From the NCBI RefSeq assembly GCF_003751785.1, contig NZ_RKIE01000002.1, positions 496,001 to 560,000 of the forward strand: a stretch of 64,000 bases of DNA, read 5' to 3'. Made by a program: the position numbers and the translations under genes. Source of the stretch: Frigoribacterium sp. PhB160 (GTDB taxonomy: Bacteria > Actinomycetota > Actinomycetes > Actinomycetales > Microbacteriaceae). The notes below the pieces were generated by a model. It did not search any database. It was not told where the DNA came from and saw only the letters and a program-made list of their open reading frames with translations. This document shows, in pieces, positions 1-64,000 of the stretch (position 1 is the stretch's first letter; the number at the start of each line of letters is the position of its first letter).

Positions 1-1
1 C

Positions 2-337
2 GGCGGCACCCCCGAGGGCATCATCACGGCCTGCGCCGTGAAGGCGCTCGGCGGCCTGATCCTCACGCGCCTGGCCCCGAAGGACGACGCGGAGCGCCAG
101 AAGGCGATCGACGCGGGTCACGACCTCGACCGCGTGCTCGACCAGGACGACCTCGTCAAGGGCGACAACGCTTACTTCGTCGCGACCGGTGTCACCGACG
201 GCGCGCTCGTCGCGGGCGTCAAGCGCAAGCAGGGCATGATCCGCACGTCGAGCATCGTGCTGCGCTCGCACTCGGGCACCATCCGTCGCGTCGAGGCCGA
301 CCACCTCGTCTCGAAGTGGTACGGCGAGGACGCCTGA
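2..337 (+). CDS. glpX: Fructose-1,6-bisphosphatase class II, C-terminal part
   Basis: The 5' end lies outside the window; reading from base 2 gives GGTPEGIITACAVKALGG followed by GHDLDRVL and a C-terminus ending WYGEDA. This matches the C-terminal third of GlpX-type fructose-1,6-bisphosphatase, the metal-dependent gluconeogenic enzyme that hydrolyses fructose-1,6-bisphosphate and is the usual FBPase of actinobacteria. The GGTPEG loop is a family hallmark. It is convergent with rmuC, with only 9 bases between the stop codons. Promoter and N-terminal half cannot be seen. Confidence 0.9.
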   Translation, partial: GGTPEGIITACAVKALGGLILTRLAPKDDAERQKAIDAGHDLDRVLDQDDLVKGDNAYFVATGVTDGALVAGVKRKQGMIRTSSIVLRSHSGTIRRVEADHLVSKWYGEDA

Positions 338-346
338 GCCCAGTCC

Positions 347-1633
347 TCAGCGACCGTCGAGCGCCCCCGCCGACGACCTCTCCCGGTCGTCGTCGAGGGC
401 GGTCGTCAGTTCGGGGGCGGTGAGGTCGCGGGGGATGTCGTCGATCAGCCCCGGGGCCGCGAGCGTCTTCGACTCGTCGAGCATGCTGAGGCGGCGGGCC
501 GAGGGCAGCACGGTGCGCTCGAGCGACCCGACGAACCGGTTGTAGTCGGAGACGGACCCCCGCAGCGACCGGCCGAGCTTGTCGACGTGGCCCGCCATCG
601 TCGAGAGCCGCCCGTAGAGCTCGCGGCTGAGGTCGAACAGCGTCTTGGCCTCGGCCGTGACGACGTCCTGCTGCCAGCTGAACGCGACGGTCTTGAGCAC
701 CGACCACAACGTGACCGGCGACGCGAGGGCCACCCGCTTCTGGAAGGCGTAGTCCATGATCGACGGGTCGGCCTCGAGCGCGGAGGAGACGAGCGACTCG
801 CTCGGGATGAACGCGATGACCAGTTCCGGGGACGACTCGAGACCGGCCCAGTAGGTCTTGGCCGACAGGGCGTCGACGTGAGCCCGGAGCGCCTTCACGT
901 GCTGCTTCACGAGCGCGTCGCGTCGCGCGCCCTCTTCCCCGGTCGCCGTGGCGGGGATGCTGCTGGCCTCGAGGAAGGCCGTGAAGGGCACCTTCGCGTC
1001 GACCGCGATGTTCTTGCCGCCCGGCAGGTGCACGACCATGTCCGGCCGGCCGGCGCCGGCGTCGCTCGTGATGCTCGTCTGCACGTCGAAGTCGACGCGC
1101 TCGACGAGGCCGGCCGCCTGCACGACGTTGCGCAGCTGCGTCTCGCCCCAGACGCCGCGGGTGCTGTTCGAGCGGAGCGCCGACGCGAGCGACTCGGCCG
1201 TGCCGCGCAGCCGTTCCTCCGACGCGCTCGCCACGCGCAGCTGCTCGCTCAGGGCGCCGTACTGGTGCGCCCGCTGCTCCTCCAGCTCGGCGACCTTCGC
1301 CTGGACGGCGGCGAGGCTCTGCGCCACCGGGCTGAGGGCCGTCATGACGCGACCGTCGGAGCGGTCGCGCTCGGCCTCGGCGATGCGCACGTCACGCAGG
1401 CGGTCCTGGAACTCCTGGAGGCGCGCCTCCTGCCCCGCGGTCTGGCGGCGGTGGAGCTCGTCGAGCTCGACCAGGCGCTCACGCAGGCCCGCGGCGGTGG
1501 CGCGCTCGGCGGCGGCGTCGGCCGCGAGGCGCCCGGCCTGCTCGACGGCCCGGGTGCGGGCGACGAGCACGCCGAGGGCGAGCCCGAGGGCGAGCGAGAC
1601 GAGGGCGATGACGACGACGAGCGGAGGGGTCAT
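347..1633 (-). CDS. rmuC: DNA recombination protein RmuC homologue
   Basis: A 428-residue protein with one N-terminal membrane helix (about residues 4-26), a charged coiled-coil stretch (about 30-130, rich in Glu, Arg and Ala) and the RmuC core (about 140-400) with motifs RGVWGETQLR, DAKVPF and FIPSESLV. RmuC proteins are predicted nuclease-fold proteins that limit recombination at inverted repeats; the biochemical activity is poorly defined. Length is typical. No Shine-Dalgarno sequence precedes the ATG; CACACT lies six bases upstream, a one-mismatch version of the leaderless promoter pattern seen elsewhere in the window. The gene contains the palindrome GGAGGCGCGCCTCC at 1417-1430. Confidence 0.9.
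   Translation of the reverse strand: MTPPLVVVIALVSLALGLALGVLVARTRAVEQAGRLAADAAAERATAAGLRERLVELDELHRRQTAGQEARLQEFQDRLRDVRIAEAERDRSDGRVMTALSPVAQSLAAVQAKVAELEEQRAHQYGALSEQLRVASASEERLRGTAESLASALRSNSTRGVWGETQLRNVVQAAGLVERVDFDVQTSITSDAGAGRPDMVVHLPGGKNIAVDAKVPFTAFLEASSIPATATGEEGARRDALVKQHVKALRAHVDALSAKTYWAGLESSPELVIAFIPSESLVSSALEADPSIMDYAFQKRVALASPVTLWSVLKTVAFSWQQDVVTAEAKTLFDLSRELYGRLSTMAGHVDKLGRSLRGSVSDYNRFVGSLERTVLPSARRLSMLDESKTLAAPGLIDDIPRDLTAPELTTALDDDRERSSAGALDGR
1417..1430. repeat. Palindromic double copy of the over-represented octamer GGAGGCGC
   Basis: GGAGGCGCGCCTCC is two overlapping, inverted copies of the octamer described in the findings. It lies inside rmuC. A second such palindrome, extended to 18 bases, lies at 30101-30118. 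Confidence 0.8.
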
Positions 1634-1694
1634 GCGAGGAGTGTGTCAGCGCCCACCGACATCGAGCGGCACCCTCGCGGGGCGCTGCCGTGGG

Positions 1695-2330
1695 TCAGCG
1701 GAAGACGACGCGGCGGCGCGGCGCCGGGGCGGGGCCGGACCCGGGCTCGGCGACGGGCGCCGCGGGCGTGAGGCGCTTCATGCCGACGCGGGCCGTGTCG
1801 GCCAGCTGCCGAAGGTCGTCGGCGCCGTGCACCTGGGCGGCGTGCACCACGATCGCGGCGCACGCCTCGGCGTCGGCGAGGGCGTCGTGGTGCGAGAAGC
1901 CGGTGAAGCCGGCGGCCGCCGCGGCGAGGGGGAGGCGGTACGAGTCGAGCGCGTAGGTCTTGCGGGCGACCTGCAGGCTGCAGAGGTAGGCCCACGACGG
2001 GGGAGTCACGCCGGTGGCGGCGCAGGCGCCCTTGATGACGCCCATGTCGAAGCCGGCGTTGTGGGCGACGAAGACGTCGATGCCCGCGAAGTCGGCGATG
2101 AGGTCGAACTGCTCGTGCCACTCGAAGGCGTCGACCACGTCGTCGGCGCGGATGCCGTGGATGCGGGTGTTCCACTCGAGGAAGGCGTCGTGCCCGGCCG
2201 GGGGCTTGATCAGCCAGCCGACCTTGTCGACCACGACCCCGTCGCGCACCTTGACGAGACCCACGGAACAGGCCGACGCGCTGCTCGAGTTCGCGGTCTC
2301 GAAGTCGATCGCGGTGAAGTCGATGGGCAT
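1695..2330 (-). CDS. DnaQ-like 3'-5' exonuclease (DEDDh family)
   Basis: A 211-residue protein with the exonuclease motifs in order: DFETAN (Exo I, residues 8-13), HNAGFDMGV (Exo II, about 89-97) and SHHDALADAEA (Exo III, about 146-156), giving the DEDDh catalytic set D-E-D-H-D. The family includes the proofreading subunit of DNA polymerase III and RNase T; stand-alone actinobacterial copies of this length are generally annotated as exonuclease or epsilon-like, and the true substrate is unknown. The last 35 residues are Pro/Ala-rich and probably disordered. Divergent from ychF with about 64 bases between the starts. Confidence 0.88.
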   Translation of the reverse strand: MPIDFTAIDFETANSSSASACSVGLVKVRDGVVVDKVGWLIKPPAGHDAFLEWNTRIHGIRADDVVDAFEWHEQFDLIADFAGIDVFVAHNAGFDMGVIKGACAATGVTPPSWAYLCSLQVARKTYALDSYRLPLAAAAAGFTGFSHHDALADAEACAAIVVHAAQVHGADDLRQLADTARVGMKRLTPAAPVAEPGSGPAPAPRRRVVFR

Positions 2331-2380
2331 CGGGCCATGGTCTCACGGGCCCCCGACATCGCCGGGCGGCGGCGCCCCGG

Positions 2381-2386
2381 TACGAT
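2381..2386 (+). promoter_or_regulatory. -10 element TACGAT, probably leaderless, for ychF
   Basis: TACGAT ends eight bases before the GTG start of ychF, and there is no purine-rich ribosome-binding site. Part of the window-wide TANNNT-N6-8-start pattern. The spacing is slightly longer than for the clearest members. Confidence 0.55.
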
Positions 2387-2394
2387 GGTCGACC

Positions 2395-3468
<1,074 letters not shown>

Positions 3469-3585
3469 GGCACGGCGACGAGGTCGGCGAGGCGACGGAC
3501 GCCGCGCCCTCCGAGCGACCTGGGAGCCGGGCGTCGGCGGGGTCGTAGCGTGGGCCGGTTCCCCACCGTGCCCGAGGAGGCCCCC

Positions 3586-4485
3586 ATGACCGACACCGCC
3601 ACCGAGACCACCGCCGACGCCCCGGTCGGCCCCCGCACCGCGATCGTCCTCGGCGGCGGAGGCATCACCGGCATCGCGTGGGAGGTCGGCGTGCTGGCGC
3701 GCCTCCTCGAGGCCGGCATCCCGCTCGGCGACGCCGACCTCGTCGTCGGCACGTCGGCCGGCTCGGTCGTCGGCACCACCCTCCGTCTCGGCGGCATCGC
3801 CGACGCGTACGCCGAGCACCTCGTGCCCGTGCCGGCCGGGTCCACCCCCGAGGCCGTCCTCGACAGCGAGTCGTTCATGGACCGCATCACGCAGGCCATC
3901 GCCGGCGCCGAGGGCGAGCAGGACGCCCGCGCCCGCCTGGGCGCCGTCGCCCGCCAGGTGCCCGTCGTCGGCGACGAGCCCGAGCTCGTCACGACCATGC
4001 GCGAGCGCTTCGGTGCCGACGCCGCCTGGCCCGCGGGGGAGCTGGCGGTCTGCACCATCGACGCCACCGACGGCGAGTTCCGGGTGCTGACCCGCGCCTC
4101 CGGCGTCCCCCTGCACGTCGCGGTCGCGGCCAGCTGCTCCGTGCCGCTCGTCTGGCCGACCGTCGAGGTCGACGGCCGCGCGACGATGGACGGCGGCCTG
4201 CGCTCGGGCACCAACGCCGACGTCGCCGACGCCGCCGACCGCGTGCTCGTGCTCTCGTGCGGCCCCGAGCTGCCCCAGTCGCCGCTCGGGCCCACCCTGC
4301 CCGGCGTCGTCGCCACCCGCCAGGACGCCGGCCGCCCGGCCTTCGTCGTCGAGGCCGACGCCGAGAGCCTCGCCGCCTTCGGCCCCAACTCGCTGTCGGG
4401 CGCGACCCGGCAGGCCGCGGCCGAGGCCGGTCGTCGCCAGGCCGAGGGCGTCATCGACGCCATCCGGGCCTACTGGCAAGGCTGA
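3586..4485 (+). CDS. Patatin-like phospholipase / alpha-beta-alpha hydrolase
   Basis: A 299-residue patatin-domain protein. The oxyanion loop GGGGITGIAWE starts near residue 23, the nucleophile elbow is GTSAG with Ser57, and the partner aspartate is in MDGGLRSG (Asp202), giving a complete Ser-Asp dyad. Patatin-type proteins are lipid acyl hydrolases; the natural lipid is unknown. There is no signal peptide or membrane helix, so it is predicted cytoplasmic. The start is the ATG five bases after the strong ribosome site GAGGAGG. It sits alone between ychF and the histone-like gene. Confidence 0.88.
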   Translation: MTDTATETTADAPVGPRTAIVLGGGGITGIAWEVGVLARLLEAGIPLGDADLVVGTSAGSVVGTTLRLGGIADAYAEHLVPVPAGSTPEAVLDSESFMDRITQAIAGAEGEQDARARLGAVARQVPVVGDEPELVTTMRERFGADAAWPAGELAVCTIDATDGEFRVLTRASGVPLHVAVAASCSVPLVWPTVEVDGRATMDGGLRSGTNADVADAADRVLVLSCGPELPQSPLGPTLPGVVATRQDAGRPAFVVEADAESLAAFGPNSLSGATRQAAAEAGRRQAEGVIDAIRAYWQG

Positions 4486-4641
4486 GCCGACCCCGTCGCG
4501 CCGAGGCAGGGTCGGGCGCAGCCGAGCCCTGCGCGACTGGGTCCGGGCCGCGCGGTGCCTGCGAGCCTCCTCCGAGCTCCCTGCGCCCCCGGTGCCAGGC
4601 TTGAGGCGACCCGCACCGCCCACCCGAGCAGAGGAGTCCCC

Positions 4642-5232
4642 GTGGCCGACAAGAAGAAGAGCACGAAGAAGACCGAGTCCGCGAGCACCGCCGCCGACCT
4701 GAAGAAGCGACGCAAGGCCGTCGACTCGGCCCTCGACGCGGTCTCCGCGGCCCTCGACGACGTCGCGTCCGCCGCGAAGTCGCTCGCCAAGGCCGACGGC
4801 GCGAAGTCGACGAAGAAGGCTCGCGCCGCGCTCGACGACGCGGTCGACGCCGCCCGCTCCGGGGTGAAGCAGGCCGAGAAGGCGACCCGCAAGGTCGTCA
4901 AGACCGCCACCGCCGGAGGCGCGGCCCCGGCGCCCGCAGCGGCCTCGGCCCCGAAGCCCACCAAGTCGGCCTCGCAGGTGCAGGCCGAGGTGGCCCAGAA
5001 GTCGGTCGTCACCTCCACCTCGACGCCCCCGACGCCGGCGCGTGCCGCCTACACGCCCCCGCTGCCGCACGCCGACGAGACCACGGTCACGGACGCCGCC
5101 GGCCACGAGGAGCACCTCGACCTGCACGCCCAGACCCTCGTCGCGCTGCGCTCCCTCGCGCGCACCAAGGGCGTCGCCGGCGTCTCGCGCCTCACGAAGG
5201 CCCAGCTGATCGAGAAGCTGCAGCAGGCCTGA
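4642..5232 (+). CDS. Lys/Ala-rich histone-like protein with C-terminal Rho_N/SAP-like motif
   Basis: A 196-residue, strongly basic protein. Residues 1-25 are KKKSTKKT-like; about 25-90 form Ala/Lys/Asp-rich amphipathic helices with repeated A-K-K spacing, resembling histone H1-like tails of actinobacterial nucleoid proteins. A Pro/Ala linker (about 90-150) leads to a conserved-looking last 32 residues with TLVALRSLARTKGVAG and SRLTKAQLIEKL, which fits the LxxLrxlAkxxgixgxsklxKxeLI pattern of Rho N-terminal and SAP-type nucleic-acid-binding motifs. The GTG start follows GAGGAG by five bases. A DNA- or RNA-binding chromosome-organising role is inferred from composition only. Confidence 0.7.
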   Translation: MADKKKSTKKTESASTAADLKKRRKAVDSALDAVSAALDDVASAAKSLAKADGAKSTKKARAALDDAVDAARSGVKQAEKATRKVVKTATAGGAAPAPAAASAPKPTKSASQVQAEVAQKSVVTSTSTPPTPARAAYTPPLPHADETTVTDAAGHEEHLDLHAQTLVALRSLARTKGVAGVSRLTKAQLIEKLQQA

Positions 5233-5335
5233 CCCGTGGCCGGGCCCCGGCGGCGCGAGCACCCCAGGTCACGACCGCCTGGGGGTCCGCCGCGTCGCCT
5301 TGTGCCACGGCCCCGCCACCGGGGAGGATCGTCGG

Positions 5336-5488
5336 GTGGAGACCTTCATCATCGCCCTCATCGTCCTCGGTTCCGTCATCGTCACGCTCGCGATCCTGTG
5401 GCTCCTGCTGGCACCGGTCGTCGACATCGCCCTGTCGCGCCGCGCGCAGGCCGAGGCGACGTCGAAGGTCGTCCCCGTGCGCCGCTGA
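5336..5488 (+). CDS. Small single-span membrane protein (50 aa)
   Basis: A short gene starting at a GTG eight bases after GGGGAGG. The product has one long hydrophobic helix (about residues 4-32, FIIALIVLGSVIVTLAILWLL) and a short basic tail ending VVPVRR. No family is recognised. The good ribosome site, a downstream hairpin and sound codon use support it being real. Location is presumably the cytoplasmic membrane. Confidence 0.55.
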   Translation: METFIIALIVLGSVIVTLAILWLLLAPVVDIALSRRAQAEATSKVVPVRR

Positions 5489-5526
5489 CGCGGGCGCCTG
5501 CCCGGCGCAGGCGTCCTGATGCCAGA

Positions 5527-5576
5527 CGACCCGCGCCTCCCCGCCTCGAGCGATCGAGAGGAGGAGGTGCGGGTCG
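5527..5576. terminator. Bidirectional hairpin between the 50-aa gene and msrBA
   Basis: Inverted repeat with outer arms CGACCCGC (5527-5534) and GCGGGTCG (5569-5576), continued by CCTCC/GGAGG pairs and an inner CTCGA/TCGAG, about 19 pairs in all. It lies between two converging genes. No T-run follows. One arm contains a copy of the GCGCCTCC octamer. Confidence 0.6.
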
Positions 5577-5593
5577 CGTCGTACGGGGAGGCG

Positions 5594-6592
5594 TCAGCCG
5601 GCCGCCACCTGGTCGCGCTTCGGCAGCACCCAGCCCTGACGGACGAAGTGGCACGTGTAGCCGCCGGGCTGCTTCTCGAGGTAGTCCTGGTGCTCCTCCT
5701 CCGCCTCCCAGAAGTCGCCCGCGGGGGCGACCTCGGTGACGACCTTGCCGGGCCACAGGCCGGAGGCGTCGACGTCGGCGATGGTGTCGAGGGCCGTCTC
5801 GCGCTGCTCGTCGCTCGTGTAGAAGATCGCCGAGCGGTAGCTGTCGCCGATGTCGTTGCCCTGGCGGTCCTTCGTCGACGGGTCGTGGATCTGGAAGAAG
5901 AACTCGAGGATCTCGCGGTACGAGGTCAGGCCGGGGTCGAAGACGATCTCGACGGCCTCGGCGTGGCCGGCGTGGTTGCGGTACGTCGCGTTCGCGACCG
6001 TGCCGCCGGAGTAGCCGACGCGCGTCGACACGATGCCCGGACGGCGGCGGAGGAGCTGCTGCGCGCCCCAGAAGCAGCCGCCCGCGAGGATCGCGGTCTC
6101 GGTCGTTCCGCTGGGGGCGGGGGTGGACTCAGGGGAGAAGAGCGTCATGAGGGAACCGTATCCTTCGGTCTCGAGTTCGGAGTGGGGGACGAAGCGGAGG
6201 GCCGCCGAGTTGATGCAGTAGCGGAGGCCGCCCGTGGCGGTCGGCCCGTCGCGGAAGACGTGGCCGAGGTGGCTGCCGGCGCCCGACGACCGCACCTCGG
6301 TGCGCCGCGCGAAGAACAGGCCCTCGCGGGTCTCGACGACGGTGTCGGCGTCGATCGGACGGGTGAAGCTCGGCCAGCCGGTGCGGCTGTCGAACTTGTC
6401 GGTCGAGGCGAACAGGGGCTCGCCCGAGACCACGTCGACGTAGATGCCGGGCTCGTGCGTGTCCCAGTACTCGTTGCGGAACGCGGGCTCGGTGCCTCCG
6501 CCCTGCGTCACGCGCCGCTGGAGGGCGGTGAGCCGGGCGAGGGCCTCGGGGGTCGCCTCGTAGTCGGGGGTGCTGCCGAGATCGTCTGTCAT
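5594..6592 (-). CDS. msrBA: Bifunctional peptide methionine sulfoxide reductase MsrB-MsrA fusion
   Basis: A 332-residue fusion in the order MsrB (about 15-155) then MsrA (about 170-325). The MsrB half has GWPSF, HLGHVF and the catalytic-Cys motif [11 protein letters not shown]; the MsrA half has the catalytic motif GGCFWG and GYSGG. Together they would reduce both R- and S-methionine sulfoxide, repairing oxidised proteins. The MsrB half lacks the two CxxC zinc pairs, and the usual CGWPSF cysteine is Thr (RTGWPSF), so no standard resolving cysteine is visible. The ATG follows GAGGAGG with good spacing. Length fits other fused enzymes. Confidence 0.93.
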
Positions 6593-6706
6593 GGTGCCTC
6601 CTCTTCGGAGCGACGACGCACCCGGTGCGGTGCGCCCCCGGCTCCGGGGGGTGCAACGCACGAGGCCCGGTCGGTGTTCCGCCGGGTCGCTGCGAGACTG
6701 GTGGGC

Positions 6707-8332
6707 ATGAGCCTGATCCGACTGAACGACGTCACCGTGCGCTTCGAGCAGCGCCCCGTCCTCCGCGAGGCGTTCTTCCGGCTCGAGCAGGGCGACCGCG
6801 TCGGCCTCATCGGGCGGAACGGCTCGGGCAAGTCGACGCTGCTCAAGCTCGTGCTCGACCAGGTGCAGCCCGACGAGGGCATCGTCAGCGTCGACGACGG
6901 GCTGCGGCTCGGCTACTTCTCCCAGTTCAGCGAGCTCGACGGCACGATGAGCGTCACCGAGGTGCTGCAGGGCCTCTTCGACGACGTCCGCGCGATGGAG
7001 GGCGAGCTCGCCGAGATCGACGGGGCCATCGCGGTCGCGGCGGTGGACCCCGACCAAGGCGACGAGCTGACGCGCCTCATCGAGCGGCAGAGCGAGCTGT
7101 TCGGCGAGATGGACCGCCTCGACGGCTGGGAGTACCCGCGCCGCATCGACACCGCCCTCACCGTCCTCGGGTTCGACGAGGCCCACCGCACGAGCCCGAT
7201 CGAGGCGCTGAGCGGCGGCTGGCGCAACCGCGCGGCGCTCGCGAAGATCCTCCTCGAGGAGCCCGACGTGCTGCTGCTCGACGAGCCCACCAACTTCCTC
7301 GACGTGGCCGGCGTCGAGTGGCTCGAGCAGTGGTTCCGCGACTTCCGCGGCGCGGCGATCGTCGTGTCGCACGACCGGCAGTTCCTCGACGCGGTCGTCA
7401 CGCGCATCGTCGAGGTCGAGAACTACCACCTGCACGAGTACCCGGGCGCCTTCGCCGAGTACGTCGTGCAGAAGCAGTTCCGCCTCAAGACGCTCGAGTC
7501 GCAGTTCGCCCACGAGTCCGAGCTGCTCGCGTTCGAGTCGGAGGGCATCTCCGACCGCCGCGAGGCCGCCAAGGCCGCACGCTCGGCGAAGGCCGGAGGC
7601 GGCAGCGGGCTCACCAAGGACCTCGCCAAGATCAAGAAGCAGCGCACCCCGCGCCCGGTCGACCAGATCATCACGGAGATCTACGGCGGCCTGCACGTCA
7701 AGGACGTGCTCTGCCGCGTCGAGGGGCTCGGCAAGGCCTACGGCGACAAGACGCTCTTCGACGACCTCACCCTCGAGCTGCGCCGTCGCGACCGCGTCGT
7801 GGTCGTCGGCGCCAACGGCAGCGGCAAGAGCACGCTGCTGCGCGTGCTCGAGGGCACCGAGCGCGCCGACCGGGGCCGTGTCGACTGGGCGGGCGGCGCC
7901 CGCGTCGTCTCGTACAACCAGGTGCTCGCCGACCTCGACGACGCCGACACCGTGACCCACTCGGTGAACGCGATGCCCGACAGCCTCGCGTTCGCCGCGA
8001 CGCGGAAGTCGGTCGGGCGCTTCCTGGCGATGTTCCAGTTCTCGGACGCCGAGCTGCAGCAGCGAATCGGGGCGCTCTCCGGCGGTCAGCGGGCTCGGGT
8101 CGCGATGGCGCAGTGCCTCCTGTCGGGGGCGTCCGTGCTCCTGCTCGACGAGCCGACGAACCACCTCGACATGGCGAGCACGCAGGTCATGGAGCGCGCG
8201 CTCGTCCACTTCCCGGGCGCGGTGGTCGTCGTGTCGCACGACCGGTTCTTCAGCGAGAAGGTCGCGAACCGGCGCATCGCGTTTGGGGTCGAGGGCGCCG
8301 AGGTCGGCGAGCTCGAGGTCGGCGCGGCCTAG
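6707..8332 (+). CDS. ABC-F family ATP-binding protein
   Basis: A 541-residue protein with two ABC domains and no membrane segment. Domain 1 has Walker [10 protein letters not shown], signature LSGGW and Walker [12 protein letters not shown]; domain 2 has [14 protein letters not shown] and [11 protein letters not shown]. The charged interdomain linker (about residues 240-310) contains [16 protein letters not shown] proteins act on the ribosome as translation factors or antibiotic-protection factors; which applies here cannot be decided. The chosen ATG gives [13 protein letters not shown], the normal N-terminus. Its TAG stop shares a CTAG with the stop of the converging gene. Confidence 0.92.
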
Positions 8333-8643
8333 GCGTCGGCGGGCCCGGAGCCGCCGCGCGCGCCCTCCGCGCCCGGCCGGTTCGTCCATCGCGTCAGCAG
8401 CGCCGCCGCGACGGCCCGCGGGCACGGCACGGTCTCGCTCGTGCCCGACGTCGTCGTGAGCGTGACCTCGGTCAGGGCGCCGCGATCGACGGTGTCGATG
8501 CCGGCGATGCAGTCGTGCCCTACCCGGACGAACTCGGGCTCGTCGGCGCTGGAGACCGGTCTCGTCGCGTAGAGGAAGTGGTCGTCGAAGAGACAGACCT
8601 CGAACCACCGGCCCGAGACCTCCCACCGCGTGCAGAACCTCAC
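8329..8643 (-). CDS. Conserved hypothetical protein (104 aa)
   Basis: Not recognised. The product begins [23 protein letters not shown], has three cysteines in its first half, no signal peptide or membrane helix, and a Gly/Ala/Pro-rich tail that overlaps the end of the ABC-F gene. It may be a small single-domain protein of about 80 ordered residues. The start is supported by a leaderless promoter six bases upstream rather than by a ribosome site. Stop codons of this gene and the ABC-F gene are the two strands of one CTAG. Confidence 0.6.
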
Positions 8644-8649
8644 CGCGAC

Positions 8650-8655
8650 AGCTTA
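8650..8655 (-). promoter_or_regulatory. -10 element TAAGCT, leaderless
   Basis: Read on the minus strand, TAAGCT is followed by six bases (GTCGCG) and then the GTG of the 104-residue gene. No Shine-Dalgarno sequence. Confidence 0.65.
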
Positions 8656-8662
8656 CCGAGCG

Positions 8663-9535
8663 TCAGTCGGCGAAGATGGCCCCGACCGGCTCGCGCTTCT
8701 CGGCCTGGAAGCGGTCCTCCTCGCGCCCCAGCGCCCAGTACGCCGAGATCGAGAGGGAGGCGCGGTCCAGGCGCCACGTGTCGTGGAGGACGACCCGCGC
8801 CTCCTTGACCATCCCGCGCTCGCCGTGCGCGAAGACGACGACCGGCCCGGTCGGCACGTCGAGGGCGCGGAGCGCCTCGAGCAGGAGCGTCCCGGGCACC
8901 GCGTCGCCGCGGTGCAGCCAGCGGAGCTCGACGCCCTCCGGGTGCTCGAGGGCGAGCTCGTCGGCCGGGCCCTCGACCTCGACGAGGGCGAGCCCCGTGG
9001 CCCCGGCGGGCATCCGCTCGAGGGCGGCGGCGATCGCCGGCAGGGCCGAGTCGTCACCGAGCAGCAGGTCGGGCACGGCCGGGTCGGCCGACGGACGCCA
9101 GAGCCCGCCCGGGCTCGACGTCGCGAGCAGGTCGCCCGGCCGCGCGGCCAGGGCCCAGGGGCCCGCCACCCCGACGTCGCCGTGCACGACGAAGTCGATC
9201 GCGATCGTGCGGGCAGCTCGGTCGACCGACCGGATCGTGTAGGTGCGCCGCACCGGCAGCTCGTCGGCGGCGACCCGCGTGCGCAGCGCGTCGAGGTCGA
9301 ACGGCGGCACGAGCGACGAGCCGGGGCGCGGCAGCAGCAGCTTGACGTACGCGTCGGTCGCCTCGAGCTGCTCGGCGCCCGCCTCGAGGAACCCGTCGAC
9401 GGCCTCGCCGCCGAGGTGCACGCGCATGAGGTGCGGGCTGAGCCGCTCGGTGCGGTCGACGACGAACACGTGCTGGCTGCGGGCGGCCCGCGGGGCGCGC
9501 TCGGGGCGGGCGGGCTCGGTCGGCAGGGTCGTCAC
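8663..9535 (-). CDS. Siderophore-interacting protein (FAD/NAD(P)H ferric-siderophore reductase)
   Basis: A 290-residue SIP-family flavoprotein. The FAD-binding motif RRTYTIRS is near residue 93, followed by DFVVHGDVG, GPWALAARPGD and an NAD(P)H-domain C-terminus with FAHGERGMVKEAR and SISAYWALGR. Members reduce ferric siderophores in the cytoplasm to release iron. The GTG start lies two bases after the stop of the binding-protein gene, so both are probably co-transcribed from the iron-box promoter at 10642-10660. The role is strengthened by the adjacent importer. Confidence 0.93.
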   Translation of the reverse strand: MTTLPTEPARPERAPRAARSQHVFVVDRTERLSPHLMRVHLGGEAVDGFLEAGAEQLEATDAYVKLLLPRPGSSLVPPFDLDALRTRVAADELPVRRTYTIRSVDRAARTIAIDFVVHGDVGVAGPWALAARPGDLLATSSPGGLWRPSADPAVPDLLLGDDSALPAIAAALERMPAGATGLALVEVEGPADELALEHPEGVELRWLHRGDAVPGTLLLEALRALDVPTGPVVVFAHGERGMVKEARVVLHDTWRLDRASLSISAYWALGREEDRFQAEKREPVGAIFAD

Positions 9536-9537
9536 GG

Positions 9538-10542
9538 TCAGCTCTGCGTCGCCGCCTCGAGCAGCGGCACGAGCTCCTCGAGGGCATAGGTGCGCGAGAG
9601 CGAGGTGCCGAGCGAGTAGGCCGACGAGACGTCGCCGTCGATGACGACGTCGTGCCCGGCCTCGACGGCGGGCAGGGCGAGCCACTGCGGGTCGTCCGTG
9701 ATCTCGGTCGTGTCGATGTAGATCGGGAAGGCGACGATGACGTCGGCGTCGATCACGTCGAGCTGCTCGGACGAGATGGTGACCGAGAAGCCGCCCGAGT
9801 TGGCCGGCAGGGCCGCGATGCCGGGGTTCTGCTCGAACCCGAGGTCCTCGAGGAGCCCGACGCGCTCCGAGCCCTCGACGTAGGCGCCCCAGCCCTCGCT
9901 GGTCTTCGTGGCGGCGGTGACCGTCTTCCCGTCCCACTCGGGGTGGGCGTCGGCGGCGGCCTCGACCTCGGCCTCGCTCTGGTCGACGAGGCGGTCGCCC
10001 TCCGCCGACAGGCCGAGCGCGGAGGAGACGAGCTCCATCTGGTCCTCGAAGTCGGTCAGGTAGTTGTCGCCGCCCTCGGGCACGCCGACGGTGGTCGCGA
10101 TGCTCGAGAGGCGGTCGTAGCGGTCCTGGTCGCCCGAGCCCTTGGTGTCGAGGATGAGGTCGGGCTGGAGGGCCGCGATCGCCTCGTACGACGGGTCGAG
10201 CGTGCCGATGATCTCGGGGGACCGGTCGTAGAGGCCCTGCGCCCAGGGGCCGACGCCGTCCGCGTCGTCGCCGAACGCCAGCCAGTCGGAGGCGCCCACC
10301 GGCTGCACGCCCAGCGCCAGCGCGGTCTCGGCGTCGCCCCAGCCGAGCGCGACGACCCGCTCGGGCTGCTGGTCGACGGTCACCTCGCCGAACTTCGTGT
10401 CGACGGTCAGCGGGAAGGAGTCGGTCGCGGCGGGGGCGGCCGACCCCGACGGGGCGTCGGAGGACGGGGCGCCGGCGGAGCAGCCGGTGAGGGCGAGGGT
10501 CGCCACGGCCAGGACGGCGGCGAGCTTGACGGGGGTGCGCAT
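9538..10542 (-). CDS. Iron-siderophore ABC transporter substrate-binding lipoprotein
   Basis: A 334-residue FecB/FepB-like class III binding protein. The lipoprotein signal ends LALTGC with Cys21 as the lipidation site, followed by a Ser/Pro/Ala linker and then FGEVTVDQQPERVVALGWGDAETALALG, the classic N-terminal pattern of siderophore receptors. It would capture ferric siderophores outside the membrane and deliver them to the FecCD-type permeases encoded divergently. Ligand type cannot be read from sequence. GAGG lies just before the ATG. Confidence 0.93.
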   Translation of the reverse strand: MRTPVKLAAVLAVATLALTGCSAGAPSSDAPSGSAAPAATDSFPLTVDTKFGEVTVDQQPERVVALGWGDAETALALGVQPVGASDWLAFGDDADGVGPWAQGLYDRSPEIIGTLDPSYEAIAALQPDLILDTKGSGDQDRYDRLSSIATTVGVPEGGDNYLTDFEDQMELVSSALGLSAEGDRLVDQSEAEVEAAADAHPEWDGKTVTAATKTSEGWGAYVEGSERVGLLEDLGFEQNPGIAALPANSGGFSVTISSEQLDVIDADVIVAFPIYIDTTEITDDPQWLALPAVEAGHDVVIDGDVSSAYSLGTSLSRTYALEELVPLLEAATQS

Positions 10543-10641
10543 GAGGTCCTCGAGGGGTCGGGGGCAGGGAGGGTCGACGGGGCCGGGCCGGCCGTCGGTC
10601 GTGCTGGGGGAGGGGCCGTCCGCACGAGGCGGAGACCCAGG

Positions 10642-10660
10642 TGAGGTTAGCCTAAGCTAA
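10642..10660. promoter_or_regulatory. Iron box (DtxR/IdeR-type operator) with leaderless promoter
   Basis: TGAGGTTAGCCTAAGCTAA matches 16 of 19 positions of the DtxR/IdeR consensus TTAGGTTAGGCTAACCTAA. It lies between the divergent siderophore genes and its right end touches the ATG at 10660. Two -10 hexamers lie inside it: TAGCCT (10648-10653, six bases before ATG 10660) and TAAGCT (10653-10658, seven bases before ATG 10666). Iron-loaded repressor would therefore cover the promoter itself. Confidence 0.85.
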
Positions 10661-11736
10661 TGGGCATGGCGACCTCCACCCCACCCGGCGTCGTCCGGGC
10701 CGGGGCGTCGGCATCGGGCGGTCGTCGGGCCGCCGCCCGCCTCGCCTGGCTGCTCGCCGCGCTCGGGCTGCTCGTCGTGGCGGTGCTGCTCAGCCTCGCG
10801 GTCGGCGCGCGCCCCGTGCCGCTCGACGCCGTGGTGCGGATCGTGACCGGCGGCGCCGACGGGTCGGGCGCGTCCGCGGCCGACGTCACCGCCGTGCTCG
10901 ACCTGCGCCTGCCGCGCACGGCCGCCGCCCTGGTCGCCGGTGCCGGCCTCGGGGTCGCCGGCGCGGTCGCGCAGGCCGTCACCCGCAATCCGCTCGCCGA
11001 CCCCGGGATCCTCGGCGTCACCTCGGGCAGCGCCTTCGCCGTGTCGCTCGCCGTCGGCTTCGCGGGCGTCACCGCGCCGTCGGGCTGGGTCTGGGCGTCG
11101 TTCGCCGGCGCCGCCCTCGCGACGGTCGCCGTGTCGCTGATCGGCGGGGCCGGGCGGTCGGGCGGCAGCCCCGCACGCCTCACTCTGGCCGGGCTCGCGC
11201 TCGGCGCCGTGCTGAGCGGCGTCACCTCGGCCATCGTGCTCGCCGACCCGCGCCGCTTCGACGCCGTCCGCGCGTGGGAGGTCGGCTCGCTCGCCGACCG
11301 CGGCTGGGCGCCCGTCGCCACGGTCGCGCCGTTCGTCGTCGCCGGCGTCGTCGTCGCGCTCGTCGCCTCGCGGCCGCTCGACGCGGTCGCCCTCGGCGAC
11401 GACCACGCGTCGTCGGTGGGCGTCTCGGTGCCGACCGTGCGCGTCGTCGCCCTCGTCGTCGTCACCCTGCTGGCCGGAGGCGCGACCGCCGTCATGGGCC
11501 CGGTCGCCTTCCTGGGCCTCATGGTCGCGCACCTCGCCCGCGGCGTCGTGGGCGCGAGCCAGCCGTGGACCATCGGCCTGTCGGCGGTCCTCGGGCCGGT
11601 GCTGCTCCTGCTCGCCGACGTCGTCGGCCGCGTGGTCGCGCCCCCGGGCGAGCTGGCGGCCGGGCTCGTGGTGGCCGCCGTCGGCGCACCGGTGCTGATC
11701 GCGATCGCGCGCCGCCGCCCCGGGAGCGCGCGGTGA
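10660..11736 (+). CDS. FecCD-family iron-siderophore ABC permease 1
   Basis: A 358-residue polytopic protein of the FecCD/BtuC family with about nine hydrophobic segments. Family motifs include RLPRTAAALVAGAGLGVAG, QAVTRNPLADPGILGV and PVAFLGLMVAHLAR. It forms the transmembrane channel with the next gene product. The start is uncertain: ATG 10660 gives MGMATS and ATG 10666 gives MATS. Neither has a ribosome site, and both fit leaderless initiation from the hexamers inside the iron box. Confidence 0.92.
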   Translation: MGMATSTPPGVVRAGASASGGRRAAARLAWLLAALGLLVVAVLLSLAVGARPVPLDAVVRIVTGGADGSGASAADVTAVLDLRLPRTAAALVAGAGLGVAGAVAQAVTRNPLADPGILGVTSGSAFAVSLAVGFAGVTAPSGWVWASFAGAALATVAVSLIGGAGRSGGSPARLTLAGLALGAVLSGVTSAIVLADPRRFDAVRAWEVGSLADRGWAPVATVAPFVVAGVVVALVASRPLDAVALGDDHASSVGVSVPTVRVVALVVVTLLAGGATAVMGPVAFLGLMVAHLARGVVGASQPWTIGLSAVLGPVLLLLADVVGRVVAPPGELAAGLVVAAVGAPVLIAIARRRPGSAR

Positions 11737-12758
11737 GCGCGGTGTCGACGCGCGCCTCCTCGTCGGGGGTGCGGAGCCCGCGACGCCGTCGACGCCTCGC
11801 GACGATCGCGGTCGCCGTGCTGGCGGTCGTCGCCGCGGTCGTCGCGCTCGGGCTCGGCGACTACCCGCTGTCGCCGCTCGAGGTCGTGCGCGCCCTCACC
11901 GGCCAGGACGGCTTCGCCTCGACGATCGTGCTCGGCTGGCGGCTGCCCCGCGTGCTCGCCGCGCTCGCGTTCGGGGCGGCGCTCGGGGCGTCGGGCGCGG
12001 TCTTCCAGTCGCTGACCCGCAACCCGCTCGGCTCGCCCGACGTCATCGGCTTCTCGACCGGGGCGTACACGGGCGCGATCGTCGTCATCGTCTCGGGCGC
12101 GACCTCGTCGGTGGGCACGGCCGGGGGCGCGCTGCTCGGCGGGCTCGTCACGGCGTTCGTCGTCTACCTGCTCGCGTACCGCGGGGGAGTCGAGGGGCTC
12201 CGCCTCATCATCGTCGGCATCGGCGTCACGGCCGTGCTGCACTCGGTCAACACCTGGCTGCTGCTGCGCGCCCAGACCGAGGTCGCCATCACCGCCTCGT
12301 TCTGGGGCGCGGGCTCGCTCGCCCTCGTCGGCTGGTCGGAGCTCGTGCCCGCCGCCCTGCTGCTCGTCGTGCTCGGCGCGGCGACGGCGCTGCTCGCCCG
12401 GCCCCTGCGGCAGCTCGAGCTCGGCGACGACGTGGCCCGGTCGCACGGCCTCCGCACCGAACGGTCGCGCCTCGCGCTCGTGGTCGTCGGGGTCGCCCTG
12501 ACCGCGGTCGTGACGGCGAGCACCGGGCCGATCGTCTTCGTCGCGCTCGCCGCGCCGCAGCTGGCCCGCCGCCTGACCCGGTCGGCCGGGGTGCCGCTCG
12601 CGGCCGCTGCGCCGACCGGGGCCCTGCTGCTGCTCGTCGCCGACGTCGTCGCGCAGCACGTCGCCGCGAACCCCGTGCCGGTGGGGCTCGTCACCCTGGT
12701 CATCGGCGGGGCGTACCTCGTCGTCCTGCTCGTCGGAGAGAGCCGGAGGGCACCGTGA
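11733..12758 (+). CDS. FecCD-family iron-siderophore ABC permease 2
   Basis: A 341-residue partner permease. It starts at a GTG overlapping the previous stop (GTGA), implying translational coupling. Motifs RLPRVLAALAFGAALGASG, QSLTRNPLGSPDVIGF and GPIVFVALAAPQLARR are typical of the second FecCD subunit. About nine membrane segments follow a short Arg-rich cytoplasmic N-terminus. It acts as a heterodimer with permease 1 in ferric-siderophore import. Confidence 0.92.
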   Translation: MSAVSTRASSSGVRSPRRRRRLATIAVAVLAVVAAVVALGLGDYPLSPLEVVRALTGQDGFASTIVLGWRLPRVLAALAFGAALGASGAVFQSLTRNPLGSPDVIGFSTGAYTGAIVVIVSGATSSVGTAGGALLGGLVTAFVVYLLAYRGGVEGLRLIIVGIGVTAVLHSVNTWLLLRAQTEVAITASFWGAGSLALVGWSELVPAALLLVVLGAATALLARPLRQLELGDDVARSHGLRTERSRLALVVVGVALTAVVTASTGPIVFVALAAPQLARRLTRSAGVPLAAAAPTGALLLLVADVVAQHVAANPVPVGLVTLVIGGAYLVVLLVGESRRAP

Positions 12759-13579
12759 CCGACATCCACCCGACCACCCCGGGCGAGGGGGGCGCGCCCC
12801 GCCTCGAGGCCCGGGGCGCCCACCTCGCCTACGAGCGCCGCACGGTCTCCGAGTCGATCGACGCGAGCGTCCGCGACGGCTCGTTCACCGTGATCGTCGG
12901 GCCGAACGCCTGCGGCAAGTCGACCCTCCTGCGGGCGTTCGCACGCCTCCTCACGCCCCGGTCGGGCAGCGTGCTGCTCGACGGCCGCGACCTGGCCCGC
13001 GTGCCCGCGAAGGAGGCGGCGCGCACGGTCGGGCTGCTGCCCCAGTCGTCGCAGGCCCCCGAGGGCATCACGGTCGGCGAGCTCGTCTCGCGGGGCCGGT
13101 ACCCGCACCAGGGGCTGTTCCGCCAGTGGTCGGAGGCCGACCGCGACGCCGTGGCGACGGCCCTCGCCGAGACCGACCTCACCGACCTCGTCGACGTGCC
13201 GGTCGACGAGCTCTCGGGCGGCCAGCGGCAGCGCGTCTGGGTCGCCACGGCCCTCGCGCAGCAGACGTCGGTGCTGCTGCTCGACGAGCCGACGACGTTC
13301 CTCGACATCGCGCACCAGTACGACCTGCTCGACCTCTTCGCCCGGCTGCACGCCCGTGGCACGACCGTCGTCGCGGTGCTGCACGACCTCGCGCAGGCGG
13401 CGCGCTACGCGACCGACCTCATCGTCATGCGCGACGGGGAGGTCGTCGTCACCGGCAGCCCGGCCGAGGTGCTCACGGCCGAGCTCGTCGAGCGCGTGTT
13501 CGACCTGCCGTGCGTCGTCGTGCCCGACCCGGTGACGGGGACGCCGCTCGTCGTGCCGAGGCGGCGTGGTCTCGTCTGA
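12755..13579 (+). CDS. Iron-siderophore ABC transporter ATP-binding protein (FecE/FepC type)
   Basis: A 274-residue ATPase with Walker A GPNACGKST (about residues 48-56), Q-loop LLPQSS, signature LSGGQRQR and Walker B LLLDEPTTFLD, followed by the H-loop VLHDLAQAARY. It powers the two upstream permeases. The GTG start overlaps the preceding stop by four bases. The unit ends here, so the rightward transcript carries permease-permease-ATPase, while the binding protein and SIP reductase are on the leftward transcript. Confidence 0.94.
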   Translation: MTDIHPTTPGEGGAPRLEARGAHLAYERRTVSESIDASVRDGSFTVIVGPNACGKSTLLRAFARLLTPRSGSVLLDGRDLARVPAKEAARTVGLLPQSSQAPEGITVGELVSRGRYPHQGLFRQWSEADRDAVATALAETDLTDLVDVPVDELSGGQRQRVWVATALAQQTSVLLLDEPTTFLDIAHQYDLLDLFARLHARGTTVVAVLHDLAQAARYATDLIVMRDGEVVVTGSPAEVLTAELVERVFDLPCVVVPDPVTGTPLVVPRRRGLV

Positions 13580-13644
13580 CGGCGGCCGCAGGTCGGTACG
13601 CGATCGTGACGTCGGCGGTGGCGTGGTCGTGGTCGGATGAGGGC

Positions 13645-14082
13645 ATGGAGACGACGTGGCACCGTGCGGTCGCGGCCCTCGGCGGCCTGCTCGTGGCCGG
13701 GCTCGCCCTCACGGCCTGCGCGGGCGGGGCGACGGGCGGCGCGTCGGCGTCGTGTGCGGCCCCGACGATCGAGCTCGGCGACTCGCTCCTCGAGCCCGGG
13801 GGAGAGGTGCAGCTCTCGGTCGAGTGGATGACGCAGACCTGTGAGGACACCGGGGGCACGAACCGCGCCGCCGAGGACGTCACCGTCAGCCTCGTCAGCA
13901 TCGCCGGCGGCGAGTCGGTCGTCCTCGGGCGCCCCGAGCCGACCGGCCCCCGCTCCACGGTCAGCGGCACGTTCGACCTGCCCGACGACCTCGCGGTCGG
14001 CCCTGCGACGCTGCGGGTCGCGTCGACGGGCGGCGACGAGACGAGCGCCGAGGCCCCGGTCACGATCACGCCCGCACCGTGA
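13645..14082 (+). CDS. Putative secreted lipoprotein (145 aa)
   Basis: The signal peptide ends LALTAC with the lipid Cys at position 25. The mature part is short and beta-rich in appearance (VQLSVEWMTQTCEDTGG, TVSGTFDLPDDLAVGPATLRV), reminiscent of small immunoglobulin-like extracellular domains. It has two further cysteines that could form a disulfide. No family is recognised. The start is the ATG giving METTWHRAV. Location: outer face of the membrane. It stands between the siderophore operon and a converging SDR gene. Confidence 0.65.
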   Translation: METTWHRAVAALGGLLVAGLALTACAGGATGGASASCAAPTIELGDSLLEPGGEVQLSVEWMTQTCEDTGGTNRAAEDVTVSLVSIAGGESVVLGRPEPTGPRSTVSGTFDLPDDLAVGPATLRVASTGGDETSAEAPVTITPAP

Positions 14083-14148
14083 CGGCCGCGGTCCGCCGCC
14101 GTGGCCGCCGCCGTGGCCGCCGCCGGGGGCCGCGCGGCCGCCCCGGGG

Positions 14149-14940
14149 TCACGTCGTCGTCGTGAGCACCCCGCCGTCGGCGCGGAGGGCGGCGCCGTTC
14201 GTCGCCGAGGCCAGCGGGCTCGCGAGGTAGGCGACGAGCGACGCGATCTCCGTCGGGTCGAGGAAGCGCTCGACCAGCGTCGTCGCGTTCTGCCCGATGA
14301 CGGCGTCGCGGACCGCGGCGACCGGCGCCCCCTGCGCCTCGGCGATGCCCTCGACCGTGGCCGCGACGCCGTCGGACCAGGTCGGCCCGCCGAGCACCGT
14401 GTTCACCGTGACGGCCGTGCCGCGGGTCGTCTTCGCCAGGCCGTTGCCGAGGGCGATCACCGCCGCCTTGGTCACGCCGTAATGGACCATGTCGGCCGGG
14501 ACCGACACCCCCGACTCGCTGCTGACGAAGACCACGCGACCGTGGCCGCGCTCGAGCATGCCGGGCAGCAGCGCGCGCGACAACCGCACCCCGCTCATGA
14601 CGTTGACCTCGAAGTACCGCTGCCACTCGGCGTCGTCGACGGACCCGAAGGGCGCCAGCCCGAACAGCCCGACGTTGTTCACCAGCACGTCGACGTCCCC
14701 GAGCCGCCCGACGAGGCGTGCGACCGCCGCCGGGTCGGCGAAGTCGGCCGCGACGCCCGAGACCACGGCGCCGGGACGCTCGGCGCGCAGGCGGGCGACG
14801 GCCGCCTCCACCCGGTCGTCGGTGCGTCCGTTCAGCGTGACCGCGACGCCCTCGGCGGCGAGCGCCGCGGCGACGGCGTAGCCGATGCCCGCGGTCGAGC
14901 CGCTCACGAACGCGGTGGTGTCCCGCAGCTGCAGGTCCAT
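14149..14940 (-). CDS. Short-chain dehydrogenase/reductase (SDR)
   Basis: A 263-residue classical SDR with the cofactor motif GSTAGIG near residue 14, NNVGLFG (NNAG-like), the catalytic S-YGVTK (YxxxK) and a C-terminus NGAALRADGGV. It is an NAD(P)-dependent oxidoreductase of unknown substrate. The ATG giving MDLQLRD is used because GGAGGG precedes it; a longer reading frame upstream would run into the operator region. Divergent from a MarR regulator, which probably controls it. Arg in NGRTDD after beta-strand 2 suggests NADP preference. Confidence 0.88.
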   Translation of the reverse strand: MDLQLRDTTAFVSGSTAGIGYAVAAALAAEGVAVTLNGRTDDRVEAAVARLRAERPGAVVSGVAADFADPAAVARLVGRLGDVDVLVNNVGLFGLAPFGSVDDAEWQRYFEVNVMSGVRLSRALLPGMLERGHGRVVFVSSESGVSVPADMVHYGVTKAAVIALGNGLAKTTRGTAVTVNTVLGGPTWSDGVAATVEGIAEAQGAPVAAVRDAVIGQNATTLVERFLDPTEIASLVAYLASPLASATNGAALRADGGVLTTTT

Positions 14941-14975
14941 GGGTCCCTCCGTCCCGGCGCGGAGGCGCCGATCAC

Positions 14976-15023
14976 TTGCTGAGCAACTCACGCTAGCGAG
15001 CATGACTTGCTCAGGCAAGTCAT
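14976..15023. promoter_or_regulatory. Two palindromic operator sites for the divergent MarR regulator
   Basis: Between the SDR and MarR starts lie TTGCTGAGCAA (14976-14986, perfect 5-base arms) and a second palindrome at 15002-15023 with 9-base arms ATGACTTGC/GCAAGTCAT around TCAG. Both share the half-site TTGCT/TTGC. The second covers the -35 of the marR promoter. Arrangement fits autorepression plus control of the SDR gene by a ligand-responsive MarR protein. Confidence 0.75.
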
Positions 15024-15035
15024 CGACCGTACGCT
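15007..15035 (+). promoter_or_regulatory. marR promoter: -35 TTGCTC, -10 TACGCT, leaderless
   Basis: TTGCTC (15007-15012), 17 bases, then TACGCT (15030-15035); the ATG of marR begins six bases later. The -35 lies inside the larger palindrome, so regulator binding would block the polymerase. Confidence 0.7.
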
Positions 15036-15041
15036 CGGGGC

Positions 15042-15521
15042 ATGACCCTCCGCCCCGACGACCTCGCCGCGTGGGCCTCGCTCGCCACCGTGCTCGAGCG
15101 GCTGCCCGCCGCCCTCGACGCCCAGCTGCAGCGCGACAGCGGCCTCACGCACTTCGAGTACGGCGTGCTCGTGGCCCTCGACTCGGCGCCCGAGCGCACC
15201 CTGCGCCTCAGCACGCTCGCGGCCTACGCGAGCTGCACCCTGTCGCGCCTGTCGCGGGCCGTCACCCGGCTCGAGCGCGACGGCCTCGTCGAGCGCTCGG
15301 TCGACCCGGGCGACGGCCGCTTCACGCTCGGCACCCTGACCGCCCTCGGGCGCGTGCGGGTGTCAGCCGCGACGCCGGGGCACCAGGCACTCGTGCAGCG
15401 GGTCGTCTTCGACGCGCTCACCGACCGGCAGGCCCGGCAGCTCGGGGCGATCGCGGGACGGATCGCCCGGGCCGTCGGCCCCGACGCCGTGTGGACGCCC
15501 CCGGCCCCGCCCCGCGCCTGA
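15042..15521 (+). CDS. MarR-family transcriptional regulator
   Basis: A 159-residue winged-helix regulator with the MarR core: LTHFEYGVLVALDSAPERTLRLSTLA, recognition helix region SCTLSRLSRAVTRLERDGLVER and wing SVDPGDGRFTLGTLTALG. MarR dimers bind short palindromes and release them on binding phenolic or other small ligands. Two candidate palindromes lie immediately upstream. The divergent SDR gene is the obvious target, and a second SDR gene follows 52 bases downstream with its own promoter. No ribosome site; leaderless start. Confidence 0.9.
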   Translation: MTLRPDDLAAWASLATVLERLPAALDAQLQRDSGLTHFEYGVLVALDSAPERTLRLSTLAAYASCTLSRLSRAVTRLERDGLVERSVDPGDGRFTLGTLTALGRVRVSAATPGHQALVQRVVFDALTDRQARQLGAIAGRIARAVGPDAVWTPPAPPRA

Positions 15522-15561
15522 CCTCGCCGGTCCCTCCCGGCGCGTCGACGGCCCTCGCGCG

Positions 15562-15567
15562 TACGGT
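15562..15567 (+). promoter_or_regulatory. -10 element TACGGT, leaderless
   Basis: TACGGT is followed by six bases (CGACCC) and the ATG of the second SDR gene. No ribosome site. Confidence 0.65.
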
Positions 15568-15573
15568 CGACCC

Positions 15574-16254
15574 ATGACCGAACTCAGCGGAGCCGTCGTG
15601 CTCGTGGCCGGCGCCTCCGGCGGACTCGGCTCCCGCGTCGCCGCCCGGCTCGCCGAGCGCGGCGCGACCGTCGTGCGGGCCGGACGTGCCGGCGGGGCCC
15701 TCACCGGGCCGGACGCCTACGTCGCCGACCTGCGCGAGCCCACCGGCCCGGCCTCGCTCGTCAGCGCGGCGCTCCAGGCCCACGGCCGGCTCGACGGCAT
15801 CGTCGTCGCCGCGGGCGTCGTCGCCTTCGGCCCGGCCGACGCCGTGGCCGACGAGACGCTCGACGAGCTCGTGCAGACCAACTTCCTCGCGCCGGTCCGG
15901 CTGCTCCGCGACGGGGCCGAGGCGCTCGCCGCGTCCGCCGCCGACGGCCGCGAGCCGTTCGTCGTCACGATCAGCGGCGTCGTGTCGGAGTCGCCGACGG
16001 CGGGCATGGCCGCGTACTCGGCGTCGAAGGCCGGCCTGGCCGCGTTCGTGAGCGCCGCCTCCCGTGAGTTCCGGAGGCGCGGAGTGCGCGTGCTCGACGC
16101 TCGCCCCGGCCACACGGAGACCGGTCTCGCCGACCACCCCGTCGCGGGCACGGCACCGTCGTTCGGGGCGGCCCTCGACCCCGACGCCGTCGCGGAGCGG
16201 ATCGTCACGGCGATCGTGGACGGCGAGAAGGACCTGCCCTCGTCGGCGTTCTGA
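15574..16254 (+). CDS. Short-chain dehydrogenase/reductase (SDR), short form
   Basis: A 226-residue SDR with cofactor loop GASGGLGSR (residues 11-19), acidic DLREP after strand 3, VAAGVV in place of NNAG, and catalytic YSASK after SGVVS. The length is at the lower limit for functional SDRs but all core motifs are present. Substrate unknown. Near its end the octamer GGAGGCGC forces the codons CGG AGG CGC GGA in RRRG, codons otherwise uncommon here. It is convergent with a second MarR gene, 22 bases apart. Confidence 0.87.
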   Translation: MTELSGAVVLVAGASGGLGSRVAARLAERGATVVRAGRAGGALTGPDAYVADLREPTGPASLVSAALQAHGRLDGIVVAAGVVAFGPADAVADETLDELVQTNFLAPVRLLRDGAEALAASAADGREPFVVTISGVVSESPTAGMAAYSASKAGLAAFVSAASREFRRRGVRVLDARPGHTETGLADHPVAGTAPSFGAALDPDAVAERIVTAIVDGEKDLPSSAF

Positions 16255-16276
16255 CCTGCGCGGCAGGCCCGCCCGG

Positions 16277-16810
16277 TCAGCTGGTGAACTCGGCCCCGAG
16301 CACGCGCAGCAGGTCGGCGAGCTGGTCTTGCTGCGTGCGGGTCAGCGACGAGAGCGGCGACTCCTCGGCGGCGAGCAGGTCGAGCATGGCGGCGTCGACG
16401 CGCTCGATGCCCGCCGGCGTGATGCAGATGCGGGCGGCACGGCCGTCGCGCGGGTCGGCCTTGCGCTCGACGAGCTGACGCTCGACGAGCCGGTCGAGGC
16501 GGTTGGTCATGGTGCCGCTCGTGACCATGGTCGCCGTGACGAGCTCCTTCGGGCTGAGCTCGAACGGCTCGCCCGCGCGGCGGAGCGTGGACAGCACGTC
16601 GAACTCCCAGATCTCGAGGCCCGAGTGGCTGAAGGCCTGGGCGCGCACCCGGTCGAGCCGGCGCGAGACGCGGCGCAGCCGCGAGAAGACGTCGAGGGCC
16701 GCGAAGTCGATGTCGGGGCGCACGCGCGCCCAGGCGTCGATGATCAGGTCGACTTCGTCGCTGGTGCTCACGGGGCTCGGTCCAATCGGGTCGGGGGCTC
16801 CTCCGATCAT
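16277..16810 (-). CDS. MarR-family transcriptional regulator
   Basis: A 177-residue MarR protein with SGLEIWEFDVLSTLRRAG, LSPKELVTATMVTSGTMTNRLDRLVERQLVERKADPRDGRAARICITPAG and a C-terminal dimerisation helix. The start is uncertain: ATG 16810 has a G-rich stretch before it, and GTG 16771 would remove 13 residues. It is divergent from the peptide/amide importer unit, but that unit has its own GntR regulator, so its target is not obvious; self-regulation or drug-efflux control are possible. Confidence 0.85.
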   Translation of the reverse strand: MIGGAPDPIGPSPVSTSDEVDLIIDAWARVRPDIDFAALDVFSRLRRVSRRLDRVRAQAFSHSGLEIWEFDVLSTLRRAGEPFELSPKELVTATMVTSGTMTNRLDRLVERQLVERKADPRDGRAARICITPAGIERVDAAMLDLLAAEESPLSSLTRTQQDQLADLLRVLGAEFTS

Positions 16811-16875
16811 GCCCCCACCGGGTGCGGGTCGGCTGCACGACGCACGCCGCGGGGCGGGCCTCGAGCCTCGGACGT

Positions 16876-16936
16876 TTTACACGCCCGTAACACGATGTAT
16901 ACGAAAGCGGTCCTGTGGGGCTGATTGTATTCAATC
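16876..16936 (+). promoter_or_regulatory. Promoter and candidate GntR operators of the importer/amidase unit
   Basis: A -35-like TTTACA (16876-16881), 16 bases, and a -10-like TATACG (16898-16903) precede the unit. The -10 overlaps the palindrome GTATAC (16897-16902). Downstream of the likely start lies GATTG-TATT-CAATC (16923-16936), a perfect 5-base inverted repeat. FadR-subfamily GntR regulators often bind TTGTATACAA-like sites, and such a regulator is encoded at the end of this unit. The AT-rich patch stands out from the surrounding GC-rich sequence. Confidence 0.55.
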
Positions 16937-16969
16937 CACCCCGCACCTCTCCCGAGCATTGGATCACGC

Positions 16970-18649
16970 ATGCCTCGAACCACGTCCCCACGGCGCCTCC
17001 TCCCGGGTCGTCTCCCCTTCGGCCGCCGCCTCGCGCTGCCGGCCGCCGCGCTCGGGATCGTCCTCGCGGTGACCGGCTGCCAGCAGGTCCAGACCACCGA
17101 GGCGGCCGACCCCGGCACGCGCGAGGACATCTCGACCGCGCCGATCGGCGACGCCACGATCGTCGAGGGCGGCGACCTCGTCATGGCCCTCTCGGCCGAG
17201 CCCGACCGTCTCGACCCCACCACCTCGTCGTCGCTCTACACGCGCTACGTGATGGAGACGATGTGCCAGAAGCTCTACGACATCGACGCCGAGGGCGACA
17301 TCGTGCCCATGCTCGCGACCGAGCTGCCCGACGTCAGCGACGACGGCCTCACCGTCACCTTCCCCGTGCGCACCGACGCGGTCTTCGCCGACGGCACCCC
17401 GCTCGACGCCGAGGCGGTCGTCACGACGATCCAGCGCGGCCTCGAGAAGGAGGACTCGTCGAGGCGCAGCGAGCTCGGCCCGATCACGGCCGTCACCGCC
17501 GTCGACGACGCGACCGTCGAGGTCACCTACTCCGAGCCGTTCGCCCCGCTCACCGCGGCGCTCGCCGACCGCGCCGGCATGATCATGTCGCCGACGGCCC
17601 TCGCCGCGGCCGGCGACTCGTTCGGCGACGCCCCCGTCTGCGTCGGCCCCTACAAGTTCGTCGAGCGCGTGCCGCAGACCTCGATCACCGTCGAGCGCGA
17701 CCCGGGCTACTACGACGCCGAGTCGGCGCACTTCGACACCATCACGTACCGCATCATCACCGACGCCAGCATCCGCGCCGCCAACCTGCAGTCGGGCGAC
17801 GTGCAGGTGGCCGACTCGATGTCGACGCAGGACGTCGGCACGCTCCGCGACGACGACTCGCTGACCGTGCTCGAGGTCGGCTCGCTCGGCTACCAGGGCC
17901 TCACCGTCAACATCGGCAACCAGGACGGCGTCGGCACCGACCCCGTGCAGATCGACACGCCGCTCGCGAGCGACGCCACGATCCGCCAGGCGCTCTCGAT
18001 GTCGATCGACCGCCAGGCGCTCGTCGACACCGTCTTCGGCGGCCTGTACGACCCGGCCTGCTCGCCGATCTCGCCGAGCAGCCCGTACGCGACCGACGCC
18101 AGCGACGCCTGCCCCGAGACCGACCCCGAGGCGGCGAAGCAGATGCTCGAGGACGCCGGCGTCACGACGCCGCTCGCCATCGACATGCAGGTGAGCAACA
18201 ACCCCGACACCGTCCGCTTCGCCCAGGCCCTGCAGGCCCAGGTCGCGGAGGGCGGCTTCGAGCTCACCATCACGCCGGTCGAGTACTCGACGCTGCTCGA
18301 CGTGCAGACCGAGGGCGACTTCGAGGCGCTCCAGCTCGGCTGGTCGGGCCGCATCGACCCGAACGGCAACATGTACAACTTCCTCGCCACGGGCGCCGGC
18401 AACAACTACAGCGGCTACAGCGACGCCGAGGTGGACGAGCTGCTGGGCGACGCCGCGGCGTCGACGGACGTCGACGAGCGCGCCGACCTCTACGGCCAGG
18501 TCGTCGAGAAGGTGCAGGAGGACGCCCCGATCATCTACCTCTACCGCGTGCGCAGCCTCACGGCGCTGTCGAACGACATCGCCGGGGTCTCGACCTACGC
18601 CGACGGCGTGGTCCGCCTGAGCGACGCCGCCTTCGTCGAGGCGAGCTGA
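16970..18649 (+). CDS. ABC transporter substrate-binding lipoprotein, peptide/nickel (SBP_bac_5) family
   Basis: A 559-residue class C binding protein. An Arg-rich leader and hydrophobic helix end LAVTGC with Cys37 as lipid site. Conserved family features are GGDLVMALSAEPDRLDPTTSSS, GYYD and VYLY-like ends near APIIYLY. Two Cys pairs (about 330-355) may form a disulfide in the lid. The family carries peptides, glutathione, nickel or opines, so the ligand is open. First gene of an eight-gene unit with permeases, a hydrolase and an amidase. GGA lies eight bases before the ATG. Confidence 0.9.
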   Translation: MPRTTSPRRLLPGRLPFGRRLALPAAALGIVLAVTGCQQVQTTEAADPGTREDISTAPIGDATIVEGGDLVMALSAEPDRLDPTTSSSLYTRYVMETMCQKLYDIDAEGDIVPMLATELPDVSDDGLTVTFPVRTDAVFADGTPLDAEAVVTTIQRGLEKEDSSRRSELGPITAVTAVDDATVEVTYSEPFAPLTAALADRAGMIMSPTALAAAGDSFGDAPVCVGPYKFVERVPQTSITVERDPGYYDAESAHFDTITYRIITDASIRAANLQSGDVQVADSMSTQDVGTLRDDDSLTVLEVGSLGYQGLTVNIGNQDGVGTDPVQIDTPLASDATIRQALSMSIDRQALVDTVFGGLYDPACSPISPSSPYATDASDACPETDPEAAKQMLEDAGVTTPLAIDMQVSNNPDTVRFAQALQAQVAEGGFELTITPVEYSTLLDVQTEGDFEALQLGWSGRIDPNGNMYNFLATGAGNNYSGYSDAEVDELLGDAAASTDVDERADLYGQVVEKVQEDAPIIYLYRVRSLTALSNDIAGVSTYADGVVRLSDAAFVEAS

Positions 18650-18654
18650 CCGAC

Positions 18655-19608
18655 ATGACCCGGTACCTCCTCACCCGCCTGTGGCAGTCCGCCGTCACGC
18701 TCGTGCTCGCCTCGGTCGTCGTCTTCGTCGGCGTGCGCCAGCTGCCGGGCGACCCGGCCCTCGCCCTGGCGGGCGAGGAGGCCAGCGCCGAGCAGCTCGC
18801 GGCGATCCGCTCCGAGCTCGGGCTCAACGACTCGCTCGTGGTGCAGTACCTCCGCTTCGCCGGAGCGTTCCTCCGCGGCGACATCGGCGAGTCGACCCGC
18901 ACCGGCACGCCGGTCACCGAGCTGATCGGGGCGACCCTGCCGGTCACCCTCTGGCTCGCGCTCTACGCCATCGTCGTGGCGGTCGTCGTCGGGGTGGCGC
19001 TCGGCGTGCTCGCCGAGCGCCACCGCGGACGCTGGCCCGAGTGGATGGCCAACGCGGCCGCGCTGGTCGGCCTCAGCGTGCCGAACTTCTGGCTGGGCAT
19101 CCTCGCCATCCTCTGGCTGGCGGTCGGGCTCGGCCTGTTCCCCGCCTCCGGGTACGTCCCCGTCAGCGTCGACCCGTGGCAGGCGCTCGTGCACCTCACG
19201 CTGCCGGCGCTGATCCTCGGCACCTCGCTCGCGGCCGTGATCATGCGGCAGACCCGCGCCTCGATGATCGAGACGATGAAGACCGACTACGTCCGCACGG
19301 CCCGGGCGAAGGGCCTCGGACGGCCGCGCGTGCTGCTGCGCTACGGGCTCCGCAACTCGATGATCGTCGTCGTGACGATCGTCGGCCTGCAGCTCGGCGG
19401 CCTCATCTCGGGCGCCGTCGTCACCGAGCGCATCTTCGCGCTGCCGGGCTTCGGCAAGCTCACGCTCGACTCCGTCTTCACCCGCGACTACCCGGTCGTG
19501 CAGGCGGTCGTGCTCGTCATCACGCTCGGCTACATCGTCATCAACCTGGTCGTCGACGTGCTCTACAGCGTCCTCAACCCCCGCATCCGAGTCGGAGGAG
19601 CCTCCTGA
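18655..19608 (+). CDS. ABC transporter permease, DppB/OppB type
   Basis: A 317-residue BPD_transp_1 permease with six membrane segments and the N-terminal TM plus TPR-like loop typical of DppB (VFVGVRQLPGDPALALAGEEAS). The EAA loop is DYVRTARAKGLGRPRVLLRYGLRNS, contacting the ATPase. It begins five bases after the binding-protein stop and ends overlapping the next ATG (TGATG), so translation is coupled. Forms the import channel with DppC. Confidence 0.93.
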   Translation: MTRYLLTRLWQSAVTLVLASVVVFVGVRQLPGDPALALAGEEASAEQLAAIRSELGLNDSLVVQYLRFAGAFLRGDIGESTRTGTPVTELIGATLPVTLWLALYAIVVAVVVGVALGVLAERHRGRWPEWMANAAALVGLSVPNFWLGILAILWLAVGLGLFPASGYVPVSVDPWQALVHLTLPALILGTSLAAVIMRQTRASMIETMKTDYVRTARAKGLGRPRVLLRYGLRNSMIVVVTIVGLQLGGLISGAVVTERIFALPGFGKLTLDSVFTRDYPVVQAVVLVITLGYIVINLVVDVLYSVLNPRIRVGGAS

Positions 19609-20501
19609 TGACCGTCGTCGAGACCCCCACGCCCAGCACGGCCGAGCTGGGCTCCGCCCGGGGACGCGTCTGGGGCCAGCTGCGCCGCAACAAGCTCGGC
19701 ATCGCCGGCGCCGTCATGCTGCTCGTCGTGGTCGCGGCGGGAGCGCTCGCCCCGGTCATCGCGCCGTACGGCCCGACCGAGGTGCACTTCGACACCCCGT
19801 TCCAGCTGCCCGGCACCGTCGGGTTCCTGCTCGGCACGGACGACCTGGGCCGCGACATCCTCTCGCGCACGGCGTACGGCATCCGCGTCTCGCTCGTCGT
19901 CGGGGTGCTCAGCGTGCTGCTCGCCGTCGTGGTCGGCACCCCGCTCGGCCTCGTCGCGGGCTACTGGCGCTGGCTCGACGCGATCGTGTCCCGGCTGACC
20001 GACGTCATGCTCGCGTTCCCCTTCCTCATCATCGCCGTCGCGCTCGCCGCCATCAGCGGCCCGAGCCTCGGCAACGCGGTGGTCGCGCTCGGCATCGCGC
20101 AGATCCCGACGATGATCCGCGTGGTGCGCGGCGAGACGATGCGCATCCGCTCGACCGACTTCGTGCTGAGCGCCCGCACGATGGACGCCACGGGCCTCCG
20201 CGTGATCTTCCAGCACGTGCTGCCGAACTGCGTCTCGGCGATCATCGTCCAGGCGACGGTGATCATGCCGGTCGCGGTGATCGGCGAGGCCCTGCTGTCG
20301 TTCCTCGGGCTCGGCATCCAGCCGCCCACCGCGAGCCTCGGCATCATGCTCTCCGACGCGCAGCAGTACCTCGCCCGGGCGCCGTACGCGGCCGTCGTGC
20401 CGGGCGTCGCCATCGCCGTCATCTGCCTCGGCTTCAACCTGTTCGGCGACGCCCTCCGCGACGCGCTCGACCCCACCTCCAGCGAACGGAACCGACCGTG
20501 A
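19608..20501 (+). CDS. ABC transporter permease, DppC/OppC type
   Basis: A 297-residue permease with the OppC_N segment (LRRNKLGIAGAVMLLVVVAAGALAP), a periplasmic-type loop FLLGTDDLGRDILSRTAYGIRVSL and the EAA motif SARTMDATGLRVIFQHVLPN. Six membrane segments are expected. A strong GGAGGAG precedes the ATG, which overlaps the previous stop codon. The gene ends in a GTGA overlap with the hydrolase gene, so the hydrolase is translationally coupled to the importer. Confidence 0.93.
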   Translation: MTVVETPTPSTAELGSARGRVWGQLRRNKLGIAGAVMLLVVVAAGALAPVIAPYGPTEVHFDTPFQLPGTVGFLLGTDDLGRDILSRTAYGIRVSLVVGVLSVLLAVVVGTPLGLVAGYWRWLDAIVSRLTDVMLAFPFLIIAVALAAISGPSLGNAVVALGIAQIPTMIRVVRGETMRIRSTDFVLSARTMDATGLRVIFQHVLPNCVSAIIVQATVIMPVAVIGEALLSFLGLGIQPPTASLGIMLSDAQQYLARAPYAAVVPGVAIAVICLGFNLFGDALRDALDPTSSERNRP

Positions 20502-22388
20502 CGTACACCGCGCCTCCGGCGTTCACCACCCGCCCCAACCTCGTCGGCACCTTCGGCATGACGGCCTCGACGCACTGGCTGGCCACCGCCTCGGCGCAGG
20601 CGGTGCTCGAGCGCGGCGGCAACGCCTTCGACGCGGCCGTCGCGGGCGCGTTCGTGCTGCACGTCGTCGAGCCGCACCTCAACGGGCCCGGCGGCGACAT
20701 GACCGCCGTGTTCGCCACGGCCGCCGAGCCGGACCGTCCCGTCGTGCTGATGGGCCAGGGCCCCGCGCCCGCCGCCGCGACCGTCGAGCACTACCGCGCC
20801 GAGGGCCTCGACCTCGTGCCGGGCTCGGGGGCGCTCGCCGCGGCCGTGCCGGGCGCCGTCGACGCGTGGCTGCTGCTGCTCCGCGACCACGGCACGTGGG
20901 AGCTCGCCGACGTGCTCGCCTACGCGATCGGCTACGCCCGCGACGGCCACCCGCTCACGGCCCGTGTCGCCGCGACGATCGAGACGGTCGCGGAGCTCTT
21001 CACCGAGCACTGGCCGACCTCCGCCGACCGCTGGCTCGTCGACGGCGCCGCCCCCGCGCCGGGCAGCACGGTCACGAACGAGGCGTACGCCCGGGTCCTC
21101 GACGGACTGGTGCAGGCCGGAGGCGCGGTCCCCGCCGCCGCCGCCGACGCCGCCCCCGAGGCGGTCGCCGCCGTCCGTCGTGCCCGCGTCGACGCCGCCC
21201 GCACCGAGTGGGCCGAGGGCCTCGTCGCCCGGTCGGTCGACGCGTTCGTGCGCACCCCGCACCGCCATGCGAGCGGGACCGACCACGCCGGCGTGATCCG
21301 CGCCTCCGACCTGGCGGCCTTCCGGGCCAGCACGGAGGAGGCGGCCACCGTCGCCTTCCGCGGCCACGTCGTCGCCAAGACCGGCGCCTGGGGCCAGGGG
21401 CCCGCGCTGCTCGAGGTGCTGGCGATGCTCGACGCGCTGCCGGACGAGCTGCTCGACCCGTCGACCGTCGAGGGTGCCCACACGGTGCTCGAGGCGCAGA
21501 AGCTCGCGATGGCCGATCGTGAGGCCTACTACGGCGACCACGACGTGCCGCTCGACCGGCTGCTCTCGGCCGAGTACGCCGCCGAGCGCCGCGCCCTGAT
21601 CGGACCGCGGGCGTCGCTCGAGCTGCGACCCGGCAGCGTGGGAGGCGCGGGTCGCCTCCCGGCCCTCCGCACCGAGCACGACGCCGGTGCGGCCTCGGGC
21701 GTCGGGGAGCCCACCGTCGGGGCGTTCGAGGCGGTCGCCCCCGTGGTGCCGGCCGACGACTCGGCCGAGGGCACGGAGCACGGCACCGACCCCGTCGTCG
21801 CCCCGACGGGCGAGGCCCGCGGCGACACCTGCCACCTCGACGTCGTCGACCGCTGGGGCAACATCGTCTCGGCGACGCCGTCGGGCGGCTGGCTGCAGTC
21901 GTCGCCGACGATCCCCGAGATCGGCTTCTGCCTCGGCAGCCGGCTGCAGATGGCGTGGCTCGAGGAGGGCACCGCCTCGACACTCGAGCCCGGCAAGCGC
22001 CCCCGCACGACCCTGACGCCGACCCTCGTGCTTCGGGACGGCGAGCCGGTCGTCGCGCTCGGCTCGCCCGGCGGCGACCAGCAGGACCAGTGGCAGCTGC
22101 TCTACCTGCTGCGGACGATCGTCGGCGGCTGGAGCCCGCAGCAGGCGATCGACGCGCCGGCCCTGCACACGACGTCGTTCCCCGGCTCGTTCTGGCCGCG
22201 CACCTGGACGCCGGGCGGCGTCGTCGTCGAGGACCGCCTCGGCGACGACGTCATCGCCGGCCTCGAGGCCCTGGGCCACCGCGTCACCCGCTCGGGAGAC
22301 TGGTCGCTCGGCCGCCTCTCGAGCGTCACCCGAGACCCCGCGACCGGCGTGCTGGGCGCCGCCGCCAACCCCCGAGGAGCGCAGGCCT

Positions 22389-22405
<17 letters not shown>
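20498..22405 (+). CDS. Gamma-glutamyltransferase-family Ntn-hydrolase, cytoplasmic and atypical
   Basis: A 635-residue member of the GGT superfamily. N-terminal FGMTASTHWLATASAQAVLERGGNAFDAAVAG and GPGGDM are family signatures, and the autocleavage/nucleophile site is D-Thr444 in GDTCHLDVVDRWGN, giving a 192-residue small subunit. GSPGGDQQ completes the oxyanion region. There is no signal peptide. The REKAP-type motif whose Arg binds the gamma-glutamyl alpha-carboxylate is replaced by GQGPAPAAAT, so classical glutathione chemistry is unlikely; YwrD-like or oxamate-amidohydrolase-like members differ in the same way. Being coupled to an importer, it probably hydrolyses an imported amide. Substrate unknown. 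Confidence 0.85.
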
Positions 22406-24101
<1,696 letters not shown>

Positions 24102-24161
24102 CCTGATCCCGACCTCCCCGGCGCGCGCCTCCGCCGCTCCCTCCCCGGCCGGCGGCGGCGC

Positions 24162-24926
24162 GTGCTGAGCATCGTCGACGCCGTGCGGGCCGACATCGTG
24201 GCCGGCGTGCTGCAGCCGGGGACGCGCATCACCGAGGCGGCGCTGGCCGAGCGGTACGGCGTCTCGCGCGTGCCGGTGCGGGAGGCGCTGCGCGGGCTCG
24301 AGGCCGAGGGCTTCGTCGAGTCGCGGCCGAACGTCGGGTCGACGGTCGCGGCCATCCCGGTCGACGAGGCCGACGACCTCTTCGCCGTGCGCGAGGCGCT
24401 CGAGATCGCGACGGCCCGCCGCGCGGCGCTGCGGGCCCGCTCGCTGTTCAGCAGCGACGTGCCGCCCGACGACTGGTGGCGGGTGCGGCGCGGCCTCGAG
24501 CAGATCCTCGACGACGGCGACGCGGCCGTCGAGCGCGGCGACCTCGACCGGCTCGTCGAGCTCAACGAGCGCTTCCACCTGGGCGTCGCCGAGCTGAGCG
24601 GCAGCACGACGCTCGGCACCCTGCTGCGCCAGCTCTCGGCGAAGATCGAGTGGCTGTACGCCCTCGACGCGTTCTCGCGCGGCAAGCGCCTCTGGCCCGA
24701 CCACCGCCGCATCCTCGCGGCCGTCGACGCCGGCGACGTCGACCGCGCCGCCGAGCTGATGGGCTGGCACGTCCGCGAGTCGCGCCTCGGCTACCTCAGC
24801 CGCACCGCGCCGCGCGAGGTCGTCGACGAGCTGCGGTCGACGCCGCCGGTCGTCGTGCCGTCGGCCGCGGCCGCCGCCGCCGCCACGGGTGCGACCCCGG
24901 TCGGGGCGGCAGGGTCCGCGTCGTGA
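24162..24926 (+). CDS. GntR-family regulator, FadR subfamily
   Basis: A 254-residue protein with an N-terminal winged helix (VDAVRADIVAGVLQPGTRITEAALAERYGVSRVPVREALRGLEAEGFV, about residues 5-52) and an all-helical FCD ligand domain (about 75-220) with a metal-site pattern D/N...H...H (ELNERFHLGVAEL, DHRRILAAV, MGWHVRES). FCD regulators respond to carboxylic acids or related metabolites. It starts at GTG 60 bases after the ATPase and overlaps the amidase gene by four bases, so it most likely controls this unit, perhaps through the sites at 16897-16936. The Ala-rich tail is probably disordered. Confidence 0.88.
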   Translation: MLSIVDAVRADIVAGVLQPGTRITEAALAERYGVSRVPVREALRGLEAEGFVESRPNVGSTVAAIPVDEADDLFAVREALEIATARRAALRARSLFSSDVPPDDWWRVRRGLEQILDDGDAAVERGDLDRLVELNERFHLGVAELSGSTTLGTLLRQLSAKIEWLYALDAFSRGKRLWPDHRRILAAVDAGDVDRAAELMGWHVRESRLGYLSRTAPREVVDELRSTPPVVVPSAAAAAAATGATPVGAAGSAS

Positions 24927-25849
24927 CCCGCCACGTGCTCGAGCCCACGGCCGAGACGGCCCACGACTGCTTCTCGCGCGACCACGCGCCCGTGCTCACG
25001 ATCGAGCCCGGCGACGAGGTCGTCGTCCGCTCGCTCGACGCGTCGGGCCACCTCGCCCCCCAGACCGTGCCGGGCGAGGTCGTGCCGCGGCTCTTCCCCG
25101 AGCCGCGGGGCCACGCCCTCACCGGGCCCATCGCCGTGCGCGGCGCGCGACCCGGGCAGATGGTCGGCGTGACCTTCGTCGACCTGCGCCCCGACGACTG
25201 GGGCTGGACCGTCGCCGGCGGCCGAGAGACCCCCGTGACGACGCGCCTCGGCCTCGTCGACGTCGACCCGGCCTGGCTGCTCTGGCGGATCGACGCCGAG
25301 GCGGGCGTGGCGGTCGAGAGCCGCGGGCCGCGGGTGCCGACCGCGCCCTTCCTCGGAGTGACCGGCGTGGCCCCGGCCGAGCCGGGCGAGCACTCGACGA
25401 TCCCGCCGCGCGCCGAGGCCGGCGGCAACGTCGACTGCCGCGAGCTGGTCGCGGGCTCGACCCTCTGGCTGCCCGCGCAGGTCGACGACGCCCTCCTGTA
25501 CCTCGGCGACGGCCACGCCGCCCAGGGCGACGGCGAGGTCGGCGGCACGGCGATCGAGTGCGGCATGACCACGGAGGCGCGGATCACCCTGGCCGACGCC
25601 CGCCCGCTGGCCTCGGTGCACGCCGAGACCCCGGCCGGCCGGGTCACGTTCGGCTTCGACGCCGACCTCGACGTGGCGTCGGGCGACGCGCTCGACGCGA
25701 TGGTGACCTGGCTGGCCGAGCTGCTCGACGTCGACCGGGCGACCTCCCTCGCCTTCGCCAGCGCCGTCGTCGACCTGCGCGTCACGCAGGTCGCGAACCA
25801 GACCTGGGGCGTCCACGCCCTGCTGCCGACCGGCGCCCTCGGCGTCTGA
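24923..25849 (+). CDS. Acetamidase/formamidase family protein
   Basis: A 308-residue FmdA/AmdA-family amidohydrolase. Diagnostic motifs are FSRDHAPVLTIEPGDEVVV, PRAEAGGNVDCRELVAGSTLWLPAQVDDALLYLGDGHAAQGDGEVGGTAIE and a C-terminal TQVANQTWGVHALLP. The family hydrolyses small aliphatic amides such as formamide or acetamide to acid plus ammonia, in a mostly beta fold with a metal-like His/Asp site (GDGHAAQGDGE). The GTG start overlaps the GntR stop (GTGA). Last gene of the importer unit, suggesting that it consumes an amide released from the imported compound. Confidence 0.9.
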   Translation: MTRHVLEPTAETAHDCFSRDHAPVLTIEPGDEVVVRSLDASGHLAPQTVPGEVVPRLFPEPRGHALTGPIAVRGARPGQMVGVTFVDLRPDDWGWTVAGGRETPVTTRLGLVDVDPAWLLWRIDAEAGVAVESRGPRVPTAPFLGVTGVAPAEPGEHSTIPPRAEAGGNVDCRELVAGSTLWLPAQVDDALLYLGDGHAAQGDGEVGGTAIECGMTTEARITLADARPLASVHAETPAGRVTFGFDADLDVASGDALDAMVTWLAELLDVDRATSLAFASAVVDLRVTQVANQTWGVHALLPTGALGV

Positions 25850-25864
25850 CCGTCGCGGCCGGCC

Positions 25865-26791
25865 TCAGCTCAGGACGTCCTTCGTCGTGAAGCGCCCGAT
25901 CGCGAGCGCGCCGAAGACGAGCACGTAGCCCGCCTGCAGCAGGGCGTTGTCCGCGAAGGCCGACCACGAGACGGGGTCGCGCATCAGGTCGGCGAAGCCG
26001 AGCCAGTAGTGCGTGAAGAGCCACGGGTCGAGCACGTCGAGCTGCGGCAGCGCGTCGACGATCTGGGCCACGGTCGAGAGCACGATGGTCGCGGCCATCG
26101 CCCCGACCGGCACGCTCGTCAGGGTCGAGACGAAGAGGCCGATCGCGCTGAGCCCGAGCAGCGACACCGTCACGTAGAGCGCCATGAGCAACAGGCGCCC
26201 GGCGTAGTCGCCGAAGCCGATGGTCTGTCCCGACAGCAGGGTCACGGGCCCCACGGGGAACAGCGCCGCCCCCGCGATCGCCCCCACGACGACCACCGTG
26301 AGCGTGCCGACGAGGCAGAACAGGGCCGCACCCGCGTACTTCACGAGCAGGAGGCGCACCCGGCCCACCGGGGACACCAGCAGGTAGCGCAGGGTGCCGA
26401 GCGACGCCTCCCCGGCGATGGTGTCGCCCGCGACGACGCCGACGGTCAGCGGCAGGAAGAGCGGGATGGCGACGGTGAGCGCCGTCAACGAGACGAACAG
26501 GCCGTTCTGCGTGATGTCGCCGAGGAAGGCCGGACCGCGCCCCGAGTCGCTGCCGGTGGTCACGCGGACGGCGACGGCCAGGAGGATCGGGATGAGGGCG
26601 AGCGCCGCGAGCAGGGCGATCGTCCGCACGCGCCGGAAGAGCACGACCACCTCGCTGCCGAGGAGCGCGAGGCCCGAGCCGCGACGCTCGGGCGCCGCGG
26701 CCGAGGCGCCGACGACCGCCGCGCCGCCGGGGTCGGAGCCCTCGGGCGCAGGGCCGTCCGGGGCCGAGGGGAAGCGGTCAGCCGGCGACAT
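25865..26791 (-). CDS. ABC-2 type transporter permease
   Basis: A 308-residue protein with a disordered Pro/Ala/Gly-rich N-terminus (about 1-45) and six hydrophobic segments: VRTIALLAALALIPILLAVAV, LFVSLTALTVAIPLFLPLTVGVVAG and others. GEASLGTLRYLLVSPVGRVRLLLVKY is the typical cytoplasmic loop of ABC-2 exporters. It overlaps the upstream ATPase gene by 14 bases and is the third gene of a leftward LolA-like/ATPase/permease operon. Substrate unknown; drug, lipid or lipoprotein export are possible. Confidence 0.88.
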   Translation of the reverse strand: MSPADRFPSAPDGPAPEGSDPGGAAVVGASAAAPERRGSGLALLGSEVVVLFRRVRTIALLAALALIPILLAVAVRVTTGSDSGRGPAFLGDITQNGLFVSLTALTVAIPLFLPLTVGVVAGDTIAGEASLGTLRYLLVSPVGRVRLLLVKYAGAALFCLVGTLTVVVVGAIAGAALFPVGPVTLLSGQTIGFGDYAGRLLLMALYVTVSLLGLSAIGLFVSTLTSVPVGAMAATIVLSTVAQIVDALPQLDVLDPWLFTHYWLGFADLMRDPVSWSAFADNALLQAGYVLVFGALAIGRFTTKDVLS

Positions 26792-27815
26792 CGAAGCCCT
26801 CCCCGGTCAGGTCGACGAAGCGGTCCTCGAGGCTGGCGCCGGCCACCTCGAAGCCGCGCACGCGCACGTCGTCGGCGACGAGAGCCGCGACGATCGCCTC
26901 GGGCGTGAGGCCCTCGACGGTGAGCTCGGCCTCGACGCGGGCCGAGCCCGTCGCGGTCTCGGGCGGCTGCAGGTGGCGGTCGCGCGCCTCCGGCCGGAGC
27001 CCCAGGCGCACGAGGACGTCGTGGGCGGCGTCGGGGTCGGGGGTGAGGACGCGGACGCGGTGGGCGCCGAGGGCACGGAGGTCGTCGAGCGTGCCCTGCG
27101 TGAGCAGCCGGCCCGCGCTCATCACGCCGATGTGCGTGCACATCTGCTCGACCTCGGCCAGGAGGTGGCTCGAGACGAAGATCGTCGTCCCGTCGTCGGC
27201 GAGCGACCGCACGAGACTGCGGACCTCCCGGGTGCCCTGCGGGTCGAGGCCGTTGCTCGGCTCGTCGAGCACGAGCAGGTCGCGGGGCATGAGCAGGGCG
27301 TTGGCGATGCCGAGGCGCTGCTTCATGCCGAGTGAGTACGCGTGCGCCTTCTTGTCGGCGGCGTGCCCGAGGCCGACCCGGTCGAGGGCCGCGGCGACGC
27401 GGGCGCGACGGGACGAGGCCGGTGCTCGTCGGTCACCCGAGTCGAGGCGCACGAGGTTGGCCCGGCCGGAGAGGAACGGGTAGAACGCCGGGCCCTCCAC
27501 GAGTGCGCCGACCCGGGGCAGGACGTCCCGGGCTCGGTCGGGCATCGACCCGCCCAGCACCCGGATGTCGCCGCTCGTCGCCGACGTGAGCCCCAGCAGC
27601 ATGCGGATCGTGCTCGTCTTGCCCGAGCCGTTCGGCCCGAGGAAGCCGTAGACGCTGCCGACCGGCACGGCGAGGTCGACGTCGGCCACGGCACGCTGCT
27701 TGCCGAACGCCTTCGTGAGGCCGGTGGTCTGCACGGCGAGCGACGGGTCGGCCCCGACGGAGGGCGATCCCGCGGCCGGTGCCGGCCCCGACGGACGGGC
27801 GGACGGGGCGGTCAC
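26778..27815 (-). CDS. ABC transporter ATP-binding protein (CcmA/drug-export type)
   Basis: A 345-residue single-domain ATPase with an N-terminal Ala/Pro extension (about 1-27), Walker A GPNGSGKTST, signature YSLGMKQR (in place of LSGGQ, common in this subgroup), Walker B LLVLDEPSNGLDP and H-loop FVSSHLLAE. The C-terminal 100 residues form the extra domain seen in DRA/CcmA-type exporters. It starts at GTG overlapping the LolA-like gene stop and pairs with the downstream ABC-2 permease. Confidence 0.93.
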   Translation of the reverse strand: MTAPSARPSGPAPAAGSPSVGADPSLAVQTTGLTKAFGKQRAVADVDLAVPVGSVYGFLGPNGSGKTSTIRMLLGLTSATSGDIRVLGGSMPDRARDVLPRVGALVEGPAFYPFLSGRANLVRLDSGDRRAPASSRRARVAAALDRVGLGHAADKKAHAYSLGMKQRLGIANALLMPRDLLVLDEPSNGLDPQGTREVRSLVRSLADDGTTIFVSSHLLAEVEQMCTHIGVMSAGRLLTQGTLDDLRALGAHRVRVLTPDPDAAHDVLVRLGLRPEARDRHLQPPETATGSARVEAELTVEGLTPEAIVAALVADDVRVRGFEVAGASLEDRFVDLTGEGFDVAG

Positions 27816-28900
27816 CGACCGGCGACCGCCGCCTGGAGGGTCGCCGCGTCGACCGCGCCGGCCCAGACGCGACCGTCGTCCCCGAGGTAGACCGAGAGCA
27901 GCGACGTCTCGACGACGCGGCCGCCGTCGACCGCGGTGGTCATCTGGTCGAGCAGGCTCGACGCCTCGTCCGACGCGGAGGCGCCCGTCGCGGCGGGCAC
28001 GCTCGTGCCGACGACCGTGCTCCAGCCCGAGCCGACGACGACCGGCGCGTCGCCGGCGTCGCGAGCCGCGTGCGCACGGTCGTGCGCCCCGTCGGGTGCG
28101 GCGACCTCGGTGACCTCGGCGCCCGCCGGCGGCGTGAAGTCGAAGACGGAGGAGGCGGGGGCCGAGAAGTCGACTGACGTGAAGCCCACCGACACGGCCG
28201 GGTCGGCCTGGCCCTTCGCGGCGACGACCACCTTGAGCGGCACGCCCGTCTCGCTGTCGACCGTGAGGGTCGCGCTCGCGACGAGGGTGGCGTCGTCCTT
28301 CGGCGTGAGCACGACCTGGTAGGCCGAGCGGCCTGCGACCTCGACGTTGTCGGTCGCCGTCACCGTCGTGGTCGGCTCGACCGCGGCGATGAGGGCCGCG
28401 GCGAGCTCGGCGGGGGTCTGCGGCACCGCGGTGCCGTCGGGGAGGACGGTGGGCACCTCGACGCCGCTCGTGTCGGGCAGGGTCAGGTGGGTCGCCTCCT
28501 TCGAGGACGAGTCCCAGCCCCAGACGCTGGTGCCGTCGCGGACGACGTCGCGCTCGGCGAGGTCCTCGACGAGCTGGACGCGCTGCTTCGAGGCGCCGTC
28601 GACGAAGACCTTCGCCGTGTGGCTGCCGGTGAGCAGCTCGAGGGCGTCGGCCGTCGAGTCGCCGCCCGCACCGCCCTGGGCGGACGCGGGGACCTCGGGC
28701 AGGCCGAGGTCGCTCGTCTGCTCGACGGTGCCGGAGAAGGCGGTGCCGCCGCTCGACGCGGCGAGCTCCAGCACCTGCTGGGGGCTCTTCTCGGGCAGGA
28801 CGACCTCGGCGTTCGCCGAGACCGCGGGCACGACGATGCCGGCGGCGACGACCGCGACGGGGACGGCGGCGGCGAGGGACCAGCGGGCTGACTTCTTCAT
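27812..28900 (-). CDS. LolA/RseB-like secreted carrier-fold protein
   Basis: A 362-residue exported protein. MKKSARWSLAAAVPVAVVAAGIVVPAVSANA is a signal peptide or N-terminal anchor. The mature part (about 35-280) contains SPQQVLELAASSGGTAFSGTVEQTSDLGLP and DSETGVPLKVVVAAKG, the half-barrel pattern of LolA and sigma-E regulator RseB. The C-terminal 80 residues contain a second beta-rich segment ending SVYLGDDGRVWAGAVDAATL. In actinobacteria such proteins are often next to ABC-2 exporters as here, suggesting they handle a lipid-linked cargo. Start chosen at MKK, with AGAGGT upstream. Confidence 0.8.
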   Translation of the reverse strand: MKKSARWSLAAAVPVAVVAAGIVVPAVSANAEVVLPEKSPQQVLELAASSGGTAFSGTVEQTSDLGLPEVPASAQGGAGGDSTADALELLTGSHTAKVFVDGASKQRVQLVEDLAERDVVRDGTSVWGWDSSSKEATHLTLPDTSGVEVPTVLPDGTAVPQTPAELAAALIAAVEPTTTVTATDNVEVAGRSAYQVVLTPKDDATLVASATLTVDSETGVPLKVVVAAKGQADPAVSVGFTSVDFSAPASSVFDFTPPAGAEVTEVAAPDGAHDRAHAARDAGDAPVVVGSGWSTVVGTSVPAATGASASDEASSLLDQMTTAVDGGRVVETSLLSVYLGDDGRVWAGAVDAATLQAAVAGR

Positions 28901-29044
28901 GGTGATCGAGACCTCTCGTGTCGGACCCGGACGGGTCGACGACCAGGGCGGCAAGCTACGCGCGAAGCCTGGAAGCGACTGGGGACGCCGGTGCTCGTCG
29001 TTCGACGTCGAGCGACCCGCCCCGAGGCGTCGGCGGCCGCGTGG

Positions 29045-29386
29045 TCAGAGCTCGACGACCTCGAACTCGAGCAGGTCGGCGCCGGTCGCGACGGGGCGGC
29101 GCGGCGCGTCGCCCTCACCGGCGCCGTCGGCCTGCCCGCCGTGCCCGGCAGGCGGGCCGGAGTGAGCGGCCGCGGCCCCGTTCGCCGACCAGGCCTGGAA
29201 GGCCTGTTCGTCGGCCCAGGTCGTCACGACGAAGTAGCGCGTGTCGCCCGACACCGGGCGCAGCAGCTGGAACCCCTCGAACCCCGGTGCGCCGTCGACC
29301 GCGTGCTTGCGCGCCGCGAAGCGCGACTCCAGCTCGGCGCCCGAGCCCTCGGGGACGTGGATGGCGTTGATCTTGACGACGGACAC
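29045..29386 (-). CDS. Heme-degrading monooxygenase of the IsdG/MhuD type
   Basis: A 113-residue ABM-domain protein. From the GTG start the three active-site residues of MhuD-type enzymes fall at exactly Asn7 (KINAIHV), Trp66 (QAWSANG) and His75 (AAAHSG), the His being the heme ligand. GFEGFQLLRP and RYFVVTTWADEQAFQAW are the ferredoxin-fold strands of the family. Such enzymes open cytoplasmic heme and release iron. A Gly/Pro-rich insert follows His75 and makes it slightly longer than MhuD. No iron box is visible upstream, although two other iron-uptake systems in this window have one. Confidence 0.88.
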   Translation of the reverse strand: MSVVKINAIHVPEGSGAELESRFAARKHAVDGAPGFEGFQLLRPVSGDTRYFVVTTWADEQAFQAWSANGAAAAHSGPPAGHGGQADGAGEGDAPRRPVATGADLLEFEVVEL

Positions 29387-29473
29387 GGTGGCTCGCTCTC
29401 GGTCGGGGGTGGGGGATCGGTCAGGAGGCGCGGTGCGCGACCACGAGGTCGCCCCCGTCGCCGGGACGGCCGC

Positions 29474-29956
29474 TCACGCCGTCTTCATCACGGTCTGGGT
29501 GAAGCCGCGCACGCGGTCGGCCAGGCCCGAGGCACGCCGCTCGATCTGCTCGGGCGGGTTGAGGTGCGGCGGCGCCACCCGGATGAGGATCGAGCAGGCC
29601 AGGTCTTCGCAGATGTAGGTGCCGACGGTGTTGCCGTCGAGCCCGGCGTCGCCCGCCTTCGGAGCCGTGAAGAGCCGCACCTGCGTGGCGGGCTGGGGCG
29701 AGTGGCAGAGCGAGCACATCGCGGCGATGCCCGGTCGCAGCGACGACCCCGACGACCGGACGACGAGCCCGACGGGTCGGTCGTCCATCCAGTGCACGAT
29801 GTAGCCGCGCTGGTGGGCCTGCGGGTCGCGCCAGCCGAGGAACTCGCGGTCGGGCCAGAGCATCTCGTGCAGGCCGGGGATCGGCAGGCGGTCGAGGTCG
29901 CCCGGCAGGGCGTTGACGAACGACTCGCGGATGTCGTCCTCGGTCAGCGGCTTCAT
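29474..29956 (-). CDS. FBP-domain (EF-G-binding-like, treble-clef zinc finger) protein
   Basis: A 160-residue protein with MCSLCHSPQPATQVRLFTA near its middle and CEDLACSI later, four cysteines that would form a treble-clef zinc site as in the C-terminal FBP domain of elongation-factor-G-binding proteins (fusidic-acid resistance FusB family). The N-terminal part MKPLTEDDIRESFVNA and GWRDPQAHQRGYIVHW is typical of actinobacterial FBP-domain proteins. A role on the ribosome is inferred only from the family. GAGGGAG precedes the ATG. Confidence 0.85.
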   Translation of the reverse strand: MKPLTEDDIRESFVNALPGDLDRLPIPGLHEMLWPDREFLGWRDPQAHQRGYIVHWMDDRPVGLVVRSSGSSLRPGIAAMCSLCHSPQPATQVRLFTAPKAGDAGLDGNTVGTYICEDLACSILIRVAPPHLNPPEQIERRASGLADRVRGFTQTVMKTA

Positions 29957-29995
29957 CGATCTCCCTCGGGCCGTCGGCGGCGTGCCGCGTCAGCC

Positions 29996-30001
29996 TACGC
30001 T
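29996..30001 (+). promoter_or_regulatory. -10 element TACGCT, leaderless
   Basis: TACGCT, six bases (GGCCCC), then the GTG of the HemK-like methyltransferase. No ribosome site. Confidence 0.65.
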
Positions 30002-30007
30002 GGCCCC

Positions 30008-30817
30008 GTGACGGACGACGGGGGCACGGCGGCGGGCGACCGGGGCGACCTGGGCGCGATCACGTCGCGGCTGCGGGCGGCGGGGTGCGTGTTCGCGGAG
30101 GAGGAGGCGCGCCTCCTCGCGTCCTCCGCCGCCGGCGCCGCCCTCGCCCGGCTGGTCGAGCGACGGGTGGCCGGCGAGCCGCTCGAGCAGGTGGTCGGCT
30201 GGGTCGCGTTCGACGGGCTGCGGGTCGTCGTCGAGCCCGGCGTCTTCGTGCCGAGGCGCCGCACCGAGCTGCTCGTGCGCGTCGCCGACCGCCTGTTGGC
30301 CGGTCGCGCCGAGCCCGTCGTCGTCGAGCTCTGCTGCGGCGTCGCCGCGGTCTCGGCCGCGCTCCTGGCGCGGCGGCCGGGGCTGGAGCTCGTCGCGGGC
30401 GACCTCGACCCCGCGGCGGTGCGCGGCGCCCGCCGCAACCTGGGCGACCGCGCGCTCGTCGTCGGCGGCGACCTCCTCGACGAGGTGCCCGCCCGGCTCC
30501 GCGGCGAGGTCGACGTGCTCGTCGCGAACGCGCCCTACGTGCCGACCGCGGCCATCGCGACGATGCCGCCCGAGGCGCGGCTGCACGAACCGGCCCTCGC
30601 GCTCGACGGCGGCGCCGACGGCCTCGCCCTGCACCGTCGGCTGGCCGCCGCGGCGCCGGGCTGGCTGCGGCCCGGAGGCGTCGTGCTGATCGAGGCGAGC
30701 GAGCGGGGCGCGGGGGCCACCGCCGCGCTGCTCACGGCGGCGGGGCTGACGGCCGAGGTCGTGCACGACGACGACCTCGACGGCACGGTCGTCGCGGGCA
30801 CCCGGCCCCTCATCTGA
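30008..30817 (+). CDS. HemK/PrmC-like putative protein N5-glutamine methyltransferase
   Basis: A 269-residue Rossmann-fold methyltransferase. The N-terminal helical domain contains GEPLEQVVGWVAFDGLRVVVEPGVFVPRRRTELLV, the PrmC-type substrate-docking segment; motif I is VVELCCGVAAVSAAL and the catalytic NPPY loop reads NAPYVPT. PrmC methylates the GGQ glutamine of release factors, but this NAPY-containing actinobacterial subgroup is a paralogue with unknown substrate. GTG start fits the leaderless promoter upstream. Confidence 0.88.
   Translation: MTDDGGTAAGDRGDLGAITSRLRAAGCVFAEEEARLLASSAAGAALARLVERRVAGEPLEQVVGWVAFDGLRVVVEPGVFVPRRRTELLVRVADRLLAGRAEPVVVELCCGVAAVSAALLARRPGLELVAGDLDPAAVRGARRNLGDRALVVGGDLLDEVPARLRGEVDVLVANAPYVPTAAIATMPPEARLHEPALALDGGADGLALHRRLAAAAPGWLRPGGVVLIEASERGAGATAALLTAAGLTAEVVHDDDLDGTVVAGTRPLI
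30101..30118. repeat. 18-base palindrome built on the GGAGGCGC octamer
   Basis: GAGGAGGCGCGCCTCCTC is a perfect palindrome inside the HemK-like gene and encodes EEARLL. It contains two overlapping octamer copies (30103-30110 and 30109-30116). Confidence 0.8.
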
Positions 30818-30878
30818 GGTCGGGCCGGATCGGGTCGGCCGTGCCGCCGACGGGCGGGACCGGGGTGCGTCCGGCGGC

Positions 30879-31352
30879 CTAGACGTCGACCGGGGAGACC
30901 CTCGTGACCGACGGGGCCTCCGGCGTGCCGCCGATCTCGCAGGTGAAGGCGGAGGCGACGCGGCCGTCGTCGAGGTGGCCCAAGCGCACCTCGACGACGG
31001 CGCCCGTGGCGGAGTCGCGCACGTCGTCGTCCTGGTAGTCCCAGGCATCGTCGAGGTAGGGCAGGTCGGGGTACTCGGCCTTCACGGCCGCCAGGCAGGC
31101 GTCCCACGCGGGCGGGGCCTCGTGCGCCTCGGCGGTGGCCGGTGCCGGGGGAGTCGTCGTCGGGATCGGGGTCTCGCTCGCGTCCGCGCCCGTCGTCGTG
31201 AGCGGCGTCGCCGTCGAGACGAGGGGGTCGGAGGCGGTGGTCGACGCCCCCTGCCCCGGTCCCGAGGCGCCGGGCTCGGCACCGGCGCAGCCGGCGAGCA
31301 GGAGGACGGCGGTGAGGGTGCTGGCGACCAGCAGAACGGCCTTGGAGGGCAC
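30879..31352 (-). CDS. Putative lipoprotein (157 aa)
   Basis: The signal sequence ends LLLAGC with lipid Cys22, followed by a long Ser/Thr/Pro linker (about 25-75) and a small C-terminal domain (WDACLAAVKAEYPDLPYLDDAWDYQDDDV, VRLGHLDDGRVASAFTCEIGG) with two cysteines. No family recognised. The GTG start has AGGAG seven bases upstream. It converges on the methyltransferase gene and is divergent from the SseB-like gene. Confidence 0.65.
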   Translation of the reverse strand: MPSKAVLLVASTLTAVLLLAGCAGAEPGASGPGQGASTTASDPLVSTATPLTTTGADASETPIPTTTPPAPATAEAHEAPPAWDACLAAVKAEYPDLPYLDDAWDYQDDDVRDSATGAVVEVRLGHLDDGRVASAFTCEIGGTPEAPSVTRVSPVDV

Positions 31353-31475
31353 GGACGGGCTCCTGACGGACGGGTACGGGAGGCTCAGGGTAGCCCTCGC
31401 CGTGCGGCCGGCGCCATCACCCGTCCGGGGCGCGCCACGGAGGCGACACGGAGGTTCGCCGGGCAGGCTGGTCCG

Positions 31476-31937
31476 ATGACCGCTACAGAGAACCGCGAAC
31501 CGACCGCCCTCGAGCAGGCCATCAGCAAGGGCCAGGCAGGAGAAGGAGACATGAACTCCGTCCTCGCCGAGTTCGTGAACGCCGAGGTCGTCGTGCCGAC
31601 GGCCACCGATGCCCAGTCGTCGCTGAACGACCTGCAGCCCGTGCTCTTCGACCGCGAGGGCACGCCCATGCTGGCTGCCTTCACCCACCCCGACATGATC
31701 GGCGAGCAGGTCAAGGGCGTCGCCGGGTTCTCCGCGACCCTGCCGGCCGCCGAGCTCGTGCAGGCCATCCCGCCGCAGACCGGCCTCGTCGTGAACCCGG
31801 GCAACCGCGAGGGCTTCGAGATGCTGCCCGAGGGCGTCGCCCAGCTGGCCGACGACGTGCGCCAGCTCGTCGCGGCCCACGAAGCCGCCGGCTCGCCCGA
31901 GCCCGGTCAGCCCGGAACGGCCACGCCCGTCGTCTGA
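31476..31937 (+). CDS. SseB-like N-terminal-domain protein
   Basis: A 153-residue protein with LEQAISKGQAGEGDMNSVLAEFVNAEVVVPTATD, LQPVLFDREGTPMLAAFTHPDMI and GLVVNPGNREGFEM, the pattern of the SseB N-terminal domain family. The type III secretion name is historical; in actinobacteria the domain is widespread, cytoplasmic and of unknown role. It stands alone and ends at a strong terminator hairpin before the glycine riboswitch. Confidence 0.8.
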   Translation: MTATENREPTALEQAISKGQAGEGDMNSVLAEFVNAEVVVPTATDAQSSLNDLQPVLFDREGTPMLAAFTHPDMIGEQVKGVAGFSATLPAAELVQAIPPQTGLVVNPGNREGFEMLPEGVAQLADDVRQLVAAHEAAGSPEPGQPGTATPVV

Positions 31938-31957
31938 GGCACCGCCCGTCGACCTCC

Positions 31958-31994
31958 GACGCCCCCGTCCGCGCCCCGCGCCGACGGGGGCGTC
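31958..31994 (+). terminator. Terminator hairpin after the SseB-like gene
   Basis: Perfect 12-base arms GACGCCCCCGTC (31958-31969) and GACGGGGGCGTC (31983-31994) with a 13-base loop, 20 bases after the stop codon. A short TGCTT follows rather than a T-run. Confidence 0.75.
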
Positions 31995-32035
31995 GTGCTT
32001 CCGGGACCCGAAACACGACCGTCACACGTCGGCTG

Positions 32036-32041
32036 TAGGCT
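32036..32041 (+). promoter_or_regulatory. -10 element TAGGCT of the gcv riboswitch transcript
   Basis: TAGGCT lies about 35-40 bases before the first conserved riboswitch stem, in a relatively AT-rich patch. The -35 is not clear. The 440 bases between the SseB-like gene and gcvT hold only the terminator, this promoter, the riboswitch and a short expression platform. Confidence 0.5.
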
Positions 32042-32075
32042 GACCGGCACAACCGAACATCGGGCCACGAACACG

Positions 32076-32276
32076 TCGCGGGAGAGCTCCGGTGCGCAGA
32101 TGATGCGCCGACCGGGCACCGAAGGAGCAAGCTCCCCGCCAATCTCTCAGGTACGCGTACCGCGACGGACTGGCCGCTCTGGAAAGCAGCGTCGACGACC
32201 CCGCGTCGTGACGCTCGCCCACGGTGAAAGCCGACCTCGGTCGGTGAAGCTCTCAGGCCCACGACAGAGGGGGAGC
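32076..32276 (+). ncRNA. Tandem glycine riboswitch (gcvT element), two aptamers
   Basis: Aptamer I shows GGGAGAG (32080-32086), CACCGAAGGAGCAA (32117-32130) and CTCTCAGGTA (32144-32153). Aptamer II opens with CTCTGGAAAGC (32177-32187), has CACGGTGAAAGCC (32220-32232) as its variant core and AAGCTCTCAGG (32247-32257), and closes with AGAGGGGGAG pairing back to CTCT. This is the classical glycine-sensing pair that switches on the glycine cleavage operon when glycine is abundant. About 100 bases remain before the gcvT ATG for the expression platform. Confidence 0.95.
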
Positions 32277-32378
32277 CCGGCCGCGACGCGCGGTCGAGCC
32301 CGCCCGCCGTGCCTCGCCGCACGGCTCCGTCCCCGGCCGAGACCCCGTCACGGCCCGTCCGCCCCGTCAGGAGCCTCG

Positions 32379-33569
32379 ATGTCCGACGCCACCTCGAACG
32401 TGCCCGCCGCCCCCGCGCCGACCGACGCCGACCTCGCCGACGCCGACCTCGTCGGCACCGACGAGCCCGACGAGCGCCTCAGCCCGCTCCACGAGGTCCA
32501 CGTCGCCGCCGGCGCCTCCTTCACCGACTTCGCCGGCTGGCAGATGCCGGTCCGGTACAGCAGCGACCTCGCCGAGCACCACGCCGTCCGCTCCGCCGCA
32601 GGCCTCTTCGACCTGTCGCACATGGCCGAGATCGCCGTCTCCGGCCCGGAGGCCGGCGCGTTCCTCGACCAGGCGCTCGCCGGCACGCTGTCGACGATCG
32701 CCGTCGGCCGGGCGAAGTACTCGCTGCTGCTGAGCACCGAGGGCGGCATCGTCGACGACCTCGTGGTCTACCGCCTCGACGACCACGACTACCTGGTGGT
32801 CGCCAACGCGTCGAACCGCGACGCCGCCTTCGCGGCCCTCGCCGGCCGGGCGCACGGCTTCGACGTGACCGTCGACGACGAGAGCGACGACACCGCGCTC
32901 GTGGCGATCCAGGGCCCCGAGTCCGAGGGCGTGCTCGACGAGCTCGTGGCCGCCGACCGCCTCCACCCCGACGAACCCGTGTCGTCGCTGCGGTACTACC
33001 GCGTGCTGCAGGGCACCTTCGACGACTCGCCCGTGCTCCTGGCCCGCACCGGCTACACCGGCGAGGACGGCTTCGAGATCTACGTCGACCCCGAGGTCGC
33101 CCCCGCCCTCTGGTCGGCCCTGGTCGACGCCGGCGGGCCGCGCGGCCTCGTCCCGGCCGGCCTCGCCAGCCGCGACACGCTCCGCCTCGAGGCAGGCATG
33201 CCGCTCTACGGCCACGAGCTCGGCCTCGACGTGCGCCCGGCCCAGGCGGGCCTCGGCCGCGTCGTCGACCTCTCGAAGGACTTCGTCGGACGCGCCGGCG
33301 TCGAGCCCGTTCCCGGCTCGCGCGTGCTCGTCGGCCTCGCGCTCGAGGGTCGTCGGGCCGCCCGGGCCGGGTACGCCGTCGTCACCGACGACGGCACCGT
33401 CGTCGGCGAGGTGACGAGCGGCGCCCTGTCGCCGACCCTCGGCCACCCCGTCGCCATGGCCTACGTCGATCCCGACGTCGCCGACCGCGGGCCGGCCCTC
33501 GCGGTCGACGTCCGCGGCACCGCCGTCCCGGCGAGCGTCGTCCCGCTCCCGTTCTACAAGCGCTCCTGA
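32379..33569 (+). CDS. gcvT: Aminomethyltransferase, glycine cleavage system T protein
   Basis: A 396-residue T protein with an acidic N-terminal extension (about 1-35) before the family start [26 protein letters not shown]. Folate-binding features [33 protein letters not shown] and [20 protein letters not shown] are present. It transfers the aminomethyl carbon from lipoylated GcvH to tetrahydrofolate, releasing ammonia. CAGGAG lies five bases before the ATG. First gene of the riboswitch-controlled gcvTHP operon. Confidence 0.96.
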
Positions 33570-33633
33570 CGCCCGCGCGCCCGACCCGGCGCCGCCCCTC
33601 CCTCCTCCTCGCCTCACCACGAAAGGCTCGGTC

Positions 33634-34007
33634 ATGACCGATCTCACCGCCCTGAAGTACACCGCCGAGCACGAGTGGCTCCTCATCGACGGCGACACCG
33701 CGACGGTCGGCATCACCGACTACGCCGCCGACAAGCTCGGCGACGTCGTGTACGTCGACCTGCCCGCCACGGGCACCGAGGTCGAGACCGGCAAGGTCGT
33801 CGGCGAGATCGAGTCGACGAAGTCGGTCGGCGAGCTCTACGCCCCGGCGCTCGGCACCGTGCTCGAGGCCAACGCCGCCGTCGTCGACGCCCCCGACCTC
33901 GTCAACAGCGACCCCTTCGGCGAAGGCTGGCTCATCAAGATCACGCTCGCCTCGGCCGACCAGGTCGGCCTCCTCTCCCGCGACGAGTACGTCGCCCTGA
34001 CCGCCGA

Positions 34008-34011
<4 letters not shown>
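33634..34011 (+). CDS. gcvH: Glycine cleavage system H protein
   Basis: A 125-residue lipoyl carrier. [24 protein letters not shown] is the family N-terminus and the lipoylation site is Lys63 in [15 protein letters not shown]. It shuttles the aminomethyl group between the P and T proteins and is reoxidised by a dihydrolipoamide dehydrogenase not encoded here. GAAAGG lies upstream of the ATG; its stop overlaps the gcvP start (ATGA). Confidence 0.97.
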
Positions 34012-36962
<2,951 letters not shown>

Positions 36963-36993
36963 GCGTCGGCCCCGGGCCGCCGGTCCCGGGGCG

Positions 36994-37842
36994 TCAGCCC
37001 GGCAGCCCGAAGAAGGCGGGGAAGGTCGCCGCCGCCCACGGGTAGCCGACGAACACGGCGGCGTCCATGAGCACGTGGGCGACGACGAGCGGCAGCACGC
37101 GCCCGGTGCGGTGGTAGAGCCAGCCGAACGCGAGCCCCATCATGACGTTGCCCACGAAGGCGCCGAAGCCCTGGTACAGGTGGTAGCTGCCGCGCAGCAG
37201 GGCGGCCGTGACGATGACGGGCCAGGTCCGCCAGCCCAGGTCGCGGAGGCGCGCGAACAGGTACGCGACCACGATCACCTCCTCCGTGACCCCCGCCCGC
37301 ACCGCGGAGAGCAGCAGCACGGGCACCGTCCACCAGTGCTGCCCGAGGTCGGTCGGCACGACGGTCACCGTCAGGTCGAGGGCCTTGCCCACGAGGTAGA
37401 GGGCGATGCCGGGCACGCCGATCGCGAGGGCGAGGCCCACGCCGCCGAGGGTGTCGCGGCCGGCGCGCGAGAAGTCGACGCCGAGGCGTGCGAGGTGCGG
37501 TCGCTGCTCACGCCAGAGCAGGAACGCGACGAGGGCCACCGGCACCAGGTCGACGACGATCGCCAGCACCTGGTAGATCAGGTCGAAGACCGGCCGGTCG
37601 CTCAGCGAGGTGTTGAGCGTGGCGGTCTGCTGCGACAACGCGACGTCGCGCGTCACCCGGTTGATGATCGAGAGCACCGAGTACACGGCCGACGCCCCGA
37701 GCGACAGCCCGAGCACGAGGGCGATCTCCACCCGGAGGCGCGTGCGCCCCGTCTGCCCCGTCCCGGTCGTCGAGGCACGCCCGTCCCGCCCGGTCGGCCC
37801 GGCCCCCGTCGGTGCGGGCAGTTGCTCGTCCCTGTCGCTCAC
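36994..37842 (-). CDS. CPBP-family intramembrane glutamic endopeptidase
   Basis: A 282-residue membrane protein with about eight hydrophobic segments after a disordered 40-residue start. ABI/CPBP motifs are present: TEEVIVVAYLFARL (EE pair), LLRGSYHLYQGFGAFVGN (His) and VVAHVLMDAAV (HxxxD). The Arg normally following the EE pair is not in its usual place. CPBP proteases include prenyl-protein processing and bacteriocin-immunity proteins; the substrate here is unknown. The GTG start fits a leaderless promoter. Confidence 0.85.
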   Translation of the reverse strand: MSDRDEQLPAPTGAGPTGRDGRASTTGTGQTGRTRLRVEIALVLGLSLGASAVYSVLSIINRVTRDVALSQQTATLNTSLSDRPVFDLIYQVLAIVVDLVPVALVAFLLWREQRPHLARLGVDFSRAGRDTLGGVGLALAIGVPGIALYLVGKALDLTVTVVPTDLGQHWWTVPVLLLSAVRAGVTEEVIVVAYLFARLRDLGWRTWPVIVTAALLRGSYHLYQGFGAFVGNVMMGLAFGWLYHRTGRVLPLVVAHVLMDAAVFVGYPWAAATFPAFFGLPG

Positions 37843-37849
37843 GCGGCCG

Positions 37850-37855
37850 ATCGTA
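37850..37855 (-). promoter_or_regulatory. -10 element TACGAT, leaderless
   Basis: On the minus strand TACGAT is followed by seven bases (CGGCCGC) and the GTG of the CPBP gene, without a ribosome site. Confidence 0.65.
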
Positions 37856-38033
37856 CGGGACGACGACCGGACGACCACACGTGTCGTGTTGGTGAACAGC
37901 GGATGATAGCGGGGTGCCGAGGGAATCCTCGCAGCGGATTCATGCGCAGTTCTGGCCGAGCACGCAACGAAGCGGCCGTGCGCGCAACGATCCGGCGACT
38001 TGGTTTCCGTCGTGTAACCGTTCCCGCTGAGGT

Positions 38034-38063
38034 TTGGTGATGCCTCCGGGCGGTGCTTAGGGT
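38034..38063 (+). promoter_or_regulatory. Candidate promoter of the opp operon
   Basis: TTGGTG (38034-38039), an 18-base spacer and TAGGGT (38058-38063) precede the binding-protein gene, leaving an untranslated leader of about 60 bases with AGGAGG before the TTG start. The 287-base gap before this gene holds no other feature I can support. Confidence 0.5.
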
Positions 38064-38129
38064 ACTTCCATCCAACGCGGTCGGGCTCATGGGGGCCTCG
38101 CTGCGTCCTTTCTTGCATCAGGAGGAACA

Positions 38130-39761
38130 TTGAAGAAGACGCGCATGGGCCTCGGGGCCATCGCCGTCGTGGGGACGGCAGCACTCGTCCTCACGGGCTG
38201 CTCCAGCGGAGGCGACTCCGGCGGCTCGGCCGACGGCGGCTCGGGCGACGCCACGGCCATCATCAGCACGAACGGCAGCGAGCCGCAGAACCCGCTGATC
38301 CCGTCGAACACCACCGAGACCGGTGGCGGCAAGATCATCGACTCGATCTTCGCGGGCCTCGTCTCCTACGACGCCAAGGGCGCCTCCGAGATGGACGTCG
38401 CCGACTCGATCGAGTCCGACGACAACCAGAACTGGACCGTCACGCTGAAGGAGGGCAAGACCTTCACCGACGGCACGCCCGTCACGGCCGAGTCCTTCAC
38501 GAAGGCCTGGAACTGGGCCGCGCAGCTCAGCAACGCCCAGAGCGGCTCGTACTTCTTCGACGACATCGAGGGCTTCAGCTACGACGCCGACAGCGAGCTC
38601 GCCCTCACGCCGACCAGCGACACCGAGTTCACGGTCAAGCTCTCCGCGCCGGAGGCCGACTGGCCCCTGCGCCTCGGCTACTCGTCCTTCTCGCCCCTGC
38701 CCGAGTCGTTCTACGACGACACCGAGGCGTTCGGCGAGAACCCGGTCGGCAACGGCCCCTACAAGCTCGACGGCGAAGGCGCCTGGACCCACAACCAGGA
38801 CATCAAGCTCGTCACCAACGAGGACTACGACGGCCCGCGCAAGCCGGTCAACGGCGGTCTGAACATCAAGTTCTACACGACGCAGGACGCGGCCTACGCC
38901 GACGTGCAGGGCGGCAACCTCGACATCCTCGACCAGGTGCCCGACACGGCCTTCTCGTCGTACCAGAGCGACTTCCCCGACACGAACGCGAACCAGCCGG
39001 CCGCGATCTTCCAGTCGATCACCATCCCCCAGTACCTCGAGCACTTCGACGGCACCACGGAGGAGGGCAAGCTGCGCCGCCAGGCCATCTCGCTCGCGAT
39101 CAACCGCGAGGACATCACCAAGGTGATCTTCCAGGGCACCCGCACCCCCGCCAAGGACTTCACGTCGCCCGTCATCGACGGCTACAGCGAAGACCTGAAG
39201 GGGTCGGACGTCCTCGACTACGACGCCGACAAGGCGAAGGACCTCTGGGCCGAGGCCGACGCCATCTCGCCCTACGGCGACGACACGTTCACCATCGCCT
39301 ACAACGCCGACGGCGGCCACCAGAACTGGGTCGACGCCGCGACGAACAGCATCGCCGACACGCTCGGCATCAAGGCCGAGGGCCAGTCGTACGCGACCTT
39401 CGCCGAGCTGCTCGACGACGAGGACAACGACGCCATGACCGGTGCCTTCCGCTCCGGCTGGCAGGCCGACTACCCGTCGCTGTTCAACTTCCTCGCCCCG
39501 CTCTACCAGACGGGCGCCGGCTCGAACTACGGTCGCTACACCAGCACCGAGTTCGACGGCCTCCTCAAGGAGGGCGCCGCGGAGACGTCGGTCGACGACG
39601 CCAACGCGAAGTTCCAGCAGGCGCAGGAGGTCCTCCTCGAAGACCTCCCCGTCGTCCCGCTGTGGTACTCGAACGTGACCGGCGTGTGGGCCGACACGGT
39701 CAGCAACGTCCAGTTCGGCTGGAACTCGGTGCCCCTGTTCTACGAGGTCACCAAGGGCTAG
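38130..39761 (+). CDS. oppA: Oligopeptide ABC transporter substrate-binding lipoprotein
   Basis: A 543-residue OppA-type protein starting at TTG (MKKTRMGLG) with AGGAGG five bases upstream, a better fit than the internal ATG. Signal ends LVLTGC with lipid Cys24 and a Ser/Gly linker. GGKIIDSIFAGLVSYDAKG, NWTVTLKEGKTFTDGTPVTAESF and NGPYKL are class C binding-protein signatures. It should deliver peptides to the permeases encoded after a large hairpin. More residues are acidic than in its paralogue at 16970-18649. Confidence 0.92.
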   Translation: MKKTRMGLGAIAVVGTAALVLTGCSSGGDSGGSADGGSGDATAIISTNGSEPQNPLIPSNTTETGGGKIIDSIFAGLVSYDAKGASEMDVADSIESDDNQNWTVTLKEGKTFTDGTPVTAESFTKAWNWAAQLSNAQSGSYFFDDIEGFSYDADSELALTPTSDTEFTVKLSAPEADWPLRLGYSSFSPLPESFYDDTEAFGENPVGNGPYKLDGEGAWTHNQDIKLVTNEDYDGPRKPVNGGLNIKFYTTQDAAYADVQGGNLDILDQVPDTAFSSYQSDFPDTNANQPAAIFQSITIPQYLEHFDGTTEEGKLRRQAISLAINREDITKVIFQGTRTPAKDFTSPVIDGYSEDLKGSDVLDYDADKAKDLWAEADAISPYGDDTFTIAYNADGGHQNWVDAATNSIADTLGIKAEGQSYATFAELLDDEDNDAMTGAFRSGWQADYPSLFNFLAPLYQTGAGSNYGRYTSTEFDGLLKEGAAETSVDDANAKFQQAQEVLLEDLPVVPLWYSNVTGVWADTVSNVQFGWNSVPLFYEVTKG

Positions 39762-39800
39762 GTCCCGACCGGAGGGGCCGAGAGGCCGCTCCACCGCTCA

Positions 39801-39842
39801 CGGGGGGTCCGTGCAGGAACGCGTTCCTGCACGGGCCCCCCG
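39801..39842. terminator. Very stable 42-base hairpin between oppA and oppB
   Basis: Near-perfect inverted repeat: CCGTGCAGGAACG (39809-39821) abuts its complement CGTTCCTGCACGG (39822-39834), and the stem extends outward through GGGGGG/CCCCCC with one T-G wobble. No T-run follows and the operon clearly continues, so it is more likely an attenuator or mRNA-processing/stabilising structure that keeps binding protein in excess over permeases than a full terminator. Confidence 0.75.
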
Positions 39843-39914
39843 GTCGGGCGTCCACCCCCACACGACCCACAGGATTGCGACATCCATGCACGCGCAGAAA
39901 ATCGAGGCGGCCTG

Positions 39915-40844
39915 ATGCTCTGGTACACCGGCCGGCGCCTCCTCCAGCTCATCCCCGTCTTCTTCGGGGCGACCTTCCTCATCTACTTCATGGTGTTCGC
40001 CCTCCCCGGCGACCCCGTGGCGGCGTTGTTCGGCGACAAGCAGCCGAGCCCCGCCGTGATCGAGCAGATCCGGGCGCAGTACAACCTCGACAAGCCGTTC
40101 ATCGTGCAGTACCTGCTCTACATCGGCGGGCTGTTCACGGGTGACCTGGGCACGACCTTCGCCGGTCGCCCCGTCATCGACGAGCTGACCCGGGCGTTCC
40201 CCATCACCTTCCGCCTCGCCATGCTCGCCCTCCTCTTCGAGGCCGTGGCCGGCATCGTCGTCGGCCTCGTCGCCGGCCTCCGCAAGGGCAAGGTGTTCGA
40301 CACGAGCGCCCTCGTCGTCAGCCTGCTGCTGATCTCGGTGCCGACGTTCGTCATCGGCTTCCTGCTGCAGTACGTCTTCGGCATCCAGCTCGGCCTCTTC
40401 CGCACGACGGTCTCGTCGCAGGCGCCGTGGTCGGAGCTCGTCCTGCCGGCGATCGTGCTGGCGTCGGTGTCGTTCGCGTACATCGTCCGCCTGACCCGCG
40501 CCTCCGTGTCGGAGAACCTCAGCGCCGACTTCGTCCGCACCGCCTCGGCCAAGGGCCTCACGCGCCGCCGCGTGATCTCGGTCCACATCCTGCGCAACTC
40601 GCTCGTGCCGGTCGTCACCTACCTGGGCGTCGACATCGGCTCGCTCATGGTCGGCGCGATCGTGACCGAGGGCATCTTCAACATCCAGGGAGTCGGAGGC
40701 ACGGTGTACCGGGCCATCCAGCTGAGCGAGGGCCCCACGGTCGTCTCGTTCGTCGCCGTCATGGTCATCATCTTCATGCTGGCGAACCTGCTCGTCGACC
40801 TCCTGTACGCCGTTCTCGACCCGAGGATCCGCTATGCGAAATGA
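39915..40844 (+). CDS. oppB: Oligopeptide ABC transporter permease OppB
   Basis: A 309-residue permease beginning MLWYTGRRLLQLIPVFFGATFLIYFMVFALPGDPVAALFG, six membrane segments, and EAA loop DFVRTASAKGLTRRRVISVHILRNS. It forms the channel with OppC. The gene overlaps oppC by 11 bases. GAGGCGG about six bases before the ATG is the ribosome site. Confidence 0.95.
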   Translation: MLWYTGRRLLQLIPVFFGATFLIYFMVFALPGDPVAALFGDKQPSPAVIEQIRAQYNLDKPFIVQYLLYIGGLFTGDLGTTFAGRPVIDELTRAFPITFRLAMLALLFEAVAGIVVGLVAGLRKGKVFDTSALVVSLLLISVPTFVIGFLLQYVFGIQLGLFRTTVSSQAPWSELVLPAIVLASVSFAYIVRLTRASVSENLSADFVRTASAKGLTRRRVISVHILRNSLVPVVTYLGVDIGSLMVGAIVTEGIFNIQGVGGTVYRAIQLSEGPTVVSFVAVMVIIFMLANLLVDLLYAVLDPRIRYAK

Positions 40845-41790
40845 CCCTGACCAGAAGCTGTCGGCCGACCACTTCGTCGCCGACCTCGACGAGACGCCCG
40901 TCAAGGCCGTCGACGCGGTCGACGAGTCGGAGAAGCCCCGCTCGAGCTGGAACGACGCCTGGGACAGCATGAAGAAGCGCCCGACGTTCTGGATCAGCGC
41001 CGTGCTGATCCTGTTCGTCATCGTCGTGGCCATCGCCCCGGGCCTGTTCACCCACACGTCGCCCACGCGCGGCGCGAGCCTGCCCGACAGCAACGGCGGC
41101 CCCGAGGCAGGCCACCCGATGGGCTTCACGCTCCAGGGGCTCGACGTCTACGCCCGCGTCGTCTACGGCGCGCAGGCGTCGCTGACGGTCGGCCTGCTGG
41201 CCACGATCATCGTCACGATCGTCGGCGTCGTCATCGGCTCGCTGGCCGGCTACTACGGCGGCTGGCTCGACGCGGTCGTCTCGCGCATCGGCGACATCTT
41301 CTTCGCCATCCCCACCGTGCTGGGCGCCATCGTCCTCATGTCGGTGCTGCCGAGCCGCACGCCGCTCACCGTGGCCCTCGTGCTGTCGCTCTTCGCCTGG
41401 CCGCAGATCGCCCGCATCATGCGCGGCTCGGTGCTCGGCGCGAAGAGCAGCGACTACGTCATGGCCTCCGCCGCGCTCGGCGTCTCGCGCTTCCGCATCC
41501 TGCTGCGGCACGTCGTCCCCAACGCGATCACCCCGGTGATCGTCGTCGCGACCGTGTCGCTCGGCACGTTCATCGTGGCCGAGGCCACCCTGTCGTTCCT
41601 CGGCATCGGCCTGCCCAGCGGCGTGATGTCGTGGGGCAACGACATCGACCAGGCGCGCTCGTCGCTCCGCGTCGCGCCCATGCCCCTGATCTGGCCGGCC
41701 GCCGCGCTCAGCGTGACGGTGCTGTCGTTCCTCATGATGGGCGACGTCGTGCGCGACGCCCTCGACCCGAAGGCGAGGGCCCGTCGATGA
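40834..41790 (+). CDS. oppC: Oligopeptide ABC transporter permease OppC
   Basis: A 318-residue permease with a long acidic cytoplasmic N-terminus (about 1-40), the OppC_N helix RPTFWISAVLILFVIVVAIAPGLF and EAA loop SAALGVSRFRILLRHVVPNA. The outer loop GFTLQGLDVYARVVYGAQASL corresponds to GTDxxGRDxxSR in relatives but lacks the exact GTD motif. Coupled to oppB by an 11-base overlap and to oppDF by ATGA. Confidence 0.94.
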   Translation: MRNDPDQKLSADHFVADLDETPVKAVDAVDESEKPRSSWNDAWDSMKKRPTFWISAVLILFVIVVAIAPGLFTHTSPTRGASLPDSNGGPEAGHPMGFTLQGLDVYARVVYGAQASLTVGLLATIIVTIVGVVIGSLAGYYGGWLDAVVSRIGDIFFAIPTVLGAIVLMSVLPSRTPLTVALVLSLFAWPQIARIMRGSVLGAKSSDYVMASAALGVSRFRILLRHVVPNAITPVIVVATVSLGTFIVAEATLSFLGIGLPSGVMSWGNDIDQARSSLRVAPMPLIWPAAALSVTVLSFLMMGDVVRDALDPKARARR

Positions 41791-43544
41791 CGACCACCGC
41801 GACCACCCCCGAGAAGTCGCCCCGCGCCTCCTCGTCGGCCCCCCTGCTCGAGATCAAGGGCCTGAAGATCGGCTTCAAGACCCAGGCGGGCTACGTCGAC
41901 GCCGTGCGCGGCGTCGACATCACGATGCGCCAGGGCGAGTCGCTGGCCATCGTCGGCGAGTCGGGCTCCGGCAAGTCGACGACCGCGACGTCGATCATCG
42001 ACCTCCTGCCGGGCACCGGCGAGGTCACCGGCGGGCAGATCCTCTTCGAGGGCCGCGACCTGACGAAGGTCACCCCCGCCGAGATGCAGCAGATCCGCGG
42101 CCGCGACATCGGCTACGTGCCGCAGGACCCCATGTCGAACCTCAACCCCGTGTGGAGCATCGGCTTCCAGGTCGAGGAGGCCATCAAGGCCAACGGCGTC
42201 GCGACGGGCAAGCAGGCCGTCCGCGCCCGCACGATCGAGGTGCTGAAGGAGGCCGGGCTCGGCGACGCCGACCAGCGCCTCAAGCAGTTCCCGCACCAGT
42301 TCTCGGGCGGCATGCGCCAGCGCGTGCTGATCGGCATCGGCCTCTCGTCGCGCCCGAAGCTGCTGATCGCCGACGAGCCGACCTCGGCCCTCGACGTCAC
42401 CGTGCAGCGGCGCATCCTCGACCACCTCGAGTCGCTCACGCGCGACTACGGCACGTCGGTGCTCTTCATCACGCACGACCTCGGCCTCGCCGCCGAGCGC
42501 GCCGAGAAGCTCGTCGTCATGTACAAGGGCCGCGTGGTCGAGTCGGGGCCCTCGAAGGAGATCCTCGCCAACCCGCAGCACCCGTACACGCAGCGCCTCG
42601 TCGCCGCGGCGCCGAGCCTCGCGAGCCGCCGCATCCAGTCGACGATCGAGCCGGCGCACGCCCACGCCGGCGAGATCGCCGCCGAGGGCGCGGACGACGC
42701 CGAGCTGATCGCCCGCGCCCACCAGCGCGAGGAGGCCGGCAAGGCCGACGCCGACTACATCCAGGTCGACAACCTCTCGAAGACGTACCGCATCCGCCAG
42801 GGCGGCTTCAAGACGACCGAGCTCAAGGCCGTCGACGACGTGTCGTTCGCGATCCCGCGCGGCACGACGATGGCGCTCGTGGGCGAGTCGGGCTCGGGCA
42901 AGTCGACCGTGGCCAAGCTCGTGCTGCAGCTCGAGTCGATCACGTCGGGCACCGTCAAGGTCGGCGGACAGAGCGTCGGCGCCCTCCGCGGCAAGGAGCT
43001 CTTCGACTTCCGCCGCCGGGTGCAGCCGGTCTTCCAGGACCCCTACGGTTCGCTCGACCCGATGTACAGCGTCGGCAACACCATCGCCGAGCCGCTCGTC
43101 ACCCACGGCGTCGGCGACCGCAAGAGCCGCCAGGCCCGCGTGCGCGAGCTGCTCGAGCAGGTCTCGCTGCCGGTGTCGACGGTCAACCGCTACCCGAGCG
43201 AGCTCTCGGGCGGCCAGCGCCAGCGCATCGCCGTGGCCCGCGCGCTCGCGCTCAAGCCCGACGTGATCGTGCTCGACGAGGCCGTCTCGGCGCTCGACGT
43301 GCTCGTGCAGGGGCAGATCCTCGACCTGCTCACCGACCTGCAGACCGAGCTCGGCCTCACGTACCTCTTCATCACCCACGACCTCGCCGTCGTCCGGCTC
43401 ATCGCCGACAACGTCGCGGTCATGCAGAAGGGGCGCGTCGTCGAGGCGGGCACGACCGACGAGATCTTCGCGGCCCCGTCGAAGCAGTACACCCGCGAGC
43501 TGCTCGAGGCGATCCCGGGCGCGGCCTTCGAGTTCGGCCGCTGA
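41787..43544 (+). CDS. Fused oligopeptide transporter ATPase OppD-OppF
   Basis: A 585-residue dual ATPase. Domain 1: GESGSGKSTTA, VPQDPMSNLNP, FSGGMRQR, LIADEPTSALD. Domain 2: GESGSGKSTVA, FQDPYGSLDP, LSGGQRQR, IVLDEAVSALD. The linker (about 275-320) is Ala/Glu-rich. The architecture matches the ATPase at 22389-24101, but sequences differ enough to be separate lineages rather than a recent copy. Last gene of the opp operon, followed by a terminator. Confidence 0.95.
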   Translation: MTTTATTPEKSPRASSSAPLLEIKGLKIGFKTQAGYVDAVRGVDITMRQGESLAIVGESGSGKSTTATSIIDLLPGTGEVTGGQILFEGRDLTKVTPAEMQQIRGRDIGYVPQDPMSNLNPVWSIGFQVEEAIKANGVATGKQAVRARTIEVLKEAGLGDADQRLKQFPHQFSGGMRQRVLIGIGLSSRPKLLIADEPTSALDVTVQRRILDHLESLTRDYGTSVLFITHDLGLAAERAEKLVVMYKGRVVESGPSKEILANPQHPYTQRLVAAAPSLASRRIQSTIEPAHAHAGEIAAEGADDAELIARAHQREEAGKADADYIQVDNLSKTYRIRQGGFKTTELKAVDDVSFAIPRGTTMALVGESGSGKSTVAKLVLQLESITSGTVKVGGQSVGALRGKELFDFRRRVQPVFQDPYGSLDPMYSVGNTIAEPLVTHGVGDRKSRQARVRELLEQVSLPVSTVNRYPSELSGGQRQRIAVARALALKPDVIVLDEAVSALDVLVQGQILDLLTDLQTELGLTYLFITHDLAVVRLIADNVAVMQKGRVVEAGTTDEIFAAPSKQYTRELLEAIPGAAFEFGR

Positions 43545-43577
43545 GCCGGGCCCGAGCCCTCCGCACCACCCCGACGG

Positions 43578-43622
43578 AGGGGCCCCGCCGACCGGCCGCG
43601 AGCCGGGCGGAGGGGCCCCTTT
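43578..43622 (+). terminator. Terminator after the opp operon
   Basis: GGGGCCCC (43579-43586) and GGGGCCCC (43612-43619) form the stem, extended by GCC/GGC pairs, and TTT follows. Located 35 bases after the opp stop and before typA. Confidence 0.7.
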
Positions 43623-43700
43623 ACCACGTGCCGTACACTTGCGGTGCCGGGTTCCGTCCCGACCAACTTCCCCCCTCACTTTCTCGTAAGGACTACATCC

Positions 43701-45611
<1,911 letters not shown>

Positions 45612-45642
45612 CCGAGCAGCACCCGGCCGGGAGAACGGCCAC

Positions 45643-45678
45643 CAGGAGGCGCCCCACGATCGTGTGGGGCGCCTCCTG
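45643..45678. terminator. Terminator after typA
   Basis: Perfect 15-base arms 45643-45657 and 45664-45678 with a six-base loop (GATCGT), 31 bases after the typA stop. Both arms contain the octamer (GGAGGCGC 45645-45652, GCGCCTCC 45669-45676). No T-run. Confidence 0.75.
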
Positions 45679-45761
45679 CCGTCCCGGGGGTCGCGTCGGG
45701 CACCGCGCGGCCCGGGCGTGCACACGCGGCACGTTCTGCGCCCCCGCCCAGACCCGGCCGC

Positions 45762-45767
45762 TATCGT
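45762..45767 (+). promoter_or_regulatory. -10 element TATCGT, leaderless
   Basis: TATCGT, seven bases (CCCGTCC), then the GTG of the lipoprotein gene. No ribosome site. Confidence 0.65.
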
Positions 45768-45774
45768 CCCGTCC

Positions 45775-46281
45775 GTGACCACCACCCCGACCCGTCTCGT
45801 CCGCCCGCTCGCCGTCCTCGCCCTCTCGGCCGGCCTCGTCGTCGGCCTCGCCGGCTGCGGCGAGGGCTCGATGGTCGACAACGTCGTCGGGAGCGCGGTC
45901 GACCAGGGCGTCGAGAGCGTGCGCGGCACGGTCGAGGGCGCGATCAGCGACGCGCTGGGCGGCGCGAGCATCTCGACCGACGGCACCCTGCCCGACACCT
46001 TCCCGGCCGAGGTGCCGCTGCTCGACGGCACGGTGCGCGGCGGGGGAGCGGGCCCCGACGGCTCCGGCTGGGCCGCGCAGCTGACGGTGGCGGGCCTCGA
46101 CGACTTCGCGACCGCGCAGGGCGATCTCGAGGCGGCGGGCTACACGGCCAGCGGCGTGAACGTCGACGCCGACACGGCGCTCGGCACGTTCACCGGGCCC
46201 GCGTACCGCGTCGTGCTGACGTTGACGACGTCCTCGTCCGACGACGCGGTCGTCGCGACGTACGTCGTCACGCCCGTCTAG
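45775..46281 (+). CDS. Putative lipoprotein (168 aa)
   Basis: Signal ends VVGLAGC with lipid Cys28. The mature part has an amphipathic stretch (SMVDNVVGSAVDQGVESVRGTVEGAISDALGG) and a compact C-terminal domain with LPDTFPAEVPLLDGTVRGGG and AAQLTVAGLDDFATAQGDLEAAGYTASG, resembling small substrate-binding-like actinobacterial lipoproteins of unknown function. Converges on efeB; the two stop codons share one CTAG. Confidence 0.7.
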   Translation: MTTTPTRLVRPLAVLALSAGLVVGLAGCGEGSMVDNVVGSAVDQGVESVRGTVEGAISDALGGASISTDGTLPDTFPAEVPLLDGTVRGGGAGPDGSGWAAQLTVAGLDDFATAQGDLEAAGYTASGVNVDADTALGTFTGPAYRVVLTLTTSSSDDAVVATYVVTPV

Positions 46282-47561
46282 GCGAAGAGGCCTTCACCGA
46301 CCCAGCCGCCCTCGCGCGCGCCGGGCGGGACCGCGAAGATGGCCGACCCCACGTGCTTCACGTACTCGTTCATGCGGTCGGAGCGGGCGAGCGCCGTCTG
46401 GATCGGCACGAACTGCGTCCGGGGGTCGCGCTGGTAGGCGATGAAGAACAGCCCCGCCGCGAGCCGGCCGAGGTCGTCGTTGCCGTCGACGAAGTTGTAG
46501 CCGCGGCGCAGCAGCGTGGCGCCGCCGTGGTGGTCGGGGTGCGCCAGGGCGACGTGCGAGTCGACGGCGATCGCCGGCCCGGAGCCGTCGGCCGACGTCG
46601 CGGCGAAGTCGGGGGCGGTGGACTCGGTGCCGCCCGAGAGCGGTGCGCCCTCGCCCTTGTCGCGCCCGATGACCGTCTGCTGCTCCTGCAGCGAGGCGTG
46701 GTCCCAGGTCTCGATCGTCATGCGGATCTTGCGGGCGACGAGGTACGAGCCGTCGGTCATCCAGCCGGGCCCGTCGCCGGCGGCGGCCCAGACCCCCGCG
46801 GCGACGGCGGCGGTGTCCTCGGCGCGGACGTTCGCGGTGCCGTCCTTGAACCCGAAGAGGTTGCGCGGGGTCGACTGGCCCCGCGTGGTGGACGAGGTGC
46901 GGCCGAAGCCGAGCTGCGACCAGCGGAGGGAGGCGCGGCCGAACGCGATGCGCGACAGGTTGCGGACGGCGTGCACCGCGACCTGCGGGTCGTCGCTGCA
47001 CGCCTGCACGCAGAGGTCGCCGCCGCTCTGGGCGTCCACGAGCTGGTCGCCGGAGAAGTGCGGCAGGTCGACGAGCGCCGCGGGTCGGCGGTCGGCGAGG
47101 CCGAAGCGGTCGGTGCCGTCGACGGCCGTGAACAGCGTCGGGCCGAACCCGATCGTGATGGTCAGGCCGGCGGCGGGCAGGCCGAGCGCCTCGCCGGTGT
47201 CGTCGGGCGGCGCGAGCGCCGAGCCGCCCACCGCGCCGGCCTCGCTGACGTCGAGGCCGCGGGTGAGGCGCGCGGCCGCCGCGCTCCAGTCCTGCAGCAG
47301 CTCCACGAGGTCGTCGCGCGTGGTGCCCGCCGCGACGTCGAACGCGGCGAAGTGGAGGCGGTCCTGGGCGGCGGTGGTGATGCCCGACTGGTGCCGACCG
47401 GCGAACGGGTACGAGGCGGACGCGCCGGAGGTGCCGGTCGCGTGCGCCTGGACGGCCCGGTCGGCCCCGATCCCGACGCCGGCGCCGAGCACTCCTGCGC
47501 CCACGCCGGTGCCGAGCAGGCCGAGCAGGCCGCGGCGGGACAACCCGCGCTCGTCCGTCAC
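46278..47561 (-). CDS. efeB: Dye-decolorizing (Dyp) peroxidase EfeB
   Basis: A 427-residue Tat-exported heme peroxidase. The signal carries the twin-arginine motif SRRGLLGLLG at residues 8-17 and a hydrophobic Gly/Ala core. The DyP signature GFKDGTANVRA contains the catalytic Asp, and the proximal heme His is in HVALAHPDHHGGA or nearby. EfeB works with EfeO and EfeU in ferrous/ferric iron uptake at the cell surface. Five bases separate it from efeO; the three genes form one leftward operon. Confidence 0.94.
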   Translation of the reverse strand: MTDERGLSRRGLLGLLGTGVGAGVLGAGVGIGADRAVQAHATGTSGASASYPFAGRHQSGITTAAQDRLHFAAFDVAAGTTRDDLVELLQDWSAAAARLTRGLDVSEAGAVGGSALAPPDDTGEALGLPAAGLTITIGFGPTLFTAVDGTDRFGLADRRPAALVDLPHFSGDQLVDAQSGGDLCVQACSDDPQVAVHAVRNLSRIAFGRASLRWSQLGFGRTSSTTRGQSTPRNLFGFKDGTANVRAEDTAAVAAGVWAAAGDGPGWMTDGSYLVARKIRMTIETWDHASLQEQQTVIGRDKGEGAPLSGGTESTAPDFAATSADGSGPAIAVDSHVALAHPDHHGGATLLRRGYNFVDGNDDLGRLAAGLFFIAYQRDPRTQFVPIQTALARSDRMNEYVKHVGSAIFAVPPGAREGGWVGEGLFA

Positions 47562-47566
47562 CGGCG

Positions 47567-48763
47567 TCAGCTCACGAGTGCGCTCGTCAGCCGGCTGAGC
47601 GGCTCGCTCAGGGCGTTGACGGCGTCCGACAGCGACTTCTTGTCGGCGTCGGTGAGGTCGGTGTACGACGGGAAGCCCGACTCGAGGCTGCCGTAGGAGG
47701 CGAGGAGCGTCTCGAGGGAGCCGAGGCGCGCGTCGACGTCGTCGACGAGGTCGGGGTCCTTCTCGACGACGACGTCGCGGACGCCCTCGTAGGCCACCCG
47801 GGCCCCCTCGAGATTGGCCTGGAAGTCCCAGAGGTCGGTGTGCGACCAGATCTCCTCCTCGCCGGTGATCTTGCCGGTGGCGACCTCGTCCATGAGCCCG
47901 ACGGCGCCGTTGCTGATCGCGTCGATGCTGACGGTGAAGTCGTCGGCCGTCACGGCGTCGTGCAGCTCGGCGGTGTCGCTCGTGAGCTGCGTGGCGTAGC
48001 GGGCACGCTCGTCGGCGGTCAGCGGGACGTACGTCGCGCCTCCGTCGTCGGCCGCGTCAGGCTGCCAGAGGTCCTTCTCGATGCGGTGCCAGCCGGTCCA
48101 CTCCGTCCCCTCCTCGACGTCCGCCTCGCGGAAGTCGATCTTCGGGTCGAGGTCGCCGAACGACTCGGCGACGGGCTCGATGCGCTCGTAGAACGCCCGG
48201 GTCGTCGGGTAGAGCTCGCGGGCCCGGGCGTCGTCGCCCGACGTGTAGGCGTCGAGGAACTCCTGGGTGGCGGGCACGAGCTGCCCGACCTGGTCGCGCA
48301 CGTAGCCGACGTACGCGGCGGCGGCGGCGTCGATGCGCTCGGCGTCGCTGCCGGTCGGCTCGACGGCCGTGCCCGAGTCGGTCACGGTGAACGGCGCGCG
48401 GACGCCCTGTCCGACGAGGCCGGGGATGCACGCGGTGACGTAGTCGCCCGCCGGCACCGCGACGGTGAGCGAGGCCGTGGTGCCGGGACCGATGTTCTCC
48501 TTCTCGCTGACGATGCGGAGGCCGTCCGAGGCCAGCAGCTCGAACTCGGTCGCGTCGGTGCCCGTGTTCGTCATGGTGAACGTGACCGGGCCGCTCGGCA
48601 CGCTGGTCGTCGAGACGGTGCACGCGTCGCCGTTCCCCTCGACGGCGACGGTCGTCGCGCCCGCGGCCGAGCCGGCCGGGGCGTTGGCGACGCAGCCGGT
48701 GAGGGAGAGGGCGGCGAGCAGGGCGCCGGCTCCGAGGGCCAGGGGGCGGGGGCGTGCGGTCAT
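47567..48763 (-). CDS. efeO: Iron uptake lipoprotein EfeO (cupredoxin plus M75 peptidase-like domain)
   Basis: A 398-residue lipoprotein with lipid Cys24 (LSLTGC). An N-terminal cupredoxin domain (about 40-140) contains DACTVSTTSVPSG and DYVTACIPG, whose cysteines and acidic residues could bind metal. The M75/imelysin-like helical domain (about 160-390) carries the metal motif HRIEKDLW (HxxE). It captures extracellular iron for EfeU. The start overlaps efeU by four bases (ATGA). Confidence 0.94.
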   Translation of the reverse strand: MTARPRPLALGAGALLAALSLTGCVANAPAGSAAGATTVAVEGNGDACTVSTTSVPSGPVTFTMTNTGTDATEFELLASDGLRIVSEKENIGPGTTASLTVAVPAGDYVTACIPGLVGQGVRAPFTVTDSGTAVEPTGSDAERIDAAAAAYVGYVRDQVGQLVPATQEFLDAYTSGDDARARELYPTTRAFYERIEPVAESFGDLDPKIDFREADVEEGTEWTGWHRIEKDLWQPDAADDGGATYVPLTADERARYATQLTSDTAELHDAVTADDFTVSIDAISNGAVGLMDEVATGKITGEEEIWSHTDLWDFQANLEGARVAYEGVRDVVVEKDPDLVDDVDARLGSLETLLASYGSLESGFPSYTDLTDADKKSLSDAVNALSEPLSRLTSALVS

Positions 48764-49656
48764 CGGGGGGCTCCTGCGGTCGTGCGGGCGGGGGTGGTCG
48801 GGTCGGCGGGGACGGCCGGGTCGGCGGCGCGGGAGGCGCGGGCGGCCCCGGACGGCCGTCGTCGCGTCGCGCGGACGAACAGCGGCACGACGACGGCGAG
48901 GTACGCGAGCCAGGCGGCCACCTGCAGCCAGCTCGGCGTCGGGGTGAAGTTCACGAGGCCCTGCAGCAGGGTGCCCTGCCAGCTCGTCGGCGGCACGGCC
49001 GCGCTGACGTCGAAGGCGAGGGAGGTGCGGCCCGGGAGCACGCCGGCCTCCTGCAGGTCGCCCACCCCGTACGCCAGCACGCCGGCGGCCACCACGACGA
49101 GGACGTAGCCCGTCACGGTGAAGAAGCGCCGCAGGTCGATGCTCATGACGCCGCGGTAGATCGCGACCTCGATCGCGACGGCGGTGAGGACGCCCAGCAG
49201 GGCGCCGACCAGCGGGGAGGCGCCGCCCCCGGTCGACTGGACCGTCGCCCAGACGAACAGCGCGGTCTCGATGCCCTCGCGGCCCACGGAGAGGAAGGCG
49301 AGCAGCACGACGGCCCATGCGCCTCCGGCCACCGCACGGTCGAGCCCGGACTCGAGCTCGCCCCGCATGCCGCGGGCCGTGCGGGCCATCCAGAAGACCA
49401 TGCCCGTGACGAAGCCGACGGCCACGATCGAGAGCCCGCCGCCGATGATCTCCTGGGCCTGGAAGGTGAGCCCGTAGGCGCCGAAGGTGAGGAGCGCGCC
49501 GAGGCCCAGCGAGAGCACGACCGCGGCGACGACCCCGAGCCAGACGCGGGGGAGGACGTCGCGGCGGTCGGTCTTGGCGAGGTACGCGACGAGGATGCCC
49601 ACGACGAGGGCGGCCTCGAGGCCCTCCCGGAGTCCGATGAGGTAGTTGGCGAGCAC
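48760..49656 (-). CDS. efeU: Iron permease EfeU (FTR1 family)
   Basis: A 298-residue FTR1-like permease with seven membrane segments. The two REXXE iron motifs are present: LREGLEAAL near the start and VGREGIETALF near residue 125. The C-terminus is a disordered Arg/Ala/Pro tail. First gene of efeUOB, with the iron box 92-110 bases upstream. It is an elemental iron importer, generally active at low pH or under aerobic conditions. Confidence 0.95.
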   Translation of the reverse strand: MLANYLIGLREGLEAALVVGILVAYLAKTDRRDVLPRVWLGVVAAVVLSLGLGALLTFGAYGLTFQAQEIIGGGLSIVAVGFVTGMVFWMARTARGMRGELESGLDRAVAGGAWAVVLLAFLSVGREGIETALFVWATVQSTGGGASPLVGALLGVLTAVAIEVAIYRGVMSIDLRRFFTVTGYVLVVVAAGVLAYGVGDLQEAGVLPGRTSLAFDVSAAVPPTSWQGTLLQGLVNFTPTPSWLQVAAWLAYLAVVVPLFVRATRRRPSGAARASRAADPAVPADPTTPARTTAGAPR

Positions 49657-49747
49657 GGCGACGGCTTTCGGCAGGGGCGGGAGGGGGTCGGCATCGGCGG
49701 TGACGCGGGGCCGAGGCGGCGTCCTCCCGGACGACCGGACCGGTCAG

Positions 49748-49766
49748 TTTGGTGAGGCTAACCTAA
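49748..49766. promoter_or_regulatory. Iron box (DtxR/IdeR-type operator) upstream of efeU
   Basis: On the minus strand TTAGGTTAGCCTCACCAAA matches 16 of 19 consensus positions and shares the core GGTTAGCCT with the box at 10642-10660. TAGGTT or TAGCCT inside it could be the efeU -10. The divergent mshB promoter lies 40 bases away and would probably escape repression. Confidence 0.8.
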
Positions 49767-49806
49767 CTTGGAGCCTGACCGGAGATGACCATAGCGGCGC
49801 CCGGCC

Positions 49807-49812
49807 TATCCT
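49807..49812 (+). promoter_or_regulatory. -10 element TATCCT of mshB
   Basis: TATCCT lies five bases before an in-frame GTG (49818) and eight before the ATG (49821). Probable leaderless start; which codon is used cannot be decided by eye. Confidence 0.55.
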
Positions 49813-49820
49813 GTCCAGTG

Positions 49821-51122
49821 ATGACTTCCTTCGCCTCCGCCGCGTCCGACCCGCGGCCCGCGACGCCCGGCGTCGCCCGCACCGAGCACGTGCTCTTCGT
49901 CCACGCGCACCCCGACGACGAGACGATCACGACCGGCGGCACCATCGCCTCCCTCGTCGCCTCGGGCGCCTCGGTCACCGTCGTCACCTGCACGCGCGGC
50001 GAGCTCGGCGAGGTGCTGCCCGACGACCTCGCGGCGCTGCGCGGAGACGAGGCCGCGCTCGCCGTCCACCGCGAGGGCGAGATCGCCGAGGCCATGCGCG
50101 AGCTCGGCGTCCGCGACCACCGGTTCCTCGGCGACCCCGAGGCGCGCACGGCGGGCCTGCCCTCGCGGGCGTACCGCGACAGCGGCATGGTGTGGCGCGC
50201 CGACGGCGTGGCCGGGCCCACGCCCGACCTCCACCCGGCCGCCTTCTGCGCCGCCGAGTTCGGCGAGGTCGTCTCCGACCTGTCCGCCGTCGTCGAGTCG
50301 GTGCGGCCGACCGCGATCGTCAGCTACGACGAGGACGGCGGCTACCACCACCCCGACCACGTGCGGGCGAACCGGGTCGCGGTGCGCGTCGCCCGGCTCG
50401 CCGAGGTGCCGTACTTCGCCGTCCTGAGCGGTGCCGGCCAGGCCGAGGGCGCCGAGGCCGAGGCGCTCGCCGCCGACGACAGCGTCCTGTCCCTCGACGT
50501 GCGCGCCTCCACGCCGCGCACGATCGCCGCCCTCCGCCGCTACCGCACGCAGCTCGAGGTCGTCGACCTGCCCGGGGGGCGCGCCGGCGTCCGGTACCCG
50601 CACGGCGCGGTCGACCCGGTGCCGACCGTCGAGTCGTTCCGCTCGGTGGCGGCCCCGGCCGAGGCGGCGTCGGCGTCGACGACCTCCGAGCTCGCCGACA
50701 TGACCCGCGGCGGCCGGGCCGGCACCCTGCTGCTGGCCCTGGCGGCCGGCGCCGTCTTCGGCGCGATCGGCACGGTCGGGCACCAGGTCACGACGACGGT
50801 CGCGGGTGCTCCGCTCTGGACCGGCCTCGTCGTCTCGCTCGTCATGGCCGCGGCGCTCGTCGCCGGGTTCCGCCTCGTCTTCCGGTCCCGGGCCGTCGCC
50901 GTCGCCGCGGCGCTCGGCCTCTACCTCGCCATCGGCGCCTTCTCGCAGCCCGGCGCCGGCGGCTCCGCCCTCGTGCCCGCGAACCTGCCGGGCTACGGCT
51001 GGGCGTTCGGGCCCGCCGTGGTCGCGATGATCGTGCTCGCGTGGCCGACGCTGCCGCCCCGGGAGGCGGGCGGGGCGCGCCAGCCGACCCGCGCCTCCGG
51101 CGTCCAGGTCGGCGGGAGATAA
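49821..51122 (+). CDS. mshB: MshB-like GlcNAc-Ins deacetylase fused to a C-terminal membrane domain
   Basis: A 433-residue protein. Residues about 15-290 are a PIG-L/LmbE deacetylase with HAHPDDETITTGG (zinc-binding H-PDD) and the second metal motif YHHPDH, diagnostic of mycothiol-pathway MshB, which deacetylates GlcNAc-inositol. Residues about 300-420 contain four hydrophobic segments (TLLLALAAGAVFGAIGTVG, LWTGLVVSLVMAAALVAGF, AVAVAAALGLYLAIGAF, PAVVAMIVLAWPTL). In mycobacteria a separate small membrane protein is encoded next to mshB; here it appears fused. First gene before fdxA and dapC. Confidence 0.88.
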   Translation: MTSFASAASDPRPATPGVARTEHVLFVHAHPDDETITTGGTIASLVASGASVTVVTCTRGELGEVLPDDLAALRGDEAALAVHREGEIAEAMRELGVRDHRFLGDPEARTAGLPSRAYRDSGMVWRADGVAGPTPDLHPAAFCAAEFGEVVSDLSAVVESVRPTAIVSYDEDGGYHHPDHVRANRVAVRVARLAEVPYFAVLSGAGQAEGAEAEALAADDSVLSLDVRASTPRTIAALRRYRTQLEVVDLPGGRAGVRYPHGAVDPVPTVESFRSVAAPAEAASASTTSELADMTRGGRAGTLLLALAAGAVFGAIGTVGHQVTTTVAGAPLWTGLVVSLVMAAALVAGFRLVFRSRAVAVAAALGLYLAIGAFSQPGAGGSALVPANLPGYGWAFGPAVVAMIVLAWPTLPPREAGGARQPTRASGVQVGGR

Positions 51123-51161
51123 GATGGACGCCTTGCCCGACGTGAAGGGAACACCCCAGAC

Positions 51162-51488
51162 GTGACGTACGTGATCGCACTGCCCTGTGTGGATGTCAAA
51201 GACCGTGCCTGCATCGACGAATGCCCCGTCGACTGCATCTACGAGGGCGAACGCTCGCTCTACATCCACCCCGACGAATGCGTCGACTGCGGTGCCTGCG
51301 AGCCCGTCTGCCCCGTCGAGGCCATCTACTACGAGGACGACCTGCCCGACAAGTGGGCCGACTACTACAAGGCCAACGTCGAGTTCTTCGACGAGATCGG
51401 CTCGCCCGGCGGCGCCGCGAAGGTCGGCGTGATCGCGAAGGACCACCCCGTCATCGCGGTCCTGCCGCCCCAGGCGCACGCCGAGTAG
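51162..51488 (+). CDS. fdxA: Seven-iron ferredoxin
   Basis: A 108-residue ferredoxin with [17 protein letters not shown] (Cys-x7-Cys-x3-Cys-x3-Cys) and [12 protein letters not shown] (CxxCxxCxxxCP), the arrangement for one 3Fe-4S and one 4Fe-4S cluster. It carries electrons for redox enzymes such as P450 or oxidoreductases. The GTG start follows AAGGGA. It sits between mshB and dapC, seven bases before the latter, a gene order conserved in actinobacteria. Confidence 0.95.
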
Positions 51489-51495
51489 CCGCGCG

Positions 51496-52596
51496 GTGGC
51501 CCTCGACCTGCCCGACTTCCCCTGGGACTCGCTGACCGGCTACGCCGAGACCGCGCGGGCCCACCCGGGCGGCATCGTCGACCTCTCGGTCGGCTCGCCG
51601 GTCGACCCCACCCCCGACGTCGTGCGGGAGGCGCTGGTCGCCTCGACCGACGCGCACGCCTACCCGCAGGTGGCCGGCACGCCCGCCCTGCGCGCGGCGA
51701 TCGCGGAGTGGTACGAGCGTCGCCGGGGCGTCGCCGGGCTGACCGACGCCGAGGTGCTGCCGACGATCGGCTCGAAGGAGCTCATCGCGGGCATGGCCCT
51801 GTGGCTCGGCATCGGCCGCGGCGACACCATCGTGTACCCGAGGGCGGCCTACCCGACCTACGCGCTCGGCGCGGCCCTCGTCGGCGCCGACTCGCTCGCG
51901 TCCGACGACCCGGCCGAGTGGCCCGAGTCGACCCGCCTGGTCTGGCTGAACAGCCCCGGCAACCCCGACGGCTCCGTCCTCGACGTCGAGCAGCTGCGCG
52001 CCGCGGTCGCGCGGGCCCGCGAGCTCGGGGCCGTCGTCGCGGGCGACGAGTGCTACGCCGAGCTGGGCTGGGAGGGCGAGTGGGCCGACCGTCCCACCCC
52101 CTGCGTCCTCGACCCCCGCGTCGTCGGCGACGACCGTCGCGGCGTGGTCAGCGTGTACTCGCTGAGCAAGCAGTCGAACCTCGCCGGCTACCGCGCCGGC
52201 TTCGTCGCGGGCGACGCCGACGTGGTCGCCCAGCTGCTCGCCGTGCGCAAGCACGCGGGCCTGATGCCGCCCGCCCCGGTGCAGGAGGCCATGCGCGTCG
52301 CCCTCGGCGACGAGCAGCACGTGCAGCGGCAGAAGGCGCTCTACCGCGCCCGCCGGGCGGCCCTCGCGCCGGCGCTCGAGGCCGCGGGCTTCCGCGTCGA
52401 CCACAGCGAGGCCGGCCTGTACCTCTGGGTCACCCGCGACGAGGACGCCTGGCAGAGCGTCGCCTGGCTGGCCGAGCGCGGGGTGCTCGTGGCGCCCGGC
52501 AGCTTCTACGGCGTCGACGGCGGCCGCCACGTGCGGGTCGCCCTGACGACGACCGACGAGCGGATCGCGGCGGCCGTGGAGCGCCTCCGGGGCTGA
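51496..52596 (+). CDS. dapC: Succinyldiaminopimelate aminotransferase DapC
   Basis: A 366-residue class I/II aminotransferase with VDLSVGSPVDPTPDVV, PGNPDGS, GDECYAELGW and the PLP lysine in SLSKQSNLAGYRAGF. It converts N-succinyl-2-amino-6-ketopimelate to succinyl-LL-DAP in lysine and peptidoglycan biosynthesis. Its partner genes dapD and dapE lie 1.3-2.4 kb downstream, which supports DapC over other aminotransferases. GTG start, seven bases after the fdxA stop. Confidence 0.92.
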   Translation: MALDLPDFPWDSLTGYAETARAHPGGIVDLSVGSPVDPTPDVVREALVASTDAHAYPQVAGTPALRAAIAEWYERRRGVAGLTDAEVLPTIGSKELIAGMALWLGIGRGDTIVYPRAAYPTYALGAALVGADSLASDDPAEWPESTRLVWLNSPGNPDGSVLDVEQLRAAVARARELGAVVAGDECYAELGWEGEWADRPTPCVLDPRVVGDDRRGVVSVYSLSKQSNLAGYRAGFVAGDADVVAQLLAVRKHAGLMPPAPVQEAMRVALGDEQHVQRQKALYRARRAALAPALEAAGFRVDHSEAGLYLWVTRDEDAWQSVAWLAERGVLVAPGSFYGVDGGRHVRVALTTTDERIAAAVERLRG

Positions 52597-52600
52597 CCGG

Positions 52601-52606
52601 TAGGGT
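52601..52606 (+). promoter_or_regulatory. -10 element TAGGGT of gltA, leaderless
   Basis: TAGGGT starts five bases after the dapC stop, with six bases (GACAGG) to the gltA GTG. Transcription of gltA can therefore be independent of dapC. Confidence 0.65.
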
Positions 52607-52612
52607 GACAGG

Positions 52613-53908
52613 GTGACTGATCCTGCCAACGACGCCCAGAAGGCCACGCTGCAGTTCCCCGGGGGGACGGCCGAGTTCCCGATCGTGCCGAGCACCCAGG
52701 GTGCCTCGTCCATCGACATCTCGAGCTTCACGAAGCAGACCGGCTACACGACCCTCGACACCGGGTTCGTGAACACCTCCGCGACCCGCTCGAAGATCAC
52801 CTACATCGACGGCGACGAGGGCATCCTCCGCTACCGGGGGTACCCGATCGAGCAGGTCGCCGAGAACTCGACCTACCTCGAGACGGCGTGGCTGCTCATC
52901 TACGGCGAGCTGCCGACCGCCGACCAGCTCGCCGACTTCGACGCCCGCATCCGCCGCCACACGCTGCTGCACGAAGACCTCCGCCGCTTCTTCGACGCGC
53001 TGCCGCACAGCGCTCACCCGATGTCGGTGCTGTCGAGCGCCGTGGGCGCGCTCGGCACCTTCTACGAGGGCTCGATGAGCGTCAGCGACCCCGAGCAGAT
53101 CGAGCTGCAGACGATCCGCCTGCTGGCGAAGCTGCCCGTCATCGCGGCCTACGCGCACAAGAAGAGCCTCGGCCAGGCGTTCCTCTACCCCGACAACTCC
53201 CTGAGCTTCGTCGACAACTTCCTCAAGCTGAACTTCGGCACGATGGCCGAGCCGTACGAGGTGAACCCGGTGCTGTCGAAGGCCCTCGAGCGCCTCCTCA
53301 TCCTCCACGAAGACCACGAGCAGAACGCGTCGACGTCGACCGTGCGGCTGGTCGGCTCGACCCAGGCGAACATGTTCTCGTCGATCTCGGCCGGCATCAG
53401 CGCGCTCTACGGCCCGCTGCACGGCGGCGCGAACGAGGCCGTCCTCTCCATGCTCGCCGAGATCAAGGCCAGCGGCCAGGGCGTCGAGCGCTTCGTCGAG
53501 CGGGTGAAGAACAAAGAAGAGGGGGTCAAGCTCATGGGCTTCGGCCACCGGGTCTACAAGAACTTCGACCCGCGCGCCCGCCTCGTGAAAGAGAGCGCGA
53601 CGGAGGTGCTCGCCGCCCTCGGCGTGCAGGACGACCTGCTCGACATCGCGATGGAGCTGGAGGACATCGCCCTCGCCGACGACTACTTCGTCGAGCGCAA
53701 GCTCTACCCGAACGTCGACTTCTACACCGGCGTCATCTACAAGGCGATGGGCTTCCCGCCCCGCATGTTCACCGTGCTCTTCGCGATCGGCCGCCTGCCG
53801 GGCTGGATCGCGCACTGGCGTGAGATGAACCAGGACCCGGCGACGAAGATCGGCCGACCGCAGCAGTTGTACCTGGGCGAGGCCCAGCGCGACTGGCCCC
53901 GGCGCTAG
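52613..53908 (+). CDS. gltA: Citrate synthase (type II)
   Basis: A 431-residue citrate synthase. Active-site motifs are LHGGANEAV (His), MGFGHRVYKNFDPRA (His and Arg) and a catalytic Asp in the C-terminal domain (NVDFYTGVIYKAMGFP). It condenses acetyl-CoA and oxaloacetate in the TCA cycle. N-terminal KATLQFPGGTAEFPIV is typical of actinobacterial GltA. The last codons form the left arm of the terminator. Confidence 0.97.
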   Translation: MTDPANDAQKATLQFPGGTAEFPIVPSTQGASSIDISSFTKQTGYTTLDTGFVNTSATRSKITYIDGDEGILRYRGYPIEQVAENSTYLETAWLLIYGELPTADQLADFDARIRRHTLLHEDLRRFFDALPHSAHPMSVLSSAVGALGTFYEGSMSVSDPEQIELQTIRLLAKLPVIAAYAHKKSLGQAFLYPDNSLSFVDNFLKLNFGTMAEPYEVNPVLSKALERLLILHEDHEQNASTSTVRLVGSTQANMFSSISAGISALYGPLHGGANEAVLSMLAEIKASGQGVERFVERVKNKEEGVKLMGFGHRVYKNFDPRARLVKESATEVLAALGVQDDLLDIAMELEDIALADDYFVERKLYPNVDFYTGVIYKAMGFPPRMFTVLFAIGRLPGWIAHWREMNQDPATKIGRPQQLYLGEAQRDWPRR

Positions 53909-53926
53909 CGGCGCCGGGGCCAGTCG
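53890..53926. terminator. gltA/dapD bidirectional terminator with stop codon in the loop
   Basis: A perfect 16-base inverted repeat: 53890-53905 (ends CCCCGGCGC) and 53911-53926 (starts GCGCCGGGG). The five-base loop TAGCG contains the TAG stop of gltA, so the stem encodes the last residues of citrate synthase. The dapD stop lies three bases beyond. Confidence 0.85.
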
Positions 53927-53928
53927 GC

Positions 53929-54897
53929 CTACGCGTGCAGCTGCGAGTTGAGCGTGATGCCGTGGCCGCGGCGGGGCAGCACCTCGACCGCGCCGGTGAC
54001 CGAGTTGCGGCGGAACAGCAGCCCGGGGCGTCCTGACAGCTCGACGGCCTTGACCGTCTGCTGGCGGCCGTCGGAGGTCGGCGTGCCGCCCACGACGACC
54101 ACCTTCGTTCCCGCCGTGACGTAGAGCCCGGCCTCGACGACGCTGTCGTCGCCGATCGAGATGCCGATGCCGGAGTTCGCGCCGAGCAGGGCGCGCTCGC
54201 CGATGGTGACGCGCTGCGTGCCGCCTCCCGACAGGGTCCCCATGATGGAGGCGCCGCCCCCGATGTCGGACCCGTCGCCGACGACGACGCCCTGCGAGAT
54301 GCGTCCCTCGACCATCGAGGTGCCGAGCGTGCCGGCGTTGAAGTTGACGAAGCCCTCGTGCATGACGGTCGTGCCGGGGGAGAGGTGCGCGCCGAGGCGC
54401 ACGCGCGACGCGTCGGCGATGCGCACGCGGTCGGGCAGCACGTAGTCGAGCATGCGCGGGAACTTGTCGATGCCGGTCGTCGTGATGCCGGCCCGCTGCA
54501 GCGCCGGCCGGAGCCGGGCGAAGTCGTCGGGGTGCACGGGCCCGGCGTTGGTCCAGACGACGATCGGCAGGTGCGCGAACAGCCCCTCGAGGTCGATCGA
54601 GTTCGGGGCGACGAGCAGGTGGCTGAGCAGGTGCAGGCGCAGGTACGCGTCGGGGGTGGACGCGGGAGGCGCGGAGAGGTCGATCTCGACGGTCGCCGGC
54701 ACGAGGTCCACGGCCCGCCGCTCGTCGGGCCCGGCCGCGTCGGAGATCTCGGCCGGCACGATCGCCGGGTCGCGGTCGGCCGGCAGGCGGCCGAGCGACG
54801 GCGCGGGGAACCAGGTGTCGAGCGTGGTGCCGTCGGAGGAGACGGTGGCGAGTCCGTACCCGTGGGCGTGCGTGGGGGCGGTGGCGTCGGTGGTCAT
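53929..54897 (-). CDS. dapD: Tetrahydrodipicolinate N-succinyltransferase DapD (actinobacterial type)
   Basis: A 322-residue protein with a left-handed beta-helix of hexapeptide repeats ([70 protein letters not shown]) after an alpha/beta N-terminal domain. It succinylates tetrahydrodipicolinate, the step before DapC and DapE. The length and FVNFNAGT motif match the actinobacterial DapD class. Start chosen at MTTDATAPT, immediately downstream of a leaderless promoter; the CGGAGG between them is too close to act as a normal ribosome site. Confidence 0.94.
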
Positions 54898-54903
54898 CCT
54901 CCG

Positions 54904-54909
54904 ATCGTA
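54904..54909 (-). promoter_or_regulatory. -10 element TACGAT of dapD, leaderless
   Basis: Minus-strand TACGAT, six bases (CGGAGG), then the dapD ATG. Back to back with the dapE promoter: only 13 bases separate the two hexamers. Confidence 0.7.
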
Positions 54910-54922
54910 GGGCGAGCCCCCG

Positions 54923-54928
54923 TACACT
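54923..54928 (+). promoter_or_regulatory. -10 element TACACT of dapE, leaderless
   Basis: TACACT, seven bases (CGGCAGC), then the dapE ATG. The divergent dapD/dapE starts are 38 bases apart, so the two polymerases would collide or exclude each other. Confidence 0.7.
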
Positions 54929-54935
54929 CGGCAGC

Positions 54936-56012
54936 ATGCCGACCATCGACCTGAGCGTCTCTCCCGTCGACGTCACCCGCCAGCTCTGCGACATCGAGTC
55001 GGTGTCGGGCGACGAGCGTGCCGTCTCGGACGCCATCTGGGAGACCCTCGCGGGCCACGACCACCTCGAGCTGCACCGCGACGGCGACGCGATCGTCGCC
55101 CGGACGGACCTCGGCCGCGCGAAGCGCGTCGTCGTCGCCGGCCACATCGACACGGTGCCGCTGAACGACAACCTGCCGACGCGCTACGAGACCGACGCCG
55201 ACGGCGTCGAGTACCTCTGGGGGCGCGGCACCGTCGACATGAAGGCCGGCAGCGCCGTGCACCTGCGGCTCGCGGTCGAGCTCACCGAGCCCGTGGTCGA
55301 CGTGACCTGGGTCTGGTACGACCACGAGGAGGTCTCGGACGCCCTCAACGGGCTCGGCCGGCTGGCCCGGCTGCGACCCGAGCTGCTCGAGGCCGACTTC
55401 GCCGTCCTCGGCGAGCCGACCCGCAGCGAGGTGGAGGGCGGCTGCAACGGCAACCTCCGCGTCGAGGTGCGCACCTTCGGCGCCCGCTCGCACAGCGCCC
55501 GGTCGTGGGTGGGCTCGAACGCGATCCACGCCGCCGCGCCGATCCTCGACGCCCTCGCCGCCTACGAGGCGCGCGAGGTCGAGGTCGACGGGCTCGTCTA
55601 CCGCGAGGGGCTCAACGCCGTGGGCATCTCCGGCGGCGTCGCCGGCAACGTCATCCCCGACGAGTGCATGGTGCACGTCAACTACCGCTTCGCACCGAGC
55701 CGCAGCGCCGACGAGGCCGTCGCCCACGTGCGCGAGGTGTTCGCCGGCTTCGACGTGACCGTCGTCGACCTCGCCCCCGGCGCCCGCCCGGGGCTCGACG
55801 CCCCGCTCGCGCAGCAGTTCCTCGCGGCCGTCGGCGGCGAGGCGAAGCCGAAGTACGGCTGGACCGACGTCGCCCGCTTCTCGGCCCTCGGCGTCCCCGC
55901 CGTCAACTACGGCCCCGGCGACCCGCTCCTCGCGCACCACGACGACGAGCGCGTGCCGGTGCAGCAGATCCTCGACAACGAGCGCGGGCTGCGGGCGTGG
56001 CTGACGGCCTGA
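54936..56012 (+). CDS. dapE: Succinyl-diaminopimelate desuccinylase DapE
   Basis: A 358-residue M20 metallopeptidase-fold enzyme. Zinc ligands and catalytic residues appear as GHIDTVPL (His), RGTVDMKAG (Asp), YDHEEV (Glu pair) and [15 protein letters not shown]; the C-terminal His is in LAHHDDE. It releases succinate from succinyl-LL-DAP, completing the DapD-DapC-DapE route. The next gene may overlap its end by 16 bases. Confidence 0.95.
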
Positions 56013-57253
56013 CCACCCGGCCCCGCGCCTCCCCGTCGTCCCGCCGTCGCCCGCTCGGCGTGCGCCGCGCGCTCCTCGTGCGGTGGCGGCTCGTGCCGTG
56101 GTGGGCCCGGGTGCTGGGCGTCTTCCTGCTGTCGCGGATCGTCAGCACGGCCCTGCTCGTGTCGTTCGCGGGGCGGCAGGAGGCCAACGCGTGGACGCTG
56201 GCGCGTCCCGACTACGCGAGCTTCGCCTCCATCTGGGACGGCCACTGGTACTACATCATCTCGGCCGTCGGCTACCCGACGACCATCCCGCTGACCGACA
56301 CCGGGCACGTCGCCGAGAACGCCTGGGCCTTCATGCCGGCGTACCCGTTCCTCGTGCGGGGGCTCACCGAGCTCACGGGGCTCTCGTTCGCGACGCTGGC
56401 CGTGGTCGTGTCGGTCGTGGCCGCCGGCGGCACCTCGCTGCTGCTGTACCGGCTGATGCGGCACGTCCTGCCCGAGGGCTCCGCCCTGTTCGCCGTCGTG
56501 CTGTTCTGCGTCTCGCCCCTCTCGCCGCTGCTGCAGGTGGCGTACGCGGAGTCGATGTTCCTCGTCCTGCTCTGCGCGTGCCTCCTGCTGCTGCTCGAGC
56601 GGCGCTACCTGGCGATGCTGCCCGTGGTGCTCGTGCTGTCGTTCACGCGGCCCGGCTCGCTCGCCCTGGCCCTCGCGATCGGCCTGCACGTCGTCCACCG
56701 CTGGTGGCGGGCCCGGCGGGGCGACGAGGCCTTCCCCCGGGGCGAGGCCGTCCGGGCGTCGACCGCGGCCGTCGTGACGGGCCTGCTCGGCCTGGCCTGG
56801 CCGGTCGTGGCCGGGCTCGTCACCGGGGTGCCGAACGCGTACGCCGAGACCGAGCTCGCGTGGCGCTCGGCGTACGTCGGCTACGGCCCGCTGGTGCCGT
56901 TCGCGCCCTGGATCGAGGGTGCGAACTGGTGGTTGCCGGGTGGTTCGGGGGTGGCTCTGCTGGGGGTCGTCGTCGTCGCCTTCGCGGTGCTGCTGCTCAG
57001 CCCGGCGGGCCGCCGCATCGGCGTCGACCTGCGGCTCTGGTCGGTCGCCTACGCGCTCTACCTGCTGGCCGTGTTCTTCCCCCAGTCGAGCACCTGGCGC
57101 TTGCTGATGCCGTTCTTCCCGCTGCTCGGCGTGCTCGCGGCGCCCCGGTCGCGCGTGTGGCGCGTCGCCCTCGTGGTGCTCTTCGTCGTGGGCCAGTACG
57201 CCTGGCTGTACTTCAGCTGGTGGGTGGACGGGTACGACTGGACGCCGCCGTGA
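55997..57253 (+). CDS. PIG-V-like polyprenol-phosphate-dependent mannosyltransferase
   Basis: A membrane protein of up to 418 residues with about ten hydrophobic segments. The first loop after TM1 carries SIWDGHWYYIISAVGYP, the WDGxWY...GY signature of PIG-V/GT76-like mannosyltransferases, and LLQVAYAESMFLVLL and SFTRPGSLAL are also typical. It probably adds mannose to a lipid or glycan on the outer side of the membrane. The start is uncertain: GTG 55997 overlaps dapE, while GTG 56060 would give 397 residues starting VRRALLVRW. Confidence 0.8.
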   Translation: MADGLTTRPRASPSSRRRPLGVRRALLVRWRLVPWWARVLGVFLLSRIVSTALLVSFAGRQEANAWTLARPDYASFASIWDGHWYYIISAVGYPTTIPLTDTGHVAENAWAFMPAYPFLVRGLTELTGLSFATLAVVVSVVAAGGTSLLLYRLMRHVLPEGSALFAVVLFCVSPLSPLLQVAYAESMFLVLLCACLLLLLERRYLAMLPVVLVLSFTRPGSLALALAIGLHVVHRWWRARRGDEAFPRGEAVRASTAAVVTGLLGLAWPVVAGLVTGVPNAYAETELAWRSAYVGYGPLVPFAPWIEGANWWLPGGSGVALLGVVVVAFAVLLLSPAGRRIGVDLRLWSVAYALYLLAVFFPQSSTWRLLMPFFPLLGVLAAPRSRVWRVALVVLFVVGQYAWLYFSWWVDGYDWTPP

Positions 57254-57337
57254 GCCGTGTCGCCGCACCGTTGTTTAGGTGCGGGGGAAGTAATCACGGA
57301 TAATGGGGAGAGCATCTTCGTGAAAGGGGACCATCCG

Positions 57338-57508
57338 ATGGCAGCCATGAAGCCCAGGACCGGCGACGGACCTATGGAAGCTGTGAAAGAAGGCCGTCTC
57401 ATCATCGTGCGGGTTCCGCTCGAGGGTGGCGGCCGTCTCGTGGTGTCGGTCAACGACGACGAGGCCAGAGAGCTGCACGACGCCCTCGCGAACGTCGTCG
57501 GCGCCTAG
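57338..57508 (+). CDS. DUF3117 small protein (56 aa)
   Basis: MAAMKPRTGDGPMEAVKEGRLIIVRVPLEGGGRLVVSVNDDEAREL is nearly identical in pattern to the actinobacterial DUF3117 family (about 55 residues, function unknown). The ATG has AAAGGGGA seven bases upstream. GATAAT at 57299-57304 is a good -10, giving a leader of about 30 bases. Single-gene unit ending at a strong hairpin. Confidence 0.93.
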   Translation: MAAMKPRTGDGPMEAVKEGRLIIVRVPLEGGGRLVVSVNDDEARELHDALANVVGA

Positions 57509-57540
57509 CCCGACCCACACCCGCAGCGTCCGCGCTGCGA

Positions 57541-57590
57541 CCCGCACGACGCCCCGTCGATCACCGATCGGCGGGGCGTCGTCGTGCGGG
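57541..57590. terminator. Terminator after the DUF3117 gene
   Basis: CCCGCACGAC (57541-57550) pairs with GTCGTGCGGG (57581-57590), and the inner GCCCCG pairs with CGGGGC, leaving a three-base bulge. Loop region about TCGATCACCGATC. Lies between the DUF3117 gene and a converging methyltransferase gene; the remaining bases up to 57667 show no further feature. Confidence 0.75.
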
Positions 57591-57667
57591 GGCCCGTGGT
57601 CCGGCGGCGGGCCGCCGCCGCGAACGACCGACCAGGAGGCGCGCCCTGGCCCCCGAGGGGGCCGCGG

Positions 57668-58294
57668 TCAGCGCTTGACGAGCTGCAGCAGCCCGTCGCC
57701 GGCGGTCGACAACGAGCTGAGCACGGCCGGCGACGTGGAGACCTCGGTGAGCAGGGTGCGGAAGCCGCTCGTCGTCGCGTCGCGCCGGGCGGGGTTGGCG
57801 ACGGCCCCGTGCCAGAGCGCGTGCGCGACGAGCACGAGCCCGCCGGGCCGGGCGAGCCGGAGGCCGTGCTCGACGTACTCGATGACCGATCCCGGGTCGG
57901 CGTCGACGAAGACGATGTCGTACGAGTTCTCGTTCATGCGCGGCAGGACCTCCGCGGCCCGGCCGGTGATGAGGCGGACGCGCGCCGCGGGGACGCCCGC
58001 CCTCAGGTAGGCGTCGCGGGCCGACTGCTGGTGGTCGACCTCCTTGTCGATCGACGTCAGCGTCGCGCCGGGGGCGCCGGTCAGCAGCCAGAGGCCGCTG
58101 ACGCCGAGCCCGGTGCCGACCTCGATGACGTTCTTCGCGCCCGACGCGGCGGCCACGAGGGCCAGCTGTGCGCCCACGGCGGGGGAGACGGGCTCGACCC
58201 CGACCTCGAGGGAGTGCTGCCGGGCCTCGGCCACGGGGTCGCTCTCGGTCACGAGCTCTTCCGCGAACTTCCAGCTTGATTCGATCTGCGACAC
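57668..58294 (-). CDS. SAM-dependent O-methyltransferase (class I, catechol-type)
   Basis: A 208-residue methyltransferase of the Methyltransf_3 family. VIEVGTGLGVSGLWLL is motif I, TSIDKEVDHQQSARDAYLRAG motif II and DIVFVDADPGSV the metal/catalytic Asp motif. Actinobacterial members next to tatB or sigE are common, with unknown small-molecule or lipid substrates. The second GTG of the pair at the 5' end is used because GAGGA lies six bases before it. Divergent from tatB. Confidence 0.88.
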   Translation of the reverse strand: MSQIESSWKFAEELVTESDPVAEARQHSLEVGVEPVSPAVGAQLALVAAASGAKNVIEVGTGLGVSGLWLLTGAPGATLTSIDKEVDHQQSARDAYLRAGVPAARVRLITGRAAEVLPRMNENSYDIVFVDADPGSVIEYVEHGLRLARPGGLVLVAHALWHGAVANPARRDATTSGFRTLLTEVSTSPAVLSSLSTAGDGLLQLVKR

Positions 58295-58344
58295 ACTCAC
58301 TCCTCGGTGGCCGAGTCTAGGGGGTGGCCCACGGGCGCACCGGT

Positions 58345-58350
58345 TAGTCT
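58345..58350 (+). promoter_or_regulatory. -10 element TAGTCT of tatB, leaderless
   Basis: TAGTCT, six bases (GCATGC), then the GTG of tatB. No ribosome site. Confidence 0.65.
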
Positions 58351-58356
58351 GCATGC

Positions 58357-58770
58357 GTGTCCCTGTTCGGCCTCACCTTCGACAAGCTCCTGGTCATCGG
58401 CGTGCTCGCCGTGTTCCTCCTGGGGCCCGAGCGCCTGCCCGGCTACGCGTCGAAGCTCGCCCAGCTCGTGCGCACGCTGCGCGACATGGCGAACGGCGCG
58501 AAAGACCGCATGCGCGACGAGATGGGCCCCGAGTTCGACGACGTCGAGTGGCAGAAGCTCGACCCCCGGCAGTACGACCCCCGGCGCATCATCCGTGACG
58601 CCCTGCTCGACCCGCCGAGCGGGGGGTCGTCCACGAAGCCCGTCTCGGCGGCCATGGCCTCCAGCGCGGCCGCGGCGGTCGCCGCCGGTCTGCCCGGCGG
58701 CCCGGCGTCGCCCGCCGTCGTCCCCCTCGCCGTCGGCGAGAACGCCCCCTACGACTCCGAGGCGACCTAG
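58357..58770 (+). CDS. tatB: Sec-independent translocase subunit TatB
   Basis: A 137-residue protein: N-terminal membrane helix with the conserved Glu-Pro-like hinge (FGLTFDKLLVIGVLAVFLLGPERLPGYA), an amphipathic helix (KLAQLVRTLRDMANGAKDRMRDEMG) and a disordered Ala/Pro tail. FDDVEWQKLDPRQYDPRRIIRDALL is the typical actinobacterial TatB extension. It receives twin-arginine substrates, which in this window include EfeB. tatA and tatC are not in the window. Confidence 0.9.
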   Translation: MSLFGLTFDKLLVIGVLAVFLLGPERLPGYASKLAQLVRTLRDMANGAKDRMRDEMGPEFDDVEWQKLDPRQYDPRRIIRDALLDPPSGGSSTKPVSAAMASSAAAAVAAGLPGGPASPAVVPLAVGENAPYDSEAT

Positions 58771-58793
58771 GCCCCGTCGTCCGGCGCCGGGGC

Positions 58794-59708
58794 TCACACG
58801 CCGCCGTGCAGGGCGGCGACCCGTGACGCCTCGGCGCGGAGGGCGTCCACGACGCGCCTAACCGAGGGACGCTCGGCCCGGTCGCGACGCAGCAGCGCCG
58901 AGACGTAGCGGACGGCCCGGATGCTCTCGAGGGGGATCAGGACCATGTCGTCCCGCGCCTCCTTCGCGGTGAAGCGGGGGAGGACGGCGATGCCGAGGCC
59001 GGCGCCGACGAGCGACTCCGTCACCTTGGTGTCGCTGAAGCGCTGCGAGACGCGCACGGGGCTGCCCGTGACGCGCTCGATCTCGCGGTAGACCCACTCG
59101 AACGGGAAGTCGGTCGGCACGCCGATCCAGTTCTCGCCCTCGAGGTCGCCGGGCGAGAGCGAGGCGCGCTGGGCGAGCCGGTGGTCGGCCGGCAGGGCGA
59201 TGTCGAGCGGCTCGGTGAGCAGCGGCACGGTGACGAGGCCGCGGCCCCGCCAGGCGCGGCCGTCGGGGGAGTGGGCGATGACGACGTCGTGGTCGGCGGC
59301 CAGCTCGGCGAACTCGAGGATCGACGGGTCGTGGTCGCTCGCGACGACGACGAGCCCCGGCGTCTCGGCGACGGTGCGCAGCAGCCCGGGCAGCAGCATC
59401 TGCCCGCCGGTGGGGAAGGTCGCGAGGGTCACCTCGCCCTGGGGGGTCGCGATGAAGTCGGCCCACACGGCCTGGGCCCGCTCGAGCGCGACCGCGACGT
59501 CGGTCGCCGTCTGGGCGAGCACGCGGCCCGACCCGGTCAGCACGACGCCGCGGCCGACCCGCTCGGTGAGGGCGACGCCGGCCTCCTTCTCGAGCACCTT
59601 CAGCTGCTGCGAGACGGCGGAGGGGGTGCGGTGGGTGGCCTTGGCGACGGCGGCGATGCTGCCCCGCTCGGCCAGTTCGCGGAGGAGCTCGAGGCGCTTG
59701 ACGTCCAT
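58794..59708 (-). CDS. LysR-family transcriptional regulator
   Basis: A 304-residue LTTR. The N-terminal winged helix is MDVKRLELLRELAERGSIAAVAKATHRTPSAVSQQLKVLEKEAGVAL (residues 1-47), followed by the linker helix and a periplasmic-binding-like effector domain (GEVTLATFPTGGQMLLP, EGENWIGVP). No divergently transcribed enzyme gene is present, which is unusual; only a mini membrane protein lies beyond the 5' side. The ligand cannot be guessed. Confidence 0.92.
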   Translation of the reverse strand: MDVKRLELLRELAERGSIAAVAKATHRTPSAVSQQLKVLEKEAGVALTERVGRGVVLTGSGRVLAQTATDVAVALERAQAVWADFIATPQGEVTLATFPTGGQMLLPGLLRTVAETPGLVVVASDHDPSILEFAELAADHDVVIAHSPDGRAWRGRGLVTVPLLTEPLDIALPADHRLAQRASLSPGDLEGENWIGVPTDFPFEWVYREIERVTGSPVRVSQRFSDTKVTESLVGAGLGIAVLPRFTAKEARDDMVLIPLESIRAVRYVSALLRRDRAERPSVRRVVDALRAEASRVAALHGGV

Positions 59709-59712
59709 GTAG

Positions 59713-59730
59713 CGATACTACGGTGTATCG
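59713..59730 (-). promoter_or_regulatory. LysR promoter (TAGTAT, leaderless) overlapping an inverted repeat
   Basis: On the minus strand TAGTAT (59720-59715) is followed by six bases and the ATG at 59708. It is embedded in CGATAC-N6-GTATCG (59713-59730), a perfect 6-base inverted repeat close to the LTTR T-N11-A box, so the regulator probably represses itself. The rest of the 236-base gap up to 59944 shows only one octamer copy (59761-59768) and a ribosome site for the mini gene. Confidence 0.65.
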
Positions 59731-59944
59731 GTAGGAAAGCGTGGTTGATCTACGTCGTCCGGAGGCGCATGATGGACATGTCCTCGGAGCGACCCCATGC
59801 GCTCCCCACCCGGTCGACCTGGTCCCGGGTGCATCGCAACACCGCAGGGCCACCACCCGTCCCGAGTCGCGCAAGAACGACTCGGATCGCGGGTGTCAGT
59901 CCTGTGCAGAACCGCGCGACGAACCGCGCACAGAGAGAAGAACC

Positions 59945-60067
59945 ATGTTCACCGGAATCATCGTCCTCGCCGTCGCCGCCCTCGTCGGCATCGCCGGCTC
60001 CGTGGTGTCCGTCGCTCGCGACGGCTTCCACGCGATCCCCACCAAGACCTTCACCCGCTGGTCGTAG
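59945..60067 (+). CDS. Mini membrane protein (40 aa)
   Basis: MFTGIIVLAVAALVGIAGSVVSVARDGFHAIPTKTFTRWS: one N-terminal membrane helix (residues 3-22) and a short cytoplasmic tail with a Pro-Thr-Lys motif. AGAGAAGA precedes the ATG and a very strong terminator follows, which together support a real single-gene unit. No family recognised. Its position beside the LysR gene may be coincidental. Confidence 0.6.
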   Translation: MFTGIIVLAVAALVGIAGSVVSVARDGFHAIPTKTFTRWS

Positions 60068-60117
60068 GTCGCCGTCGGCCCGCCGGTCGCGTCTCCTCCT
60101 GAGCGCGACGGGGCCGA

Positions 60118-60163
60118 GCACGACGAAGGGCACCCCGCCGAGGCGGGGTGCCCTTCGTCGTGC
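60118..60163. terminator. Very strong bidirectional terminator
   Basis: A perfect 22-base inverted repeat: 60118-60139 and 60142-60163, with only two bases between arms (practical loop six bases). It separates the rightward mini gene from the leftward mrp operon, 15 bases before the mrp stop, so it can serve both. Confidence 0.85.
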
Positions 60164-60178
60164 GTCCGGCCGGGTCGG

Positions 60179-61378
60179 TCAGCGCAGGCTCAGCCCGAGC
60201 TTCCGCCCCGCGAGGCCCCGCGCTCGCACGGCCAGCTGGCCCGCGAGGGCGTCGATCGCCACGGCCGCCGGGTCGCCCGGCGCCGACACGACGACCGGCG
60301 CCCCGACGTCGCCGCCCTCACGCAGCCCGATGCTGAGCGGCACGGTGGCGAGCAGCGGCACCTCGTCGTCCTGCCCGGCCGACAGGCGACGCGCCGTCTC
60401 GGCGCCGCCGCCCGAGCCGAACAGCTCGAGCACCGAGCCGTCGGGCTGCACCAGCCCGGCCATGTTCTCGACCACCCCGAGGATGCGCTGGCCGGTCTGC
60501 CGGGCCACGACGCCGCTGCGCTCGGCGACGTCCGCCGCCGCGGGCTGGGGCGTCGTCACGACGACGACCTCGGCCTGGGGCAGCAGCTGGCCGACCGAGA
60601 TGGCCACGTCGCCCGTGCCCGGGGGCAGGTCGAGGAGGAGCACGTCGAGGTCGCCGAAGAAGACGTCGGTGAGGAACTGCTGGATCGTGCGGTGCAGCAT
60701 CGGCCCGCGCCAGGCGACCGCGGTGGAGGCGTCGTCGACGAACATGCCGATCGAGATGACCTTCACGCCGTGGGCGACGGGCGGCAGGATCATGTCGTCG
60801 ACCCGGGTGGGCTTCACCGACGCGCCGTCGGGACCCACGAGCCCGAGCAGGCCGGGGATGCTGAAGCCGTGCACGTCGGCGTCGACGATGCCGACCTCGA
60901 GCCCGCGCGCGGCGAGGGCCACGGCGAGGTTGGCCGTGACGGTCGACTTGCCCACGCCGCCCTTGCCGCTCGTGATCGCGTAGACGCGGGTCAGCGACTC
61001 GGGGCCGAACTGCGGGCCGCGGGCGGCGCGGCCCGCACGCAGCTTCTCCGTGAGCGCGTGGCGCTCCTCGCGCGACATGACGGTCACGTCGACGGCCACG
61101 TCGGTCACGCCCGCGACGGAGGCCGTCGCGGCGCGCACGTCGCGCTCGATGGTGTCGGCGGCGGGGCAGCCCACGATGGTGAGCTTCACGGCCACCGTCG
61201 CCGCGCCTCCCTCGGTCACCGACACGTCGCCGATCATGTCGAGCTCGGTCACGGGCCGTCGGATCTCCGGGTCGAGCACCCGTCCGAGCGCGGTGCGCAC
61301 CCGCGCGACGAGGTCGGCGGGGGGAGACGCCGGCACGGCCCCGGGCATGAGCGCGTCGGCGTCGGCGGCGTCAGCCAC
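60179..61378 (-). CDS. mrp: Mrp/ApbC-type iron-sulfur cluster carrier ATPase
   Basis: A 399-residue protein with an N-terminal MIP18/DUF59 domain (about 22-100, DPEIRRPVTELDMIG) and a ParA/MinD-type P-loop domain with GKGGVGKST at residues 138-146 and LLLDLPPGTGD. Mrp proteins hold and transfer iron-sulfur clusters. The CxxC pair seen in E. coli ApbC/human Nubp1 is absent (VENMAGLVQPDGSVLELFG), as in other actinobacterial copies. GTG start overlaps the DUF1003 gene by eight bases. Confidence 0.92.
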   Translation of the reverse strand: MADAADADALMPGAVPASPPADLVARVRTALGRVLDPEIRRPVTELDMIGDVSVTEGGAATVAVKLTIVGCPAADTIERDVRAATASVAGVTDVAVDVTVMSREERHALTEKLRAGRAARGPQFGPESLTRVYAITSGKGGVGKSTVTANLAVALAARGLEVGIVDADVHGFSIPGLLGLVGPDGASVKPTRVDDMILPPVAHGVKVISIGMFVDDASTAVAWRGPMLHRTIQQFLTDVFFGDLDVLLLDLPPGTGDVAISVGQLLPQAEVVVVTTPQPAAADVAERSGVVARQTGQRILGVVENMAGLVQPDGSVLELFGSGGGAETARRLSAGQDDEVPLLATVPLSIGLREGGDVGAPVVVSAPGDPAAVAIDALAGQLAVRARGLAGRKLGLSLR

Positions 61379-61898
61379 GGTCGGCCTCGGCCTGCTCGTC
61401 GGCGTCGCGTCGGTCGAGCTCCTCGAGCAGGGAGCGCAGCTCGGCGCGGATGAAGTCCTTGCTCGCCATGTCGCGGATCGCGATGCGGAGCGCGACGACC
61501 TCGCGGGCCAGGTACTCGGTGTCGGCGAGGTTGCGCTCGGCGCGCTGGCGGTCCTGCTCGAACTGGACGCGGTCGCGGTCGTCCTGGCGGTTCTGCGCGA
61601 GCAGGATGAGCGGCGCCGCGTACGAGGCCTGCAGCGACAGGATGAGCGTGAGGGCCGTGAACCCGATCGCCGCGCTGTCGAAGCGCCACGCCTCGGGGGC
61701 GGTGATGTTGTAGCCCATCCAGAGCAGGCAGAACCCCGTCAGGGCGAGCAGGAACTGGGGCGTGCCCATCGCGCGGGCGATCGCCTCGGTCGCGCGCCCG
61801 AAGCGGTCGCGGCTGGGGCGGCCCCGGCCGGGCAGCACGCGGGTGCGGAGGCCCTTCGGCGAGTCGAGTCGGACCGTGCTGCGGTTATCGCGTGCCAC
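61371..61898 (-). CDS. DUF1003 membrane protein
   Basis: A 175-residue protein with two membrane segments (about 47-66 and 78-103; FLLALTGFCLLWMGYNITAP and FTALTLILSLQASYAAPLILLAQN) and a coiled-coil C-terminus (about 105-165). This is the DUF1003 pattern, function unknown. It is translationally coupled on both sides: it overlaps the MgtE-like gene by 14 bases and mrp by eight. The trio is a recurrent actinobacterial arrangement. Confidence 0.88.
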   Translation of the reverse strand: MARDNRSTVRLDSPKGLRTRVLPGRGRPSRDRFGRATEAIARAMGTPQFLLALTGFCLLWMGYNITAPEAWRFDSAAIGFTALTLILSLQASYAAPLILLAQNRQDDRDRVQFEQDRQRAERNLADTEYLAREVVALRIAIRDMASKDFIRAELRSLLEELDRRDADEQAEADRG

Positions 61899-63213
61899 CG
61901 GGTGTCCTCCTCGGGGTCTGGGTCGTCGTGGTCAGGGGAGCGCGTCGGGCGCGCGGGCGGGATCGGCCGAGGGGCTGGTCGGGATCCTGGCTGCGCCAGT
62001 CGTCGGGCAGCACGTGGTCGAGGACGTCGTCGATGGTCACCACCCCGACGAGCCGGTGGGCCGCGTCGACCACGGGCACCGAGACGAGGTTGTAGGTCGC
62101 CATGACCCGCGTCACCTCGAGGGCCGTGGCGTCGACCCGGACGGGCTCGAGCTGCTGGTCGAGCAGCGTGCCGAGGCGCTCGTTCGGCGGGTAGCGGAGC
62201 ATCCGCTGGAAGTGCACCATCCCGAGGAAGCGCCCGGTGGGCGGCTCGTACGGCGGCAGCACGACGCAGACCGCGGCCCCGAGGGCGGGCGCCAGCTCGT
62301 GACGGCGGATGAGCGCGAGGCCCTCCGCGACCGTGGCGTCGGCCGACACGATCACCGGCTCGGTCGTCATGAGGCCGCCCGCGGTGTCGGGGTCGAAGCT
62401 GAGCAGCATGCGCACGTCGTCGGCCTCGTCGGGCTCCATCAGCGTGAGCAGCTCCTCCTTCCGCTCGTCGCCGAGCTGCGACATGAGGTCGGCGGCGTCG
62501 TCGGGCTGCATCTGGTCGAGCACGCCGGCGGCGCGGTGGTCGTCGAGGCCGCCGAAGATCTCGACCTGCTCGTTCTCGGGCAGCTCCTCCAGCACGTCGG
62601 CGAGGCGGTCGTCGGAGAGCTCGGAGGCGACCTCGAGGCGCCGCTCGGGCGTGAGGTCGAGGAGGGTGTTGGCGAGGTCGGCGGGCAGGAGGTCGGAGTA
62701 CGCGGCGATCAGGTGCTCGGCGCTCTGTGCCTCGCCGGGCTCGGCGTCCTCCGTCACCTCGTCCCAGGACGCGAAGGCGGTGGGGCCCTTGCCGAACGGG
62801 GAGGGCGTCGCCTTCGGCTTGCGGAGGAAGAGCTGTCCGATCTCCCAGTCGCCCTCGGACACCTCGTCGATGGCGACGTCCTCGATGGTGGCCTGGACCC
62901 CGTCGCGCCGGATCGACACGCGTCGGCCGAGCAGCTCGGCGATGACCCGGGTCTCGCCGCCGCGCTGCTCGAAGCGGCGCAGCGTGATGACGCCGTTGGT
63001 GATGATCTGGCCCGACCCGATGCTCGTCACGCGACCGATGCCGACGAAGACGCGCCGCTTGCCCGGCACCTCCACGATCAGGCCGACGACCCGGGGCGAG
63101 CCCGAGCCGCGGTACACGACGAGCACGTCGCGCACCTTGCCCACCTTGTCGCCGGCGGGGTCGAAGACGGAGCACCCGGCGAGACGGGCGACGAAGACTC
63201 TGGTGGCGCTCAC
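61885..63213 (-). CDS. MgtE-N/CBS-domain protein without membrane channel
   Basis: A 442-residue soluble protein. PRC-barrel-like N-terminus (about 1-130, VRDVLVVYRGSGSPRVVGLIVEV), MgtE N-terminal superhelix (about 150-270, repeated LADVLEELPENE and MQPDDAADLMSQLGDE) and a CBS pair (about 275-400, GGLMTTEPVIVSADATV, VSVPVVDAAHRLVGVVTIDDVLDHVL). These are the magnesium-sensing cytosolic parts of MgtE, but the membrane domain is missing. It may regulate the neighbouring DUF1003 protein or another transporter; the last 40 residues are Arg/Pro-rich. GTG start after a leaderless promoter. Confidence 0.9.
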   Translation of the reverse strand: MSATRVFVARLAGCSVFDPAGDKVGKVRDVLVVYRGSGSPRVVGLIVEVPGKRRVFVGIGRVTSIGSGQIITNGVITLRRFEQRGGETRVIAELLGRRVSIRRDGVQATIEDVAIDEVSEGDWEIGQLFLRKPKATPSPFGKGPTAFASWDEVTEDAEPGEAQSAEHLIAAYSDLLPADLANTLLDLTPERRLEVASELSDDRLADVLEELPENEQVEIFGGLDDHRAAGVLDQMQPDDAADLMSQLGDERKEELLTLMEPDEADDVRMLLSFDPDTAGGLMTTEPVIVSADATVAEGLALIRRHELAPALGAAVCVVLPPYEPPTGRFLGMVHFQRMLRYPPNERLGTLLDQQLEPVRVDATALEVTRVMATYNLVSVPVVDAAHRLVGVVTIDDVLDHVLPDDWRSQDPDQPLGRSRPRARRAPLTTTTQTPRRTPGGTR

Positions 63214-63219
63214 GGGTCC

Positions 63220-63225
63220 AATCTA
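63220..63225 (-). promoter_or_regulatory. -10 element TAGATT, leaderless
   Basis: Minus-strand TAGATT, six bases (GGACCC), then the GTG of the MgtE-N/CBS gene. Confidence 0.7.
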
Positions 63226-63262
63226 TTCGCTCCGCGCCGGGCAGCCGTGATTCAATCCAGGC

Positions 63263-63772
63263 ATGACCGACCCGAGGCCGCTGGGCCGCCGCACCCCGCT
63301 GGTCCCGACGCTGCCGAAGGGCGACGTGCTCGGCACCTACGAGACGTACCCGGCCGCCCAGGCGGTCGTCGAGCGCCTCTCGCACGCCGAGTTCCCGATC
63401 AAGCAGCTCGCCATCATCGGCAACGAGCTGACGACGGTCGAGCGCGTCACGGGCCGGCTGACCTACGGCCGCGCCGCGCTCGCCGGCGCCGTCACCGGGC
63501 TCTGGATCGGCGTCTTCCTCGGCCTCGTCATGCTGCTCTTCTCGCCGACGACGGCGACGGTCACGACCCTGCTGGCCGCCGCCTTCATCGGCGCGGGCTT
63601 CGGCATGCTCTACGGCGTCGCCAGCTTCGCCATCAGCCGGCGTCGGCGCGACTTCACCTCGACGCACCAGGTGCTCGCCCGCAGCTACCAGATCGTCGTC
63701 GACCCGGGCCTGGCGCACCGCGCGCAGGAGATCCTCGCGCGACCGGACGAGCGCCCCGGCGTCCGTCGCTGA
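63263..63772 (+). CDS. General-stress-protein-17M-like membrane protein
   Basis: A 169-residue protein with the YflT/GSP17M-type start (GTYETYPAAQAVVERLSHAEFPIKQLAIIGNEL, a ferredoxin-like strand-helix-strand) and two adjacent membrane segments (about 72-92 and 97-118). The Arg-rich loop SRRRRDF is cytoplasmic. A stress role is known only from Bacillus relatives. TTCAAT six bases before the ATG fits the leaderless spacing but not the TANNNT consensus. Confidence 0.8.
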   Translation: MTDPRPLGRRTPLVPTLPKGDVLGTYETYPAAQAVVERLSHAEFPIKQLAIIGNELTTVERVTGRLTYGRAALAGAVTGLWIGVFLGLVMLLFSPTTATVTTLLAAAFIGAGFGMLYGVASFAISRRRRDFTSTHQVLARSYQIVVDPGLAHRAQEILARPDERPGVRR

Positions 63773-63848
63773 CCTCGCCGCCGCGTATCCTGGAGGCCCG
63801 CCCTCGCGTCCGCGACGGGCGCCCACGCCCCCGACCGAGAGACGCCCG

Positions 63849-64000
63849 ATGGCTCCCCGATGGACGCGGTTCCTCCGCGGCTGGCTCACCGCCGGCTTCT
63901 CCGTCGTCGTCGCCGCGACCTCGCACGTGGCGGGCGGCGGGGCCGCGCCGGGGCTCCTCGGCGTCGTGCTGGCCCTGGCCGTCGCCGTGCCCGTCAGCGT
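63849..64000 (+). CDS. N-terminal fragment of a membrane protein, cut by the window end
   Basis: The reading frame MAPRWTRFLRGWLTAGFS continues open to the end of the window (50 codons) with two hydrophobic stretches. A candidate -10 TATCCT lies at 63786-63791. The product cannot be identified from this fragment. Confidence 0.5.
   Translation, partial: MAPRWTRFLRGWLTAGFSVVVAATSHVAGGGAAPGLLGVVLALAVAVPVS

Follow-up and report, generated by a model that had tools for sequence, protein, structure and literature searches.

A conserved fusion in Microbacteriaceae links an MshB-type deacetylase and a four-helix membrane domain in one frame

The 64,000-nucleotide stretch of the Frigoribacterium sp. 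PhB160 genome analysed here (the window) holds a gene in which a deacetylase related to the mycothiol enzyme MshB runs on into a membrane domain, and this raises the questions of whether the joining is genuine, where else it occurs and whether the membrane part exists for the sake of mycothiol synthesis. At 49821-51122 on the forward strand, 433 codons with zero internal stops can be read, bearing the motifs of an MshB-type enzyme and four helices in one frame, just as the original prediction had it; an ATG further upstream would extend this frame to 49785 as an alternative start. The locus comprises the following features:

48760..49656, reverse strand: efeU, iron permease, divergent upstream neighbour (NF041756, 359.7 bits)
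49821..51122, forward strand: fused gene encoding an MshB-type deacetylase and a DUF6113-like four-helix membrane domain (433 aa, one frame)
49881..50636, forward strand: PIG-L/MshB catalytic domain, residues 21-272 (PF02585, TIGR03445 and PDB fold match)
49905..49922, forward strand: AHPDDE motif, residues 29-34 (aligned to MshB chains 1q7t and 4ewl)
50337..50360, forward strand: GGYHHPDH motif forming the second active-site half, residues 173-180 (same MshB chains aligned as for AHPDDE)
50649..50705, forward strand: linker, residues 277-295 (low AlphaFold pLDDT; residues 281-287 under 50)
50706..50780, forward strand: predicted transmembrane helix 1, residues 296-320 (hydropathy and AlphaFold)
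50820..50882, forward strand: predicted transmembrane helix 2, residues 334-354 (hydropathy and AlphaFold)
50889..50942, forward strand: predicted transmembrane helix 3, residues 357-374 (hydropathy and AlphaFold)
50985..51041, forward strand: predicted transmembrane helix 4, residues 389-407 (hydropathy and AlphaFold)
51162..51488, forward strand: fdxA, ferredoxin, 39 nt after the fusion (NCBIfam FdxA_Actino, 190.6 bits)
51496..52596, forward strand: dapC, succinyldiaminopimelate transaminase, next in the conserved neighbourhood (TIGR03539, 560.7 bits)

The AlphaFold model of the fusion (mean pLDDT 89.1, pTM 0.81) is composed of an MshB-like domain, a poorly ordered linker and four long helices, the latter coinciding with four hydropathy peaks, while a fifth peak at residues 39-57 within the enzyme is barely over the threshold (1.44 versus 1.4). 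Top PDB matches of the model in Foldseek are 4ewl, 1q74 and 1q7t (E 5e-17 to 5e-16), and M. tuberculosis MshB entries are also the closest sequences of solved structure to the enzyme half. Residues 25-190 match Pfam PIG-L (PF02585, E 1.2e-25), and the best NCBIfam family is MshB (TIGR03445), matched over residues 25-197 with 165.2 bits, below the curated cut-off of 224.35; this match ends at model position 158 of 284, positions 159-284 being unmatched by sequence. As the curated cut-off is missed, the protein is filed as MshB-type, and the name MshB draws on its motifs and fold, its place in the tree, the genome context and the absence of a rival candidate instead of the curated score. The AHPDDE residues are presumably zinc-binding and catalytic, with roles as in MshB of M. 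tuberculosis, which we take to be Rv1170. MshC (550.7 bits), MshD (226.1 bits) and Mca (349.7 bits) are all found over their cut-offs in the window genome; the best MshA candidate reaches 298.9 bits, below the cut-off of 462.5. No second MshB was found in this genome, where the three matches to the fusion are the protein itself, Mca and one match of 20.4 bits. Most likely, the N-terminal half is the cell's MshB, i.e., the GlcNAc-Ins deacetylase.

Compared with MshB (TIGR03445; PDB 1q74, 1q7t and 4ewl), the fusion has the fold, AHPDDE and GGYxHPDH, a mycothiol-making genome and the place just before the membrane gene in common, but here the latter is joined to it as an in-frame domain, the score is lower than curated and model positions 159-284 find no match. 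The eukaryotic PIG-L (GlcNAc-PI de-N-acetylase), acting on a lipid substrate and possessing an N-terminal membrane segment, belongs to the same deacetylase superfamily and is likewise membrane-bound, as predicted for the fusion, whereas the latter has its four-helix domain after the enzyme and an enzyme half whose expected substrate is presumably soluble. Mean K+R per loop amounts to 1.47 in the N-terminal, 1.10 in the middle and 0.80 in the C-terminal loop, versus 0.24 and 0.37 for the remaining two loops, and this distribution of positive charge predicts a cytosolic enzyme half and a membrane domain with both ends inside. Membrane insertion, topology and catalytic activity of the fusion are thus predicted, whereas its single frame, homologies, active-site residues and conservation and the association with MshC are shown by the sequences.

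The same arrangement recurs in relatives, with a single frame at 30 of 30 loci (29 relatives plus the window's own) and AHPDDE and GGYxHPDH invariant in all 30 fusions; the relatives are the best matches to the fused protein, chosen for full-length match, and hence show recurrence, not frequency. Two of them share the window's genus at 75% identity, and dN/dS in the three congener pairs is 0.14-0.28 for the enzyme part and 0.08-0.35 for the membrane part, with values of 0.25-0.28 and 0.34-0.35, respectively, for the window against its two congeners. In the linker (residues 273-295), the ratio rises to 1.11 and 0.82 for the window against the congeners and is 0.18 between the congeners themselves. 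Judging from these ratios, both halves of the fusion are under purifying selection. The gene fusion is genuine and conserved and not an artefact. An internal start yielding a separate membrane protein was also considered and rejected, since 10 of the 38 intact fusions have a start codon with ribosome-binding site where the halves meet, compared with 28 of 150 control windows placed within the enzyme, which is no clear enrichment; for the ATG at 50700, a pattern search found no ribosome-binding site.

The membrane domain of the window itself matches DUF6113 (PF19608) with 8.8 bits (E 1.7), under the gathering score of 27, and 39 of 49 Microbacteriaceae membrane domains match at E 0.1 or better (best 1.7e-7). 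Comparing a profile of these 49 copies with the separate membrane genes following mshB at 25 other actinobacterial loci resulted in an hhalign probability of 98.4 (E 7.7e-15). The copy after mshB of Streptomyces olivoverticillatus is DUF6113 (E 7.9e-51), and among ten copies scanned the gathering score is passed by this one and those of Streptosporangium and Streptacidiphilus and missed by the other seven. By profile comparison, the membrane half of the fusion is a homologue of the stand-alone protein encoded after mshB in Streptomyces (DUF6113) and other actinobacteria; it is filed as DUF6113-like because of this homology, the Pfam gathering score not being reached. With DUF6113 it shares the four helices, the place directly after mshB and the profile homology, but in the window it forms the C-terminal half of the enzyme's chain, not a gene of its own, and its direct Pfam score is not significant. 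In M. tuberculosis, the DUF6113 protein after mshB is probably Rv1171, which presumably adjoins mshB (Rv1170). A previous study gives Rv1171 as a 15.2 kDa membrane protein with four helices (PMC2396618). Open-licence papers on the fusion or on DUF6113 were not found. Foldseek of the four-helix domain against the PDB gave a best E of 4.0 and no match at 0.001 or better, and the VIA-align values, with a heme exporter chain (7w7c) and Vps54 as best (both Z 6.5) and ECF S-components in further rows (Z 5.1-5.3), lie in the range of common arrangements, not above unrelated helical models.

At 87 of 89 Microbacteriaceae loci read (all 56 fusions and 33 of the 83 lone membrane genes), fdxA follows the membrane domain. 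Outside the family, an FdxA match was found in the flank (0.9-2.5 kb fetched) at 8 of 56 named membrane-domain loci, always at least 675 nt away, and the ferredoxin, a fixed partner within Microbacteriaceae, was thus rejected as clue to the function of the membrane domain. At five loci (L008, L016, L017, L028 and L037), unlike in the window, citrate synthase closely follows fdxA with no DapC match between. On the other side of the fusion, iron-uptake genes (efeU and the Dyp-type peroxidase subunit) lie divergently at 46278-49656 on the reverse strand, and efeU adjoins the fusion in many relatives.

That the membrane domain occurs elsewhere as a separate gene just after mshB, as had been predicted, is borne out by a survey of named mshB loci. 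Among the best 80 of 580 candidates, 13 are fused, 50 have a separate membrane gene after mshB, with the domain beginning 1-312 nt past the mshB stop, and at 17 none was detected, three of the latter having fewer than 700 bases remaining after mshB; Arthrobacter castelli (L187) is also counted among these 17, although its long frame ends in a hydrophobic C-terminus and, on visual inspection, resembles a fusion. The 13 fused loci belong to Curtobacterium (three), Brevibacterium (five), Agrococcus (two), Rathayibacter iranicus, Rhodoluna limnophila and a Micrococcaceae MAG. Intact fusions are present in 38 of 150 Microbacteriaceae genomes, the window's included, and Brevibacterium, Micrococcaceae and the families f3 and f14 have fusions as well. 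From other families, 20 loci (19 of the same order and one of the same class) were read, with a single-frame fusion at nine, separate genes side by side at six, no PIG-L domain at four and a split enzyme part at one. In this split case (L092 in genome G278 of family f14, at the same place as L071), PIG-L is spread over two frames (107 and 43 bits), possibly by a frameshift or an error. In family f22, which we guess to be mycobacteria or relatives, the membrane domain is weakly matched in four of nine genomes (E 1.4e-5 to 3.1e-4), and in these four mshB directly precedes a separate membrane gene. Over the class, the membrane domain was found in 112 of 148 genomes and MshC over cut-off in 134 of 148, a contrast that says little as MshC-negative genomes are few and several are incomplete.

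An MshB tree of 102 rows, calculated by a quick method and with SH-aLRT support only, places the fused Microbacteriaceae, Brevibacterium and Micrococcaceae in one supported group together with the 20 detached Microbacteriaceae MshBs examined, 19 of which fall within a supported 28-row subgroup that also includes five fused proteins. Families f3 and f14 make up another fused group, which stands beside the adjacent-gene family f9. The simplest reading of this tree would be that fusion happened at least twice and was later undone in Microbacteriaceae, with the membrane gene staying behind; a single early fusion followed by a larger number of separations would be the alternative. MshBs of Tessaracoccus and Propioniciclava (L151, L204 and L205) fall among the detached Microbacteriaceae MshBs, which suggests transfer between families. 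Actinobacterial-type MshB was also encountered in MAGs titled Bifidobacterium breve (L195, L199 and L207) and Spirochaetaceae (L174), where titles are probably wrong or bins mixed; the tree places L199 with Candidatus Planktophila.

For relating the fusion to mycothiol, MshC was taken as marker of the pathway in the 150 Microbacteriaceae genomes, 13 of which are below the line of 90% completeness and 5% contamination. MshC was found in 88 of the 150 genomes, 84 over cut-off and four at 449-483 bits, with the next-best scores at about 300 bits or less, probably representing cysteinyl-tRNA synthetases. This is consistent with the sparing use of mycothiol in Microbacteriaceae stated in a previous genome study of the family (PMC6106888). 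The membrane domain is present in 139 of the 150 genomes, namely in 80 of 88 with MshC and 59 of 62 without. Intact fusions are encoded in 38 genomes with and none without MshC, altered fusions in 3 and 15, a membrane gene alone in 39 and 44, and no membrane gene in 8 and 3, respectively. Assignment to the class of lone membrane genes (83 of the 139) is by a stop-to-stop frame of less than 235 aa in 72 cases and by profile in 11 cases with a longer frame, in which the profile found no enzyme domain and a heavily decayed one could be missed; ten of these 11 were inspected directly, the remaining one being G085. G102 was set among the fused by hand, as its N-terminal part, though under the profile threshold, is almost identical to that of G025.

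All seven chosen active-site residues are kept in 38 fusions, all from MshC-positive genomes, and the association has a Fisher p of 5e-11, a value that ignores kinship. Ten of the 15 altered fusions in MshC-negative genomes are clearly altered and five mildly or uncertainly. Nine of the 15 retain none to three of the seven residues (none in G025, G102 and G065), in G111 two are changed and in four genomes only Tyr175 is replaced, by Phe in G010, G092 and G081 and by Thr in G023; G144 is counted although a contig end cuts off the first motif, so that its state cannot be judged. The Phe175 fusions (L105, L106 and L107), with an active site otherwise intact, come from small genomes without MshC and are perhaps deacetylases with another substrate. 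Conversely, degenerate fusions are present in three MshC-positive genomes (G078, G141 and G070), the first two of which also carry a detached MshB. In G070 (L109), where MshC scores 449 bits, under the cut-off, the only MshB match has both motifs changed and four of seven residues kept. Within single genera, MshC and an intact fusion in G101 and G037 contrast with lack of MshC and an altered fusion in G021 and G111, respectively. A tree built from five proteins for the 56 fusions has nine changes of the active-site state, of which supported branches force at least five, and eight changes of the MshC state. Supported independent contrasts amount to five (two on a smaller first tree), four in the expected direction, none opposite and one without difference, giving a sign test p of 0.125, although with five contrasts this test cannot reach 0.05. 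Hence, the association between MshC loss and active-site loss is strong by count and, because of these few events, limited in independent ones.

Where the enzyme half is dead, the protein is still conserved. In all four pairs of dead-enzyme fusions (G063/G129, G025/G102, G082/G145 and G078/G141), dN/dS is 0.18-0.29 for the enzyme half and 0.03-0.20 for the membrane half, with silent sites near saturation in G082/G145 (dS 1.87). Four intact pairs show 0.09-0.45 and 0.10-0.21, respectively. For a ninth pair with the Tyr to Phe exchange (G010/G092), silent sites are saturated and do not give an enzyme-half ratio; the membrane half is at 0.12. Low ratios in the dead halves imply that this domain is not drifting like a pseudogene, and it seems to be retained for another job, although constraint from an overlapping strand may also be behind the low dN/dS.

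As a whole, these findings are probably best explained by a conserved fusion of MshB with a membrane protein whose domain has its own job not tied to mycothiol. Neighbouring mshB and membrane genes would have been joined in frame in an ancestor of Microbacteriaceae and related families, and, given a mycothiol-independent role of the membrane domain, tethering of MshB would be a by-product of the fusion, not a pathway requirement. We infer this independent function from the presence of the membrane domain in 139 of 150 genomes, among them 59 of 62 without MshC, and from the membrane half being kept where the enzyme half is dead. The original prediction had the fusion place a mycothiol step at the membrane, and here two parts have to be separated: tethering may fairly be assumed and such a location is a plausible consequence, whereas localising the step is probably not the reason for the membrane domain, as this is just as frequent in genomes without MshC as in those with it, and as the MshC-negative fusions are altered in the enzyme half but retain the membrane half. 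Conceivable, if somewhat doubtful, is that the fusion also performs a second task other than catalysis, with the MshB domain as a retained pseudoenzyme in mycothiol-less lineages, perhaps ligand-sensing or regulatory, beside fdxA.

The preferred reading leaves open whether the joining helps, and it overlaps partly with the rather less likely one that the joining is functionless, a stop codon having been lost between neighbouring genes with both halves remaining independent. Fusion followed by separation on the MshB tree and the poorly conserved linker between the window and its two congeners would suit a functionless joining, but the fused state has been kept through 38 diverse genomes, and in all four pairs with dead enzyme halves these remain attached and subject to purifying selection. 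Unlikely is that the membrane domain serves MshB, as anchor in a membrane-associated mycothiol assembly or as link to a membrane transport step. The neighbourhood of mshB and membrane gene in many actinobacterial families (50 among the best 80 of 580 loci) and the fused groups in two parts of the MshB tree speak for such a service; against it, the membrane gene is found in 59 of 62 genomes without MshC and is unfused in 39 MshC-positive ones, and among the 20 detached MshBs fetched, the membrane domain of the same genome is located elsewhere for 15 and was not found for five. It is improbable that the enzyme half is a different PIG-L deacetylase, as could be read from the sub-cut-off score and from the TIGR03445 match halting at position 158, since MshB provides both the best NCBIfam family and the best structural matches, the fusion has no competitor as MshB in its genome, which also encodes MshC, MshD and Mca, and intact active sites of the fusion are found only together with MshC (38 of 38). 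That two genes were joined near 50700 by a frameshift or an error of sequencing, named beforehand as what would undo the fusion, is excluded by the frame being open in all 29 relatives fetched and by low dN/dS on either side of the junction.

With the preferred reading, a conserved membrane protein would have absorbed a mycothiol enzyme, which its relatives have kept, lost or retained as a dead domain. An uncharacterised membrane family encoded after mshB across actinobacteria, to which Rv1171 of M. tuberculosis presumably belongs, is now tied to a testable question, namely why it survives without mycothiol. The dead-enzyme fusions represent natural mutants in which catalytic and other roles are already separated, and assays of mycothiol enzymes in these families should expect a membrane protein instead of a soluble one.
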